Assembly: GCA_002070605.1 (NCBI GenBank)
Contig: MWDO01000016.1
Location: 1-53,097, forward strand
Length of the DNA: 53,097 nt
Source of the DNA: Spirochaetes bacterium ADurb.Bin133
GTDB lineage: Bacteria > Spirochaetota > GWE2-31-10 > MWDO01
Direction of reading: 5' to 3'
Position numbers and translations under genes: made by a program
The notes under the pieces: model-generated
What the model saw: only the letters and a program-made list of their open reading frames with translations
Databases searched by the model: none
What the model was told of the DNA's origin: nothing
In this document: one piece after another, positions 1 to 53,097 of the stretch
Position numbering within the stretch: position 1 is the stretch's first letter
How the letters are laid out: every line of letters starts with the position of its first letter

Positions 1-16
1 CGGGAATTCCCGTTTT
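1..16 (+). terminator. Possible terminator hairpin at window edge
   Basis: The window opens with the perfect palindrome CGGGAATTCCCG followed by TTTT. This fits the end of a gene lying before the window. Since the upstream sequence is missing, the stem could be longer, or the palindrome could be incidental. Confidence 0.35.
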
Positions 17-65
17 GAATATTTTTATATTCTCATGGTTAAAAAGAATCGGAGATTACGCGTCC

Positions 66-145
66 CGCGCGCCCGCCGCATATGCGTCAAAAAAAATTTG
101 ACACATATGTAACAAATATTTTTTATTCCCCAAGAAACCGGCGGG
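66..145. repeat. Intergenic CATATG element, copy A
   Basis: This copy has two CATATG cores (GCCGCATATGCGTC near 76-89 and GACACATATG near 103-112), then the A/T block AACAAATATTTTTTATTCCCC and the end CCCCAAGAAACCGGCGGG at 128-145. The last part matches the right end of copy C (35349-35367). The left inverted repeat is not clear. It lies about 70 bases before the lipoprotein start at 215. Confidence 0.7.
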
Positions 146-214
146 ATACAAAAAGTTTTAAAAATTATGTTGTTTTTTTTTATTTAATAGGATAGAGTTA
201 TCTCAAAGGCGATT

Positions 215-637
215 ATGAAAAAATATTTATTTATTTTACTTTTTTTAACAATAATTTTTGGATGTCAAAAGAGAGAAAGCGCTAACGTTAATATCCGGGA
301 ATTTGACAATTCTTTAAATGAGAGCAATAGCGATTCTAAAATAGATATTTCTAAAATGGAGAAGATTGTAAATGAAGCGGGTTCTATGAATTTAGACGTT
401 TTTTTTGCTATATCGGTATTGCATAAAAATTTCATTTCTCAATTTCTAAACGAGGTTCAAGATCTCAGCGAGGAGAAGCAGAAAGACTTTTTTTTAAACA
501 AAAAAAATGAATTTTTTAAAAAGCTTAAATTTTCCGAGGAGGAGTATAATTCATTTATGGAAAAAAATGCCGGCTTGATGAACGATTATATAAACAGACA
601 TCCGGAAATCGCCGAATATTTGACGACGATAAATTAA
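215..637 (+). CDS. Small helical lipoprotein of unknown function
   Basis: The 140-residue product starts with a lipoprotein signal peptide (MKKYLFILLFLTIIFGC, lipobox IFGC, Cys17), so it should be anchored in a membrane by lipid. The remainder is charged and predicted helical, with a run of Lys/Glu-rich helices from about residue 45 onward and no cysteine after the lipobox. AAAGG lies upstream of the ATG. I do not recognise the family. It stands alone, with 64 bases to mtnA. A structural or envelope role is only a guess from the signal peptide. Confidence 0.8.
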   Translation: MKKYLFILLFLTIIFGCQKRESANVNIREFDNSLNESNSDSKIDISKMEKIVNEAGSMNLDVFFAISVLHKNFISQFLNEVQDLSEEKQKDFFLNKKNEFFKKLKFSEEEYNSFMEKNAGLMNDYINRHPEIAEYLTTIN

Positions 638-701
638 TAACAAACTAAATTAAATATTATAAAGCAAGTTTTCCGATTAATTATAATGGCGAAGGCGTTT
701 T

Positions 702-1775
702 ATGATTATAAATAACAAGCAATACAGATCTATTTGGATGTCGGAAGATAAACTTTCTATTGAGATTATAGATCAGAGATATCTTCCGTTTGAATTCATT
801 ATTGAAACTATAAATTCTTCGACCGAGATGGCGGAAGCTATAAGAGATATGCGCTTAAGGGGCGCCCCTTTAATAGGAGTCGCCGCCGCTTACGGTATGT
901 ATCTCGCGGCGTTGGAGGCGTCTCGAAAACCTGATTTTAATCAGCATTTAAAATTTAGCGAAATACTTTTGTTAAATACCAGACCAACGGCGGTTAATTT
1001 GAAATGGGCGATTGATAGAGTTCGTAAGGAGATAGACAAAGCAAGGACGATTGAAGAGATAATATCCAACGTTTATAAAATTGCCGAAAAAATTGCCGAC
1101 GAAGACGTTGAAAATTGTAAATCAATCGGTAAATACGGCGTTGAAATTATTGAAGATATAAGTTTAAAGAAAAAAGGGGATACGGTTAATATACTAACTC
1201 ACTGCAACGCCGGAGCTCTAGCTTGCGTCGATTATGGAACAGCTCTTTCTCCTATTACGGAGGCGTTCAAAAAGGGGATAAAACTACGCGTTTGGGTGGA
1301 CGAGACGAGACCAAGATTGCAAGGGAAGTTGACTTCATGGGAATTAGAACAACTTTCTATACCAAATACCGTTATTTCAGATAATGCGGGCGGATATCTT
1401 ATGCAGAAAGGCATGGTTGATTTGGTAATAGTCGGCGCCGATCGCATAGCGCAAAGTGGAGACGTAGCCAACAAAATCGGGACTTATTTAAAGGCTCTTG
1501 CGGCAAAAGATAGCGGAATCCCTTTTTACGTAGCGGCTCCTACGTCGACAATCGATTTTAATCTTCAAACCGGAAATGATATTATTATTGAAAAAAGAGA
1601 CGAAAACGAAGTATTATATGCGGAAGGACTTCTCAACGGTAAAATTGAGAGCGTTCGACTTTTCTCGTCTAAAGCGCAAGCTGAAAATTACGGATTCGAC
1701 GTTACTCCCCATAAATTAATATCGGGATATATAACTGAAAAGGGGATATATGCGAGCATCGCTTCCATAATATAA
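702..1775 (+). CDS. mtnA: S-methyl-5-thioribose-1-phosphate isomerase
   Basis: Converts methylthioribose-1-phosphate to methylthioribulose-1-phosphate in methionine salvage. The 357 residues are the usual family length. Visible family motifs are RGAPLIGVAAAYGM (53-66), THCNAGALA with the catalytic Cys168, VWVDETRPRLQG (197-208), SDNAGGYLMQKG and VIVGADRIA with the catalytic Asp247, followed by DVANKIGTY. It is related to eIF2B subunits, but the Cys/Asp pair and the full set of motifs favour the enzyme. No other mtn genes are adjacent. punA at 39.4-40.2 kb may supply a related purine-ribose-phosphate step. The 3' end has a duplicated tail just after the stop. Confidence 0.95.
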   Translation: MIINNKQYRSIWMSEDKLSIEIIDQRYLPFEFIIETINSSTEMAEAIRDMRLRGAPLIGVAAAYGMYLAALEASRKPDFNQHLKFSEILLLNTRPTAVNLKWAIDRVRKEIDKARTIEEIISNVYKIAEKIADEDVENCKSIGKYGVEIIEDISLKKKGDTVNILTHCNAGALACVDYGTALSPITEAFKKGIKLRVWVDETRPRLQGKLTSWELEQLSIPNTVISDNAGGYLMQKGMVDLVIVGADRIAQSGDVANKIGTYLKALAAKDSGIPFYVAAPTSTIDFNLQTGNDIIIEKRDENEVLYAEGLLNGKIESVRLFSSKAQAENYGFDVTPHKLISGYITEKGIYASIASII

Positions 1776-1814
1776 AATAGGGTAGCGATACGAGCATCGC
1801 CTCCATAATATAAA
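1753..1814 (+). repeat. Tandem duplication of the mtnA 3' end
   Basis: A 24-base unit beginning CGAGCATCGC and ending CATAATATAAA covers the last codons and stop of mtnA (1753-1776). It recurs at 1791-1814 with one mismatch, 38 bases downstream. It looks like a local duplication that left an untranslated copy of the gene end behind. Confidence 0.8.
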
Positions 1815-1824
1815 TTATTGTACC

Positions 1825-1958
1825 TTGTCAGTTTTTTGGGGAATTAAAAATATTTATTTCATATGTGTCATTTTTATTTGTCCCATGCGCGTCGAATTTT
1901 TCATCAGAGAGCGCTTGCGGCGCATATGTGTCAATTTTTCCGCCCCAAAAAACTTACA
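1825..1958. repeat. Intergenic CATATG element, copy B
   Basis: A full-length copy of about 134 bp. The left inverted repeat TTGTCAGTTTTTTGGGG is at 1825-1841 and the right CCCCAAAAAACTTACAGA at 1943-1958. Two CATATG cores lie inside (about 1860 and 1922). The inner stretch CGTCGAATTTTTCATCA and CGCTTGCGGCGCATATGTGT matches the reverse complement of copy C almost base for base, so B and C are in opposite orientation. It fills most of the gap between mtnA and purD. Confidence 0.85.
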
Positions 1959-1985
1959 GATTACAAAATTATTTATAACAAAATC

Positions 1986-2013
1986 TTGACAGATTTCTAA
2001 AATATTCTAGAAT
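1986..2013 (+). promoter_or_regulatory. Sigma70-type promoter for purD-deoC
   Basis: TTGACA (1986-1991), a 16-base spacer and TAGAAT (2008-2013). Transcription would start near 2020. This rules out an upstream TTG at 2013 as the purD start and supports the ATG at 2049. Confidence 0.75.
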
Positions 2014-2048
2014 TGAAGGTAAATATTTTAATTTTATCGGAGAAATTA

Positions 2049-3290
2049 ATGAATGTTTTATTGATAGGAAGCGGCGGAAGAGAGCATGCGATTGCTAAAA
2101 AACTAATCGAATCTCCAAAATTAACAAAATTGTATTCAATTCCCGGCAATCCGGGTATTTCAAGCATATCGGAAACTATCGGGACAGATCTAAAAATAGA
2201 TTCTATAGTTAAGCTTGCTAAAGAAAAATCTGTGGATTTGATATTTTGCGGTCCGGAACAACCGTTAGTCGACGGTTTAAGCGATCTTGCCGAAAAAAGC
2301 GGAATCAAAACGTTCGGTCCGTCCAAAATGGGAGCGGCTTTAGAAGGAAGCAAGATATTTTCAAAACAGTTTATGTCAAAATATGATATTCCTACCTCCG
2401 ATTATAAATATTTTTACAATTACGACGAAGCGGTAAGCTATTTTAAACGGAGAAAGACCTATCCGGTAGTTATTAAAGCCGACGGATTAGCCGCCGGTAA
2501 AGGGGTAAAAATAGCTAAAAATAGGGAAGAAGCCGACGAAATAATAAAAAGTTATTTTATCGATAAGTCTCTGGGAAAATCCGGCGAGTCGATAGTAATT
2601 GAGGAGTTTTTGACCGGCGAAGAGATGAGCGCAATTTACATAACCGACGGAACAACTTTCTTGCCTTTGATAGCGGCTAAAGATTATAAAAAAGTTTACG
2701 ACGACGATAAAGGAGAAAATACCGGCGGTATGGGGGCTTACGCTCCTCATTTGGCTTATACCGACGAATTAAAAAAAATAATTGAAGATAATATTATATC
2801 TAAAATTAAAATAGGGCTAAAAAAGGAAGGAATCGATTATAGAGGCGCTCTATACGTAGGGCTTATGTTGACGGACGAAGGACCGAAAGTTATAGAGTTT
2901 AACTGCAGATTTGGAGATCCGGAGACTCAGGTAATCCTGCCGTTGATGGATAGCGATCTGCTCAATATTGCCAATCTCGCCGCCGGTAAAAAATTATCCG
3001 GAACTACGATAAAATGGAAAAATTCTTTCGCGGGATGCGTCGTTATCGCGTCGGAAGGATATCCGGGAGATTACAAAAAAGGCGTAAATATCGAATTTTC
3101 AGGGAACCCTTTTGATTTTATACACGCGGGTACAAAACAAGTTTCGGACAAAATAGTAACCAACGGCGGAAGAGTATTAAACGCCGTAAGTATTGGGAGT
3201 TCCAAATCATCCGCTCTGCTCTCTTGTTATAAATTATTGGAAAAAGTTAAATTTGACGGTTGTTTTTATAGAAAAGACATTGGGACGTAA
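2049..3290 (+). CDS. purD: Phosphoribosylamine-glycine ligase
   Basis: The ATP-grasp enzyme of purine synthesis that joins glycine to phosphoribosylamine. The chosen ATG at 2049 gives MNVLLIGSGGREHAIA, the classic PurD N-terminus, with CGGAGA just upstream. A longer frame from TTG 2013 overlaps the promoter and adds non-homologous residues. Motifs seen: GNPGI, FCGPEQPLVDGL, FGPSKMGAALEGSK, the ATP-grasp strand PVVIKADGLAAGKGV, GENTGGMGAYAP, and the metal-binding VIEFNCRFGDPETQ. It is 413 residues, about normal length. Only three bases separate it from deoC, so they are co-transcribed. No other pur genes are nearby. Confidence 0.95.
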   Translation: MNVLLIGSGGREHAIAKKLIESPKLTKLYSIPGNPGISSISETIGTDLKIDSIVKLAKEKSVDLIFCGPEQPLVDGLSDLAEKSGIKTFGPSKMGAALEGSKIFSKQFMSKYDIPTSDYKYFYNYDEAVSYFKRRKTYPVVIKADGLAAGKGVKIAKNREEADEIIKSYFIDKSLGKSGESIVIEEFLTGEEMSAIYITDGTTFLPLIAAKDYKKVYDDDKGENTGGMGAYAPHLAYTDELKKIIEDNIISKIKIGLKKEGIDYRGALYVGLMLTDEGPKVIEFNCRFGDPETQVILPLMDSDLLNIANLAAGKKLSGTTIKWKNSFAGCVVIASEGYPGDYKKGVNIEFSGNPFDFIHAGTKQVSDKIVTNGGRVLNAVSIGSSKSSALLSCYKLLEKVKFDGCFYRKDIGT

Positions 3291-3293
3291 ATC

Positions 3294-3977
3294 ATGACAA
3301 ACAAAGAAGCCTTAACGCTGTTAGAAAACGGTTTGGTATCAAAATTAATTGACAATACTTTACTGGTATGCGATAGTACCGAAAAGGACGTAAGCGCTTT
3401 TCTAGAAGAGTCGTTGAAATATGAATTTGCTTCCGTTTGTATAAATCCATGCTGGGTCTCTTTTGCAAAAAGCGTCGTAAATTCAAGGATTGCCGTTTCA
3501 ACTGTCGTCGGATTTCCAAACGGCGCAAATACTACTTTTGTTAAAGAAAAAGAGGCGTACTTGGCTCTAAAGGACGGAGCCGAAGAGTTGGATATGGTCG
3601 TAAATATCGGCAAATTTAAATCTAACGATTTAAAATATATCGAAAACGAGATCAAACTTGTTAAAAATATTGCCGGAAATAACGTCCTAAAAATCATAAT
3701 TGAGACCTGTCTATTATCGGAAGACGAGATATTGCGCATATCAAAGATTATAGAGCAGAGCGGCGGAGATTATGTTAAAACAAGCTCGGGTTTTTCAAAA
3801 TACGGCGCGACTATAGAAGGCGTCAAAAGAATAAAAAGCGCCGTTTCTGAAAAAATCGGCGTTAAAGCGTCGGGCGGAATTAAAAATTACTCTACGCTAA
3901 AAGACATGGTATACGCCGGCGCGACGCGAATCGGGACTTCGAGGGGAATAGATATTATAAGAGAATCTAATTTATAA
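3294..3977 (+). CDS. deoC: Deoxyribose-phosphate aldolase
   Basis: Class I aldolase cleaving 2-deoxyribose-5-phosphate to glyceraldehyde-3-phosphate and acetaldehyde in deoxynucleoside catabolism. The 227-residue TIM barrel shows ASVCINPCW, VVGFPNGAN, ELDMVVNIG (Asp100), the Schiff-base strand DYVKTSSGFS (Lys162), VKASGGIK (Lys191) and the phosphate-binding RIGTSRG near the C-terminus. The ATG follows purD by three bases. The link with the distant punA is functional inference: nucleoside phosphorolysis feeding sugar phosphate to this enzyme. Confidence 0.95.
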   Translation: MTNKEALTLLENGLVSKLIDNTLLVCDSTEKDVSAFLEESLKYEFASVCINPCWVSFAKSVVNSRIAVSTVVGFPNGANTTFVKEKEAYLALKDGAEELDMVVNIGKFKSNDLKYIENEIKLVKNIAGNNVLKIIIETCLLSEDEILRISKIIEQSGGDYVKTSSGFSKYGATIEGVKRIKSAVSEKIGVKASGGIKNYSTLKDMVYAGATRIGTSRGIDIIRESNL

Positions 3978-3989
3978 CAGGATTTGATA

Positions 3990-5492
3990 ATGAAAATATA
4001 CAGAGCAAAAAGTATTAATGAGAACGTCGTAAAATCTCACATTGACTCGCAGGAAGATTTGATTCTTGAATGCGAAAATTTTTCAAATGAAGAATTTGAA
4101 AAAATTAATTTAGCTTTGAGATTATACGTTGAAAGTTTAGGAAAAGAGTATATATTTGATTACCTCAGTTACTGTATGAAGGAGTTGATAACTAACGCTG
4201 AAAAGTCAAATTCCAAACGAATATATTTTGATAAAATTAATCTTGATATTAAAGACGCCGAGCAATATTCGCAAGGTATGAAAAATTTTAAAAACGATAC
4301 GATGGTTGATTTTGAGGCGTACGGAAATATACAACGCTCAAAAGGGTATTACGTTAGAATTGTTTTTGAAATCAGAAATGAATTTTTCAACATACATGTT
4401 AAAAATAATGTTGAAATACTAGACGAGGAACTTAAAACTATTGAAGAAAGAAAAAAAATGGCAAAGGAGTTTAAAACGGTCGACGAGGCGATGTCTATTA
4501 TTCTTAATAATCCCGAAGGCTCGGGGTTAGGGATTATTATTTCAGCGCTCATGCTAAAAAAATTAGGACTAAATCAAGATTTTTTAAATTTCTTTTACGA
4601 CGGATCGGATACGGTAGCTTCCATTTCTATACCCTTGTCATTAATTACCGAGGAGCATATTACAGCCGTTAACGAACTGATATTATCGGAAATAGAAAAT
4701 ATCCCGCATTTTCCTGAAAATATCTTATTATTACAAAAAAAATTAAGCGATCCTCTTGTAAATTTAAACGAAATTTCCTCGCTTATAACTAAAGACTTGA
4801 CTCTAACCGGCGATATACTCAAATATATCAACTCGGCGTATTTCATGTTGCCAAAAAAAGTATCCTCTATAACCGAAGCTATAAAATATATCGGATTGAA
4901 AGGGCTCAGAAATCTTATATATTCTTACGGAACGGAAAAAACTCTATCTAAACGGTTTGATTTAACAAAAATGCAAAATATACTCGATCATTCGTATAAA
5001 GTTGCGTTTTTTTCATTTTACTTAGCAAAGAAACTGGGATTAAAAGAAGAGCTTGAAGACGCTTATATTGCCGGAATTCTTCACGATATTGGGAAGATAG
5101 TTATTTTAGGTATAAATCCGGGTATAATGCAAAAAATTAATAATTTGTGCCATGAAAGGGGAATTCCTATCAGAATAATTGAAGAGATATCGTCCGGATA
5201 CAATCATTCAGCTATCGGGGCTTTGCTTGGAAAGAAGTGGAATTTACCCGAAAATCTCATCGAAACAATGAAAAATCACCATACTCCAAATAACGCAAAT
5301 AAAAAATACGGAAATACGATAAAATGCGTCTATATAGCAAACGCTATGTCGACAGAGACCGATGAAATTGAAGATAAGTATTACTCTTTAGATAAAACCA
5401 TACTAGCCGAATTTGGTCTTAATTCTCTTGAAAAATTTTGTAGTCAATACAAAATCATTAACAACGAATTTGCAAAAAGAATAAAAAAATAA
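3990..5492 (+). CDS. Histidine-kinase-type ATPase plus HDOD signalling protein
   Basis: About 500 residues with two recognisable parts. The N-terminal 220 residues carry the N-box helix MKELITNAEKSNS and the glycine loop GSGLGI of GHKL ATPases, followed by a strand (DTVASISIPL) that usually ends the fold. No dimerisation/phosphoacceptor His domain is evident. The C-terminal part (about 230-500) is an HDOD domain beginning NIPHFPENILLLQKKL, with LHDIGKIVI and a downstream HH. HDOD proteins are usually regulatory, coupled to two-component or c-di-GMP signalling. The ATG at 3990 has AGG eight bases upstream and is preferred over TTG 3984. It lies 12 bases after deoC, likely in the same transcript. 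Confidence 0.8.
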   Translation: MKIYRAKSINENVVKSHIDSQEDLILECENFSNEEFEKINLALRLYVESLGKEYIFDYLSYCMKELITNAEKSNSKRIYFDKINLDIKDAEQYSQGMKNFKNDTMVDFEAYGNIQRSKGYYVRIVFEIRNEFFNIHVKNNVEILDEELKTIEERKKMAKEFKTVDEAMSIILNNPEGSGLGIIISALMLKKLGLNQDFLNFFYDGSDTVASISIPLSLITEEHITAVNELILSEIENIPHFPENILLLQKKLSDPLVNLNEISSLITKDLTLTGDILKYINSAYFMLPKKVSSITEAIKYIGLKGLRNLIYSYGTEKTLSKRFDLTKMQNILDHSYKVAFFSFYLAKKLGLKEELEDAYIAGILHDIGKIVILGINPGIMQKINNLCHERGIPIRIIEEISSGYNHSAIGALLGKKWNLPENLIETMKNHHTPNNANKKYGNTIKCVYIANAMSTETDEIEDKYYSLDKTILAEFGLNSLEKFCSQYKIINNEFAKRIKK

Positions 5493-5493
5493 T

Positions 5494-7245
5494 CTAATAT
5501 ATCTCTTCTATAAGATTGTAAATTTGATAAAACTTTTTAAACAGTTCCACAGACTTCTCAACGGCTATAAACGAGTTGGGATGCCCCGGAATCTTGATCT
5601 TATCAAAATTAGTCAACGGATTAGCCGCCGGCTCTGGCGCGTCTACCAACGACGATATAAAATTAAATACCGTTTTAAAAGAATCGGCAATTTCTTGTTT
5701 TAATTTATAACTTTCGTCGTTTATCTCGTTAATAATGCCTATTATCGGCGTCTTAAAAGAGGGATCCGCTATTACTCTTTTTATCGTGTTTTGTATTTTT
5801 TTTCCATAATCCTTTTCGGGATTTAATTTCTGATCGAATTCCCTTAACTTCTCCGGAAATCCGTTTAAAGTATAATATGAAACGAATAAATTAGCTCTTA
5901 CGTTATCTTTTTTAAATATTCCTTCTATTAATATCTTGTTAATAATAATTTCAATTTTTATTTTGTATATACTCACAAGGAATTCATAAAAAATACTTAA
6001 GGTATAAAAATTTACTATTTTATTCGGACTATGTCTCTCCAATTCGAGTTTCAAGTTTTTATTGAAATTTGAAAAAGAGTTAAAATCATATCCGTTCATT
6101 AAATTATTAATAAACAAATCTAAATTTTTTTTTCTCAATTCGACGTAGTGTTGGCTCCAAAGTTTATCGACAATGGTTTTTTTGTACTCTTTATAAACGT
6201 CCGTAAAATTTAAGTTAGGTCTGATAGGTTTTATTTTATAAAGAATATCTTTATAAAAATATTGAAATATTTCTTTAAACGGAATCTTTTCTTTTAATAA
6301 CTTTGCATATTCTATCAATTTATCAAAGTCTTTAATCGTTTCTTCATTGTATTGCGCCTCTTTGGGGTAATTTATGGGATTTATTTGACAATATTCAAGC
6401 ATATCGTTTAAAAAAATTATATCGGATACGCTAAAATTTATTGAATAAAGCAACTTATATAATCTTTGTAATGACAAATCTATTTGCTCAAATTTGCAAA
6501 AATTAGCCGACTTCGGCTGTTCGTTAACGTCCAGCAATAAAAACGAGCTTAATAAATCTTTATAATCAAAATTTATCAATTTATTTATAATATCGAATTT
6601 ATTAATTTGTAAATTAATATTTTCAAATATCACAACGTCTAGCTGTATCATAAATTTTTTTAATCTTTTTTCTTTTTCTTGAAAAAAATTAGTTTTATCC
6701 GATAACTCTTGAGGATTAGCAATTGTTTCGGGATGTAATTCGAAAAGATTTGTTTTAATTTTATCAGAAAACATCTCTTCGGCGATTACCGATAAAAATG
6801 AAGTAAAATAAAAATCGTCTCCAAAATATTTATTGACTATCTCTTTTATTTTATACGCCAACTTGGCTAACTGTTGTATCTCTTTTATAAAATTATGGGT
6901 TAATCGGTTCTCCTTAAAATCGATAAGAGAAGAGTAATTTAACCGTAAATATTTTTTTATATTATTTAACTCGTTATCGATAATAACGTCTTCTTTTTTC
7001 CTGCCGGAAAATAACGATATTATCATAATAATTATTCTATACAATATGCCGCCGCTTTGATAAACGGTATTAGCGTAAACTATCTGGCTTTTTTTTTCTT
7101 CCTGAACCTTTTCAGAAGAAACTTCGTTCTCTTTACTATCGGTTTTGAGATTGCCGATCTTAGAAAGAAGTCTTTTTCTCTCCTCGTCGTTCAGCTCTTT
7201 TGATAATTTAAAAAATTCGGAAGGACGTTGATAATTACTTTCCAC
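5494..7245 (-). CDS. Large helical protein of unknown function
   Basis: 583 residues, mostly helical and rich in Lys, Asn, Ile and Phe. It starts at GTG (MESNYQRPSEFFKLSKEL...) with GGGAT upstream. One hydrophobic stretch (GILYRIIIMIISLFSG, about residues 66-81) might touch the membrane. The C-terminal part includes a loop DAPEPAANPLTNFDKIKIPG. I recall a spirochaete-restricted family of this look (possibly DUF5312), but cannot confirm it. It ends one base from the HDOD gene end, converging on it, with no clear hairpin between. It is 86 bases downstream of rpe and may belong to the FHA-malQ-rpe transcript. Confidence 0.7.
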   Translation of the reverse strand: MESNYQRPSEFFKLSKELNDEERKRLLSKIGNLKTDSKENEVSSEKVQEEKKSQIVYANTVYQSGGILYRIIIMIISLFSGRKKEDVIIDNELNNIKKYLRLNYSSLIDFKENRLTHNFIKEIQQLAKLAYKIKEIVNKYFGDDFYFTSFLSVIAEEMFSDKIKTNLFELHPETIANPQELSDKTNFFQEKEKRLKKFMIQLDVVIFENINLQINKFDIINKLINFDYKDLLSSFLLLDVNEQPKSANFCKFEQIDLSLQRLYKLLYSINFSVSDIIFLNDMLEYCQINPINYPKEAQYNEETIKDFDKLIEYAKLLKEKIPFKEIFQYFYKDILYKIKPIRPNLNFTDVYKEYKKTIVDKLWSQHYVELRKKNLDLFINNLMNGYDFNSFSNFNKNLKLELERHSPNKIVNFYTLSIFYEFLVSIYKIKIEIIINKILIEGIFKKDNVRANLFVSYYTLNGFPEKLREFDQKLNPEKDYGKKIQNTIKRVIADPSFKTPIIGIINEINDESYKLKQEIADSFKTVFNFISSLVDAPEPAANPLTNFDKIKIPGHPNSFIAVEKSVELFKKFYQIYNLIEEIY

Positions 7246-7331
7246 TTAATATCCCATAAATTTTATCTATAAAATGTTTATCGGTATAATATTTCTATAA
7301 CCTAAAATTATTTCATATAGCTTTATTTTTT

Positions 7332-7994
7332 TTATATTCGTTTAAAATTATGTATAAAGTTTATAAAATCTTTTTTCTCGTCGGAGCTTACGTCAAAAAA
7401 ACCCGACCCTGCGACGACAACGTCGGCGCCCTTTTTCAGAACTTCTTCAACGTTTTGCCTCGAAACGCCGCCGTCTATCTCTATGAGATATTTATATCCT
7501 TTATCGGACCTTAGTTTGTCAAGTTCTTCTACTTTTTCAAAATTGTAATCTATACACTTTTGTCCCGAAAATCCCGGATTAACGCTCATAACAAGAACTA
7601 AATCAACAATAGGAAGATAATGTTTGATAAACGAAACCGGAGTGGAAGGATTTATCGTAATTCCGGCTAATTTGCCTAAGTTTTTAATAACATTTACGTA
7701 TCTATCGCCGTGAAGAGCCGCTTCCGAGTGAAAATTTATCAAGTCTGCCCCCGCTTTTACAAACGGGTCTATATGATCTTCCGGATTTGTAACCATAAGA
7801 TGAACGTCGCAAAAAAAATCTATCTTTTTTTTAAGATCGGCGACTATTTTACTTCCAAAAGTTAATTGAGGAACAAAATGCCCGTCCATTACGTCGATAT
7901 GTATCCAGTCCGCTCCGCTCTCCAGAGCGGAGCGGACGTTATCGCCCAAATTTAAAAAACTCGTCGACAATATGGAAGGAGAAATTTTATTCAT
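7332..7994 (-). CDS. rpe: Ribulose-phosphate 3-epimerase
   Basis: Interconverts ribulose-5-phosphate and xylulose-5-phosphate in the pentose phosphate pathway. The 220-residue TIM barrel starts ISPSILSTSFLNLG and shows IHIDVMDGHFVP (metal ligands His32 and Asp34), DVHLMVTNP (His65), MSVNPGFSGQ, and IEIDGGVS (Asp174). Its ATG is two bases after the malQ stop, so the two genes are translated from one message. The pairing links alpha-glucan breakdown to pentose phosphate metabolism. Confidence 0.95.
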   Translation of the reverse strand: MNKISPSILSTSFLNLGDNVRSALESGADWIHIDVMDGHFVPQLTFGSKIVADLKKKIDFFCDVHLMVTNPEDHIDPFVKAGADLINFHSEAALHGDRYVNVIKNLGKLAGITINPSTPVSFIKHYLPIVDLVLVMSVNPGFSGQKCIDYNFEKVEELDKLRSDKGYKYLIEIDGGVSRQNVEEVLKKGADVVVAGSGFFDVSSDEKKDFINFIHNFKRI

Positions 7995-7996
7995 TA

Positions 7997-9550
7997 TTAT
8001 CTTCCCGACTTATTCGATAGTTTTTGAAGAGCTTCAAGATGCTCTTTCTTCTCCTCTATCATTTTATCGGTTAGACGCCAGCTCCAATTGTGAACTCCGC
8101 TTGTTCCGGGCGTATTCATTCGCGACTCGGAGGTTAACCCCAATACGTCCTGCATTAAGAAAACAACCCATTTTGCTTCGGAATTCAGCAATTTTTCTTC
8201 AATTTTAAGAGTTAATTCGTTTAACGAATCCGACCACTCAATTTTATTTTTTATTCCCAAATATTTTAGTATGTCGTTTTGAGCTTTTTCGTTCTGGCTA
8301 AAAAACCATCCGTGAATTACGTCGTTATCGTGAGTTCCGGGGTAAGCTACGCAGTTATAAATATAATTTTCCGGCAAATACGGAGCTTTAGAATTATCTT
8401 GTACGACTCCCTGCGCGTCGGTAAAAGTTCCTTTATTAAACGGCGCGAACTCAAATATCCTCATCCCCGGAAATTCAAAATAATCTCTTAATTCTTCAAC
8501 TTCCTTAGTGATTATTCCCAAATCCTCGGCTATAATAGCCGTTTTAAGTCTTTCAGCCCCGATCTCCTTTTTTATACTGTTAAACAACTCTTTGCCGGGA
8601 GCTTTAACCCATCTACCGTTTATTGCAGTCTGTTCGCCGTATTTTACTTCCCAATACGACTCAAATCCTCTAAAATGATCTATTCTTATACAATCGACAA
8701 GCTTCAATAAATGAGCTATTCTCTTTTTCCACCAATCAAAATCGTTTCTTATCATAACGTCCCATTTGTAATGCGGACTTCCCCACAATTGTCCGGTTTT
8801 TGAGAAATAATCCGGCGGAACTCCGGTTACAATAGTAGGTTTACCATTTGAATCCAGATGAAATAGATTTTGATTAGCCCAAACGTCTGAACTATCGTAA
8901 GCGACGAATATCGGAGCGTCTCCGATAATCATAATTCCGTTGTCGTTTGCGTATTTTTTAAATTTGGTCCACTGTTCGTAGAATTCCCACTGTAAAAATT
9001 TATAAAATTCAGCGTCGTCCAATATCTCTTTGGATAACTCAGATAAATTTTTTCTTAAACGCAGATCTTCTTCCCATATATCCCACGAAGCGCCGTTTTT
9101 ACTATCTTTTATAGCCATAAATATAGCGTAATCGTTTAGCCAAAATCCGTTATCCCTGCAAAATTTTTCATAGCTATCGGGAGGCGATAATTTTATAAAC
9201 CTTTTATACGCTATCCTTAAAATTTTAAAGTTGTGTACGTATATCCCGCCGTAATCCACTCTATCGGGTTCAAATTTTGGATAGTCTTCTAAATCCGATT
9301 CCTTGAGATACCCCTTTTCAATAAGTTTGTCAAAACTTATTATATAAGGCGTTCCGGCAAACGCGGAAAAAGAAGAGTATGGGGAATCGGCATATCCGGT
9401 AGGATTTAGCGGAAGAATTTGAAGGATTTTCTGCCCGTATCGCTTTAACAAATCTATAATTTTGTAAGCCCCCTCTCCCAAATCTCCGCAACCGTATTTT
9501 CCCGGAAACGATGTAGGATGAATCAAAATACCGCTCATTTTCTTATTCAA
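7997..9550 (-). CDS. malQ: 4-alpha-glucanotransferase (amylomaltase)
   Basis: GH77 enzyme that transfers alpha-1,4-glucan segments between maltodextrins in the cytoplasm. The 517 residues show HPTSFPGKYGCGDLG, LPLNPTGYADSPYSSFSAF, IIGDAPIFVAYDSSDVW, TGVPPDYFSKTGQLWGSP, the nucleophile region RIDHFRGF (Asp291), the acid/base IAEDLG (Glu342) and GTHDND (Asp408). There is no signal peptide. It would process maltodextrins released by the surface amylase at 19.3-26 kb. It lies between the FHA gene (38 bases upstream) and rpe. Confidence 0.96.
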   Translation of the reverse strand: MNKKMSGILIHPTSFPGKYGCGDLGEGAYKIIDLLKRYGQKILQILPLNPTGYADSPYSSFSAFAGTPYIISFDKLIEKGYLKESDLEDYPKFEPDRVDYGGIYVHNFKILRIAYKRFIKLSPPDSYEKFCRDNGFWLNDYAIFMAIKDSKNGASWDIWEEDLRLRKNLSELSKEILDDAEFYKFLQWEFYEQWTKFKKYANDNGIMIIGDAPIFVAYDSSDVWANQNLFHLDSNGKPTIVTGVPPDYFSKTGQLWGSPHYKWDVMIRNDFDWWKKRIAHLLKLVDCIRIDHFRGFESYWEVKYGEQTAINGRWVKAPGKELFNSIKKEIGAERLKTAIIAEDLGIITKEVEELRDYFEFPGMRIFEFAPFNKGTFTDAQGVVQDNSKAPYLPENYIYNCVAYPGTHDNDVIHGWFFSQNEKAQNDILKYLGIKNKIEWSDSLNELTLKIEEKLLNSEAKWVVFLMQDVLGLTSESRMNTPGTSGVHNWSWRLTDKMIEEKKEHLEALQKLSNKSGR

Positions 9551-9588
9551 GTTACGCTCCTTAACAATTAAGATTAATATATTTTTTT

Positions 9589-9972
9589 TTAATTATCGCT
9601 TTTTTCTTCAAGAAAAAATCTCAAAATGGTTTTGCCCATCGTTATTCTGTCGCCGTAAGTCAATTGGATTTTCTTTTTTAGCTCTTTACCATTAATAAAG
9701 GTCGAATTTGTCGACAGCAAGTCTTCAATAAAAAACTTCTCGTTTTCGTCGACGGTTATCCTGCAATGCTCTTTGCTTATCAACGGATCTTTTATGATAA
9801 AATCGCAACCGTTTCCTCTCCCTATGACCGAGTCGCGCGACCCGACAACAAAGGATGCTCCTAAAAAATTTGAGGATAAAACCAACAATACCCCCTTTTT
9901 AGATAATCGAGATGAAAATTGAATTTTACTAATATTATTAACTTCCGTATTTAAAGTATCGCATTCAACCAT
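9589..9972 (-). CDS. FHA-domain phosphothreonine-binding protein
   Basis: 127 residues with a C-terminal FHA fold: the loop VIGRGNGCDFII, then LISKEHCRI, then LSTNSTFINGKEL, the three conserved segments of phosphothreonine readers. About 45 residues precede the fold. It has no catalytic domain, so it probably acts as an adaptor for a Ser/Thr kinase encoded elsewhere. It is first in a minus-strand run with malQ and rpe, which may mean phosphorylation-dependent control of carbon use. That link is inference. Confidence 0.88.
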   Translation of the reverse strand: MVECDTLNTEVNNISKIQFSSRLSKKGVLLVLSSNFLGASFVVGSRDSVIGRGNGCDFIIKDPLISKEHCRITVDENEKFFIEDLLSTNSTFINGKELKKKIQLTYGDRITMGKTILRFFLEEKSDN

Positions 9973-10134
9973 AATTATTGCGCTCGCTTTAGGTAAATCA
10001 TAAATTAAACTAAATAATTTGTCAAATTTAATTTAAAATAATATTTTTATATAAGTTTTATTGATTTTTATTTAAAAAAAAACTATATAATAGGAAGCGC
10101 TCGGAAAATTTTATAAAGGATTTAGATTATATCT

Positions 10135-11424
10135 ATGGATAAAAATAAACAGGTTGTTTCTTTAAACGTCTTTAACGCTTTAAAATCTAAATATTTATCT
10201 TTAAATAAAAAAACAAACATGTTGTCTCTTGGCTTTAAAAAAAGCAGAAGCGCATTTAAAAGATTGTTGAGAGACTACGTTATTTTAAAGAAAAAATATC
10301 TGATTATGAGGAAGTATTCCACTAAAAAAGTAAACGAACTGATAGAAAAAATTAACAGAGAAAACTATCAGATTGTCTTAGATCACAACAGGAAATTGCT
10401 AAAAATCTCGCAGGAGTTTTTATCCGAAATAGAAATGGATAACGCAGAATTTGCGCAGTCCTTTTATATAGATATTTTATTTGAGAAATTTCTCCCGCAA
10501 ATAGATTCAAGCGTTAATGTCGCCGATATCGAGCCGTTTAAATTTCCGATAATGATAAAAAACTATCAGTTTGAAGAAGAACATATTCACCCATATTTAT
10601 ATTTTAACATATCGGGTAAAATAAAATACGACTCCAAAAATAAAAGATATTTATACTTTCTAAACGCCGAAAATGTCTCAGCTTCGGTTGAGTTAAGTTA
10701 TTTCCAAAAAACGGATACTTTGATTACTACTCTTTCAGTAACAAACTTTAACTTAATGAAAGCTAAAAAAACTATCGAAATGCATAAAATTATGCTTATA
10801 TTTTTGACTTGCTCTATAATTGAAGAATATAACAAAGAGACGTCTAAACATTTACAGCAAATTAGGACTATTACCACATATCTCACTGCGGAATGTAAAA
10901 GGCTTGGATTGATAAAACCCGATAATTACGATATTGAAGAATACGTCAAAGATATTAATTATACCTCCGTTTTACACGACATCGGAAAGGTCGGAATTCC
11001 AAATGAAATACTTACGAAAGGGATGGCGCTTACCCCTGAAGAACGCAAAATAATGGAAACTCATACAAAAATCGGAGCCGAATATATACATAAAATTATC
11101 AAAGTTTTTTTGGAGGATTCGTCTTATTCCTTATATGTAGATTTTTTGAGAGTTCCTTACGAAATATGTCTTTATCACCATGAAAGATGGGACGGCTCCG
11201 GTTATCCTGAAGGACTTTCCGGCGACCTGATACCGTTAACGGCAAGAATTGTTGCCGTCGCCGATACTTACGACGCTATAAGGGCTAACAGATCTTACGA
11301 CAAATCGAGAACTCACGAGGACGCAGTAAACGTTATCAAATCCCAGGCGGGTAAACAGTTTGACCCGAACATAGTCGAAGCTTTTATGAACATTTCAAAT
11401 ATTTTATCCAAGATCGAGTATTAA
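10135..11424 (+). CDS. HD-GYP domain protein
   Basis: 429 residues. The N-terminal 130 or so are basic and coiled-coil-like (KSKYLSLNKKTNM..., KKSRSAFKRLLRDYVILKKK). The middle is a sensory-type region I do not recognise. From about residue 260 comes an HD-GYP domain: VLHDIGKVGIPN, HTKIGAEYI, HHERWDGSGYPEGL, ARIVAVADTYDA and QAGKQFDPNIVEAF. Family members usually hydrolyse c-di-GMP to GMP. The metal-binding His/Asp residues and the GYP motif are intact, so activity is plausible. No membrane segment is obvious, so it is probably cytoplasmic. It is divergent from the FHA gene. Confidence 0.92.
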   Translation: MDKNKQVVSLNVFNALKSKYLSLNKKTNMLSLGFKKSRSAFKRLLRDYVILKKKYLIMRKYSTKKVNELIEKINRENYQIVLDHNRKLLKISQEFLSEIEMDNAEFAQSFYIDILFEKFLPQIDSSVNVADIEPFKFPIMIKNYQFEEEHIHPYLYFNISGKIKYDSKNKRYLYFLNAENVSASVELSYFQKTDTLITTLSVTNFNLMKAKKTIEMHKIMLIFLTCSIIEEYNKETSKHLQQIRTITTYLTAECKRLGLIKPDNYDIEEYVKDINYTSVLHDIGKVGIPNEILTKGMALTPEERKIMETHTKIGAEYIHKIIKVFLEDSSYSLYVDFLRVPYEICLYHHERWDGSGYPEGLSGDLIPLTARIVAVADTYDAIRANRSYDKSRTHEDAVNVIKSQAGKQFDPNIVEAFMNISNILSKIEY

Positions 11425-11442
11425 GTATTAAATAAAATTTCA

Positions 11443-11470
11443 TTGATTAATATTTTATTTATGTTAGTAT
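11443..11470 (+). promoter_or_regulatory. Possible promoter before the cNMP-binding-like gene
   Basis: TTGATT (11443-11448), 16 bases, TAGTAT (11465-11470), followed 30 bases later by the ATG at 11501 with GAGG as ribosome site. Boxes are only partial matches. Confidence 0.4.
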
Positions 11471-11500
11471 GACTAAATTTTTTCAAGCGAGGTTATTAAT

Positions 11501-12241
11501 ATGGCTTATAAATTAAAAAAAGGCGTGTTTAAAGTAGATTGTAAACAACCGGGATGTCCTTTTGATTATGAATTTGAAATCAATCAAAATATCATGGGTA
11601 TTACCGAGGAAGACGTCGATTCTGAAGCAAAAAAGATCGCCAGAGATATGGCGCGAATCAAACACGATTCGGTATACGGTTCAAAACACTCTCTATTCAA
11701 TCCCACGATAAGAAAAGTATCCGGGGTGTACGAGGCTATAGGCGCCAAATCTTCAGCTATCAAATATCAATCCGAAGCCACTAAGTATAAAGAGTATAAG
11801 AAAGGGGAGATGATACTCCAAAAAGGGGACATCGCTACGACTATCTGCGAAGTAGTTAAAGGCGCCGCTTACGTCGATAAAAACAAAACGCGCGTTTATA
11901 AAGTTGGCGATAGTTTTGGAGCCGCCGCCCTTTTGGTTAATCAAACAAGAACGGCCGACATAGTCGCGGGAGAAGACGGAACGACGATCGCTTTTTACAA
12001 TCTAAAGGAGCTAAACAATAAAGATCCCAGAAAAGCTAAAGAGCTATACACGGAAGCGATGGAAGACATTTTTGGAGTAATTCAAGATATGGAACAGTTA
12101 GTTGAAAAATTAGAGAACGAGCTGGAAAAACAGACTATCATAAATCAGAATAGAAAAGAGAGAATAGACGAACTTGAAAGGTCTTTGCTTGAAACTAAAA
12201 AAGAGTTAGCTGAAATCAAAGGCGGATCTTCGTTTAAATAA
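11501..12241 (+). CDS. Cyclic-nucleotide-binding-like protein with coiled-coil tail
   Basis: 246 residues. Residues 1-90 form an unrecognised N-terminal part with two cysteines (CKQPGCPFDYEF). Residues about 95-180 resemble a cNMP-binding beta-barrel: YKKGEMILQKGDIATTICEVVKGAAYV, KVGDSFGAAALL and QTRTADIVA. The usual Gly-Glu of the phosphate cassette is replaced (FGAAALL), although Arg-Thr-Ala is present, so nucleotide binding is doubtful. The last 65 residues are a heptad coiled coil (MEQLVEKLENELEKQ...). There is no DNA-binding helix-turn-helix, so it is not a CRP-type regulator. A GAGG ribosome site is well placed. Confidence 0.8.
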   Translation: MAYKLKKGVFKVDCKQPGCPFDYEFEINQNIMGITEEDVDSEAKKIARDMARIKHDSVYGSKHSLFNPTIRKVSGVYEAIGAKSSAIKYQSEATKYKEYKKGEMILQKGDIATTICEVVKGAAYVDKNKTRVYKVGDSFGAAALLVNQTRTADIVAGEDGTTIAFYNLKELNNKDPRKAKELYTEAMEDIFGVIQDMEQLVEKLENELEKQTIINQNRKERIDELERSLLETKKELAEIKGGSSFK

Positions 12242-12243
12242 GA

Positions 12244-13020
12244 TTAATAACTATGAAGTCCGGGAAGTAATAGATTTACTCCCAAAAACGTAAAAATTGT
12301 CAATAAAAAACCAAAAACCGAAATAATAACCGTAGTTTTTATTTTGGTTTTTGCGATAATTCTTAAATGCAAGTATAAAGTATAGACTAAAAATGTTATC
12401 AAAGCAAAGGTTTCCTTAGGATCCCACCCCCAGTACCTTCCCCACGCGTTTTTAGCCCAAATTGCTCCAAATAACAGCGCGCCTATAGTAAAAATAGGAT
12501 ACCCGACGCTGATTGAATTCTTGATAATTTTCTCTATATAAACTTTTTTCTCTTCGTCTTTGGTCGCCAAATAAAAGATAGCGGCGGCAAAACCGACGGC
12601 TAAAAACGATTCGCCAATAAACGAAAGCGCTACGTGAGCCAATAGCCAGTTTGATCTTAAAGCCGGTATCGGCGGCGTAATACTATTATCCGCCAAAGGG
12701 GTAGAAGATAGCGATAGAGTTATAAACGCGATAATTGTTCCGATAAAAGTTATATATCTTGAAAAATCTTTTTTTGACGTCGCCTGATAAATAGTCGTCG
12801 CTAAGATTATTGATAAAGAGTAAAAAATCAGGGCTTCGTAAGTATTAGTTATAGCGATATATTTTATAAGAATAGAACGCCGTATTAATTCGAGCAACAA
12901 TGTTACAATTGCCGCTATATTTAAAAAAACGCTCAATTTTATCTTAAATTTTATAAATATATCGACAATCTGCGACGCTAAAGAAGCTATTATTAAACAA
13001 TATGCGCTCGTTAATATCAT
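12244..13020 (-). CDS. ccsA: Cytochrome c maturation protein CcsA/ResC-like
   Basis: 258-residue polytopic membrane protein with about eight hydrophobic segments. It carries the tryptophan-rich haem-handling motif WGRYWGWDPKE and conserved His residues in WLLAHVALSF and LYLHLRI. In System II the CcsA/ResC protein works with ResB to carry haem across the membrane and ligate it to apocytochrome c. It overlaps resB by four bases (ATGA), so the two are translationally coupled. The size is at the short end for the family. It converges on the cNMP-binding-like gene with two bases between. Confidence 0.93.
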   Translation of the reverse strand: MILTSAYCLIIASLASQIVDIFIKFKIKLSVFLNIAAIVTLLLELIRRSILIKYIAITNTYEALIFYSLSIILATTIYQATSKKDFSRYITFIGTIIAFITLSLSSTPLADNSITPPIPALRSNWLLAHVALSFIGESFLAVGFAAAIFYLATKDEEKKVYIEKIIKNSISVGYPIFTIGALLFGAIWAKNAWGRYWGWDPKETFALITFLVYTLYLHLRIIAKTKIKTTVIISVFGFLLTIFTFLGVNLLLPGLHSY

Positions 13021-13748
13021 CGTTCGCCCTCTTTTATTTTTTTATAATAAGTTAATAAAAATCCTATTCCTATTAAAATAATACCGATTAATATAAATAC
13101 ATCTCCGTTATCTTTTATAAATTTTAGTCCGGTATATTCTTCGTTAAATTCTGTAAGTCCGTAGTTATTTTGATAGACCGTTATTCCGGATATTTTTAAC
13201 GGAGAATTCACTTTTATAGATTTTTTTGTTATTTCTCCATTAGCGGATACGGATACGTTAGTTTGATAACTTTTCGGCGAACCGTCCGGATATGTCTCTT
13301 TTTCTATATCGCCGACAATAATCGTTATATCCTCCGATATTTTAATGGAGTCTCCCTCGATAGCGACTATATAATCTTCCAATCTGGTTATAGAACTTAC
13401 GACTCCGCCGACTATTATAACTAACAAGCCTATATGTATAATATCGGGACCAAAATAGAGTCTTTTAATCTTAATGTTTTTAAATATCCTGTAAACCGAA
13501 CAGTAACTTAAATTAAATACAAAAAGAAATGAAAGGAATACAAAAATAAAAGAGCGGTATATATCGTTAAGTCCCAGAAAAATTATAATATCGGAAATGC
13601 GTTTTGGATATAAGTCCGCATAAAAATCTGTTGCCTGATTTTGCGGGATAACTATTCCAAGAATAAAAAATACAATAAACAAAGAAATTAGCGCCGCTCC
13701 GAAATGTATCGAACGAAAATATTTTAAGATCTTGTTGATATTATTCAT
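13017..13748 (-). CDS. resB: ResB-like cytochrome c biogenesis protein (short)
   Basis: 243 residues with N-terminal segments SIHFGAALISLFIVFFILG and IVIPQ, a third segment DIIHIGLLVIIVGGVVSS, a periplasmic domain (DYIVAIEGDSIKI through TVYQNNYGL) and a final transmembrane helix. This order is that of ResB/Ccs1, but most members are 400-550 residues, so this is a reduced version, as seen in some Gram-negative lineages. Its stop TGA overlaps the ccsA ATG. The gene starts one base after the stop of an unknown lipoprotein gene, so the operon is likely four genes. Confidence 0.88.
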   Translation of the reverse strand: MNNINKILKYFRSIHFGAALISLFIVFFILGIVIPQNQATDFYADLYPKRISDIIIFLGLNDIYRSFIFVFLSFLFVFNLSYCSVYRIFKNIKIKRLYFGPDIIHIGLLVIIVGGVVSSITRLEDYIVAIEGDSIKISEDITIIVGDIEKETYPDGSPKSYQTNVSVSANGEITKKSIKVNSPLKISGITVYQNNYGLTEFNEEYTGLKFIKDNGDVFILIGIILIGIGFLLTYYKKIKEGER

Positions 13749-13749
13749 T

Positions 13750-14583
13750 TTATAGAGTTTGGACTCTTATTAATACCGAAATTATCGGCGAATTTGCCGA
13801 TTCGGTAAAATTAGGATTCCTGTCAATGTCGTCGGCTGAATTGTATCCCTTAGCGACAATGTAGAGATATAACCTATACGTATTAGTCGAACCTTCAGTT
13901 TTATAAGGTTTGATGTTATAATAATTGTAATAATCTATGTCGTAGAAACCTTTGAAATTTGGATCGTCTCCCCAATAAAATTGCAGAGCGTCGTATTTAC
14001 CTTCGTATTCGGCAGGATTGGGATAAATCATATCCATATAGATATAATTTCCGCTGTTATCATGCGGATTTTTTTGAGTAGCTTTATCGTTGATAACGTT
14101 ATTATGAAAACAAAACCTTACATTATCCGTTTTATCCGATAAAGTTTTGTCGATCATATCGAGAGTAACCGGTATAGTAGTATTTTTATAAAAATCGTCC
14201 ATTATAGTAAAAGGGGGATTGGGAAATCTGTATTTATTTTCCGTTGCGGGATCGGTTACCGGATAATAATCCGTGGAGAGATCTATTAATTTAGGATTGA
14301 TCGAATTATAAGGATATCTTACTATCGCCTTTTTCCTATTTTCAATTTTATCAAAATAGTAATAAACGTCGTAGCCCACAAATAAATAATAAATTCCCTG
14401 TTTTTCTTGATTATATCCCTTAAACCTTATCTCAACGCTTTCGGTATCGTTGTTAACTATTTCCAATTCTTGAGGTTCTTGAAAATACATAGAATCTTCG
14501 ATACCGCACGAGCATAGAGCGGCGATTATAATAAAAAAGATTAAAAGCGATATAAAGTAAGTGTTAAAATTCTGCTTATTCAT
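13750..14583 (-). CDS. Unknown lipoprotein in the cytochrome c maturation operon
   Basis: 277 residues with a long hydrophobic signal (SLLIFFIIIAALCSC) ending in a lipobox with Cys24 or Cys26. The mature part is Tyr/Asp-rich and predicted mostly beta. The opening ELEIVNNDTESVEIRFKGYN resembles a fibronectin-like strand pattern. I do not recognise a named family. Its stop lies one base before the resB ATG, so it is co-expressed with resB-ccsA. Whether it takes part in cytochrome assembly is unknown. Small spirochaete lipoproteins of this kind are often surface or periplasmic. Confidence 0.8.
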   Translation of the reverse strand: MNKQNFNTYFISLLIFFIIIAALCSCGIEDSMYFQEPQELEIVNNDTESVEIRFKGYNQEKQGIYYLFVGYDVYYYFDKIENRKKAIVRYPYNSINPKLIDLSTDYYPVTDPATENKYRFPNPPFTIMDDFYKNTTIPVTLDMIDKTLSDKTDNVRFCFHNNVINDKATQKNPHDNSGNYIYMDMIYPNPAEYEGKYDALQFYWGDDPNFKGFYDIDYYNYYNIKPYKTEGSTNTYRLYLYIVAKGYNSADDIDRNPNFTESANSPIISVLIRVQTL

Positions 14584-14656
14584 CTCTAAAATATAAATTA
14601 AATAACAATAATTACAATGTTTTTTACAAATTTAAGATAATAATAACAACTCCGTT

Positions 14657-15538
14657 TTAATCGTATTTAAGTTTTGGGAAAGGCGCGTTCGGAAAGTTTA
14701 GTCTTATAAAATCGTATAATTCATACGCCGCCGAAACGCTTTCAACTCCTGGTTGTAAAAAAATATCGGCGTTTTTAGGAACGAATATTTTTATCTTGTC
14801 TTTAGCAAAGTATTTATCTATACCGTCGCCGTTTTGATGGCTAGTTTTCACGATTAAATCCGGCTCCGAAGTTAATATTTCTTCAATAGAAGGGGTAGGC
14901 CAATTTTCATTGATGTTAAGAGCGAGTCTTGCTCCGGATTTTATTAGAATATCCGATATGAACGTATTTTTACCGGCCGTTACGAACGGCGGATAATATA
15001 TTTCAACAACAGCTTTAGGTTTTAAATTTTCGTCTATATTTGCAACGGCGGAGCGCATATGTTTCATTTTATTTTTCATATTTTCGACGATTCTTTTCCC
15101 TTCGTTTTCTTTGTTTACCAAAAGGGATATTTTTTCAATTTGATCGTAAATCTCGTCAAAATTCTTCGGATGAATCAGCCATACAAGTTTTTGTTTACCG
15201 ACAAGTTTCTCAAAATAAATTTTATCTTCCATAGGAACGGAATCAACCCCGATAATATGGGTCGGTTCAAGCGAAACAATTTTTTCAAAATTGAAACTAT
15301 TAAAAGCTGAAACTCTATATATTTTTCCGTCCGACGCTAGAGCGTCGATTCTATTTTCAAACTCGCATATATCCGTTACGCCGATCAAATCGTCGACGGC
15401 TCCGAGATGAATAATCATCTTTGTTATCGACGGAGCCAAAGATATAATTTTTAGTTTGCGCGAGTTGTTTATATCGTTTTTTTTACATCCAAAAAGTAAA
15501 ATCGATAAGATTAGTATTATTAAATATTTACTGCGCAT
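14657..15538 (-). CDS. BtuF-like periplasmic binding lipoprotein
   Basis: 293 residues with lipobox LLFGC (Cys18) followed by a class III metal-chelate binding fold: KIISLAPSITKMIIHLGAVDDLIGVT, FEKIVSLEPTHIIG, a long connecting helix around residues 130-170, VTAGKNTFISDILIKSGA and PSIEEILTSEPDLIV. This family captures vitamin B12, haem or ferric siderophores for an ABC importer, but no permease or ATPase lies nearby. It is 73 bases upstream of the lipoprotein-resB-ccsA genes. A haem or iron ligand would suit that context, but this is inference. Confidence 0.88.
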   Translation of the reverse strand: MRSKYLIILILSILLFGCKKNDINNSRKLKIISLAPSITKMIIHLGAVDDLIGVTDICEFENRIDALASDGKIYRVSAFNSFNFEKIVSLEPTHIIGVDSVPMEDKIYFEKLVGKQKLVWLIHPKNFDEIYDQIEKISLLVNKENEGKRIVENMKNKMKHMRSAVANIDENLKPKAVVEIYYPPFVTAGKNTFISDILIKSGARLALNINENWPTPSIEEILTSEPDLIVKTSHQNGDGIDKYFAKDKIKIFVPKNADIFLQPGVESVSAAYELYDFIRLNFPNAPFPKLKYD

Positions 15539-15687
15539 TATAATTCCAAATAATTTATTTTGAATAAGTTAGATTAAAATATAAATTGCAAATTGTCAAA
15601 AAAATATAATATTTTTGACAATTCCGATATATTGTGATAGTTTCTCCGTCAAACAAAACTATTTTATTTTAAGGGGACGATTGTTTT

Positions 15688-16206
15688 ATGAAAAGAAATT
15701 TAATAATTTTGATATTATCAATAATGTCGCTGTTTTTTGCTTATTCTTCCAATATAAAAATAGATAGGGTAGGGATAATTAATCTTGATTTGATACTGGA
15801 GACGGTATTTTCCGGAAAATCAAAGACTATGCAAGATATAAAAAAAGAAAAGAATGAGTTTGAGACGAATTTAAAAAAAATTGAAGAAAACGTTATGATT
15901 TTGAAAGAGGCTAGTTTAAAAGAAGAAGATCAGCAAAAAAAACTGATTATTGAAAAAAAAATTGAAGAGGTAACAAAGCAGTATAACGATTATTATAAAT
16001 TAAAATCTTATCAAATAGAGCAAAAAATAAAAAAAATTCAAGGACCCATAATTAAAGAAATTTACGATACCGTTAGAAAACTTTCAGAACAAGAGGGATT
16101 TACTTTAATTCTTGACGCAAAAAACGAAAGCGTATTCTATTATTCTTTTGAAGCGGATATAACTCAAAAAATAATTGATATTTTCGTAAAAAACTATGAT
16201 AACTAA
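15688..16206 (+). CDS. OmpH/Skp-like periplasmic chaperone
   Basis: 172 residues with a signal peptide (RNLIILILSIMSLFFAYSS) and no lipobox Cys. The opening strand IKIDRVGIINLDLILE, then a long charged helical hairpin rich in Lys/Glu (about 45-125), and the closing EIYDTVRKLSEQEGFTLILD are the Skp layout. These chaperones hold unfolded outer-membrane proteins in the periplasm, which implies a double-membrane cell. A TTGACA box at 15615-15620 could be its -35, but the -10 is poor. No BamA or LpxD gene is adjacent, unlike in many bacteria. Confidence 0.85.
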   Translation: MKRNLIILILSIMSLFFAYSSNIKIDRVGIINLDLILETVFSGKSKTMQDIKKEKNEFETNLKKIEENVMILKEASLKEEDQQKKLIIEKKIEEVTKQYNDYYKLKSYQIEQKIKKIQGPIIKEIYDTVRKLSEQEGFTLILDAKNESVFYYSFEADITQKIIDIFVKNYDN

Positions 16207-16276
16207 ATCTCAAAGAATAATAGTTTTTTTTTATATTTCACTTTTTTTATAAATTTTACCGCTCTTTGAATTTTTG

Positions 16277-16285
16277 TGTTATAAT
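16277..16285 (+). promoter_or_regulatory. Extended -10 promoter for the CheY-like gene
   Basis: TGTTATAAT is a perfect TGnTATAAT extended -10, 35 bases before the ATG at 16320. No good -35 box is seen at the right distance, as often with extended -10 promoters. Confidence 0.6.
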
Positions 16286-16319
16286 GTATGGTATATAGAT
16301 CTTTAAAGCGGGTTATTAT

Positions 16320-16703
16320 ATGGCTGTAAGAGTAATCATTGTCGACGATATATTTAATACTCGAGGCGCTTTGAGAGCGTTGTTAAGCGAGCGGGGATAT
16401 AACGTTGTGGGCGATTTTGAAGACGGCGTAGAAGCGCTTGATTTTTTCAAAGAAGAAAAGCCGGATTTGGCTATACTGGATTATAATCTAAACTGTACTA
16501 AAAACGGATGCGCTTATACCGGAGTCGATCTTATGAAAGATATGAGAAATATCAAACCTACCGTTAAAATAGTATTTATTTCGGCAAATGCGGAACCCGC
16601 TATCATTAAAAAAGCTATAGCTAACGGCGCGTCGGATTTTATCGGAAAACCTTTCGTTTTAAGCGAAGTTTTGGATAGAATCGGGAAAGTTATTTCTAAA
16701 TAA
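16320..16703 (+). CDS. Single-domain CheY-like response regulator
   Basis: 127 residues forming one receiver domain. The acidic pair is VDD (Asp9-Asp10), the phospho-acceptor AILDYNL gives Asp54, the switch residue lies in FISA (Ser88) and the conserved Lys in IGKPF (Lys110). An insertion after strand 3 (about residues 59-67, NCTKNGCAYTG) lengthens the usual loop next to the phosphorylation site. It has no output domain, so it should act by protein contact, as CheY does. The lipoprotein gene at 16744 follows by 40 bases, but common transcription is uncertain. Confidence 0.93.
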   Translation: MAVRVIIVDDIFNTRGALRALLSERGYNVVGDFEDGVEALDFFKEEKPDLAILDYNLNCTKNGCAYTGVDLMKDMRNIKPTVKIVFISANAEPAIIKKAIANGASDFIGKPFVLSEVLDRIGKVISK

Positions 16704-16743
16704 TAAAATTATTTATAATATAAATCCGGAGGTTTTATAATTT

Positions 16744-17949
16744 ATGAAGAAAGGATTTTTAAATTTTCTTTTTATGGCTTCGTTGTCTTTTGCGCTAGTT
16801 TTTCTGATATTACTAAACTGTTCGACCGAAGTAATATATGAAGAACCGCAGACGGCGCCGACGACAACAACATATGCGCCAACGACTTCTACGTCAACGT
16901 CGACTACTTCGACTACAACATATGCGTCGACTACCGTCGGTCCATCGACTACGACAACCGTAGCGATAGTTTATTATAAAGTAACTTACGACGGCAACAA
17001 TAATACTTCCGGAAGCGTTCCGACAGATTCTACTGATTATGAAGCTAACGATTTGGTAACGATGCTGGCAAATAGCGGCAGTTTACTTAAAACCGGCTAT
17101 ATTTTTGGCGGATGGAATACAGAAGCCGACGGAACAGGGACAAACTACGCCGCGGGAACGGGAACTTTTAACATAACCGGTAATACTACGTTATACGCTA
17201 AATGGAATAGTTATAGCTATACCGTAACATTTGATTCCGACGGCGGAACTCCCGCTACAACTACAAAGAGCGTTATCTCGCCGGCTACTACGGTAGGAAC
17301 TTTACCGGCAAATCCGGCAAAGGGCGGTTTTTATTTTGCGGGATGGTTTACGGAAAAATCGGGATCTGGAACGCAATTTATGGCTAATACTATAGTAACC
17401 GGAAATTTGACCGTTTACGCTAATTGGTCTTCGGTCGTTAAATATGCGGTTGTCTTCGACGTCGACGGCGGCAGCGCGGTAGATACGCAGTATGTGGAAG
17501 CGGGAGCTAAAGTAGAGCAACCTACCGCCCCGACAAAAACAAACCATACGTTCGACGGGTGGTATAAAGAAGGTACATTTACAAATCTCTGGAATTTTGC
17601 CCTCGATACCGTTACAGGCGATACTACGTTATACGCTAAATGGATACCGGATCAAGGCAACGTTTCGGTAACAATAAATCTGATTACTCCCGCTACATTT
17701 GACGTAATATGGGATGGAACGGGCGACTTGGTTCTTACCCAGGGCGAAATACTCGACGTTACCGCCGATATAGCCGGCGCGACGGCGTGGAGATGGTATC
17801 TGGACGGCGACGTAATATCGGGACAAACGGCTAAGAATATTAAAATCAATACTACCGCTATGCATCCCGGATTACGCAGACTAGACGTAATCGTTACTAA
17901 GGATGGTATGGAATATTCCGCTTATATAAAGTTTGAGATAAATAATTAA
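16744..17949 (+). CDS. Surface lipoprotein with three InlB-type repeats
   Basis: 401 residues. Lipobox LLNC (Cys26) is followed by a Thr/Ser-rich linker (about 38-74, dominated by TTST and TTTT runs). Three Listeria-Bacteroides (InlB B) repeats follow at about 78-154, 158-228 and 234-300, each ending in a TLYAKW/TVYANW strand and containing GGW, AGW or DGW. A fourth, Ig-like domain (305-400) ends the chain. Such beta-grasp repeats stalk or display proteins at the cell surface. It is followed after 18 bases by a second modular lipoprotein and then the giant amylase, suggesting a surface alpha-glucan operon. Function is inferred from this company only. Confidence 0.88.
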   Translation: MKKGFLNFLFMASLSFALVFLILLNCSTEVIYEEPQTAPTTTTYAPTTSTSTSTTSTTTYASTTVGPSTTTTVAIVYYKVTYDGNNNTSGSVPTDSTDYEANDLVTMLANSGSLLKTGYIFGGWNTEADGTGTNYAAGTGTFNITGNTTLYAKWNSYSYTVTFDSDGGTPATTTKSVISPATTVGTLPANPAKGGFYFAGWFTEKSGSGTQFMANTIVTGNLTVYANWSSVVKYAVVFDVDGGSAVDTQYVEAGAKVEQPTAPTKTNHTFDGWYKEGTFTNLWNFALDTVTGDTTLYAKWIPDQGNVSVTINLITPATFDVIWDGTGDLVLTQGEILDVTADIAGATAWRWYLDGDVISGQTAKNIKINTTAMHPGLRRLDVIVTKDGMEYSAYIKFEINN

Positions 17950-17967
17950 TTATACGGGAGTTTTAAT

Positions 17968-19308
17968 ATGAAAAATACTAAATGGAAAATTTTATTTACT
18001 ATAATCTTTTCTACGACGGTTGCTATATTGATGATATTTGGTTGCTCGCAGCAACCTAATCAGACCGACCCGTCTCAAAATGATGTTATAAGGAAGGATG
18101 TTGGTAAGATTCAAATATTGATACCGGCTCCGAACTCCGGATACAGGACTTTATCCCCTGATTTTATAACTCCTACGGAATATGAAATATCCGCGATCGG
18201 TCCGGCGGCGTTTGCTCCGGTTACCGTTACGACCAATACAAAATTACTAACAGGTTTGGCGGTCGGTTCGTGGGCTATTACGGTAAAAGGAAAAGATGTT
18301 TCAGGCAACGTTATTGCAAGCGGAAGCAATTCTACGACGGTAATAAAAGATCAGACAGTCAATTTAACGGTGGACGTCGTCTATCTAAAAACGGGAACCG
18401 GAACTTTTGACTTGACTATTGACTGGTCTTCTTCGAGCGTAGCTATTAATCAAATAGAATTGAAAGTTGATTCCGATTTGACTACCGATTTTTCTTTTAT
18501 CGGAAGTAAAGTACATTATAAGAAAACTATCTCAAGCGGAACTAAAACCTTCGTATTTAAATTGAAAATAGGCGAAGTCGCGTTTGCTAACGTTATTGAA
18601 AGCGTTCATATCTACGACTATCATACGACAAGCGCGATAATAACTCTTAACGCCGACGACTTTAAAAAAGCTCCAAGCGTAGCTCCCGGAAATTTGACCG
18701 GCAACGAAGTGGGAATAGACGTAACCGGCGATAAAAATAACAAAGTAGTTTTGTATTGGATAGACAATAGTTACATTGAGACCGGATTTGTTGTGGAGAG
18801 AAAAATTGGTTTGGGCGGAGTTTACGAAGTTATCGGAACGCTAAGCGCCGGAACGGAAACTTTCGAAGACTTAACTGTGGACGTAAGCGTAAATTACTAC
18901 TATAGAGTCAAAGCGTTTAACGATTTTGGATCTTCTCCATATTCCGCAGAGCGTCAAATAACTTGCGTCCTGGAGCCGCCGTCGGCTAGCGGCGTATCTA
19001 TATCGGGCGAACCGGTCGTTGGTCAAGTTCTTACGGGAGTATATACTTTTAGCGATCCTAACGACGATTCGGAATCAGGGTCGTTATATCGATGGTTGAC
19101 GTCCTCAACGTCCGGCGGAACATATTCGGCGATATCGGGCGCTACTACGAAAAATTATACCGTTCAGTCGAGCGACGTAGGTAAATATATAAAATTTGAG
19201 GTAACTCCTAAAACCGCAGTCAGTCCGAATATAGGATCTCCGGTTTTGAGCGATTATAAACTAATTACTACGCCCGGCGATTTAACTACAGATTTTGATT
19301 TTAATTAA
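17968..19308 (+). CDS. Modular lipoprotein with fibronectin III and Ig-like domains
   Basis: 446 residues with lipobox IFGC (Cys26). The N-terminal region (about 50-230) is a beta-rich domain opening VGKIQILIPAP. Residues about 236-330 form a fibronectin type III domain (VVLYWIDNS, TGFVVERK, YYYRVKAFNDFGSS). Residues about 333-420 form an Ig-like module of the type SGEPVVGQVLTGVYTF, with YRW and KYIKFEV. No enzyme motif is present. It sits 18 bases after the InlB-repeat gene and 12 before the amylase gene, so the three form an operon. A glucan-binding or scaffold role for the amylase is plausible but unproven. Confidence 0.87.
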   Translation: MKNTKWKILFTIIFSTTVAILMIFGCSQQPNQTDPSQNDVIRKDVGKIQILIPAPNSGYRTLSPDFITPTEYEISAIGPAAFAPVTVTTNTKLLTGLAVGSWAITVKGKDVSGNVIASGSNSTTVIKDQTVNLTVDVVYLKTGTGTFDLTIDWSSSSVAINQIELKVDSDLTTDFSFIGSKVHYKKTISSGTKTFVFKLKIGEVAFANVIESVHIYDYHTTSAIITLNADDFKKAPSVAPGNLTGNEVGIDVTGDKNNKVVLYWIDNSYIETGFVVERKIGLGGVYEVIGTLSAGTETFEDLTVDVSVNYYYRVKAFNDFGSSPYSAERQITCVLEPPSASGVSISGEPVVGQVLTGVYTFSDPNDDSESGSLYRWLTSSTSGGTYSAISGATTKNYTVQSSDVGKYIKFEVTPKTAVSPNIGSPVLSDYKLITTPGDLTTDFDFN

Positions 19309-19320
19309 GAGGGGGAATAA

Positions 19321-21939
19321 ATGAAAAAATTTTTATTCATATTATTATTAATCATCGCTATGTTGGGATGCGTTCAGTCCGGAATATTCAATAACGCCGG
19401 CAACAATAAGGGAAATACGATTTCGGATGCCAAATACGGAACCCTCGTAATTAAAAATATCGATAACGGGAAGTCGACAAATATCGATCCGACAAGGTCT
19501 GTCGTTATATCCGACATCAAAACAGCTATGGTAACGGTATCCGGCCGGGGTATGAACGATATATCCGAAAGCGCCGCGGTAGTTAACGGGGCGGGCGAGA
19601 TAAGGGTTGAAAATATTCCCATCGGTAAAAATCGAGTTATATCGGTTCAGGCGAGAACAGACTCGGGAGACATGACCGGTATAGTTATGAGAGGTATAAA
19701 GGATATCGTATCGGGAGATAATACAGTCAATATAAGATGGAGTTCTACGCCCTTGGGCGATACGTTTTACGAATTGTTATATACTCACGATTACGACATC
19801 GGCTCGATGTCGGACGCGACGAGAAGCAATATAACCGCGATAATATCCGGAACAGGCGTTTCTCATCCTTCTTTATTTAACTCAAAGAATTTAGCGGAGG
19901 ACGTCGCCAACGGAACTATGAAGTCGGCTAACGACGCTTCATATAAAATAACTCCGGCGTCGGCCGTTTTCAGCATAAACGGTATTACCAATTTTACAGG
20001 ATTTACCGCTCAAGTAAACGACCCGGCGTCGGCGAAATTATCATCGTCGACAACTCCGATAACTACCGGCGAAAATACGATAACAGGAATAAAACCGGGG
20101 AACTGGGAGTTAGTTATAACCATTGACGGCGGGATTGTATATCGAAGCGGAGTAGTCGCGCTATCGAGCGGAATGCCTTACAATTTTGGAGCTATCGACT
20201 TGTTGGTTTCCGATCCCTATTTTTTACCCGTTAATACGACTTTTGCTGCTTCTCTGGACGTTACTATCGACGTTTCCACTACCGGCGCGTCTATCTATTA
20301 TACTACTAACGGCGTAGATCCTACAGAATCGGATACAAAATATACGGCTCCAATTAAAATAACAGGAACTACGACTTTTAAGGCAAGAGCTTTTAAGACA
20401 AATTATTTATCGTCAAATGTTATAACTAAAACATATACAAAGATCATAAGTTCTGCAATTGGAGAAAATCATCCTTCTACCGGCGCTTTTAGTCCTATGG
20501 ATCTTAACGGCGAAACCGCGGGTTTTGGCTGGGCAACTCAAACGTGGGATTTAGGTTCGCATTTTGCCGGAACGGACGTTACTTTCGCAGTTTATTCCAA
20601 GAATGCGACCAAAGTGTTGCTGGAGATATATGAAACCGAAACAAGCTCGACTAATACTAATAAAGCGTATGGAACGGACGCTCGATACGACTACTGGATG
20701 GAAAAGGGCTCGGATAATATATGGAGAGCCAAAATAGCGGCGGTTCCTGAAAAAACATACTACGCGTTTAGAGTTTGGGGACCTAATTGGACGTTTAATT
20801 CTTCATGGACAAGAGGCAATTCGTCGGCAGGTTTTTTGGCGGACGTTGACGCTAACGGTAATAGATTCAATCCTAACAAGGTTGTATTTGACCCTTATAC
20901 AAGGGAGATATCTCACGACAAAGAGTTTCCTGCAATGGCGGCGGCGGGCGAGAACGGCGGAATGTATGGAACAAGCGGAGCTGAAATAGACGCTGAGCAT
21001 ATCTATTCCGGACCTACTACTACGGGCGGAGTCTCTATAAATAGAAGAAACGTCGATACGGGCAGATGGGTTCCAAAAGGAATAGTCTTAAAACCAACCG
21101 GCAAAACTTTTACTAAACCGACTTTTGCTCAGGAAGCGTCGGTAATATACGAAGCGCACGTTAGAGGAATAACGGCGCATAGTTCAAGTTCAAATTTAGA
21201 GACTATTTTAAACGGAATGGAAGGTTTTGCTACGGTAGTAAACGTTCCGTCTCAATACAGGGGGACTTATAAAGGCGTCGCTTATCTGGCGAAATATCTT
21301 AAAGCGATAGGTATTAATACTATAGAGTTACTGCCCGTTCATGAAACTGAAAACGATATGCTTCCATTCGACGGCAGTCAACCGACTTTGGGGGGCGCTA
21401 AGAACTTTTGGGGATATATGACCTACGGATTTTTTGCTCCGGATAGAAGATACTCTTACGATAAATCTGCCGGCGGACCTACTTCGGAATTCCAAGATAT
21501 GGTTCAAGCGTTAAACGCCGAAGGCATCAAGGTATTCTTGGACGTCGTATTTAACCACACCGGAGAGGGGGGCAACTGGGGACATATGAACGTTACCGGA
21601 TTTGTCTCGATGGGGGGACTCGATTGCGCAGAGTATTATCATTTGATTCCGGGCGGAGATGCGAAAAATTGGCTTGTCGATGGAGCTACAGGTTGCGGCA
21701 ACCAACTTAACTTTTCAAAAACCGTTAATCACAACTTAATAATGGACTCTTTAACTTACTGGATAGATAAAATGGGTATAAGCGGCTATAGATTTGATCT
21801 TGCCGCGGTAATAGGAAGAAAACCCGACCTTCACGCTTGGGAGCCTTCCGATACATATTGGGATAGGGTTAAAGCTTTCTACTCAGATCATCCTACCTTA
21901 ACTGCAATGGCGTCTTTGGGCGCATCTAAAAGCGCGTGA
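19321..21939 (+). CDS. Giant debranching enzyme/amylase lipoprotein, N-terminal part before in-frame TGA
   Basis: Lipobox MLGC (Cys17). Order of domains: an unrecognised N-terminal region (20-270), a chitobiase C-terminal-like repeat with IYYTTNGVDPTESDTKY (about 285-355), a CBM48-like domain (about 365-510) and the first half of a GH13 isoamylase/GlgX-type barrel (from about 590). The latter has YLKAIGINTIELLPVHE, VFLDVVFNHTGEGG and the nucleophile strand GYRFDLAAV (Asp826). The frame then hits TGA at 21937-21939, just before the acid/base strand, which continues in the same frame in the next entry. As it stands this part lacks two of three catalytic residues. The upstream start is ATG with GGGGG six bases before it. 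Confidence 0.85.
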   Translation: MKKFLFILLLIIAMLGCVQSGIFNNAGNNKGNTISDAKYGTLVIKNIDNGKSTNIDPTRSVVISDIKTAMVTVSGRGMNDISESAAVVNGAGEIRVENIPIGKNRVISVQARTDSGDMTGIVMRGIKDIVSGDNTVNIRWSSTPLGDTFYELLYTHDYDIGSMSDATRSNITAIISGTGVSHPSLFNSKNLAEDVANGTMKSANDASYKITPASAVFSINGITNFTGFTAQVNDPASAKLSSSTTPITTGENTITGIKPGNWELVITIDGGIVYRSGVVALSSGMPYNFGAIDLLVSDPYFLPVNTTFAASLDVTIDVSTTGASIYYTTNGVDPTESDTKYTAPIKITGTTTFKARAFKTNYLSSNVITKTYTKIISSAIGENHPSTGAFSPMDLNGETAGFGWATQTWDLGSHFAGTDVTFAVYSKNATKVLLEIYETETSSTNTNKAYGTDARYDYWMEKGSDNIWRAKIAAVPEKTYYAFRVWGPNWTFNSSWTRGNSSAGFLADVDANGNRFNPNKVVFDPYTREISHDKEFPAMAAAGENGGMYGTSGAEIDAEHIYSGPTTTGGVSINRRNVDTGRWVPKGIVLKPTGKTFTKPTFAQEASVIYEAHVRGITAHSSSSNLETILNGMEGFATVVNVPSQYRGTYKGVAYLAKYLKAIGINTIELLPVHETENDMLPFDGSQPTLGGAKNFWGYMTYGFFAPDRRYSYDKSAGGPTSEFQDMVQALNAEGIKVFLDVVFNHTGEGGNWGHMNVTGFVSMGGLDCAEYYHLIPGGDAKNWLVDGATGCGNQLNFSKTVNHNLIMDSLTYWIDKMGISGYRFDLAAVIGRKPDLHAWEPSDTYWDRVKAFYSDHPTLTAMASLGASKSA
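21937..21939 (+). other. In-frame TGA splitting the first GH13 domain
   Basis: The codon series SKSA-TGA-MIAEAWD keeps one reading frame across 2,231 codons. Homologues of the GlgX type normally have Lys or Arg here, directly before the IAEAWD strand, so a CGA-to-TGA transition is the simplest origin. TGA is followed immediately by ATG, which might allow limited reinitiation, although no good ribosome site precedes it. Confidence 0.85.
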
Positions 21940-24900
21940 ATGATCGCCGAAGCGTGGGATATGTGGGGATATCCGGTGGGTATGTTCCCAAGCGGTTGGG
22001 GCGAATGGAACGGTAGATATAGAGACGCTATCAGAAAGTATATGAAAGGCGATACTTCCGGATACGACGGAGTTAGCGTAACCGACGCTTTTCACGGCGA
22101 CTACAACCACTTCAACGATCAAGGGGGACCGCATAAGTCGATTAACTTATTAGTAGCTCACGACGGTTTCACATTAGCCGATCTGGTTAGTTACAATACA
22201 AAGATGAATACGACGCTTGGATGGCCCTTTGGACCGTCGGACGGCGGAAACGATAATAACGATAGTTGGGATTCTAACGGCAATCAAACGTTAAGAAGAC
22301 AAAGGATAAGAAATTTCTGGACCTTCCAAATGTTTAGTCGAGGAACTCCGATGGTAGTCTACGGCGACGAGCTTGCGCGAACTCAAAACGGAAATAACAA
22401 TCCTTACAACATCGATAGCGTTATGACCTGGAATAACTATAATATGATTGATAACGACGCTCCGCATACCGAATCTACAGGAAGCTCGTCGGGATATCAC
22501 AATAATATCGGAACGGATGGAAAACTTGATAATTCGAACAATATATTTTTATTTTCGACTAATCTGATGAAACTAAGAAGAGATACGACTGCGCTTCACG
22601 CTAGCAATTATGCCGAAGAGATTGGTTACGCAAGCGAAACCGGCGGAACTTTATCGTCGGGGGCGAGAGCTATAAGAATATGGCGAGGCGATTTCCTAAT
22701 ATGCTCGAATATGTGGACTGAGACAATTAATTTTACATTACCGGCGTTAGACTCGGGATATTCATGGGTAAGAATAGTAGATACGGCGTCGTGGGCTGAA
22801 TCGGATAATAACTACTGGGACGTAGAAGACGGCGCGGTTATCTCCGGAACTTACGGAGTTAACGCATGGTCTATCGCGGTATTTAAAAAAGCTTCGGTAG
22901 TCGAAACGCCGAATATTAAAACGACGCAGGGCTTTAGCGGAACTTTTACAGTTACCGCTACCTGCGCTACTCCGGGGGCTACTATCAGATATACTATCGA
23001 CGGAACAGAGCCGATAGAGACAAGTCCTGCGTTTACAAGTTTCGATATAACGTCGACTACGACCTTTAAAGCGAAGGCGTTTAAAGGCGGCATGAGATCG
23101 TCTAATACGGCGACGGCGGTCTACTCCAATACTTCCAAGGTAGAAAAGCCGGTATTGTCTCTCGGTAGTTCAAAATTTTGGAACGAAGTAACTATATTTG
23201 CCTTTACGGATACCACAGGCGATACCATATATTATACGCTGGACGATACAGATCCTACGACGGACGATACGGAATTTCCTTCGACAGGCGTTACGATAAA
23301 CGCGACCGATACGCTAAAAGTAAAAGCGTTTAAAACGGGATTAACTCCTTCCGATACGGTTACCGCTACTTATACAAAACAAAGCGATACCTCTTATACT
23401 GAAGATCCGTATGGAGTAATGCTACAGGGATTTCACTGGGATAGCGCAAGCGATAGTAAAAACTGGTATAATACCGTTAGAGGCAATAAGACGGATATTA
23501 AAGCCAACTTTGAATATATCTGGCTACCTCCGCCGAGTTCTACTCCGAGTTTTTCTAAGCAAGGATATATTCCTAAAGCTCTTAACGATCTCAATTCTTA
23601 TTACGGGTCGGCCGCAGAGCTAGAACAGTTGATTAGCGACCTATCGCCCGATACTAAAGCTATCGCCGATATAGTCGTCAATCATAGAGGGGGAACGAGC
23701 GGTTGGGGCGACTTTGAGAATCCAAGGTGGGACGAGGATTACGCGTCTATCGCTTCCAACGACGAGGGCTTTACCGACGTCAATTCGGATATGTATAATT
23801 GGAGCGGTCCGAAAGGCGCACCCGATTCCGGAGAAAACTATGCCGCCGCGCGAGACTTAGATCATACTAGCGCCAACGTTCAGAAAGGTATTGAAACTTG
23901 GATGAATAGCGTCCTAAAAGACGCCGGATTTGTCGGTTGGCGATACGACTACGTTAAAGGGTTTGACGGAAAATATGTCGGTCGATACAATACCAAGACA
24001 AGCGCCGCTTTCTCTGTCGGAGAATATTGGCCTACAAGCGGGTTTAACGCAAACGATTGGTCGACGGCAATAAATAGCTGGGTTGGAAGAACAACTATTG
24101 ACGGAGGACAAAGATCAAGAGTATTTGATTTTGTTTTAAAAGGCAATCTTAACTACGCTTTTGGATATTTCGCGGCGCCGTCTGAAGATAAAACCGATAG
24201 TTACTGGAATATGGCGCTACTGGCGGATAGTTCTAATATATTCAGATCGCATCCTGCCGACGCGGTAACTTTTGTCGATAATCACGATACCGGCAGTTCG
24301 CAAAGACATTGGGAACTTGACCCCAACGACGTTCCTCTCGCTTATACGTTTATACTGACTCATCCGGGGTATCCGTCTGTCGCATATCAGCATTATTTTA
24401 GCTCGACTCCGGTAGCCGGAACGTCCAAAACTTTGAAGCAGCACATAGAGTATCTTATTCAACTTCGAAAAGATGTCGGTATAAGATACGACGCTTCGAC
24501 AAGCAATGGTAAACTTACCATTTTAGCTTCGACGACTACAAATTACGCGGCTAAGATAACCGGCAATAACGGAGAGATAGTCGTTAAAATCGGCGGAGAC
24601 AGTTGGAGTCCGACGGGCGAGGGTTACGACGGCAACTCTCCGATCTATTACGGTACTAATTTTGCTATCTGGAAAAAAGGAGTCGCCGGACCGAAATTTA
24701 ATTTCTATATTAAAGTTCCCGATTGGGCTAACAATGCTCAACCGGTAATATCTTATAACGGCAATGGAACAAACGTAACAAATTCCGCCGACTTTACAAA
24801 AGTCAACGACGCTCTAGCTTGGAATCATCCGAATCAATGGGCTAAACTTACGACAACGGTTAGCGATCCAACCGGAACAATATACTTTATGTTCAAATTT

Positions 24901-26016
24901 TGGCAAGGTAGCGATGAAAATCAGATTTACGCCGCAGATAATGGAACGAATTGGTTTGCCGAGACTACAACGACCGGCAATATATTTGTAGATTGTACAA
25001 GTCCGACGTTTATTTCAGGAACCGGTCCTAAGAAATTCTGGATCGATCCATCTTCTAAAGTTACCGACAAGTCGCCTTACGCCGGTCTCGATAGTTTGAC
25101 CATATCTAGTGGAACTCTAACTCCTACTTTTTCAAGAACTACTACTTCCTACGCGGCGATGGTTGCAAACGACGTTTCCTCTATAACTTTTACGCCGACT
25201 GCGACTTTCGCGACAAACTCTGTTATAAAACTATACGATGCAAGTACGGATACCACGACCGACGTCAATTCGGGAAGCGCCTCGACTTCGCGCAACCTAG
25301 CCGTTGGAGCTAATACGTTCAAACTAACTTGCGAAGTTGCAGACGATTCGACGATCAAAAATACTTATACGGTTGTGATAACAAGACAAGGCGCGTCGGG
25401 ATATACAAACACAATAACGCTCGACGGAGCAGCTTCAGATTGGGATTCTGCAAAAGAAAAATTTACAATATCTGATACTAAAGAGCTCTATGTAACGTGG
25501 GATACTGATAATATTTATTTTGCATTCAACAGCGAAGCCATGAATGTTACCAATAAAGTTTTTTATGTCGCTTTAAATACTTCTGATACGTCAAACGATG
25601 GAAGTACGGCTATACCTTACGAACAATGGTTTACCGGAAGTACGGTAAATACTCCTATAAAAGTAAAATATGTTTATTTCTTTAAGTGGAACTCAGGTAT
25701 TGAAAAGTATAAATTAACATACTCATCGGGGGCTTGGAGCGGTAGAACTTCTACTACTGAAACTGCAGAATTTTCGACAGGGACATTTTCAGAATATAAG
25801 ATACCAAGGTCTTCTATAGGAAATCCATCAGGAAAAATATACATTATGACATACGCAAAATATTTAGATGGTAATGGCGGATGGGGCAATTTATTTGGCT
25901 CGGCGCCTTTAAATAGCGTTGCAACCGGGCCGAATGACAAAACATTAACAAAATATTATCAATTTGACCTTTCGTCTACTTCTGATCCGGTATCGCAAAA
26001 TCCGGTAAGACCATAA
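21940..26016 (+). CDS. Giant debranching enzyme/amylase lipoprotein, C-terminal part after in-frame TGA
   Basis: This 1,358-codon continuation holds the rest of the first GH13 domain: MIAEAWD (acid/base Glu4) and LLVAHDGFT (Asp75), to about residue 320. It then has two chitobiase-type repeats (323-395, 401-480) and a second, complete GH13 alpha-amylase (490-905) with VMLQGFHWD, IADIVVNHRGG, GWRYDYVKGF (Asp670), SVGEYWP (Glu695) and VTFVDNHDT (Asp783). Next come a starch-binding-like domain (920-1030), a cadherin-like sandwich (about 1055-1145) and a C-terminal beta domain (1150-1340). It has no signal peptide of its own, so it is the second half of the lipoprotein rather than a separate gene. 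Without suppression of the TGA it would stay cytoplasmic or unmade. Confidence 0.85.
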   Translation: MIAEAWDMWGYPVGMFPSGWGEWNGRYRDAIRKYMKGDTSGYDGVSVTDAFHGDYNHFNDQGGPHKSINLLVAHDGFTLADLVSYNTKMNTTLGWPFGPSDGGNDNNDSWDSNGNQTLRRQRIRNFWTFQMFSRGTPMVVYGDELARTQNGNNNPYNIDSVMTWNNYNMIDNDAPHTESTGSSSGYHNNIGTDGKLDNSNNIFLFSTNLMKLRRDTTALHASNYAEEIGYASETGGTLSSGARAIRIWRGDFLICSNMWTETINFTLPALDSGYSWVRIVDTASWAESDNNYWDVEDGAVISGTYGVNAWSIAVFKKASVVETPNIKTTQGFSGTFTVTATCATPGATIRYTIDGTEPIETSPAFTSFDITSTTTFKAKAFKGGMRSSNTATAVYSNTSKVEKPVLSLGSSKFWNEVTIFAFTDTTGDTIYYTLDDTDPTTDDTEFPSTGVTINATDTLKVKAFKTGLTPSDTVTATYTKQSDTSYTEDPYGVMLQGFHWDSASDSKNWYNTVRGNKTDIKANFEYIWLPPPSSTPSFSKQGYIPKALNDLNSYYGSAAELEQLISDLSPDTKAIADIVVNHRGGTSGWGDFENPRWDEDYASIASNDEGFTDVNSDMYNWSGPKGAPDSGENYAAARDLDHTSANVQKGIETWMNSVLKDAGFVGWRYDYVKGFDGKYVGRYNTKTSAAFSVGEYWPTSGFNANDWSTAINSWVGRTTIDGGQRSRVFDFVLKGNLNYAFGYFAAPSEDKTDSYWNMALLADSSNIFRSHPADAVTFVDNHDTGSSQRHWELDPNDVPLAYTFILTHPGYPSVAYQHYFSSTPVAGTSKTLKQHIEYLIQLRKDVGIRYDASTSNGKLTILASTTTNYAAKITGNNGEIVVKIGGDSWSPTGEGYDGNSPIYYGTNFAIWKKGVAGPKFNFYIKVPDWANNAQPVISYNGNGTNVTNSADFTKVNDALAWNHPNQWAKLTTTVSDPTGTIYFMFKFWQGSDENQIYAADNGTNWFAETTTTGNIFVDCTSPTFISGTGPKKFWIDPSSKVTDKSPYAGLDSLTISSGTLTPTFSRTTTSYAAMVANDVSSITFTPTATFATNSVIKLYDASTDTTTDVNSGSASTSRNLAVGANTFKLTCEVADDSTIKNTYTVVITRQGASGYTNTITLDGAASDWDSAKEKFTISDTKELYVTWDTDNIYFAFNSEAMNVTNKVFYVALNTSDTSNDGSTAIPYEQWFTGSTVNTPIKVKYVYFFKWNSGIEKYKLTYSSGAWSGRTSTTETAEFSTGTFSEYKIPRSSIGNPSGKIYIMTYAKYLDGNGGWGNLFGSAPLNSVATGPNDKTLTKYYQFDLSSTSDPVSQNPVRP

Positions 26017-26027
26017 AAATCTTATTT

Positions 26028-26058
26028 AAAACGGCGGGGAGCGAGTCCCCGCCGTTTT
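26028..26058. terminator. Bidirectional terminator between amylase and tlpA-like genes
   Basis: A perfect 13-bp stem, AAAACGGCGGGGA / TCCCCGCCGTTTT, with the five-base loop GCGAG, has T runs on both strands. It sits between two converging gene ends (26016 and 26079) and can serve both. Confidence 0.85.
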
Positions 26059-26078
26059 GTTTGTCAATCAATCCCAAC

Positions 26079-26951
26079 TCATTCTAACTCAAAATCCGCG
26101 GTCTCAACAGTTTTTATACATTGGCTGTCCGAGCAGGCGATAGCCGTTATAGTCGAGGACAAAAATTTTTTAATATTGGGGTTGGCAAATTCAATTTCAA
26201 CTCTATTTTTATTTCCGTCGTTTTGTTTTGCGCCATTAAGTTTTATCGAATTGGGCGAAAGTTTGCAGCCGTCGGAGAGTTTAAATTCTATATCCAGCGT
26301 CGGATATCCTTCTCCGTTTAAATAAAATCCGCTTTTGGGTTTCAACGAAAAAAAGAGATCGTATTTCTCGCCGTTTTTGATAGAATAATATTCGACGGAA
26401 TAGTATTTTTTCTCAATTGTTTTAATATTTTCAGGAACTTCGTTAGAGATAGTCGAGCCGGGAGTCAAATTTTTATCTATTATCTCTTTAAAGAAGTTAT
26501 AATCCCTTTTACCGTCTATTTCTTGTAAAATATTGTTATTTTTATCGATAATAAAAGTTTTGGGAAGCGAGCCGATCTCGATATTTCTGAAATTCGACTT
26601 TATCCCGTAGACGATAGGGTAGTTGATTTTCAGGAAACCGCATATCTTTTTCATAAGATTTAACTCTGACGGACTATCCAGAGACGCTCCGACGATCAGC
26701 AGTCCGTCGTTTTTATATTTGTCGAAAAGTTTGACAAAGTCCCTCATCTCCTCTTTGCACGGCGAGCAGTAAGTCGCCCAATAGTTGAGAATAAGCAGAT
26801 CAAACTCTTTATTCGAGATATACTCCTCGATATCAGAGTCGGTCAAACCCGTCGGGTCGTAGACGGCTCCGGTCGGCGTCTTATTTTTACAACCAAGTAA
26901 CGATAAAAATACCGATACCAAAATAAGCGATACGATTAAATTCTTTTTCAT
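26079..26951 (-). CDS. Thioredoxin-like lipoprotein with DsbD-alpha-like domain
   Basis: 290 residues with lipobox SLLGC (Cys21). The first half is a TlpA/ResA thioredoxin fold with the active site NYWATYCSPCKEEM (Cys62, Cys65) and the cis-Pro strand GSLPKTFIID. The second half (about 180-290) resembles the N-terminal periplasmic domain of DsbD, including FYLNGEGYP and the C-terminal cysteine pair IACSDSQC. The combination suggests passing electrons within one molecule to periplasmic substrates, such as apocytochrome c. A strong GGAGGT precedes the ATG. It is last in a run with the polyferredoxin and the CXXC microprotein. It ends in TGA, supported by the terminator right after it. Confidence 0.87.
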   Translation of the reverse strand: MKKNLIVSLILVSVFLSLLGCKNKTPTGAVYDPTGLTDSDIEEYISNKEFDLLILNYWATYCSPCKEEMRDFVKLFDKYKNDGLLIVGASLDSPSELNLMKKICGFLKINYPIVYGIKSNFRNIEIGSLPKTFIIDKNNNILQEIDGKRDYNFFKEIIDKNLTPGSTISNEVPENIKTIEKKYYSVEYYSIKNGEKYDLFFSLKPKSGFYLNGEGYPTLDIEFKLSDGCKLSPNSIKLNGAKQNDGNKNRVEIEFANPNIKKFLSSTITAIACSDSQCIKTVETADFELE

Positions 26952-26981
26952 AAAATATATACCTCCAAGATGAATTCTTCC

Positions 26982-27018
26982 GAGCGGGGGTAGCGGTCAA
27001 AGACCGCTACCCCCGCTC
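26982..27018. other. Long perfect hairpin between polyferredoxin and tlpA-like genes
   Basis: A perfect 17-bp stem (GAGCGGGGGTAGCGGTC paired with its complement) has a 3-base loop. On the minus strand it has no following T run, so it may be a processing or stability element rather than a simple terminator. It separates the polyferredoxin stop from the tlpA-like ribosome site by a few tens of bases. Confidence 0.7.
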
Positions 27019-27088
27019 AAAAAATGATTTTTCCCGAGCTTTACGACGCTCAAACCGCCGGCGTTCGGAAAACGATTTATATTCAATT

Positions 27089-27102
27089 GACGCATATGCG
27101 TC
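27089..27102. repeat. Solitary GACGCATATGCGTC palindrome
   Basis: A perfect 14-bp palindrome, the idealised core of the intergenic CATATG elements, sits alone two bases past the polyferredoxin stop codon. No inverted-repeat ends of the element family are seen around it, though a GCCGGCG block lies 25 bases away. Confidence 0.7.
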
Positions 27103-27104
27103 GC

Positions 27105-27983
27105 TTATATTTTTACTTCCAGACACTTTGTCGGGCAGACTTTAACGCACTCAAAGCATCTAACGCACTCAAGCGAGTTTGGATTTTTAGTAACTTCTAT
27201 GTTCATCGGGCAAGCTTTTTCGCACTTTTTACAATCGACGCATCGATTTTTATCGAGATTTAGTTTAACGACGCTGATTTTGTTAAAAAGTCCCCAAATA
27301 GCCCCCAACGGGCATAAGGTTTTGCAAAAACTTCTTCTGGAGATAAAAAAAAGTATAATAAATATTCCCAATATAGAGAATTTTATTATCGAAATATAAC
27401 TTACCGTTTCTCTCAGATTTGCGTCGATAGCGAGAAGCGGGATTCCGGCCGTAAGAGTTCCGGACGGACAGATATATTTGCAAAAGAGCGGACTTAACAG
27501 CGCAATATCAAACGCGAACGTCGGCAGAATTATTACGAATAAAGCGAGCGTAATATATTTGATATATTTTGAGAATTTAGGGAGCCGAATGTTTATCTTA
27601 AAAATTTTATGTATAAGGTCTTGAATAAATCCGAACGGACATATCCAACCGCATGCGATCCGTCCGCCGATTCCGCCGATTAACCCCAAAAATCCGATAA
27701 TATATAGTCCTGCAAGGTTTATCTTTTCGCCCAAGCTAAATTTCATAGATACGTCGTTTAACCAGAATTGTAGAGCGCCGATAGGGCAGGAACCGACGGC
27801 GGAGGGGCAGGAGTAGCAATTAAGCGCCGGTATGCAGACTCTTTTCAAGCCGGATTGACTGATCGCCGCCTTTTTTGCCGATATCGATTTGACTAATACC
27901 GCTATATCGGAATTGAGAATTATAAGGAAAAAAAGTTGTACGTATGTTTTAAATTTAATAAATTTGTAAACGATATTTTTCAT
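27105..27983 (-). CDS. Membrane polyferredoxin (NapH/CcoG-like)
   Basis: 292 residues with about five membrane segments. Cysteine motifs are CYSCPSAVGSCPIGA near the N-terminus, then CGWICPFGFIQD and CKTLCPLGAIWG in membrane loops. Two C-terminal 4Fe-4S ferredoxin clusters follow: CVDCKKCEKACP and CVRCFECVKVCP. Such proteins pass electrons between the quinone pool or cytoplasm and periplasmic partners. It starts one base after the CXXC microprotein stop. The tlpA-like gene follows after the hairpin. A role in electron supply to the thioredoxin lipoprotein is inferred from this order. Confidence 0.9.
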   Translation of the reverse strand: MKNIVYKFIKFKTYVQLFFLIILNSDIAVLVKSISAKKAAISQSGLKRVCIPALNCYSCPSAVGSCPIGALQFWLNDVSMKFSLGEKINLAGLYIIGFLGLIGGIGGRIACGWICPFGFIQDLIHKIFKINIRLPKFSKYIKYITLALFVIILPTFAFDIALLSPLFCKYICPSGTLTAGIPLLAIDANLRETVSYISIIKFSILGIFIILFFISRRSFCKTLCPLGAIWGLFNKISVVKLNLDKNRCVDCKKCEKACPMNIEVTKNPNSLECVRCFECVKVCPTKCLEVKI

Positions 27984-28124
27984 TTATCCGATTCCAATAC
28001 ATTCCAGGCAGAGTCTTATCGCCTTTTGGTATATGCCGTTTCCCAAATCCCCCCAAATTACTCCGACTATAATTAATAGCGCCGAGATAATCAATATAGC
28101 AATTTGTACTTTGTTTATATTCAT
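27984..28124 (-). CDS. 46-residue CXXC membrane microprotein (CD1871A-like)
   Basis: This gene is too short for ordinary ORF cut-offs. The ATG at 28124 has GGAAG upstream. The product is MNINKVQIAILIISALLIIV (one membrane helix), followed by GVIWGDLGNGIYQKAIRLC and ending LECIGIG. The ending matches what I recall of CD1871A-family CXXC proteins, which finish ICLECIGIG and tend to accompany 4Fe-4S membrane proteins. The stop abuts the polyferredoxin ATG (TAAATG), so the two are translationally coupled. A cluster or thiol ligand role for the CLEC motif is likely but unproven. Confidence 0.85.
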   Translation of the reverse strand: MNINKVQIAILIISALLIIVGVIWGDLGNGIYQKAIRLCLECIGIG

Positions 28125-28140
28125 TATTGTTCTTCCGGCA

Positions 28141-28662
28141 TTATTTTTCCAAACGTTTCGTTATGGTTTGCTCGTCTATTAATTCAAAGACTTTAGTAAA
28201 TTCTGCGGTAAGTTGTTCGGCTTTTTCCTCGAAATCGTCTAAAATAATGTTATCCGCAGTTTTTATTCTTATGATTATTGAAGTTTCGATAGTCTTCTCA
28301 AAGAGTATTTTTTTATTAATTTCAACGGATTGAGCCAAATTATCTTCAAAATATTCCGGAACGTTTTTAGACTCGTCTGTTCTTATCTTTATAGATTGAT
28401 ACCTGACGTTTCTCTTCTGATTGTTATTTAGAGCGGAAGATATTACTATAGAGCCGTTTATTGTAAGGGCGATAAACGGTTTATTTTCATTTTTATCAAA
28501 TAAGTCGGTCTCTTGATCTATTCCGTAACTATTTGTTATGTTGTCAAATTCTTCATACTTTTTCATCCAGTTATCGAGCATAACGTCGTATTCTATGCCG
28601 TTTTTCTCCGCTAATTTCTTTATACTTTTTGAATAATTTTCAGGTATAAAATTACTATTCAT
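28141..28662 (-). CDS. Unknown cytoplasmic protein
   Basis: 173 residues, no signal peptide, no membrane segment and no cysteine. It has a helical N-terminal third (SKSIKKLAEKNGIEYDVMLDNWMKKYEEF) and a beta-rich middle (KPFIALTINGSIVISSAL). I do not recognise a family. GGAGG precedes the ATG by six bases. It is 16 bases upstream of the CXXC microprotein, so it is probably the first gene of that redox operon. Confidence 0.75.
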   Translation of the reverse strand: MNSNFIPENYSKSIKKLAEKNGIEYDVMLDNWMKKYEEFDNITNSYGIDQETDLFDKNENKPFIALTINGSIVISSALNNNQKRNVRYQSIKIRTDESKNVPEYFEDNLAQSVEINKKILFEKTIETSIIIRIKTADNIILDDFEEKAEQLTAEFTKVFELIDEQTITKRLEK

Positions 28663-28745
28663 TTTGTTTCCTCCAAAAAATAATATTAATAGAATTATAT
28701 TTTATTTTTTCATTTTTTTCTATAAAAAAAAAATTTTTATTTATA

Positions 28746-28774
28746 TTGACATTTTGAATGAAAAAACTGATAAT
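28746..28774 (+). promoter_or_regulatory. Promoter for SH3-like lipoprotein-folP
   Basis: TTGACA (28746-28751), a 17-base spacer and GATAAT (28769-28774), with the ATG 48 bases on. A good sigma70-type match. Confidence 0.7.
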
Positions 28775-28821
28775 AATTTATCAATTTAAAAATTATTAAA
28801 AAAATATTATGGAGAAGTCTT

Positions 28822-29616
28822 ATGCTTAAAAAATTTTTTTTCCTCTTGCTAGTTATAGTTTTAATTTTTAGTTGCAAAAAAAACGATGCCGGCGAAACCG
28901 CAGATAACAACGCGTCCGCCGATAATAATTTGAAAATATATAACGCAACGCAATATGTTAAAGAAAATGGTGTATATGTTTTTACCAACGAATCGGACGT
29001 CGAAAAACAGATAAAAGATTTGGATAAAGACAAATATCTGTATCTGACCTTTGGAAATAAGGTAAACGTAGTCGATTCAAAAAAAATTGGAAAGGACGAA
29101 TATTTTAAGATACAACTTCCCGATACGACTGTTTATTGGGCAAAAAGAAGTTTTTTTGCGGAAAAATTGATTACTATAAATCAAACCGACGTTTTATGTT
29201 ACAGGCAGCCCGATCTAGACTACGCGACTACGATCAAACTGCAACCGGGAGATTTTGGTATTTACGTTAAAGAGCTTAACGATTGGATATGCGTGGAATT
29301 TCGCGCGTACAGACCGGTAAAAGCAGACGGGGAGAGAAAATGGGTCGGCGGTCCTTATTGGATAAAGACCGGTTACACCGACGATATTATGACGGCAAAA
29401 CAGGCTTATTATCTTTATCTTGCGTATTACAACAGTCTGATAAAAAATAACGACGTTTTGGCTCTGGAAAATTTGAATAGGGGATTGACGATAACTAACA
29501 ACGAAGATACGGAGATAACCTACGTTATAAGAGATATGATAAGGGAAATTTCTCCGGATTCCGATACAAACGAACCTCCAAAAGACGAAGTTACAGATAG
29601 CGACAATGTTGAATAA
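28822..29616 (+). CDS. SH3-like lipoprotein
   Basis: 264 residues with lipobox LIFSC (Cys18). After a disordered Asp/Asn-rich stretch come two segments reading like bacterial SH3 domains: one around KYLYLTFGNKVNVVDSKK through TVYWAKRSFFAE, and a second around TDVLCYRQPDLDYATTIKLQPGD through WIKTGYTDD. The C-terminus is acidic and helical. Bacterial SH3 domains often bind peptidoglycan or surface partners. It precedes folP by three bases and shares its promoter. Confidence 0.78.
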   Translation: MLKKFFFLLLVIVLIFSCKKNDAGETADNNASADNNLKIYNATQYVKENGVYVFTNESDVEKQIKDLDKDKYLYLTFGNKVNVVDSKKIGKDEYFKIQLPDTTVYWAKRSFFAEKLITINQTDVLCYRQPDLDYATTIKLQPGDFGIYVKELNDWICVEFRAYRPVKADGERKWVGGPYWIKTGYTDDIMTAKQAYYLYLAYYNSLIKNNDVLALENLNRGLTITNNEDTEITYVIRDMIREISPDSDTNEPPKDEVTDSDNVE

Positions 29617-29619
29617 ATT

Positions 29620-30450
29620 ATGATTTATAATTTCAAAAACGGCGGCTTGGATTTTTCCAACTCCAACGTTTATTTAATGGGCATACTAAACGTTACGCCC
29701 GACTCGTTTAGCGACGGAGGAAGTTTTGTCGATATAGATAAAGCGCTTTTCCACGTAGAAGAGATGATTAGGGACGGAGCGAGTATAATCGACGTCGGCG
29801 GAGAGTCTACGAGACCGTTTATCTCTCCGACGTCGCAAAACGAGGAACTTGACAGAGTTATTCCGGTTATTGAAAAGATCAATAAGAATTTTCAAACGAT
29901 TATATCCATAGACACATACAAAAGCGCCGTTGCAAGAGAAGCAGTTAAAAATGGGGCTGAAATTATAAACGACATAACCGGCTTTGTAGACGACGATATG
30001 ATCAAAGTCGCAAGCGAATATAAAACTGCCTGTATTGTTATGCATATGAAAGGAGATCCCTCTAATATGCAAGAGGCTCCGGTTTACGACGATATACTCG
30101 GCGAAATCAGCTCTTTTTTGAATTCTCAGGTAGCCAAATTGAAATATAACGGCATTCATAATATCATAATCGACGTCGGATTCGGATTTGGCAAGTCTCT
30201 TGAGGATAACTATTTTTTATTAAAAAATCTCACTTTTTTTAAACGAATGAATTTGCCGATACTGACCGGCGTTTCAAGAAAATCCATGATAGGTAAGTTG
30301 CTCGACGTTCCTCCAAAAGAGAGGGACGTTTCTACCGTAGTTTTGAACGCTATAGCCGCTCTAAACGGCTCTTCGATATTGAGAATACATAACGTAAAAG
30401 AAAACAATAATTTATTAAAAATTTTGAAAAAATATTTGGAAATTAGTTAA
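29620..30450 (+). CDS. folP: Dihydropteroate synthase
   Basis: Joins p-aminobenzoate to the dihydropterin diphosphate in folate synthesis. The 276 residues show GILNVTPDSFSDGG, IDVGGESTRPF, ISIDTYKS, INDITGF, CIVMHMKGDPSNMQ, IDVGFGFGKS and TGVSRKSMIGKLL, all canonical substrate-binding segments. It is the second gene of a two-gene transcript after the SH3-like lipoprotein. No other fol gene is near, although DUF115 proteins like that at 32835 are named after a pterin kinase relative. Confidence 0.95.
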   Translation: MIYNFKNGGLDFSNSNVYLMGILNVTPDSFSDGGSFVDIDKALFHVEEMIRDGASIIDVGGESTRPFISPTSQNEELDRVIPVIEKINKNFQTIISIDTYKSAVAREAVKNGAEIINDITGFVDDDMIKVASEYKTACIVMHMKGDPSNMQEAPVYDDILGEISSFLNSQVAKLKYNGIHNIIIDVGFGFGKSLEDNYFLLKNLTFFKRMNLPILTGVSRKSMIGKLLDVPPKERDVSTVVLNAIAALNGSSILRIHNVKENNNLLKILKKYLEIS

Positions 30451-30466
30451 ACTTGTAAAAATAGAA

Positions 30467-32752
30467 CTATTTTCTATACTTCTTAACGTGATCGCTTATA
30501 TAAGTTAGATTATATCCGGATCTGATTAGTTCGCTAATTAGCAGGTCAAAGTCGTCGTATAACCATTCGTCTCTCGTTTTAAAATTATTACCGGCCGATA
30601 AGAAAATAACCTGCCCGGGTTTGAGATTTTTCAATATATTATCTATTACCTGAGAATTTGTAGGATAATAATTATTTCGGCTCTGATAATCGTTTTTATC
30701 CACCCAATCAAAGCTGTCGTAATTGTAAGATATATATCTGTATCCGCTATCGTTTGCAAATTTTATGATAGTTTCGTTAGAATAAAACATAGGAGCGTGC
30801 CAATACGGAGCAAAATTTTTACCCGTAAGATTAAAATATTTTTCTTCGTTAGCGGATAATCCTTGTCTGATAAAATTTTTATCAATAAGAATATTTTTGT
30901 CCGTTAAATTAATATCGTATTGAAAAATATTTGAAATTTCAACGTCGAAAGTAGATATTATTTTAGTTATAGTTTTGTTTATATCTATAAAATTTCCATT
31001 AATAAAGAAATTAAGAGGAATCTTGTAGTTATGAAGAGTTTTTAAAATAGGGTAGACTCCTTCCGCGGTTTTTATACAGTCTATAGCCAATGCGATTTCA
31101 TATTTTTCAGTATTCGGACTATAATAAAATTTATAATCTAATTCAATTTCGGGCTGATATAACTTGTATTTTAAATTGGGAATTCCGGTTATTTCAATCT
31201 GCTTCCCAGAATAGAGATTTTTTAAATAAACCGCTTCTTTATAAAACCCCATATTAATCTCTCTCGATAAAAGGCGGTTAGAACTATTTTTTACCTCTTT
31301 AATCAATTCAAAATCGACGTTTTTAGTAGAATTAATTGTTCTTTTTGCTATATCCACAAAATATTTTCTATTATTTGCGATAATCCCCAAATCCGAGCTT
31401 CCCTTTACGTATCCGGCGTCGTCTATCGAGCTTGCAAAAACAGGCATATTTGATTTATTATTCTCTTTGATCAAATACGATAACTTCTCGCCGCCTACAA
31501 TCCAATTTGCTTCTCCAACGTTAGCGGAATTAATTATTGGTTCGTCCGTAAATTTCCATATCAGACTTTCATTTTTAAAATCGTAGCAAAAAGCTCCCGC
31601 GGAGGAGTTTATTACGATTTGAGTCTCTTTTTCGTTTATAGAATATCCGAATATTTCGGAGTTTGCTAAATCCGGTTTACTAAACTCGTTAATTTGATAA
31701 TGATTTGTTACTTTTTTTATTAGAAATATTTTTTTTGACACTCTTCCTATTTCGAGCATATCGACGGATATTATACCTTCTCCGTTTGTAAATAAATCGG
31801 CTTTATCAAACCTCATATTATCGTTCAATTGTATATACGGATTTTGTTTAATATCGTCCGTTAAGGAGTAATAAAATATCGACGCTCCTCCCTTCGATAT
31901 TATGAAAGTTTTGGATTCGTCGTTATAAATAAAATTGTCGTCGTTTGCGTCAATTTTAAACGGTATTTTTCCTATTATTTCGCCCTGTCTCAAATAATTT
32001 CGATAGATTGATCTTGAGAAAAACTGATTTGGGTCGCAACGATAAATTAGATTATTTTCTATCCAGATGAGATAGTTGTCTTTAGTCCAATAACAATTGT
32101 TTATCCGAGTTTTTCCTATCCATCTCCAATTTTCATTTAATAATTTATTTTTTTTATAATCCGACAACGAAAAATAATATACCGAGCCTTTTTTTTGATA
32201 AATAAAGTATCCCGAATCCAACGACCATTTTGCCGCTTCAAATCCCGGCGATATTTCCACATCCTCGATTACTTTTTTTATTACGTTTTCTTGATTATCT
32301 ATCAAATGTATATCCGCTTTTGTACTGGAATTAGCGATTTTTGCAACAATATATCTATATTCCGGCGAAATAGACGCGATAGGAAGTCTATAAATCGGAT
32401 ATTCGTTTTTTTTCTCAAACGACGGAAAATTTGTTACAGTTTTAACGCTATTTTCTTTAATATCGTAGTAATATAGACCAATTTTATTTTGAATATAAAG
32501 TAATTTGTTATTTTTTGAGTAATTATAAACCATAGGGTAGAAACTGTAAGAATTTACCACAGTTTCTCCGTTATTATAACTCCCGTAAAAAAGAGTTTTA
32601 ATCGGTTTTCTCTCTCCGACAGTTTCAACCGAATTAAATAAGAATTTATTTTGATTATCCAGAGCTAACGGAGTAAAATTTATTTGAGCGTTAATAAAGT
32701 TTATATTTATTATTAATAAAAAAAGTAGTATTATAGTTCTATTCATTTTCAA
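30467..32752 (-). CDS. Beta-propeller protein with degenerate NodB-like domain
   Basis: 761 residues with a signal peptide (IILLFLLIININFINAQ), so exported. Residues about 30-540 look like WD/TolB-like propeller blades (YPIYRLPIASISPEYRYIVA, AAKWSLDSGYFIYQKKG). The last 210 residues follow the polysaccharide deacetylase fold: NYKIPLNFFINGNF, YWHAPMF and SGYRYISYNYDSFDWV. The catalytic set is lost, however: the TFDDG box reads AIDCI (Asp558), the metal HxxxH segment reads EISNIFQYD, and the LH motif reads FLSAGNN. It is probably a non-catalytic glycan-binding or structural protein. It converges on folP with 16 bases between. Confidence 0.8.
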   Translation of the reverse strand: MKMNRTIILLFLLIININFINAQINFTPLALDNQNKFLFNSVETVGERKPIKTLFYGSYNNGETVVNSYSFYPMVYNYSKNNKLLYIQNKIGLYYYDIKENSVKTVTNFPSFEKKNEYPIYRLPIASISPEYRYIVAKIANSSTKADIHLIDNQENVIKKVIEDVEISPGFEAAKWSLDSGYFIYQKKGSVYYFSLSDYKKNKLLNENWRWIGKTRINNCYWTKDNYLIWIENNLIYRCDPNQFFSRSIYRNYLRQGEIIGKIPFKIDANDDNFIYNDESKTFIISKGGASIFYYSLTDDIKQNPYIQLNDNMRFDKADLFTNGEGIISVDMLEIGRVSKKIFLIKKVTNHYQINEFSKPDLANSEIFGYSINEKETQIVINSSAGAFCYDFKNESLIWKFTDEPIINSANVGEANWIVGGEKLSYLIKENNKSNMPVFASSIDDAGYVKGSSDLGIIANNRKYFVDIAKRTINSTKNVDFELIKEVKNSSNRLLSREINMGFYKEAVYLKNLYSGKQIEITGIPNLKYKLYQPEIELDYKFYYSPNTEKYEIALAIDCIKTAEGVYPILKTLHNYKIPLNFFINGNFIDINKTITKIISTFDVEISNIFQYDINLTDKNILIDKNFIRQGLSANEEKYFNLTGKNFAPYWHAPMFYSNETIIKFANDSGYRYISYNYDSFDWVDKNDYQSRNNYYPTNSQVIDNILKNLKPGQVIFLSAGNNFKTRDEWLYDDFDLLISELIRSGYNLTYISDHVKKYRK

Positions 32753-32834
32753 ATTTTCGGTTTAGACCTTTAAAAGATAAAATTTAGATTAACTTTTTTT
32801 ACTTTTATAAAAACTATAAAGACGAGGATAAAGC

Positions 32835-34667
32835 ATGACAATTCTTGAAAATAATTTGAACCAAATTCCGATATTGAAAGAAGTTTACGCTAGAAATGAA
32901 AATCAACCGTACGACATAGAGTATAACGCCAAGAATCAAATCACTCTAAAAATTAACAATAATTATATGCATTCCAAATACGACGTTGAAAAGGAGACGG
33001 AGAGAATCGTCAATATGTTAATGGAAGACAAAAATTCAATAGACGTATTAATACTTTACGGCTCGGGGCTTGGCTACGTTTTGAGAAGCTGTTATAATAT
33101 TTTGATCAAATCGTCGCCGTTAAAAATTAAACCCTATATTATACTTATTGAAAACGATATAAAAATGTTTTTAACAGGTCTTAAATATTTTGATTATTCG
33201 GAAATTTTGCGCTGCGAAAACGTAAAAATATTTCTCGAAGCGGAAAAGGAGCTTATTGGGTCTTTTTTGCAAACGATTCCTACAAAATATATCAGATATC
33301 ATCATCACCGCCCTTCGTATTATTTAAATTCAGAGTATTACAAATCTATCCAAAATTATATTACTTTTGTTCTTGATAGAAAAGATATGAATTCGGCTAC
33401 TTTTAAAAGATTTCAAATATTGTGGACGAGAAATTCGATACGAAACTCCCCTTATTTTGTAAAAAGTTCAAAGCTTAAAGATCTTAGCAACGTAGCTTCA
33501 GGATTAACCTCCGCGATAGTAGCCGGAGGACCGAATTTATCTCGTTCTATCGATTTTCTATTTAAAAATCAAAATAGTATGGTAATAATTGCGGTCGATA
33601 CCTCTTATAAATATTTGATTAAAAACGGAATTAGCGTGGATATAATTGTTACCGTCGATCCGCAATATTGGAATTATAAATATTTGGAAGGTATAAATAT
33701 TACGAACGAGATTATCGTAACAGACTCGTCGATATATTATAAAATATTTAATATCGCCGAAACAAACCGCTTCTTTATAGGCAATTCAATTTTTCCGCTC
33801 AACCGATATTTTGACGACGGCGACGATAGAGGAACTTTGGCGGCGGGCGGTTCCGTCGCAACCGCGGCTTTCGACGTTGCGCGAATTATCGGTTCAAAAG
33901 AGATAGTTCTGATAGGGCTTGATCTTTCATATCCAAATAGAGAGACTCACTTTAAAGGCGCTCTTTTTGAACAGAGTTTTTTATCAAACTCTGATTTTTT
34001 TAATACCGCCGAAAAGATGGTTTATAAATATTTGACTCACGTCCCGCTTATAGAAATATCTTCTACAAATGGAAAGGTATATTCGGATCAAAAAATGGCT
34101 CTTTTTAAAAAATGGTTTGACAGAGAAATATCGTTAACGGCGGCAAAAGTTATTTTACCCGATCTCGGCGGGGCGTATATCGAAGGTTCAAACGTTATTC
34201 CGCCGGATCAAATAAATATTAATGATAGCTCGAAAGATGCGTTTCGTAAAAAAATATCCGTTCTGTTAGAAAACAGTAACGACGATAAGGACTGCGATAT
34301 AATTAATAAATCAAAAATATTTATAAAATGCGCTATTGAATTAAAAAAGAGCTATGACAAAATTGTAAAGTTGATAACCGACGACGGAGATGTTTTTCAA
34401 AAGGATATTGCGACAATTCAAAAAATTGAAAAGGAGATTTCAAACGATCGAGAAAAGAGCCTGGTAGCCGGGATTATTTCTTCGTCAGCTCAGGATGTAT
34501 TAATAATGATTATGGAAAACTATCAATACGATACCGACGAGAAAAAATCTGCATGGATAAAAACCAAACTATTATACAAAGCTCTTACAGACTTAATAGA
34601 CTTCTACCTAAAATATTTTAACAAATTATTAAAGGTAATGGAATATTATCCGAAATTCAAAGCGTAG
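32835..34667 (+). CDS. DUF115 protein (6-hydroxymethylpterin pyrophosphokinase-like/MAF-like)
   Basis: 610 residues with a central DUF115 domain (about 215-420): TSAIVAGGPNLSRSIDFL, VIIAVDTSYKYLIKNGI, DIIVTVDPQ, LAAGGSVATAAFDVARI and IVLIGLDLSYP. This fold occurs in the archaeal pterin kinase MptE and in motility-associated factors thought to glycosylate flagellins. The N-terminal 200 residues (VLILYGSGLGYVLRSCY) form a second nucleotide-binding-like part, and the C-terminus is helical. The size and two-part layout fit the flagellin-modifying MAF type better than MptE. No flagellar gene is in the window, so the substrate is unknown. Confidence 0.82.
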   Translation: MTILENNLNQIPILKEVYARNENQPYDIEYNAKNQITLKINNNYMHSKYDVEKETERIVNMLMEDKNSIDVLILYGSGLGYVLRSCYNILIKSSPLKIKPYIILIENDIKMFLTGLKYFDYSEILRCENVKIFLEAEKELIGSFLQTIPTKYIRYHHHRPSYYLNSEYYKSIQNYITFVLDRKDMNSATFKRFQILWTRNSIRNSPYFVKSSKLKDLSNVASGLTSAIVAGGPNLSRSIDFLFKNQNSMVIIAVDTSYKYLIKNGISVDIIVTVDPQYWNYKYLEGINITNEIIVTDSSIYYKIFNIAETNRFFIGNSIFPLNRYFDDGDDRGTLAAGGSVATAAFDVARIIGSKEIVLIGLDLSYPNRETHFKGALFEQSFLSNSDFFNTAEKMVYKYLTHVPLIEISSTNGKVYSDQKMALFKKWFDREISLTAAKVILPDLGGAYIEGSNVIPPDQININDSSKDAFRKKISVLLENSNDDKDCDIINKSKIFIKCAIELKKSYDKIVKLITDDGDVFQKDIATIQKIEKEISNDREKSLVAGIISSSAQDVLIMIMENYQYDTDEKKSAWIKTKLLYKALTDLIDFYLKYFNKLLKVMEYYPKFKA

Positions 34668-34716
34668 AATGGAAAGATTAAATTACCCTCCCAAGAATTT
34701 AACCATTCAAAAACGC

Positions 34717-34747
34717 GAGGCTGTCTCAAAAGACGGCCTCTTTTTTT
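34717..34747 (+). terminator. Terminator after DUF115 gene
   Basis: The stem GAGGCTGTCT / AGACGGCCTC (10 pairs, one G-U) has loop CAAA and is followed by seven T. A long oligo-T tract continues to about 34775. It lies 50 bases after the stop. Confidence 0.85.
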
Positions 34748-34857
34748 GTATTTTTTTTTGTATTTTTTTTGTTTTATCCTTTATTTATTTCCATTTTTAT
34801 TATATACTTATGATATATTACTAATAGATAACAAATAAAACAAAAGTAGAATAATTT

Positions 34858-34894
34858 AAAAAAGGGACGAAATTAACAAATTCGCCCCTTTTTT
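34858..34894 (-). terminator. Terminator of acpP
   Basis: Read on the minus strand, AAAAAGGGGCGAA pairs with TTCGTCCCTTTTT around a nine-base loop. It has one mismatch and a closing T tract, about 15 bases after the acpP stop. Confidence 0.8.
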
Positions 34895-34909
34895 AGTTTT
34901 TTATAAGAT

Positions 34910-35170
34910 TTATTTAACTAAATCGCCTATGACTTTGTAGATATCGCCGACAGTTTTTAAATTCTTTGCCTTCTCTTCTTCGATTTTTAAATCTTTACCG
35001 GTGGCCGTTTTAACCGCTTTCTCTAAAGCGACGATCAAATCGATTCCATCTAGAGAGTCCAACTCGAGATCTTCAAAAAGATTCGCATTGTCATTAATTT
35101 CGCTGGAATCTTTTTCAAATTCTTCAATTAGGATGGAGTTAACCAAATCCTTAATCTCTGCAACGTCCAT
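34910..35170 (-). CDS. acpP: Acyl carrier protein
   Basis: 86-residue acidic carrier of growing acyl chains in type II fatty acid synthesis. The phosphopantetheine site is in LELDSLDGIDLI (Ser39). It has the helix 2 and 3 pattern of ACP and a slightly longer C-terminal tail than the E. coli protein. GGAGG precedes the ATG. A weak promoter (TTGAAA, 15 bases, TATACT, 35203-35229 on the minus strand) lies between it and repeat copy C. It follows fabF with 200 bases between, mostly the repeat. Confidence 0.95.
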   Translation of the reverse strand: MDVAEIKDLVNSILIEEFEKDSSEINDNANLFEDLELDSLDGIDLIVALEKAVKTATGKDLKIEEEKAKNLKTVGDIYKVIGDLVK

Positions 35171-35202
35171 ATTTCCTCCATAAATTAGATTAATAGCAAC
35201 AT

Positions 35203-35229
35203 AGTATAAAAAAAAAATAAAAATTTCAA
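35203..35229 (-). promoter_or_regulatory. Possible acpP promoter
   Basis: On the minus strand, TTGAAA (35224-35229), 15 bases and TATACT (35203-35208), about 33 bases before the acpP ATG. The short spacer lowers confidence. Confidence 0.45.
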
Positions 35230-35254
35230 TACTTATTTAATATTTTTTTGTAAT

Positions 35255-35367
35255 CCGTCAGTTTTTTGGGGCGGGAAAATTGACACATATGCGCCGCAAG
35301 CGTTCTTTGATGAAAAATTCGACGCATATGGAACAAATATTTTTTATTCCCCAAAAAAAACTGACGG
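35255..35367. repeat. Intergenic CATATG element, copy C
   Basis: The cleanest copy, 113 bp. The left end CCGTCAGTTTTTTGGGG is at 35255-35271 and the right CCCCAAAAAAAACTGACGG at 35349-35367, an inverted repeat with a two-base length difference. Inside are GACACATATGCGCCGC and GACGCATATGGAAC, separated by CGTTCTTTGATGAAAAATTC. Its reverse complement matches copy B over nearly its whole length. It ends three bases from the fabF stop codon, so it may also form the fabF transcript end. Confidence 0.88.
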
Positions 35368-35370
35368 GCG

Positions 35371-36588
35371 CTATTTTTTCAATACAATAGAAGTATTTAT
35401 CCCTCCGAAAGCAAAATTATTAGTTAATATGAAATTCAAATCTTTTTTTGTTACTTCTGTTACTATTTTTATCCCATCGCACCTTGGATCAATTTCGTTT
35501 AAATTTATAGTCGGGTAAATCAAATTGTCTTCCAACATAAATAGAGAATATATAAGTTCGTGAACGCCGCAAGCTCCTAAAGTATGACCGGTAAAACTTT
35601 TTGTGGCGCTTATCGGCGTCGTATCGCCAAATATCTCTTTGGTCGCCTCCGACTCCGCAACGTCTCCGGTATCCGTTGCCGTTGCGTGAGCGTTTATGTA
35701 ATCCACGTCTTTTGGAGTCAAACCGGCGTTTTTCAGCGCTTCTTTCATTGTGTTTGCCATTCCCTCTTTAGCGGGGGTAGACATATGACTTCCGTCGCTA
35801 AGCGATGAAAAACCTACTATTTCGCCGTATATTTTAGCGCCTCTTTTTTTAGCGTGTTCAAGCTCTTCTAAAACTACTATTCCGCCACCCTCTCCGACTA
35901 CTATTCCGTCGCGGTTTTTATCAAACGGCGAGGGGGTGTTTTGAGGCGAATCGTTATGCGCTTTACTTGCGACGTTTAGGATGTCAAAAGTCGCGGCGGT
36001 AGTATGATGAACCTCTTCGGCGCCGCCTGCAAGCATAACGTCTTGTATGCCAAATTTAATAGCCTCGTAAGACATTCCTATGGATTGCGAACTGGAAGTG
36101 CAGGCGCTTGAAGGCGAAAAAACTCTGCCCGTTATGCCAAAATTTACCGCTATGTTAGCGGCGGTAGTATGATTCATTATTTTTAAGAAAGTCATCGACG
36201 TTATTTGTTCGATTGAATTTGTTCTAAATATCTCGTAAAAAAAATCTTCGTACGCTTGAGGACTGCCGATCGTAGAAGCCGTAGCGACCCCAAGTCTGCC
36301 GGACTTTAACAATTCGTCTGAAATATTAGCGTCCTCGATAGCCGTCTTGGCGCAAATTGTTGAAAACATCGCCACTTTTCCCATAGATCTTCGCGCTTTT
36401 CTATCCAACGCTTTTTCATCAAAATTTTTAACCATTCCGGCTACTTTAGTCTTTAAACCTTGGATCTTTTCCCATTCCGGCATATATATAACGCCGCTTT
36501 TTTTATTAAGAAACGACGATTTAATTTCATCTTTATTATTTCCGATTGGACTTAAAATGCCAAACCCGGTAATTACAACTCTTCTCAT
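35371..36588 (-). CDS. fabF: Beta-ketoacyl-ACP synthase II
   Basis: Condenses malonyl-ACP with acyl-ACP in fatty acid elongation. The 405 residues show VVITGFGILSPIGNN, the nucleophile segment SPSSACTSSSQSIG (Cys163), NAHATATDTGD (His301) and SFTGHTLGACG (His335), giving the complete Cys-His-His triad. GGGGAG precedes the ATG. It is followed by acpP on the same strand, a common fatty-acid pairing, but with repeat copy C inserted between. A promoter (TTGACA, 16 bases, GATACT) lies before it. Confidence 0.95.
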   Translation of the reverse strand: MRRVVITGFGILSPIGNNKDEIKSSFLNKKSGVIYMPEWEKIQGLKTKVAGMVKNFDEKALDRKARRSMGKVAMFSTICAKTAIEDANISDELLKSGRLGVATASTIGSPQAYEDFFYEIFRTNSIEQITSMTFLKIMNHTTAANIAVNFGITGRVFSPSSACTSSSQSIGMSYEAIKFGIQDVMLAGGAEEVHHTTAATFDILNVASKAHNDSPQNTPSPFDKNRDGIVVGEGGGIVVLEELEHAKKRGAKIYGEIVGFSSLSDGSHMSTPAKEGMANTMKEALKNAGLTPKDVDYINAHATATDTGDVAESEATKEIFGDTTPISATKSFTGHTLGACGVHELIYSLFMLEDNLIYPTINLNEIDPRCDGIKIVTEVTKKDLNFILTNNFAFGGINTSIVLKK

Positions 36589-36644
36589 AAACTCCCCATT
36601 GTTAATCGAGCTTAAAATATCAATATATACATATTGTATTTGAT

Positions 36645-36672
36645 AGTATCAAATATTTATTTATTTGTCAAA
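36645..36672 (-). promoter_or_regulatory. Promoter for fabF
   Basis: On the minus strand, TTGACA (36667-36672), a 16-base spacer and GATACT (36645-36650), about 60 bases before the ATG. Confidence 0.6.
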
Positions 36673-36692
36673 AAATATAATATTAATGAAAA

Positions 36693-36852
36693 CGCCCGTC
36701 GGTTTTTTGGGGGATTTGCCGGAGTCGCATATGTGTCATTTTTTATGCGACAATTGTCGCGTGTTATCAACATAACGCATATGCGTCAATTTCCTCCTTA
36801 AAATACCATATGCGTCCAATTTATTTTCCCAATCTAAAAGACCGACGGGCGC
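36693..36852. repeat. Intergenic CATATG element, copy D
   Basis: The longest copy, about 160 bp. The left end CGCCCGTCGGTTTTTTGGGGG is at 36693-36713 and the right, AAAGACCGACGGGCG, closes at about 36852, after an interrupted CCCAATCT. Three CATATG cores: GTCGCATATGTGTC, AACGCATATGCGTC and ACCATATGCGTC. A separate small palindrome, GCGACAATTGTCGC, lies between the first two. It fills the gap between dinG and fabF. Confidence 0.85.
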
Positions 36853-36872
36853 TTAATGAAGCTCAAATAATT

Positions 36873-39392
36873 TCACTTATCCGACATATCTTTCAAATGT
36901 TGCGCAATCTCTTTTTTCATTTCGCCGGAATTCCCCGACGCAAATTTACATCTAGGCAACGATCTGAAAAATAATTTTCCGTAAGACTTGGTTAATACTC
37001 TTGAATCAAGCAAAGCGACTATGCCGTAATCTTTTTTTGTTCGTATCAAACGTCCAAATCCTTGTTTAAATCTTATTACCGCTTTTGGCAGAGTATAGTC
37101 GTTAAACGGATTTAATCCTTTTTTTTGTATATCTTCGATTTTAGCTTCCTCTATCGGTTCGTTAGGCATACGAAAGGGTAGTTTAGTCAACACCACATAT
37201 TTCAACGTATCTCCCGGAGCGTCCACCCCCTCCCAAAAGGAATCCGTTGCAAATAAATTTGAAGATATATCGTTTTTAAAGGAATCAAGAAGTTTCTCTT
37301 TTTGCATTTCGCCCTGATAATACGATCTCAGTCCTATTTTCTCCAGATATGGGGCGACGTCGCTATAAGATTTTTGCAATTGGTTATACGAAGTGAATAG
37401 GACAAAGGTAGAGCCTCCGGTTTCCTCTATAGTATCTTTCAGATATTCGTTCAGTTTATCGTTATAGTAATATGAATTCGGTTCGGGAATATCGACAGGA
37501 GATACGAACAATACTTGAGTTAAGTAATCAAAAGGGGAGTCGTATATTTTTTCTGTAATAGTTTTATTATTAACTAACGACAACCCCGTTATGTTTTTGA
37601 AAAAGTTAAATTTATTATCGACGGAAAGGGTCGCCGACGTAAAAACAATAGAGTCAAAAACGTCGTATAACTTATCTTTTAAAATCTGACCTATATTTAC
37701 CGGAGAAACGTTCAAAGTAAACAGAGGGTCTTCCGGTTTTCCAAAAATATCAAACCAAGCCGCGTTATCGTCCGGAGAACTGTTTAGCAAAGCGGTAATG
37801 GAAGATTGAAAGGTTTCAATTTTATTTTGAAAAGCTTTTATTATTTTTATATCAAATTCATACTTAGCAGCTACTTTTTCGGATAACGAATCAAGACTAT
37901 CGCATAACAAACCGTAAGATTTATTAAATTGCCCGATATTTTTGCCAAGAATGGATAAAGGTTCGATCAGATAATCGTTAAATTCGCGACTAAGCCACTC
38001 TTCTTTACGTATTCTGTATTGTAAATTATTAATAGAACCGTTTCTTAGAAAATATTCTTTTTTATCAAGAATATTTTTGATATAGTCATTAATTTTCTCA
38101 AATATCTCAAACGAAGATGCGTTTAATAAATTGAAACTATTATTAATATCTTCGCTTATTGTAACTGAAATTTTTTCTATCTCTTGAATTCCGCTTTTTA
38201 AAAATTTATTTGCTATTGAAGACAAAAAACTTTTACCGCTTTTAACCCGGTAATTGGCAATAAATTTATAAAAACCGCTTTTTGAAAATTGATTAGTAAA
38301 AAAAGAGTTAGCCGATTTTTCAATATTATGAGCTTCGTCAAATATAATTTTTCTATAAGGCGGTAATAATAGATTTTCATCAAGTCCCTTTCCCAGACTC
38401 CTGATTTCAATATCGGCGAATAAAATATGATGGTTCACTATCAGTATATTTGACTCTGAAGCTTTTCTTCTGGAAATTTGTAGGAAACAAGATTCGTAAA
38501 ACGAACATCGCCGTCCAACGCAAAAATCGTTATCGCTTGACACTTTATCCCATACGTTGTTATTCGGGATATAGGACAATTCGTCAACGCAACCGGTAGA
38601 ACTGTTTTGCGCCCAGTTTAATATCTCGTTCATTTCTCTATTATCTCTTTCAAATTCCAGTTCGCTCTGTAAATTCAATAATTTTAATTTACAGAGATAA
38701 TTTTTTCTACCTTTTATCAATACCGCGTTGATGTCGGAATTCAAAATCTTTTTGACTATCGGAATATCTTTGTTTAATATCTGACTTTGTAAATTTATAG
38801 TGTTTGTGGAAATAACGACCCTTTCATTGTTTTTTTTAGCCCACAAATACGCCGGTATAAGATAAGCCAACGATTTACCGGTGCCTGTTCCAGCCTCCAG
38901 TATAGCGATCCGGTTGTCGTTAAACGACTTTGCGACTTCAATAGACATCTCAATTTGCCCTTCGCGAAATTCAAAATCTTCTTTATTCTTTGACAATACG
39001 CCGTTGGGAGAGAGAACCTCTCTTATCTCTTCTTCATTAATCTTCTTGTTTTTGAAAATAACTACCGGAGGCGTAACCGTATTTAATTTATCCGCGCCGT
39101 TGTTTGTGATAAAAAATCCAATTCCTTGTTTTTGTAGAAATTTAGCGTACTCCATATCTTGATACGAGGGTTTTATATCTCCGGAAGGGTGATTGTGAAG
39201 TATCGCGTTATATCTTTGTACAATATCGTATGGAGCCAAAACTTCATCGTCGTTTCCAAAGCATATAGCTTCGACCTCTAATATCGCGCCTTCTTCATTT
39301 AAAATGCAACCAAAAAATATCTCTCCCCCCTCGTAAGCGGATATTTTATCGGCGACGCAATTTTTAGCAGAATCTGTAAAATAATAGTTAAT
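36873..39392 (-). CDS. dinG: DinG-family XPD-like helicase with N-terminal JAB-like segment
   Basis: About 839 residues. Helicase motifs: Walker A EAGTGTGKSLAYL, an iron-sulfur cysteine group (YLCKL, TGCVDEL, DFCVGRRCSFYESCF), the DEAH box IIFDEAHNIE, and near the C-terminus SFWEGVDAPG and FKQGFGRLIR. The N-terminal 100 residues resemble a RadC/JAB domain (EGGEIFFGCIL, ILHNHPSGDIKPS). The first in-frame TTG (39239) would cut this domain in half. The frame is open up to a stop at 39411-39413 with no ATG, GTG or TTG, but GGGAG lies seven bases before ATT at 39392, my preferred start. Twenty-four bases separate it from the punA stop. Likely a DNA-repair helicase. It ends in TGA. Confidence 0.85.
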   Translation of the reverse strand: MNYYFTDSAKNCVADKISAYEGGEIFFGCILNEEGAILEVEAICFGNDDEVLAPYDIVQRYNAILHNHPSGDIKPSYQDMEYAKFLQKQGIGFFITNNGADKLNTVTPPVVIFKNKKINEEEIREVLSPNGVLSKNKEDFEFREGQIEMSIEVAKSFNDNRIAILEAGTGTGKSLAYLIPAYLWAKKNNERVVISTNTINLQSQILNKDIPIVKKILNSDINAVLIKGRKNYLCKLKLLNLQSELEFERDNREMNEILNWAQNSSTGCVDELSYIPNNNVWDKVSSDNDFCVGRRCSFYESCFLQISRRKASESNILIVNHHILFADIEIRSLGKGLDENLLLPPYRKIIFDEAHNIEKSANSFFTNQFSKSGFYKFIANYRVKSGKSFLSSIANKFLKSGIQEIEKISVTISEDINNSFNLLNASSFEIFEKINDYIKNILDKKEYFLRNGSINNLQYRIRKEEWLSREFNDYLIEPLSILGKNIGQFNKSYGLLCDSLDSLSEKVAAKYEFDIKIIKAFQNKIETFQSSITALLNSSPDDNAAWFDIFGKPEDPLFTLNVSPVNIGQILKDKLYDVFDSIVFTSATLSVDNKFNFFKNITGLSLVNNKTITEKIYDSPFDYLTQVLFVSPVDIPEPNSYYYNDKLNEYLKDTIEETGGSTFVLFTSYNQLQKSYSDVAPYLEKIGLRSYYQGEMQKEKLLDSFKNDISSNLFATDSFWEGVDAPGDTLKYVVLTKLPFRMPNEPIEEAKIEDIQKKGLNPFNDYTLPKAVIRFKQGFGRLIRTKKDYGIVALLDSRVLTKSYGKLFFRSLPRCKFASGNSGEMKKEIAQHLKDMSDK

Positions 39393-39416
39393 GATATATC
39401 TCCCAAAAGATTACAA

Positions 39417-40232
39417 TTAAATCATAGCGACAAAATTTAAAATTACCGAAACTAAGTCCGTTTCCGTTTTCTTGGCTATTTCTACGACAGAATCGTGATC
39501 CAATCTATTTGGAGCAATCCCGGCGGCAAAATTTGAAATACAACTTATTCCGACCGTCTCTATATTACAATGATTAGCTACGATGACCTCCGGCACGGTA
39601 GACATTCCAACAGCCATACCTCCTATGGCTCTGAAATACCTTACTTCTGCGGGAGTCTCAAAACTTGGACCGGTTACTCCGACGTATATCCCCTCTTTTA
39701 AAGGTATAGGCGAAGATTGTTTTAATATTCGTAATAAATTTTTTGAATAGGGCTCGGACATATCTACAAATCTTTTTCCCTGCTCATAAACGTTTTGTCC
39801 GACAAGCGGGTTGACCCCCATTAAGTTGATATGATCTTTTATTACCATAAGGTCGCCGGGAGTCAGATCTTTGGTAAGACAAGCGGCCGAATTTGTTATA
39901 ATCAAAGTTTTAACGTTAAATTCTTTCATCATTCTTATTGGAAAAACAACTTTATCAATAGAATATCCTTCGTAATAGTGTAGTCTACCTTGAAAAAATA
40001 GAACCTTTTTATCGGCAACATTTGTGTATGTCAATTTACCGTTTTTACCCGGCAACGTCGTTTCTGGAAAATTTGGTATAGTTTCATAAGGAAAATCAAT
40101 ACCGTCTAAAGAACTCCCGAATCCGCTTAATCCGGTTCCTATTATTATCGCAATGTCGGCGCTATCGGTCTGTATCTTATTTTTTATATATTCAGACGAT
40201 TTTTTAACAAGTTCCAATTTATTGGACGGCAT
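39417..40232 (-). CDS. punA: Purine nucleoside phosphorylase
   Basis: Phosphorolyses purine nucleosides to base and ribose-1-phosphate. The 271 residues match the trimeric NP-I type: IIGTGLSGFGSSL, FFQGRLHYYEGY, TLIITNSAACL, GVTGPSFETPAEVRYF and the base-binding GMSTVPEVIVANH followed by SNFAAG. With Ala in NSAACL and these motifs it fits inosine/guanosine phosphorylase, although a methylthioadenosine phosphorylase role cannot be excluded, given mtnA. It heads the minus-strand series before dinG and has its own promoter. Confidence 0.94.
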   Translation of the reverse strand: MPSNKLELVKKSSEYIKNKIQTDSADIAIIIGTGLSGFGSSLDGIDFPYETIPNFPETTLPGKNGKLTYTNVADKKVLFFQGRLHYYEGYSIDKVVFPIRMMKEFNVKTLIITNSAACLTKDLTPGDLMVIKDHINLMGVNPLVGQNVYEQGKRFVDMSEPYSKNLLRILKQSSPIPLKEGIYVGVTGPSFETPAEVRYFRAIGGMAVGMSTVPEVIVANHCNIETVGISCISNFAAGIAPNRLDHDSVVEIAKKTETDLVSVILNFVAMI

Positions 40233-40281
40233 GACTATCTCCTAATTAATTAGAAATGAAGAGTTCTTAACTCTTTTGCCT

Positions 40282-40309
40282 ATTTTAATATTTTTTTAAA
40301 AAAATTCAA
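40282..40309 (-). promoter_or_regulatory. Promoter and leader hairpin of punA
   Basis: On the minus strand, TTGAAT (40304-40309), 16 bases and TAAAAT (40282-40287). The leader then holds a perfect 7-bp hairpin, AAGAGTT-AAG-AACTCTT (40259-40275), before the ATG at 40232. Confidence 0.6.
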
Positions 40310-40392
40310 GAACTTTCAATCAAAATATTTTAATTTTTTACCATCGTTTTGACGATTATTAAAATGTAAATAATTTGATAATTTTTACATTA

Positions 40393-40409
40393 AATAGTCC
40401 TAGACTATT
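40393..40409. promoter_or_regulatory. Inverted repeat upstream of lipoprotein gene
   Basis: AATAGTC-CTA-GACTATT is a perfect 7-bp inverted repeat with a 3-base centre, 28 bases before the lipoprotein start. It could be an operator or small hairpin. A second, weaker inverted repeat (ATCGT/ACGAT) lies about 50 bases earlier. Confidence 0.45.
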
Positions 40410-40436
40410 GATTTTAATAAAAATATGAATTAGAAT

Positions 40437-41072
40437 ATGATGCGTATGAAGAGTTATTGTTTTGTTTTAGCGCTATTGTTATTATCGCTTTCGTGCAAAC
40501 AGACGACGCGGGAAAATTTGATTAAGAAGGAAGAAGTTGTAGTTAAAAATACTAATTTAAACGTCGCAGTCGTCGACCAGACTCAAGATATAGTCGAAGT
40601 TATAGAGTCGCCGATTGAGACGACCAAGCCTGTAGAGGATGAAAAAGAGGATGTTCCTGTCGACAAAAGACTTGTTTTTGATATTGAAAAGATAACGGAC
40701 AAAGAGATATTATTGACGCATATGAAAAATCTTTTTGAAACCATAGAAGAAAAAATATCAGAAAGGAATTATAAAGGTTGGTATAACTCCTTAAGCGCGA
40801 ATTATAGAAATTACATAGATAATAAGAGCGAGCTGGAGAAAATGTCTAATAGATCTCCTTATCTGCAAAACAAAGGTATTGTCCTTAAAAATTCGGAAGA
40901 GTTCTTTAATTACGTAGTCGTTGAAGCGCGCGAAGGTTATAAATTGAAATTTAAAGATTACGAGCGTATCAGTAACGAGAACGTTAACGTATATAGTTTT
41001 ATTGAAGGCTTTGATTTTAGTTATAAATATAAATTTATCTATGAAAAAGGCTCTTGGAAGTTGGATAGGTAA
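40437..41072 (+). CDS. Unknown lipoprotein
   Basis: 211 residues. The start is ambiguous: ATG at 40437, 40440 or 40446 all keep the signal (SYCFVLALLLLSLSC, lipobox LSLSC). The first 70 residues after the Cys are an unstructured Val/Glu/Asp-rich linker. The last 110 form a compact domain of the nuclear-transport-factor or DUF4440-like shape: ERNYKGWYNSLSANYRNYID, an insertion, then VYSFIEGFDFSYKYKFIYEKGSWKLDR. That reading is from pattern only. No strong ribosome site is visible. Confidence 0.75.
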   Translation: MMRMKSYCFVLALLLLSLSCKQTTRENLIKKEEVVVKNTNLNVAVVDQTQDIVEVIESPIETTKPVEDEKEDVPVDKRLVFDIEKITDKEILLTHMKNLFETIEEKISERNYKGWYNSLSANYRNYIDNKSELEKMSNRSPYLQNKGIVLKNSEEFFNYVVVEAREGYKLKFKDYERISNENVNVYSFIEGFDFSYKYKFIYEKGSWKLDR

Positions 41073-41079
41073 AATATTA

Positions 41080-41107
41080 TTGACATTTCTATAAAATAGT
41101 GTAGATT
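41080..41107 (+). promoter_or_regulatory. Promoter for smpB
   Basis: TTGACA (41080-41085), 16 bases and TAGATT (41102-41107), 12 bases before the ATG at 41119. The leader would be very short or absent. Confidence 0.55.
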
Positions 41108-41118
41108 ATCCGCTAATT

Positions 41119-41571
41119 ATGGATAGGAAAAACATTATAACCAATAAAAAAGCTTTTTTTGAATATGAAGTTTTAGAAACTTACGAAGCGGGAATACAGC
41201 TTCTGGGGACTGAAGTAAAATCAATTAGAGACGGTAGATGTAATATTGCCGAATCTTACGTTATAGAAGATAATAACGAATTATTTATTAAAAGTCTAAA
41301 TATATCTCCCTATAAAAACGGCAATATTAACAATCACGATCCCTTGAGAAAGAGAAAAATATTGTTACACAGAAAAGAAATTTCAAAAATTATTAGAGCG
41401 GTAAAAGAGAAGGGGATAACGGTTATTCCTATCAAAATATATCTACTCGGCAGTCTTATCAAAGTAGAGATAGCTATTTGCAGAGGTAAAAAACTATACG
41501 ATAAAAGAGAGGCTATCAAGGAAAAAGATAACAAAAAAAATATTCAGAGAGAACTAAGAAGCAAACTATAA
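41119..41571 (+). CDS. smpB: SsrA-binding protein
   Basis: 150-residue partner of tmRNA in rescuing stalled ribosomes. The oligonucleotide-binding barrel shows NKKAFFEYEVLETYEAGIQL, LGTEVKSIRDGRCN, NHDPLRKRKILLHRKEI and a C-terminal basic tail (RGKKLYDKREAIKEKD) that enters the decoding site. It is complete and of normal length. The ssrA gene itself was not found nearby. The transcript may be leaderless or nearly so, as the promoter lies just upstream. Confidence 0.95.
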   Translation: MDRKNIITNKKAFFEYEVLETYEAGIQLLGTEVKSIRDGRCNIAESYVIEDNNELFIKSLNISPYKNGNINNHDPLRKRKILLHRKEISKIIRAVKEKGITVIPIKIYLLGSLIKVEIAICRGKKLYDKREAIKEKDNKKNIQRELRSKL

Positions 41572-41575
41572 CTCT

Positions 41576-41591
41576 CTTCACGCGCGTGAAG
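41576..41591. terminator. Palindrome between smpB and thioredoxin-like gene
   Basis: CTTCACGCGCGTGAAG is a perfect 16-bp palindrome between two converging genes. TTATTTT follows on the plus side. It probably ends both transcripts. Confidence 0.55.
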
Positions 41592-42107
41592 TTATTTTAA
41601 ACCGTATATTTTTTTTACTTCGCTTTTGAGAAATATGGAAAAACCGCGCGATACTTTAGCGACTTTGTTATTTTTTATAAAATAGATAGTCGGCAGCGAA
41701 TTTACTTCAAATTTTGAACTAATTTTACCTTTTTCGTCTAAAACGACGGGATAGGTTATATTTAGTTCATTTATCGCTTTTATAACGACGTCTCTCTTTT
41801 CTAACGAGTTTATCGATACGACCGTTATTTGATCTTTATAATCTTTATAAATAGAATTAATTATCGGCGCCTCCATTTTACAAGGAGCGCGCCATGACGC
41901 CCAAAAAACTAAAAGTACGTTTTTATCTTTATACTCTTCGCTATCGTAAACGACGCCTTTTATATCTTCAAAGGAGAAGTTTATCTCGGGGCTATCTTTC
42001 AACTTTGAATCCGAAATATAGCGAGGAATTTTGTTTTTAATAAAAAGAAATATCAGAATAACGAGAATGATATAAAAAATAATATTGTAGAATTTTATTT
42101 TTTTCAT
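41592..42107 (-). CDS. Membrane-anchored TlpA-like protein lacking the first active-site Cys
   Basis: 171 residues with one N-terminal membrane helix and a periplasmic thioredoxin fold: VLLVFWASWRAPCKMEAP, then SLPTIYFI with the cis-Pro. The active site reads Trp-Arg-Ala-Pro-Cys where TlpA proteins have Trp-Cys-x-Pro-Cys. Arg73 is encoded by CGC, one base from TGC (Cys). Only Cys76 remains, so ordinary dithiol chemistry is impossible. It may be a monothiol, chaperone-type or decayed protein. The rest of the domain is intact, with no frameshift. It is probably co-transcribed with the upstream helical protein gene (16 bases). Confidence 0.85.
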   Translation of the reverse strand: MKKIKFYNIIFYIILVILIFLFIKNKIPRYISDSKLKDSPEINFSFEDIKGVVYDSEEYKDKNVLLVFWASWRAPCKMEAPIINSIYKDYKDQITVVSINSLEKRDVVIKAINELNITYPVVLDEKGKISSKFEVNSLPTIYFIKNNKVAKVSRGFSIFLKSEVKKIYGLK

Positions 42108-42123
42108 TTATTTTATTTCATCC

Positions 42124-42573
42124 TTATTCTAATGATTTTAGCAAAATACTATATTCTTCTTCATTAATACACTGTTTATCAGAGTCTTTATTGGCGATTC
42201 TGTAATTAAAATTCCTTACATACTCTAATCTTTTTTCCAAACTTCGTTTAACGCTTTTTAAAATGTGAATAAAATTCAAATTTGAGTTTAGTAAATCTTC
42301 ATTCTTTGAAACTCGTCCCAACATTTTATAAAAACGCTTAATGCAAGAATAATAAATTTTAATCAAATTATCGTTAGAGTAGTATTTTACATTTTTGATA
42401 AATTCGCCGTAAATAATATTCAAGGAGCTATCAATAAATTCTATGTCGTTAATTATTTTTTTTGAAAATAGATTATAATCAATATCTTCTTCTAATAGAG
42501 TTTCCGTAAAAATTATTATTTTCTGAACGTTCATCAAATTTATTGTCAAAGAATATTTTAATATGCTACTCAT
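42124..42573 (-). CDS. Small helical protein of unknown function
   Basis: 149 residues, predicted all-helical, with heptad-like spacing through SSLNIIYGEFIKNVKYYSN and LLNSNLNFIHILKSVKRSLE. There is no signal peptide and no known motif. The size and four-helix look recall flagellar export chaperones such as FliS, but no specific residues support that. It lies between the membrane protein gene (39 bases) and the thioredoxin-like gene. Confidence 0.65.
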   Translation of the reverse strand: MSSILKYSLTINLMNVQKIIIFTETLLEEDIDYNLFSKKIINDIEFIDSSLNIIYGEFIKNVKYYSNDNLIKIYYSCIKRFYKMLGRVSKNEDLLNSNLNFIHILKSVKRSLEKRLEYVRNFNYRIANKDSDKQCINEEEYSILLKSLE

Positions 42574-42612
42574 TATCTCTCCGCTTTAAATATTAAGTTA
42601 CGATAGGCAGTT

Positions 42613-43869
42613 TTATGAAAAAATATAACTATGCATAACCTCTATAATATTTTCGGAATTCTTTTTGTTATTTTTTAATTTATTGATAAGAACTTTTAAT
42701 ATATAATCGACGTCTATGTTTTTCCATATTTTTCTTCTAGCGTTAAAATAACACATTTTGGGCTTTTCTACGCAGTTTTTTTCAGAATAATTAAATATAT
42801 CCTGAATTAATTTGAAGTACTCGGATTTTTTTGAAGGAATTACCGTAAAAACGCAATTTGACTTTACTACGGAGAAGTTAATTTTTTTAAAAATGTTGTT
42901 GTTAAAAAAAGCGGATATTTCATCGGTATTGTTAAATTTTATTACAACAAAAGTTAAGTAATTTATACTTTGATCAATAATTTGAGATATTTCAATTTTG
43001 TAATCAAGCGGGTAGTGCGGTAAAACATTGTCTTTACTGTAATAAGAAAAATTAATAATTGAAGTAAGTTTGTGATACAGAATATTTTCAAAACTTTTAC
43101 TTGAGACATATCTGAATAATGAAATAACTATCGCTAAAAAAGAAATAAAAAAAGCCATATTTAAAATATCTATTTTCTGATAAATGCTTCCAAGTAAAAT
43201 AGAAAATAAAATAAAAACCGAGTCTACGAAAAAAGACATCAGCACTTTTCCAAAGAAATCCAGATACTTTTTCTGTATGCTACTTTCTAGGAACGAAAAA
43301 AACGTTTTTATAAAACCGTGAGCAAATATTGCTATTATAACAAACAGTATATTGTTTAAATTTAAGTTGAATATATCTATCTTAAATAGGTAAACAAGAT
43401 AATTGAAAGATATAATTAAAAGAGTCCATAAAAATATTCTAATAAAAATTATACTTATTTTATAAATAGATAATCTTCGAAGAAACGCATAAAACACTAT
43501 TTGTAAAATAAAGTAGGTAAATATAAAAAATAAAATTAAGACCACTACGTTATAATTAAACAACAAAATGCCGTCTTTTAAATTAAGATTTAGGTATAAT
43601 ATTATGTTACTAATATATATAATAAACGCATTAAACGTAATAGTGGTATTTAATATGTCATACTTAAAACTGTATAAAAAAAAACCTGTGATTAATAAAA
43701 ACAAAAACTCAAATTTCATTTTTGACAATAACTCTATCAAACGAAAAGAGTTGATAGAAAAGTATGCAATTAAAGCCAGGATAAAAATAAATCCTATAGA
43801 TAAAATCGTAATAGAATAGGGCGTTAATTCTTTTTTAAATATATACGCCAATCTAGTTTTTAATTTCAT
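42613..43869 (-). CDS. Polytopic membrane protein of unknown function
   Basis: 418 residues. The first 260 hold about eight hydrophobic helices in a very Ile/Phe/Leu-rich sequence. The last 150 form a soluble region (SKDNVLPHYPLDYKIEISQI, LTFVVIKFNNTDEISAF, FSVVKSNCVFTVIPSKK) whose alternating strands and helices vaguely recall a degenerate GGDEF-like or ferredoxin-like fold. No catalytic motif is present. It may be a membrane sensor. It is divergent from the gene at 44135, with repeat copy E between. Confidence 0.7.
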   Translation of the reverse strand: MKLKTRLAYIFKKELTPYSITILSIGFIFILALIAYFSINSFRLIELLSKMKFEFLFLLITGFFLYSFKYDILNTTITFNAFIIYISNIILYLNLNLKDGILLFNYNVVVLILFFIFTYFILQIVFYAFLRRLSIYKISIIFIRIFLWTLLIISFNYLVYLFKIDIFNLNLNNILFVIIAIFAHGFIKTFFSFLESSIQKKYLDFFGKVLMSFFVDSVFILFSILLGSIYQKIDILNMAFFISFLAIVISLFRYVSSKSFENILYHKLTSIINFSYYSKDNVLPHYPLDYKIEISQIIDQSINYLTFVVIKFNNTDEISAFFNNNIFKKINFSVVKSNCVFTVIPSKKSEYFKLIQDIFNYSEKNCVEKPKMCYFNARRKIWKNIDVDYILKVLINKLKNNKKNSENIIEVMHSYIFS

Positions 43870-43977
43870 ATTTTTATTATAATATATATTTTGTAATATT
43901 TAAACTATTTTTTTAAATTTTTAATTATTAAGTTTTTTTATACAAATATTAAGAGTTTTTTTGTTTTTTAATAAAAT

Positions 43978-44031
43978 CGCCCGTCGTTTTTTTGGGCAAA
44001 AGAAAAATCGACGCATATGTGTCATTTTTTT
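43978..44031. repeat. Intergenic CATATG element, copy E (partial)
   Basis: Only one end is present: CGCCCGTCGTTTTTTTGGGC (43978-43997), followed by GACGCATATGTGTCATTTTTT. No matching right end is found before the gene at 44135, so this looks like a truncated copy. The rest of the 265-base gap is AT-rich, with no other structure recognised. Confidence 0.75.
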
Positions 44032-44134
44032 TTAATTAGCAAAATATTTGTCATTTATTAAAAATTATCCAAATTTTTGTAAAGAGTTTTCACTTTTTAG
44101 TTGTTATATATATTAAAGAAAAGGAGAAAACTTT

Positions 44135-44653
44135 ATGAAAAACAAAAAACATCTATTCCACTTTATAGTATCAGAATCTATGAATAGTAACGTTATAGAT
44201 TTTTTACTAAAAGAATTTAAAATTAATACGTTTAGCAAACTGTTTGAAACTATGTTTCGCCTTATTAACAAAAAAATGTCAAAAATGAAGAAAATAATCG
44301 GAAATTACCGCTCTGAGTACGCCGTTATAGATAATACCGACGATAAAAGGCTGGATAAATACCTTAGAATTAGCGAATCGGATTATCTTCGAATTAAAAG
44401 ATGGCATTCCTTGTATAACGAATTCGGTATGGCTTCGACGGTTCGAGATATTATACTGTTTTTTTATGACGGCGTCATGAAATACGGGTTGGAAGAATTT
44501 CTTGAGATTGTTGGTAAGAAATTGAGGATTGATAAGTTGAAGAACGACTTTTTGGATAGAATGACACAACTGTTAAATATAACCGCTCAAAAACGGCTAT
44601 TATACGCCCTCATAATTGAAAATTATCCCAAATACGTCGTTTATTCTACGTAA
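44135..44653 (+). CDS. Possible regulator with duplicated ribbon-helix-helix-like segment
   Basis: 172 residues, basic, no signal peptide. Two segments follow the same pattern of a short strand, the triplet SES, and two helices. One is about 8-48 (HFIVSESMNSNVIDFLLKEF, INTFSKLFETMFRLI). The other is about 76-118 (YLRISESDYLRIKRWHSLYN, FGMASTVRDIILFFYDGVM). This resembles tandem ribbon-helix-helix units, which would make a DNA- or RNA-binding protein, but no family is recognised. GGAG lies before the ATG. It precedes tupA by 78 bases with a new promoter between. Confidence 0.65.
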   Translation: MKNKKHLFHFIVSESMNSNVIDFLLKEFKINTFSKLFETMFRLINKKMSKMKKIIGNYRSEYAVIDNTDDKRLDKYLRISESDYLRIKRWHSLYNEFGMASTVRDIILFFYDGVMKYGLEEFLEIVGKKLRIDKLKNDFLDRMTQLLNITAQKRLLYALIIENYPKYVVYST

Positions 44654-44669
44654 AATTATTTTTTTTCTC

Positions 44670-44697
44670 TTGACATTGCGATAAATTGAAATATAAT
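44670..44697 (+). promoter_or_regulatory. Strong promoter for tupABC
   Basis: TTGACA (44670-44675), 16 bases and TATAAT (44692-44697): both boxes are perfect. The ATG is at 44732 with GGAG upstream. Confidence 0.8.
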
Positions 44698-44731
44698 GAG
44701 AACAAAAATAAAATAATTAAGGAGAAACAAT

Positions 44732-45532
44732 ATGAAAATTAGACGCATTCTTATAGCTTTGCTTTTATTTGTATCTTTTTCGATACTATCTCAAGAAGAT
44801 AGGTTGAAGCTAGCGACAACTACAAGCACCGAGAATTCGGGATTACTTGACTATTTATTGCCAATTTTTGAAAAAGATACCGGAATTAAAGTCGACGTTA
44901 TATCGGTAGGCACCGGTAAGGCTTTAAAATTAGGCGAAAACGGCGACGTGGACGTAGTATTGGTTCATGCAAGGTCGTTAGAAGATAAGTTTGTTCAGGA
45001 CGGATATGGGGTCGACAGAAAAGACGTTATGTATAACGATTTTATTATTTTAGGACCTAAAAAAGATCCTGCAAAGATAAAAAAAGCCAAGAACGTATCG
45101 GACGCATTCAAAAAAATCGCAAATAAGAAAGCGGTATTTATTTCAAGAGGCGACAAATCCGGAACCCATATAAAAGAGCTTGAAATATGGGAAAAAAGCG
45201 GAATAAAACCAAAGGGCAAATGGTATAAAGAATCCGGCTTGGGCATGGAAGAAGCTATAAATATGGCTAATAACGAATTGGGGTACGTTTTATCCGATAG
45301 GGGAACTTATTTATCCGTTAAGTCTAAAATCGATTTGGCTATTTGTTACGAAGGGGATAAAGAGCTATTTAATCCTTATGGAATAATTGCGGTTAATCCG
45401 GCAAATAAGGACTATATTAAATACGACGAAGCTATGAAACTTATTGAGTGGATAACTTCGGAAAATGGACAAAAACTTATAAACGATTTTAAGATAGAAG
45501 GGGAACAGCTGTTTTTTGGAAGCGCTAAGTAA
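44732..45532 (+). CDS. tupA: Tungstate ABC transporter, substrate-binding protein
   Basis: 266 residues with a cleavable signal (ILIALLLFVSFSILSQ) and no lipobox. The oxyanion loop LATTTSTENSGLLDYLLPIF is diagnostic of TupA, as are VDVVLVHARSLEDKFV, FISRGDKSGTH and GLGMEEAINMANNELGYVLSDRGTYL. It binds tungstate (possibly molybdate) in the periplasm for the permease and ATPase that follow. Tungsten uptake implies tungsten enzymes such as aldehyde oxidoreductase or formate dehydrogenase elsewhere in the genome. Confidence 0.95.
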   Translation: MKIRRILIALLLFVSFSILSQEDRLKLATTTSTENSGLLDYLLPIFEKDTGIKVDVISVGTGKALKLGENGDVDVVLVHARSLEDKFVQDGYGVDRKDVMYNDFIILGPKKDPAKIKKAKNVSDAFKKIANKKAVFISRGDKSGTHIKELEIWEKSGIKPKGKWYKESGLGMEEAINMANNELGYVLSDRGTYLSVKSKIDLAICYEGDKELFNPYGIIAVNPANKDYIKYDEAMKLIEWITSENGQKLINDFKIEGEQLFFGSAK

Positions 45533-45562
45533 TAATTGAGGCGTAATTAACTATAAACTATA

Positions 45563-46258
45563 TTGGACTTATTACAAAAAATATTTTACCTGATTTTTTC
45601 TTTCGATAGAGATATATATCAGATTGTTTTGACCAGTTTGGGATTAACATTTTTCTCAATATCGTTTGCGACGGTTATAGCCGTGCCTTTGGCGTTTATT
45701 ATAGATTTTTCAAACTACAAAATAAAGAAGTTCTTAATAGCGTTTATCAACAGTTTAACGTCGCTTCCTACCGTAGTAATAGGGCTTATAGTTTATAGTT
45801 TTATCTCCCGTAAAGGAATATTAGGATTTACCGGGCTTTTATTTACGCCGGGGGCGATAGTTATTGGTCAAACTATCCTTGCTATTCCGATAATTACTTC
45901 GACTATTGTAGCCGGTTTTTCCAAAATTGATTCTAAGTTATACGAGACGCTCAAAACGCTAGGGGCCGACAAGCGTCAAATATTCTTAGGAATAATATCC
46001 GAAACAAAAATACTGATAGTCGCCGCTCTGCTTTTCGGTTTTGGTAGAATAATTGGCGAAGTTGGGGTATCTATGATGCTGGGCGGCAATATAAAGCGCT
46101 ATACTAGGACTATGACTACCGCCATTGCGCTAGAGACAAGCAAAGGGGAGTTTGAATTTGCTCTAGCGCTGGGAATAATACTTTTACTAATCGCATTGTC
46201 TATAAATTTTATCATTCATCTTTTTTTAAAAAGAGAGGATAAATGGAAACGGATATAG
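45563..46258 (+). CDS. tupB: Tungstate ABC transporter, permease
   Basis: 231 residues, about five to six membrane helices, opening MDLLQKIFYLIFSFDRDIYQ with the usual IVLTSLGLTFFSISFA. The permease coupling loop is seen in YETLKTLGADKRQIFLGII. The start is TTG at 45563: a stop lies three codons upstream and no ATG is in frame at a sensible place. The GAGG at 45538-45541 is rather far. The next gene, tupC, overlaps its 3' end by 16 bases. Confidence 0.92.
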   Translation: MDLLQKIFYLIFSFDRDIYQIVLTSLGLTFFSISFATVIAVPLAFIIDFSNYKIKKFLIAFINSLTSLPTVVIGLIVYSFISRKGILGFTGLLFTPGAIVIGQTILAIPIITSTIVAGFSKIDSKLYETLKTLGADKRQIFLGIISETKILIVAALLFGFGRIIGEVGVSMMLGGNIKRYTRTMTTAIALETSKGEFEFALALGIILLLIALSINFIIHLFLKREDKWKRI

Positions 46259-46881
46259 TTTACCAAATAAATGACTTTAAATTTTTCTTTGGTAAAATTC
46301 AAATACTCGACATAAAAAATATTACGATAAAAAAAAATAAAATTTACGGATTGGTTGGCGCTAACGGTTCGGGAAAAACTACGCTCATGAAAATCTTGTC
46401 GGGGCTATTAAAGACAAATAAAGGCGGTATATATTTTAAAGGTCTGGATATAAAAAAATGTAATAATATACTTAACAAACAAACGGTATATATTCATCAA
46501 TCTCCGTATCTCTTTTCGGGAACGGTTTACGATAATATGAAATATCCGCTTTATCTGAATAAAATAACAAATACAGATTATGATAAAATCATAGAAAATA
46601 CGTTACGCCAATTAGAAATACAGAATTTAAAAAACAAAAATAGTTATGAATTATCTTCGGGGGAGATACAAAAAGTTGCCATAGCGCGGGCTTTAATTCT
46701 CAATAGAGAGATAATTTTTCTGGACGAACCGACTTCCAATCTTGATAATAAAAGCATAGACGTTTTGAAAAAAACTTTAATTGAAAAAAGTCGTAAAAAT
46801 GTTACTTTGATTATAAGTTCTCATAATTCGTTATTTTTAAAAGATTTTTGCGACGAGATTATCTATTTAGATAATTTATAA
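46243..46881 (+). CDS. tupC: Tungstate ABC transporter, ATPase
   Basis: 212 residues. Walker A GANGSGKTT (39-47), a Q-loop region YIHQSPYLFSGTVYDNM, signature LSSGEIQKVAIARAL (Ser-Gly-Glu in place of the usual Gly-Gly-Gln), Walker B IIFLDEPTSNLD and the switch His in ISSHN. A short, streamlined subunit without a C-terminal regulatory domain. Translationally coupled to tupB by overlap. Confidence 0.94.
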   Translation: METDIVYQINDFKFFFGKIQILDIKNITIKKNKIYGLVGANGSGKTTLMKILSGLLKTNKGGIYFKGLDIKKCNNILNKQTVYIHQSPYLFSGTVYDNMKYPLYLNKITNTDYDKIIENTLRQLEIQNLKNKNSYELSSGEIQKVAIARALILNREIIFLDEPTSNLDNKSIDVLKKTLIEKSRKNVTLIISSHNSLFLKDFCDEIIYLDNL

Positions 46882-46994
46882 TTTCCATATTAAATGTAAT
46901 AAAACAGGAAAAATATAGTTTTTTTTTATTTTTTTTTGTATAATTATAAAGAAGATATAAACGAATCAAGTTTAAGTAAACAGGATAAAATAAT

Positions 46995-47741
46995 ATGATT
47001 TATAAAAAGAACGCCAAAATATTAATAATAGACGACGAGATAGAAATTTGCGAGATGTTAAAGCAAGTTTTAACTTTGGAGAAATTTGAAGCTAAATATT
47101 ATATTGATTCTACAAAATTCGTTGAAGAATTTAAATTTTACAATCATGAAAATTTGGATCTTATAATAATCGACTTGATGATGCCAAAAGTCGACGGTTT
47201 TCAACTTTTAGACGTTATGAATTCCAGAGAAGATACAAGATATATACCAAAAATGGTTATATCGGCTTACCAATCTGATGATAATATGAAAGAGGTGTAT
47301 AAATACGGAGCGATACAGTTTATAGAAAAGCCGATAGCCATAGATAAGTTCTTATATCAAGTTAAGACGCTCTTAAGAGTAAAATTATATGAAGATAACA
47401 ACAGGAAAATTATAGAATTATTAAAAGAGAAAAATAAAAAACTGTTGGAAGATATTAATTTAAAAAATAAAGGGCGAATTCCGGAAGTAGCGGAAGTAGA
47501 TATTAAAAACATTGATAATAATTTGGAAACGATTTCGCATCTGATAAATATAAATTTTAACTTACTGAAAAATTTTATGACAATTTGCGGTAAAAAGTCT
47601 GAATTTAGCAAAAGTAAGGAATATGAAATACTTCTTGATATTTTGGTATCTATGAAGGCGCTATACGATAAAAAAGATGAAATAGACAAAATATCTTCAT
47701 TTTTAAAAAGCATTATAGATCAATTTAAAAAGGATGCTTAG
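46995..47741 (+). CDS. Response regulator with helical output region
   Basis: 248 residues. A receiver domain at 1-125 has IIDDE, phospho-acceptor Asp60 in IIIDLMMPKVDGF, Ser90 in VISAYQ and Lys112 in IEKPIA. The remaining 120 residues are charged helices, with no helix-turn-helix and no GGDEF, EAL or HD motif. The output is therefore unknown, probably protein-protein. TATAAT at 46939-46944 is a likely -10. It ends eight bases before repeat copy F. Confidence 0.88.
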   Translation: MIYKKNAKILIIDDEIEICEMLKQVLTLEKFEAKYYIDSTKFVEEFKFYNHENLDLIIIDLMMPKVDGFQLLDVMNSREDTRYIPKMVISAYQSDDNMKEVYKYGAIQFIEKPIAIDKFLYQVKTLLRVKLYEDNNRKIIELLKEKNKKLLEDINLKNKGRIPEVAEVDIKNIDNNLETISHLININFNLLKNFMTICGKKSEFSKSKEYEILLDILVSMKALYDKKDEIDKISSFLKSIIDQFKKDA

Positions 47742-47748
47742 ATTTTGA

Positions 47749-47847
47749 GCCCGTCGGTTTTTTGGGTGGAAAAAATTCGACGCATACATATGATTCTTGT
47801 GAAAAAAAATGACACATATGAGTTGTTCCTCAAAAAACCGACTGGGC
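47749..47847. repeat. Intergenic CATATG element, copy F
   Basis: A compact 99-bp copy. GCCCGTCGGTTTTTTGGG is at 47749-47766 and CCTCAAAAAACCGACTGGGC at 47828-47847, inverted with two differences. Cores are GACGCATACATATGATT (interrupted) and GACACATATGAG. It lies eight bases past one stop and 19 before the other, between converging genes, so it could act as a shared transcript end. Confidence 0.85.
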
Positions 47848-47865
47848 GCGGCGGCATTTTGAATT

Positions 47866-48519
47866 TTATTTTTTTATAGACAGAGATATACCGTCGCCAA
47901 TATAAAAAAAAGACGTATTGAAGTCGGCGTCTTTTGACAGAGCCTCGTTGTATTGTTTTAATAATTCGACGCCGTTTTTATATTTCTCAGGCGTTTTATT
48001 TTCCGTTACTTTGCCGTTAAATAGTATATTGTCGGTTATCAATACGCCGTTTTTACAAATATAGTTTTTTAAGATAGGAAGGTAATCGATATAATCTCCT
48101 TTAACGGCGTCAAGAAATATTAAATCGCATTGTCGTTTGTTATTTTCATTCGATAAATATTTAAAAGCGTCCGCGTTAATAAGTTCTATATTACGATTAT
48201 CATACTTTTCTAATATTTTATTTCCGCGTAAATATCTGTTTTTGTCCCGTTCCAAAGAGACAATCTTACAAAATTCATTGGTTCGAATTCCGGCGCTCAT
48301 GAACAGAGCGGAGACTCCCGAACCAAATCCAATCTCAAGTATTTTTTTCGGCTTAATCAATAGGACCATATTCATAAGAAAAATAGCCGTATCAAATCTA
48401 ACTGCCGGTATGATATGATCTTTTTGAAAATCAATTATTTCATTATAGAAAATGTATAGAGGATTGTTCGAATTAAGCTTATCTATATAATCGGAGACGT
48501 CGGAAAGATTATTGCTCAT
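47866..48519 (-). CDS. SAM-dependent O-methyltransferase (family 3 type)
   Basis: 217 residues. Motif I ILEIGFGSGVSALFM binds SAM, followed by KIVSLERDKNRY, INADAFKYL, the metal-binding CDLIFLDAVKGDYIDYL and LITDNILFNG. The layout matches the catechol O-methyltransferase-like family that includes the tRNA hydroxyuridine methyltransferase TrmR. The true substrate is not evident. A promoter-like TTGACA (minus strand, near 48575) lies upstream of the ATG. Confidence 0.85.
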   Translation of the reverse strand: MSNNLSDVSDYIDKLNSNNPLYIFYNEIIDFQKDHIIPAVRFDTAIFLMNMVLLIKPKKILEIGFGSGVSALFMSAGIRTNEFCKIVSLERDKNRYLRGNKILEKYDNRNIELINADAFKYLSNENNKRQCDLIFLDAVKGDYIDYLPILKNYICKNGVLITDNILFNGKVTENKTPEKYKNGVELLKQYNEALSKDADFNTSFFYIGDGISLSIKK

Positions 48520-48722
48520 TGCATTTTAATAACCGATATTACAAAAATTGTCAACAGAATGTTAATATCTATTGCCGATAAGGTATATTATGTCTACTCA
48601 TATGTTAATAACTTTCTAATAAAAAAGCGTTCCTCCGTCGTCCGTCCTTTCTTTCCTCCCGAATAATTTTATCGCCTTCTCCGTCCGCTCTTTTAAATGA
48701 CAAATAAACAATCAAATAACGT

Positions 48723-49907
48723 TTAACTTTCTTCCAGATGCAAAAATATATCTACAAGGATTTTATTTAACGTTTGCATTCCCGCAGTCGTCGTCTTAAG
48801 ACGAGCGCTATTATTATCTAGAATTAATAATTTTGATTTAACCAAATTTTCTATAATGTTTTCCAAAATTTTCAACAAATCTATTTCAAACCTATCATTA
48901 ATATCTTTTATATTTATCCCCTCGACTAACCTCAACCCCATCATTAGATACTCTTCAATCTGCTCAACCTTCGTTAATCGAATGTTTTTTTTATAACTAA
49001 ATTTTCCGTTTTTGTCGCTTACATACAATCCAAAATCCGGCGAATTTTCTATTCTCAAATTATCTATCAGACTATGAGCCGACGGACCTAATCCTAAGAA
49101 ATTTTTATATTTCCAATAGCCCAAATTATGCAGAGACTCAAACCCATTTTGAGAATAATTTGAAACTTCATACCTATTGAAATTATATCCGCTGATTAAC
49201 TCGGTAAATTTCTTTTCATATCGATTTCTTTTCTTTTCCAACTCCTTAATATTTAACGCAAAACGTTTATCGTAAAAAACCGTCCCCTCGTCTATTGAAA
49301 GATCGTAAAAAGAAATATGCCTAACGTTATCAAATTGATCTATTACGCGCCCTATTTCATTTGTATCGCGCTCGATATCCGCATACGGCAGACAATTAAT
49401 AATATCTATCGATATGTTAGTAAAACGTTCGTTTAAAATACTAAGAGAGTTATCGACAATATCTTTCATCTGAAATAATCTGTTTGCAAAGGTCAAAGCC
49501 TTATCGGTAAAACTCTGAACGCCAAGAGATACCCTATTAATATAATTATCCTTTAACAAACAAACAATAGAACTGTTAATATTTACAGGATTACCCTCAA
49601 TAGTATATTCTTTTATACTACTTAAAGGAATGGGCGATAAAATTTTATTAATATCCGACGTCAATTCTTCGTTAACGCAAGGATTGCCGCCGCCGACGTA
49701 AATTGTCGATAACTCCGAAAAATCGTACAAATCTGAATAATAATCAAACTCATTTTTTAGCGACTTGATATACAATTCATAATAATCGGGACTGTATTCA
49801 ATCGAATAAAAGGAACAGTAACGGCACTTGCTTGCGCAGAATGGAAAATGGATATATAGATGACGGATATTTTCTATCGAATTACTCCAAAATTTGACAT
49901 AGGCCAA
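48723..49907 (-). CDS. hemW: HemW-like radical SAM haem chaperone
   Basis: 394 residues. The radical SAM cluster motif is HFPFCASKCRYCSF (Cys24, Cys28, Cys31), then STIYVGGGNPC, VSLGVQSFTDKAL and GLGPSAHS. The C-terminal winged-helix part is present. Family proteins were long annotated as oxygen-independent coproporphyrinogen oxidases, but the HemN-specific fourth cysteine is absent, so HemW (haem insertion) is preferred. The start is TTG at 49907, overlapping lepB by 34 bases, with no in-frame ATG before the cluster motif. It relates functionally to the cytochrome c genes at 12-14 kb. Confidence 0.9.
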   Translation of the reverse strand: MAYVKFWSNSIENIRHLYIHFPFCASKCRYCSFYSIEYSPDYYELYIKSLKNEFDYYSDLYDFSELSTIYVGGGNPCVNEELTSDINKILSPIPLSSIKEYTIEGNPVNINSSIVCLLKDNYINRVSLGVQSFTDKALTFANRLFQMKDIVDNSLSILNERFTNISIDIINCLPYADIERDTNEIGRVIDQFDNVRHISFYDLSIDEGTVFYDKRFALNIKELEKKRNRYEKKFTELISGYNFNRYEVSNYSQNGFESLHNLGYWKYKNFLGLGPSAHSLIDNLRIENSPDFGLYVSDKNGKFSYKKNIRLTKVEQIEEYLMMGLRLVEGINIKDINDRFEIDLLKILENIIENLVKSKLLILDNNSARLKTTTAGMQTLNKILVDIFLHLEES

Positions 49908-50602
49908 TATTTAAGAAAAGCTTTTCCGATAATTTGTTTGGAAGAAACCGTCCCCCAAATTCTTGAGTCCGACGACGACGCTCTGTTATCGCCCAAAACG
50001 TAATACTCGCCCTCTTTTACCTCTTTTTCCTCTTGTAATATCATATTTGATAATAAAGGCGAACTATCCTCGTTTTCCTCAATTAATCTATAACTTGAAG
50101 ATATTACGTTTTTTTCCGGTAAATCGTTTATCAAAACTACAACTTTCTTATCCTGAATTATATATTTGATCTTATCGCCGGGTATCCCTATTACTCTTTT
50201 AAGATAAATGTTAGTATCGTATCGCTGAAAATATTTTGATATATCTACTAACGAGAATGTAACGGTGTAGATAAACGAAGAAAAAGACCTGATAAACGTA
50301 TTTTTTTTCATATACTCCTTTGAGTAAAAAACTATAACGTCTCCCCGTTTAACGCTTTTTGTCGAATCAAATATTCTAAAGTCGGATAAAGGATATTTAG
50401 GTCCGTAAATAAATTTGTTAGCCAAAACCCTGGTTCCCTCCGAAATACCCGGAAACATAGAGTTTGAAGGAATTCTATACGCCTGCAAAATAAGCGAATT
50501 AAATAACAAAACAAAAATAACCGCAATAAAATATATCAATACTATATCTTTAAAAACCTTTTTTTTATTTACTCTCTTTTTATAATAGTCGTATCTGGAC
50601 AT
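49874..50602 (-). CDS. lepB: Signal peptidase I
   Basis: 242 residues, one N-terminal membrane helix, then box B YRIPSNSMFPG (nucleophile Ser48), box D IYLKRVIGIPGDKI (general base Lys135) and box E VLGDNRASSSDSRIWG. It cleaves signal peptides of exported, non-lipid proteins. Of normal size, in contrast to its upstream neighbour. Its ATG is only four bases from the edge of repeat copy G, so the GGGGCG just upstream, probably its ribosome site, lies within the repeat edge. Confidence 0.94.
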   Translation of the reverse strand: MSRYDYYKKRVNKKKVFKDIVLIYFIAVIFVLLFNSLILQAYRIPSNSMFPGISEGTRVLANKFIYGPKYPLSDFRIFDSTKSVKRGDVIVFYSKEYMKKNTFIRSFSSFIYTVTFSLVDISKYFQRYDTNIYLKRVIGIPGDKIKYIIQDKKVVVLINDLPEKNVISSSYRLIEENEDSSPLLSNMILQEEKEVKEGEYYVLGDNRASSSDSRIWGTVSSKQIIGKAFLKYWPMSNFGVIR

Positions 50603-50605
50603 AAA

Positions 50606-50702
50606 GCGCGCCCCTATTCATTTTTAACATATGTGTCATTTTCATTTTTTATCCTTAACATCATATGCGTCATTTTCTCTCCCATCCAAAAAAACCGACG
50701 GG
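50606..50702. repeat. Intergenic CATATG element, copy G
   Basis: The right end CCATCCAAAAAAACCGACGGG is at 50682-50702. The left end is degraded to GCGCGCCCC. Two cores: AACATATGTGTCATTTTC and ATCATATGCGTCATTTTC. The left edge touches the lepB leader. The phrase TTAACATCATATGCGTC recurs in degraded form in copy H. Confidence 0.78.
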
Positions 50703-50728
50703 ATATTTTACTATTTTCTATATAAATA

Positions 50729-52795
50729 TTATTTCAAAAACCCCATTCTGTCAAGCGGAAAATAAATCGCCAGAGCTTTTCCTAACAAATGCCGATTTTT
50801 TATAGTATGAGGTTTCCATGAAACTATAGTTTTAGTAGAAAAATCCTTTTGATCGTCCTCGTCTATATAGATAGAATAATTGTCGTAGCCAAGTCTGGAG
50901 TCTAAAGAGTTATATCTGTTATCCCCCATAACAAAATATTCGTTATCTAAATAAGCGTCTTTTTCGGGAGGATAGTCCGAAAAATTTCTCAAAGAAAATA
51001 TTTCCGCAAAATAATTCGCCGAATTCTCGCCATATCCGTAAAGATACATACTTAAATAATAAAACTTCATTATTTTATTGAAATATCCGAGTTTTTTAAT
51101 GTTGTCAAAATTCGAAGATAAATACCCTTTTACTTCGTTATCTTTTATAATATCGTTTAATATTTCAAGTCTGGTTGATTTCGATAACAAATTTATCTTT
51201 TTCATATATTTTTTATAAGGAGAATCGTCGTCATCCTCTTTGTAGTCCGTTATTATCTGATCGTTAAAATATTTAACGTCATTCCCGGCCTTACCTAAGA
51301 ATTCTATATAATCGACGATAAGTTTGTAGAAAACAACTTGATAGTAATTATCTATCTGTTTATTAAAATGATCTTTATAAAAACTTATCTCTTCGTTAGA
51401 GAGCGCTTTTTTATCAAATACGGCTTCGATAAATCGCCTGTCGTTAAGACTAAAAATCACCCTTTCGGAAAAAGCAATATTTTGAATATGAGAATAAATA
51501 CCGCCGTTTTCCATGATTTTTTTTAGTTCTTCTAATTTTGTAACTATATTAATAATACCGTTTTTATTTGAATTATCTATCAATTTTTTCTTTTGAGCGG
51601 TTAGATTGTCGGTTTCAAGTTTAATATCCGTCTCTTCGATTATTTTTTCGCTATTATTTAATATCTGTTTCAATTTAGGCGTAATCCTTTGACCTTTTAT
51701 TCTTGGATCGTTCTCGTTATAGATCTCGTTTTCGCCATATTCTTTTTGACCGTATATCGAGCCCATCTGAGTCCAACCGCTGGCGCCGGTTTTTTTGTAA
51801 ACCTTATCGTTCAATATACAAAGTTTTTCGCCGTCGTTTGCGATAAGCCTTTTTACTATAAACCTTTCCTTCGGAGAACCGTCGCTTTTTTTATCAATAT
51901 CGACCAAAGAGAGCGTAAGCATATAAATAAACGGATGCATTATTCTTATAAAGGCGTTTTTGTAACTGACTTCAGATTCCGGATCGTCCATTTCAGGATT
52001 TTTAAAAACTACGATATCTCCTATTTTGGGCTTTGCAAAAAAAGGCAACTTCCAGTTTGTAAGCGGTATGTGAGGACCGTAAATAAATTTATTGACTACT
52101 ACCCTATCATTAATCAAAAAGGTCTTCACCATCGACTCGGAAGGTATCTGATACATTTGAAATAAAAACTGCTGAATCAAAAGCGCTATAATTATCGCTT
52201 GTATCAGCGCGTCTACCCATTCATACCATATATTTTCAAGTATAGATCGCTCAGATTTTATTCTTTTATGTTCGCTTTTCTTTAATTTTTTGTCCTTTTT
52301 CGCCATTTTTTCAACATCTATCTCTTTTTGAGTATAGATATTCATAAAAAGCCTTGTTTTTGACGATTTTATAAATAAATACGCTACGGCGGCTAAAGCC
52401 GTAGGCATTAGCGTAATAACGAAATATATTATCGACCGAGTCGTAGAAATATTTCCGAGAAACTCCCCTACCATTCTCGGCAACGAGTTGAAAACGTAAG
52501 TTAAAACGACGCCGTAACCTACCAAAGACTTAAAAACGTTGTATCTCTTTTTATTTTTGTCTAATTTTACAAATATTTGATAAAAAAAAGATAATACGGC
52601 GACAGATAATCCGGTTAAAAGTAAAATAGAGATAACCGTAAAAATATTTAAAATATTTTTAAAACCGATAATAAACGCCGTTATTATCTGAATTACGCTC
52701 CAAAGCGCAGTTAAAAAAAACGGAACGTAAAAGTAAAACGAGCCCTCTTTTTTGTAGTCTATAGGAAAATATTTTTTATTATTAAAGAAATTCAA
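50729..52795 (-). CDS. lepB: Signal peptidase I with membrane N-terminus and giant insertion
   Basis: 688 residues, nearly three times the usual size. Residues 20-145 hold four to five membrane helices. A basic linker (160-182) leads to another helix and box B YQIPSESMVKTF (Ser221). Box D is RFIVKRLIANDGEKL (Lys315). Then about 280 helical, charged residues (335-615) are inserted before box E, VMGDNRYNSLDSR (624-634). Both catalytic residues are intact. The start is TTG at 52795, with a strong GGGGAG seven bases upstream. Large LepB proteins of this kind are, as I recall, a treponemal trait. It may handle a special substrate class or be structurally tethered. Confidence 0.9.
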   Translation of the reverse strand: MNFFNNKKYFPIDYKKEGSFYFYVPFFLTALWSVIQIITAFIIGFKNILNIFTVISILLLTGLSVAVLSFFYQIFVKLDKNKKRYNVFKSLVGYGVVLTYVFNSLPRMVGEFLGNISTTRSIIYFVITLMPTALAAVAYLFIKSSKTRLFMNIYTQKEIDVEKMAKKDKKLKKSEHKRIKSERSILENIWYEWVDALIQAIIIALLIQQFLFQMYQIPSESMVKTFLINDRVVVNKFIYGPHIPLTNWKLPFFAKPKIGDIVVFKNPEMDDPESEVSYKNAFIRIMHPFIYMLTLSLVDIDKKSDGSPKERFIVKRLIANDGEKLCILNDKVYKKTGASGWTQMGSIYGQKEYGENEIYNENDPRIKGQRITPKLKQILNNSEKIIEETDIKLETDNLTAQKKKLIDNSNKNGIINIVTKLEELKKIMENGGIYSHIQNIAFSERVIFSLNDRRFIEAVFDKKALSNEEISFYKDHFNKQIDNYYQVVFYKLIVDYIEFLGKAGNDVKYFNDQIITDYKEDDDDSPYKKYMKKINLLSKSTRLEILNDIIKDNEVKGYLSSNFDNIKKLGYFNKIMKFYYLSMYLYGYGENSANYFAEIFSLRNFSDYPPEKDAYLDNEYFVMGDNRYNSLDSRLGYDNYSIYIDEDDQKDFSTKTIVSWKPHTIKNRHLLGKALAIYFPLDRMGFLK

Positions 52796-52878
52796 TTAAT
52801 CGCTCCCCAAAATTAGTTTCAAAATATATAATCATAATTTAGTTAATTAGTCAATCGTTAATAAGAATTGAAAAGTAT

Positions 52879-52967
52879 CCCTTCAGTTTTTTGGGGAATA
52901 AAAAATATCTGTTTTATATGCGTCGAATTTTATTCTTAACATCATACTCCCTTCCAAGCGAAAAAAA
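52879..52967. repeat. Intergenic CATATG element, copy H (degraded)
   Basis: CCCTTCAGTTTTTTGGGG (52879-52896) is followed by AATAAAAAATAT and ATATGCGTCGAATTTT, matching copies B and C. Then TTAACATCATAC matches copy G but loses the CATATG core. The right end is CCAAGCGAAAAAAAA where CCAAAAAAACCGACGGG is expected. The copy seems to have lost its right end near the start of the truncated ORF region. Confidence 0.75.
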
Positions 52968-53029
52968 AGGTTGCCATAATGATAAAAATATTGTATCATT
53001 GGCGGGAAATTAACAACAAGGGGGGGGTA

Positions 53030-53097
53030 ATGGCAAAAGCATATTATTACAGAAGAAAGTTTGACGAATTAGAACCAAACCTTAAATTATTAGAAAA
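53030..53097 (+). CDS. Truncated ORF at window edge
   Basis: ATG preceded by a G run (GGGGGGG, three bases away), opening MAKAYYYRRKFDELEPNLKL and running off the window. The region before it contains an inverted repeat, AATGATA...TATCATT (near 52978-53000). The Arg/Tyr-rich start could be a transposase or other basic protein, but 22 residues are too few to say. Confidence 0.55.
   Translation, partial: MAKAYYYRRKFDELEPNLKLLE

Follow-up and report, generated by a model that had tools for sequence, protein, structure and literature searches.

An in-frame TGA in a GH13 amylase lipoprotein gene of Spirochaetes bacterium ADurb.Bin133 looks like a very recent nonsense mutation, or else an error of assembly, rather than a new reading of the code

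Background

Bacterial populations commonly contain genuine nonsense mutations, random consensus errors that happen to yield a stop codon are rarer, and relaxed constraint, while typical of older pseudogenes, is not needed in a fresh one. Genetic codes in which UGA is read as tryptophan are characterised by the use of TGA for numerous conserved Trp residues but not as a stop, and by a tRNA-Trp with either the anticodon UCA or the anticodon CCA on a stem of four base pairs, often accompanied by loss of release factor 2 (RF2). Spirochaetes are not among the bacteria with UGA-to-Trp codes listed in PMC8629427. In E. coli, the exchange G24A in tRNA-Trp (the Hirsh suppressor) raises UGA reading, and anticodon stems of 4 bp in tRNA-Trp have a like effect (PMC13092985).

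The gene considered here lies in a window of 53,097 nucleotides (the whole stretch of DNA that was analysed, contig MWDO01000016.1) from a draft assembly of 103 contigs with a completeness of 95.6%. Its product resembles the GlgX/isoamylase-type GH13 debranching enzymes (TIGR02100) in that, with the TGA read as W, residues 407-1157 give one continuous match of 364 bits. However, its score stays below the GlgX equivalog cut-off (640.9 bits), and in contrast to GlgX the product is predicted to be an exported lipoprotein in which a second GH13 alpha-amylase and CHB_HEX domains are joined to the first enzyme.

The interrupted frame

The frame starts with the ATG at 19321, meets a TGA at 21937-21939 and is then open to the TAA at 26014-26016, so that the interrupted gene (19321-26016) comprises 2,231 codons, 872 before the TGA and 1,358 after it. 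At the stop frequency of the window, the probability that the latter are open by chance is about 2e-36. The TGA is the sole break in the frame, and no second lesion was seen. The gene consists of the following parts:

19321..21939, + strand: 5′ part of the gene, with a lipoprotein signal (MKKFLFILLLIIAMLGC), a CHB_HEX_C/Fn3_assoc domain and the first GH13 domain as far as a point shortly ahead of the catalytic strand bearing the acid/base Glu; 872 codons, ending at the TGA
21937..21939, + strand: the in-frame TGA, which is TGG in the two closest orthologues
21940..26016, + strand: 3′ part of the gene, with the remainder of the first GH13 domain, then Isoamylase_C, a pair of CHB_HEX_C domains, a second GH13 alpha-amylase with Alpha-amyl_C2, and a Cadherin-like domain

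Upstream of the 5′ part there is a ribosome-binding site (GAGGGGGA); for the 3′ part, which begins with an ATG abutting the TGA, neither an evident Shine-Dalgarno sequence nor a signal peptide was found. The TGA lies four residues ahead of the acid/base Glu of the first GH13 domain (TGA-M-I-A-E-A-W-D), and the catalytic motifs GYRFD and IAEAWD are both encoded in the interrupted gene. An earlier note on this DNA had described one frame of this length with a single TGA in a GlgX-like GH13 domain, and the continuous match of the two halves to TIGR02100 bears this out; the ATG directly following the TGA (TGAATG) goes unmentioned there.

Ancestral codon and homologues

Comparison with 100 related genomes yielded two close orthologues, both with TGG (Trp) at the site. 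The first, from an uncultured Spirochaetes MAG of the same genus (G001, JAGOCL010000019.1), is 90% identical over the first GH13 region and has an unbroken frame of 2,507 codons; it shares the domain order and the lipoprotein start with the window gene but differs from it in carrying TGG in place of TGA and in having a different and longer C-terminus. The second, from a genome of the same order (G004), is 80% identical, with an unbroken frame of 1,975 codons. The simplest history is therefore a single G-to-A transition that turned TGG into TGA, and not the change from CGA that had been proposed in the earlier note on the assumption of an ancestral Lys or Arg, which does not hold for this lineage.

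More distant homologues have K, E or R at this position, always encoded by a sense codon, and this includes an intact paralogue in the source genome (C11:28331-32683; 1,450 codons, 59% identity) which has its own lipoprotein-like signal. Among the relatives examined there is none with TGA at the site, and none of the homologues compared has a Cys there or a split version of the gene. The stop thus falls within a conserved domain that is uninterrupted in the orthologues, as in bacterial pseudogenes with a single nonsense codon, with which the locus also has in common the single point change to a stop, the intact relatives and the intact paralogue in the same genome.

Stop-codon use, release factor and tRNAs

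In 853 kb sampled from the 2.99 Mb source genome, TGA terminates 78 of 522 open reading frames of at least 200 codons and is thus, as had been stated before, a real but minority stop codon. Beyond the TGA, four of these 78 frames, the amylase frame included, have at least 60 open in-frame codons. The other three extensions look like ordinary neighbouring genes: one pair consists of two complete genes of the LptF/LptG type, in another an HDOD gene is followed by a FolD-type gene, and in the last a DUF4956 gene follows an open reading frame without a Pfam match. Of the 78 TGA-ended frames in the sampled 853 kb, none but the amylase frame was thus found to belong to a gene interrupted by TGA.

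RF2 is present in the source genome above the curated cut-off. In its gene prfB (G000:C77:1700-3400), the CTTTGA motif usual for programmed frameshifting appears to be missing, and the frame is open from an in-frame ATG.

The source genome gave 40 tRNA matches. The only Trp gene found has the anticodon CCA, and the anticodon UCA occurs in none of the tRNA genes read. The anticodon stem of this tRNA-Trp is normal, with five pairs, and its D-stem carries a U11-A24 pair (numbered by hand on the sequence); A24 is common to the tRNA-Trp of G001 and G004. Seven clustered tRNA genes (Pro, Arg, His, Arg, Lys, Leu, Gly) were also seen at G000:C24:20917-21601. Neither in the stop-codon use of the sampled 853 kb nor in the tRNA genes read and RF2 does the genome conform to a UGA-to-Trp code.

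With respect to selenocysteine, the genes for which had been suggested as targets of a search (selC, selA, selB), the 95.6% complete assembly yielded no match to selA or selD, only other translation GTPases below the cut-off for selB, and no tRNA-Sec above the gathering score. Likewise, RNA folding downstream of the UGA is no better than in shuffled sequences (z -0.18), so that none of three marks of a selenoprotein gene (machinery, Cys or Sec in homologues, stem-loop) was found.

Selective constraint on either side of the TGA

Between the window and G001, dN/dS amounts to 0.119 upstream of the TGA and 0.112 downstream of it, in line with the earlier observation that the downstream part is both open and conserved. 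Downstream changes, polarised by the single outgroup G004, comprise 37 nonsynonymous and 66 synonymous ones on the window branch as against 35 and 62, respectively, on that of G001 (Fisher P = 1), and amino-acid replacements are not elevated on the former. Had the downstream part been in neutral drift for 10% of the window branch, the probability of so low a number of changes would be 0.017, as compared to 0.065 for 7%, and drift over at least 10% is accordingly rejected. Since constraint is equal on both sides and amino-acid changes are not in excess, any inactivation would have to be younger than about a tenth of the window branch, a bound which is approximate because one outgroup was used and its synonymous sites are saturated. 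As constraint has not been lost, the break is young, or not real, or read through. The absence of measurable decay sets the gene apart from known single-nonsense pseudogenes and implies that the break is either of very recent origin or not real.

Explanations for the in-frame TGA

The three options that the earlier note had left side by side, i.e. a recent break, a sequence error and read-through, were aptly chosen, its CGA origin and its selenocysteine gene search apart. Of these, a recent nonsense mutation appears most likely, followed by an assembly error, with leaky decoding as Trp in a minor place.

According to the first, to which we assign a probability of roughly 60%, the TGA is a recent and non-programmed nonsense mutation in the sampled strain. 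One G-to-A transition from TGG to TGA would have inactivated, or nearly so, a large secreted two-domain amylase/debranching lipoprotein. RF2 would terminate translation at the UGA and leave a lipoprotein of 872 residues with half a TIM barrel and without the acid/base residue, and any product begun at the ATG after the TGA would have no export signal and remain cytosolic. Because the intact paralogue persists, such a loss may be tolerated. Against this, an error in a draft of 103 contigs would look identical, and an undecayed downstream part is equally to be expected from read-through.

Less likely, but still of appreciable probability, is that the TGA is a consensus error or a minority strain variant in the assembly, the gene being intact in cells of this species, with TGG at the site. 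A lone base without any second lesion in 2,231 codons, the maintained constraint, the draft state of the genome and the fact that this is the sole TGA break among the 78 sampled TGA-ended frames are all consistent with it. Nothing speaks directly against it; what favours a mutation that is real in living cells is the higher frequency of genuine nonsense mutations in bacteria as compared to errors that create a stop.

That the normal tRNA-Trp(CCA) misreads UGA as Trp, yielding some full-length protein and so keeping the downstream part under selection, seems improbable. The replaced residue is the very one that near-cognate reading of UGA would insert, the U11-A24 pair is as in the E. coli suppressor tRNA with the Hirsh exchange G24A (PMC13092985), and constraint downstream is indeed kept. 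However, A24 also occurs in G001 and G004, which are free of TGA at the site, so that it did not evolve for such a purpose; moreover, the anticodon stem, at five pairs, is longer than the 4-bp stems described in PMC13092985, RF2 is encoded in the genome, structure past the TGA is no better than in shuffles, and the relatives examined have no TGA at the site. The A24 of tRNA-Trp possibly leaves room for a basal leak at UGA, yet it is inherited and unlinked to the amylase site. Slightly more doubtful still is the stronger version, by which the TGA would be tolerated because this Hirsh-like tRNA-Trp reads it usefully, giving a mix of truncated and full-length lipoprotein; if true, the locus would amount to a natural experiment on how UGA is misread in a spirochaete with an A24 tRNA-Trp.

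Very improbable is a pair of genuine genes, coupled through TGAATG by re-initiation and coding for two separately working polypeptides. The ATG adjoins the TGA and its Met is conserved, but this conservation comes from the strand motif MIAEAWD, to which the Met belongs in homologues without a break. In addition, the split would run through a single catalytic domain, the 3′ part has no signal peptide and no evident Shine-Dalgarno sequence, and no homologue compared is split; judged from the sequence, the abutment of TGA and ATG is a by-product and not a design.

Programmed recoding, be it selenocysteine insertion or a code of this lineage in which UGA has become a sense codon, has next to no probability, as the open frame before and after one TGA is outweighed by the lack of selA and selD and of selB and tRNA-Sec above the cut-offs, by homologous residues that are Trp, Lys, Glu or Arg and never Cys, by TGA ending 78 long frames with no other sampled gene found broken, by the presence of RF2, by the lack of a UCA anticodon among the tRNA genes read, and by a list of UGA-to-Trp codes without spirochaetes (PMC8629427).

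For annotation, the two open reading frames are best entered as a single interrupted gene, while the site is unfit to be cited as a case of recoding; beyond annotation its importance is small.

Surroundings and variation of the gene

Directly 3′ of the gene (window 26031-26061), a GC-rich inverted repeat (CGGCGGGGAGCGAGTCCCCGCCG) and the T-rich stretch behind it together resemble an intrinsic terminator. A scan of viral contigs with the interrupted region gave no match. Thiocystis, Niveibacterium and Propionibacteriaceae have homologues of the first GH13 domain with identities of 49-58%, a distribution suggestive of horizontal transfer for amylases of this type. The C-termini of the window gene and its orthologue in G001 diverge sharply (window 25650-26016 versus about 8700-9633 of the G001 locus), the latter being some 276 codons longer with an additional CHB_HEX_C-like stretch, and this difference at the 3′ end suggests the gain or loss of a domain.
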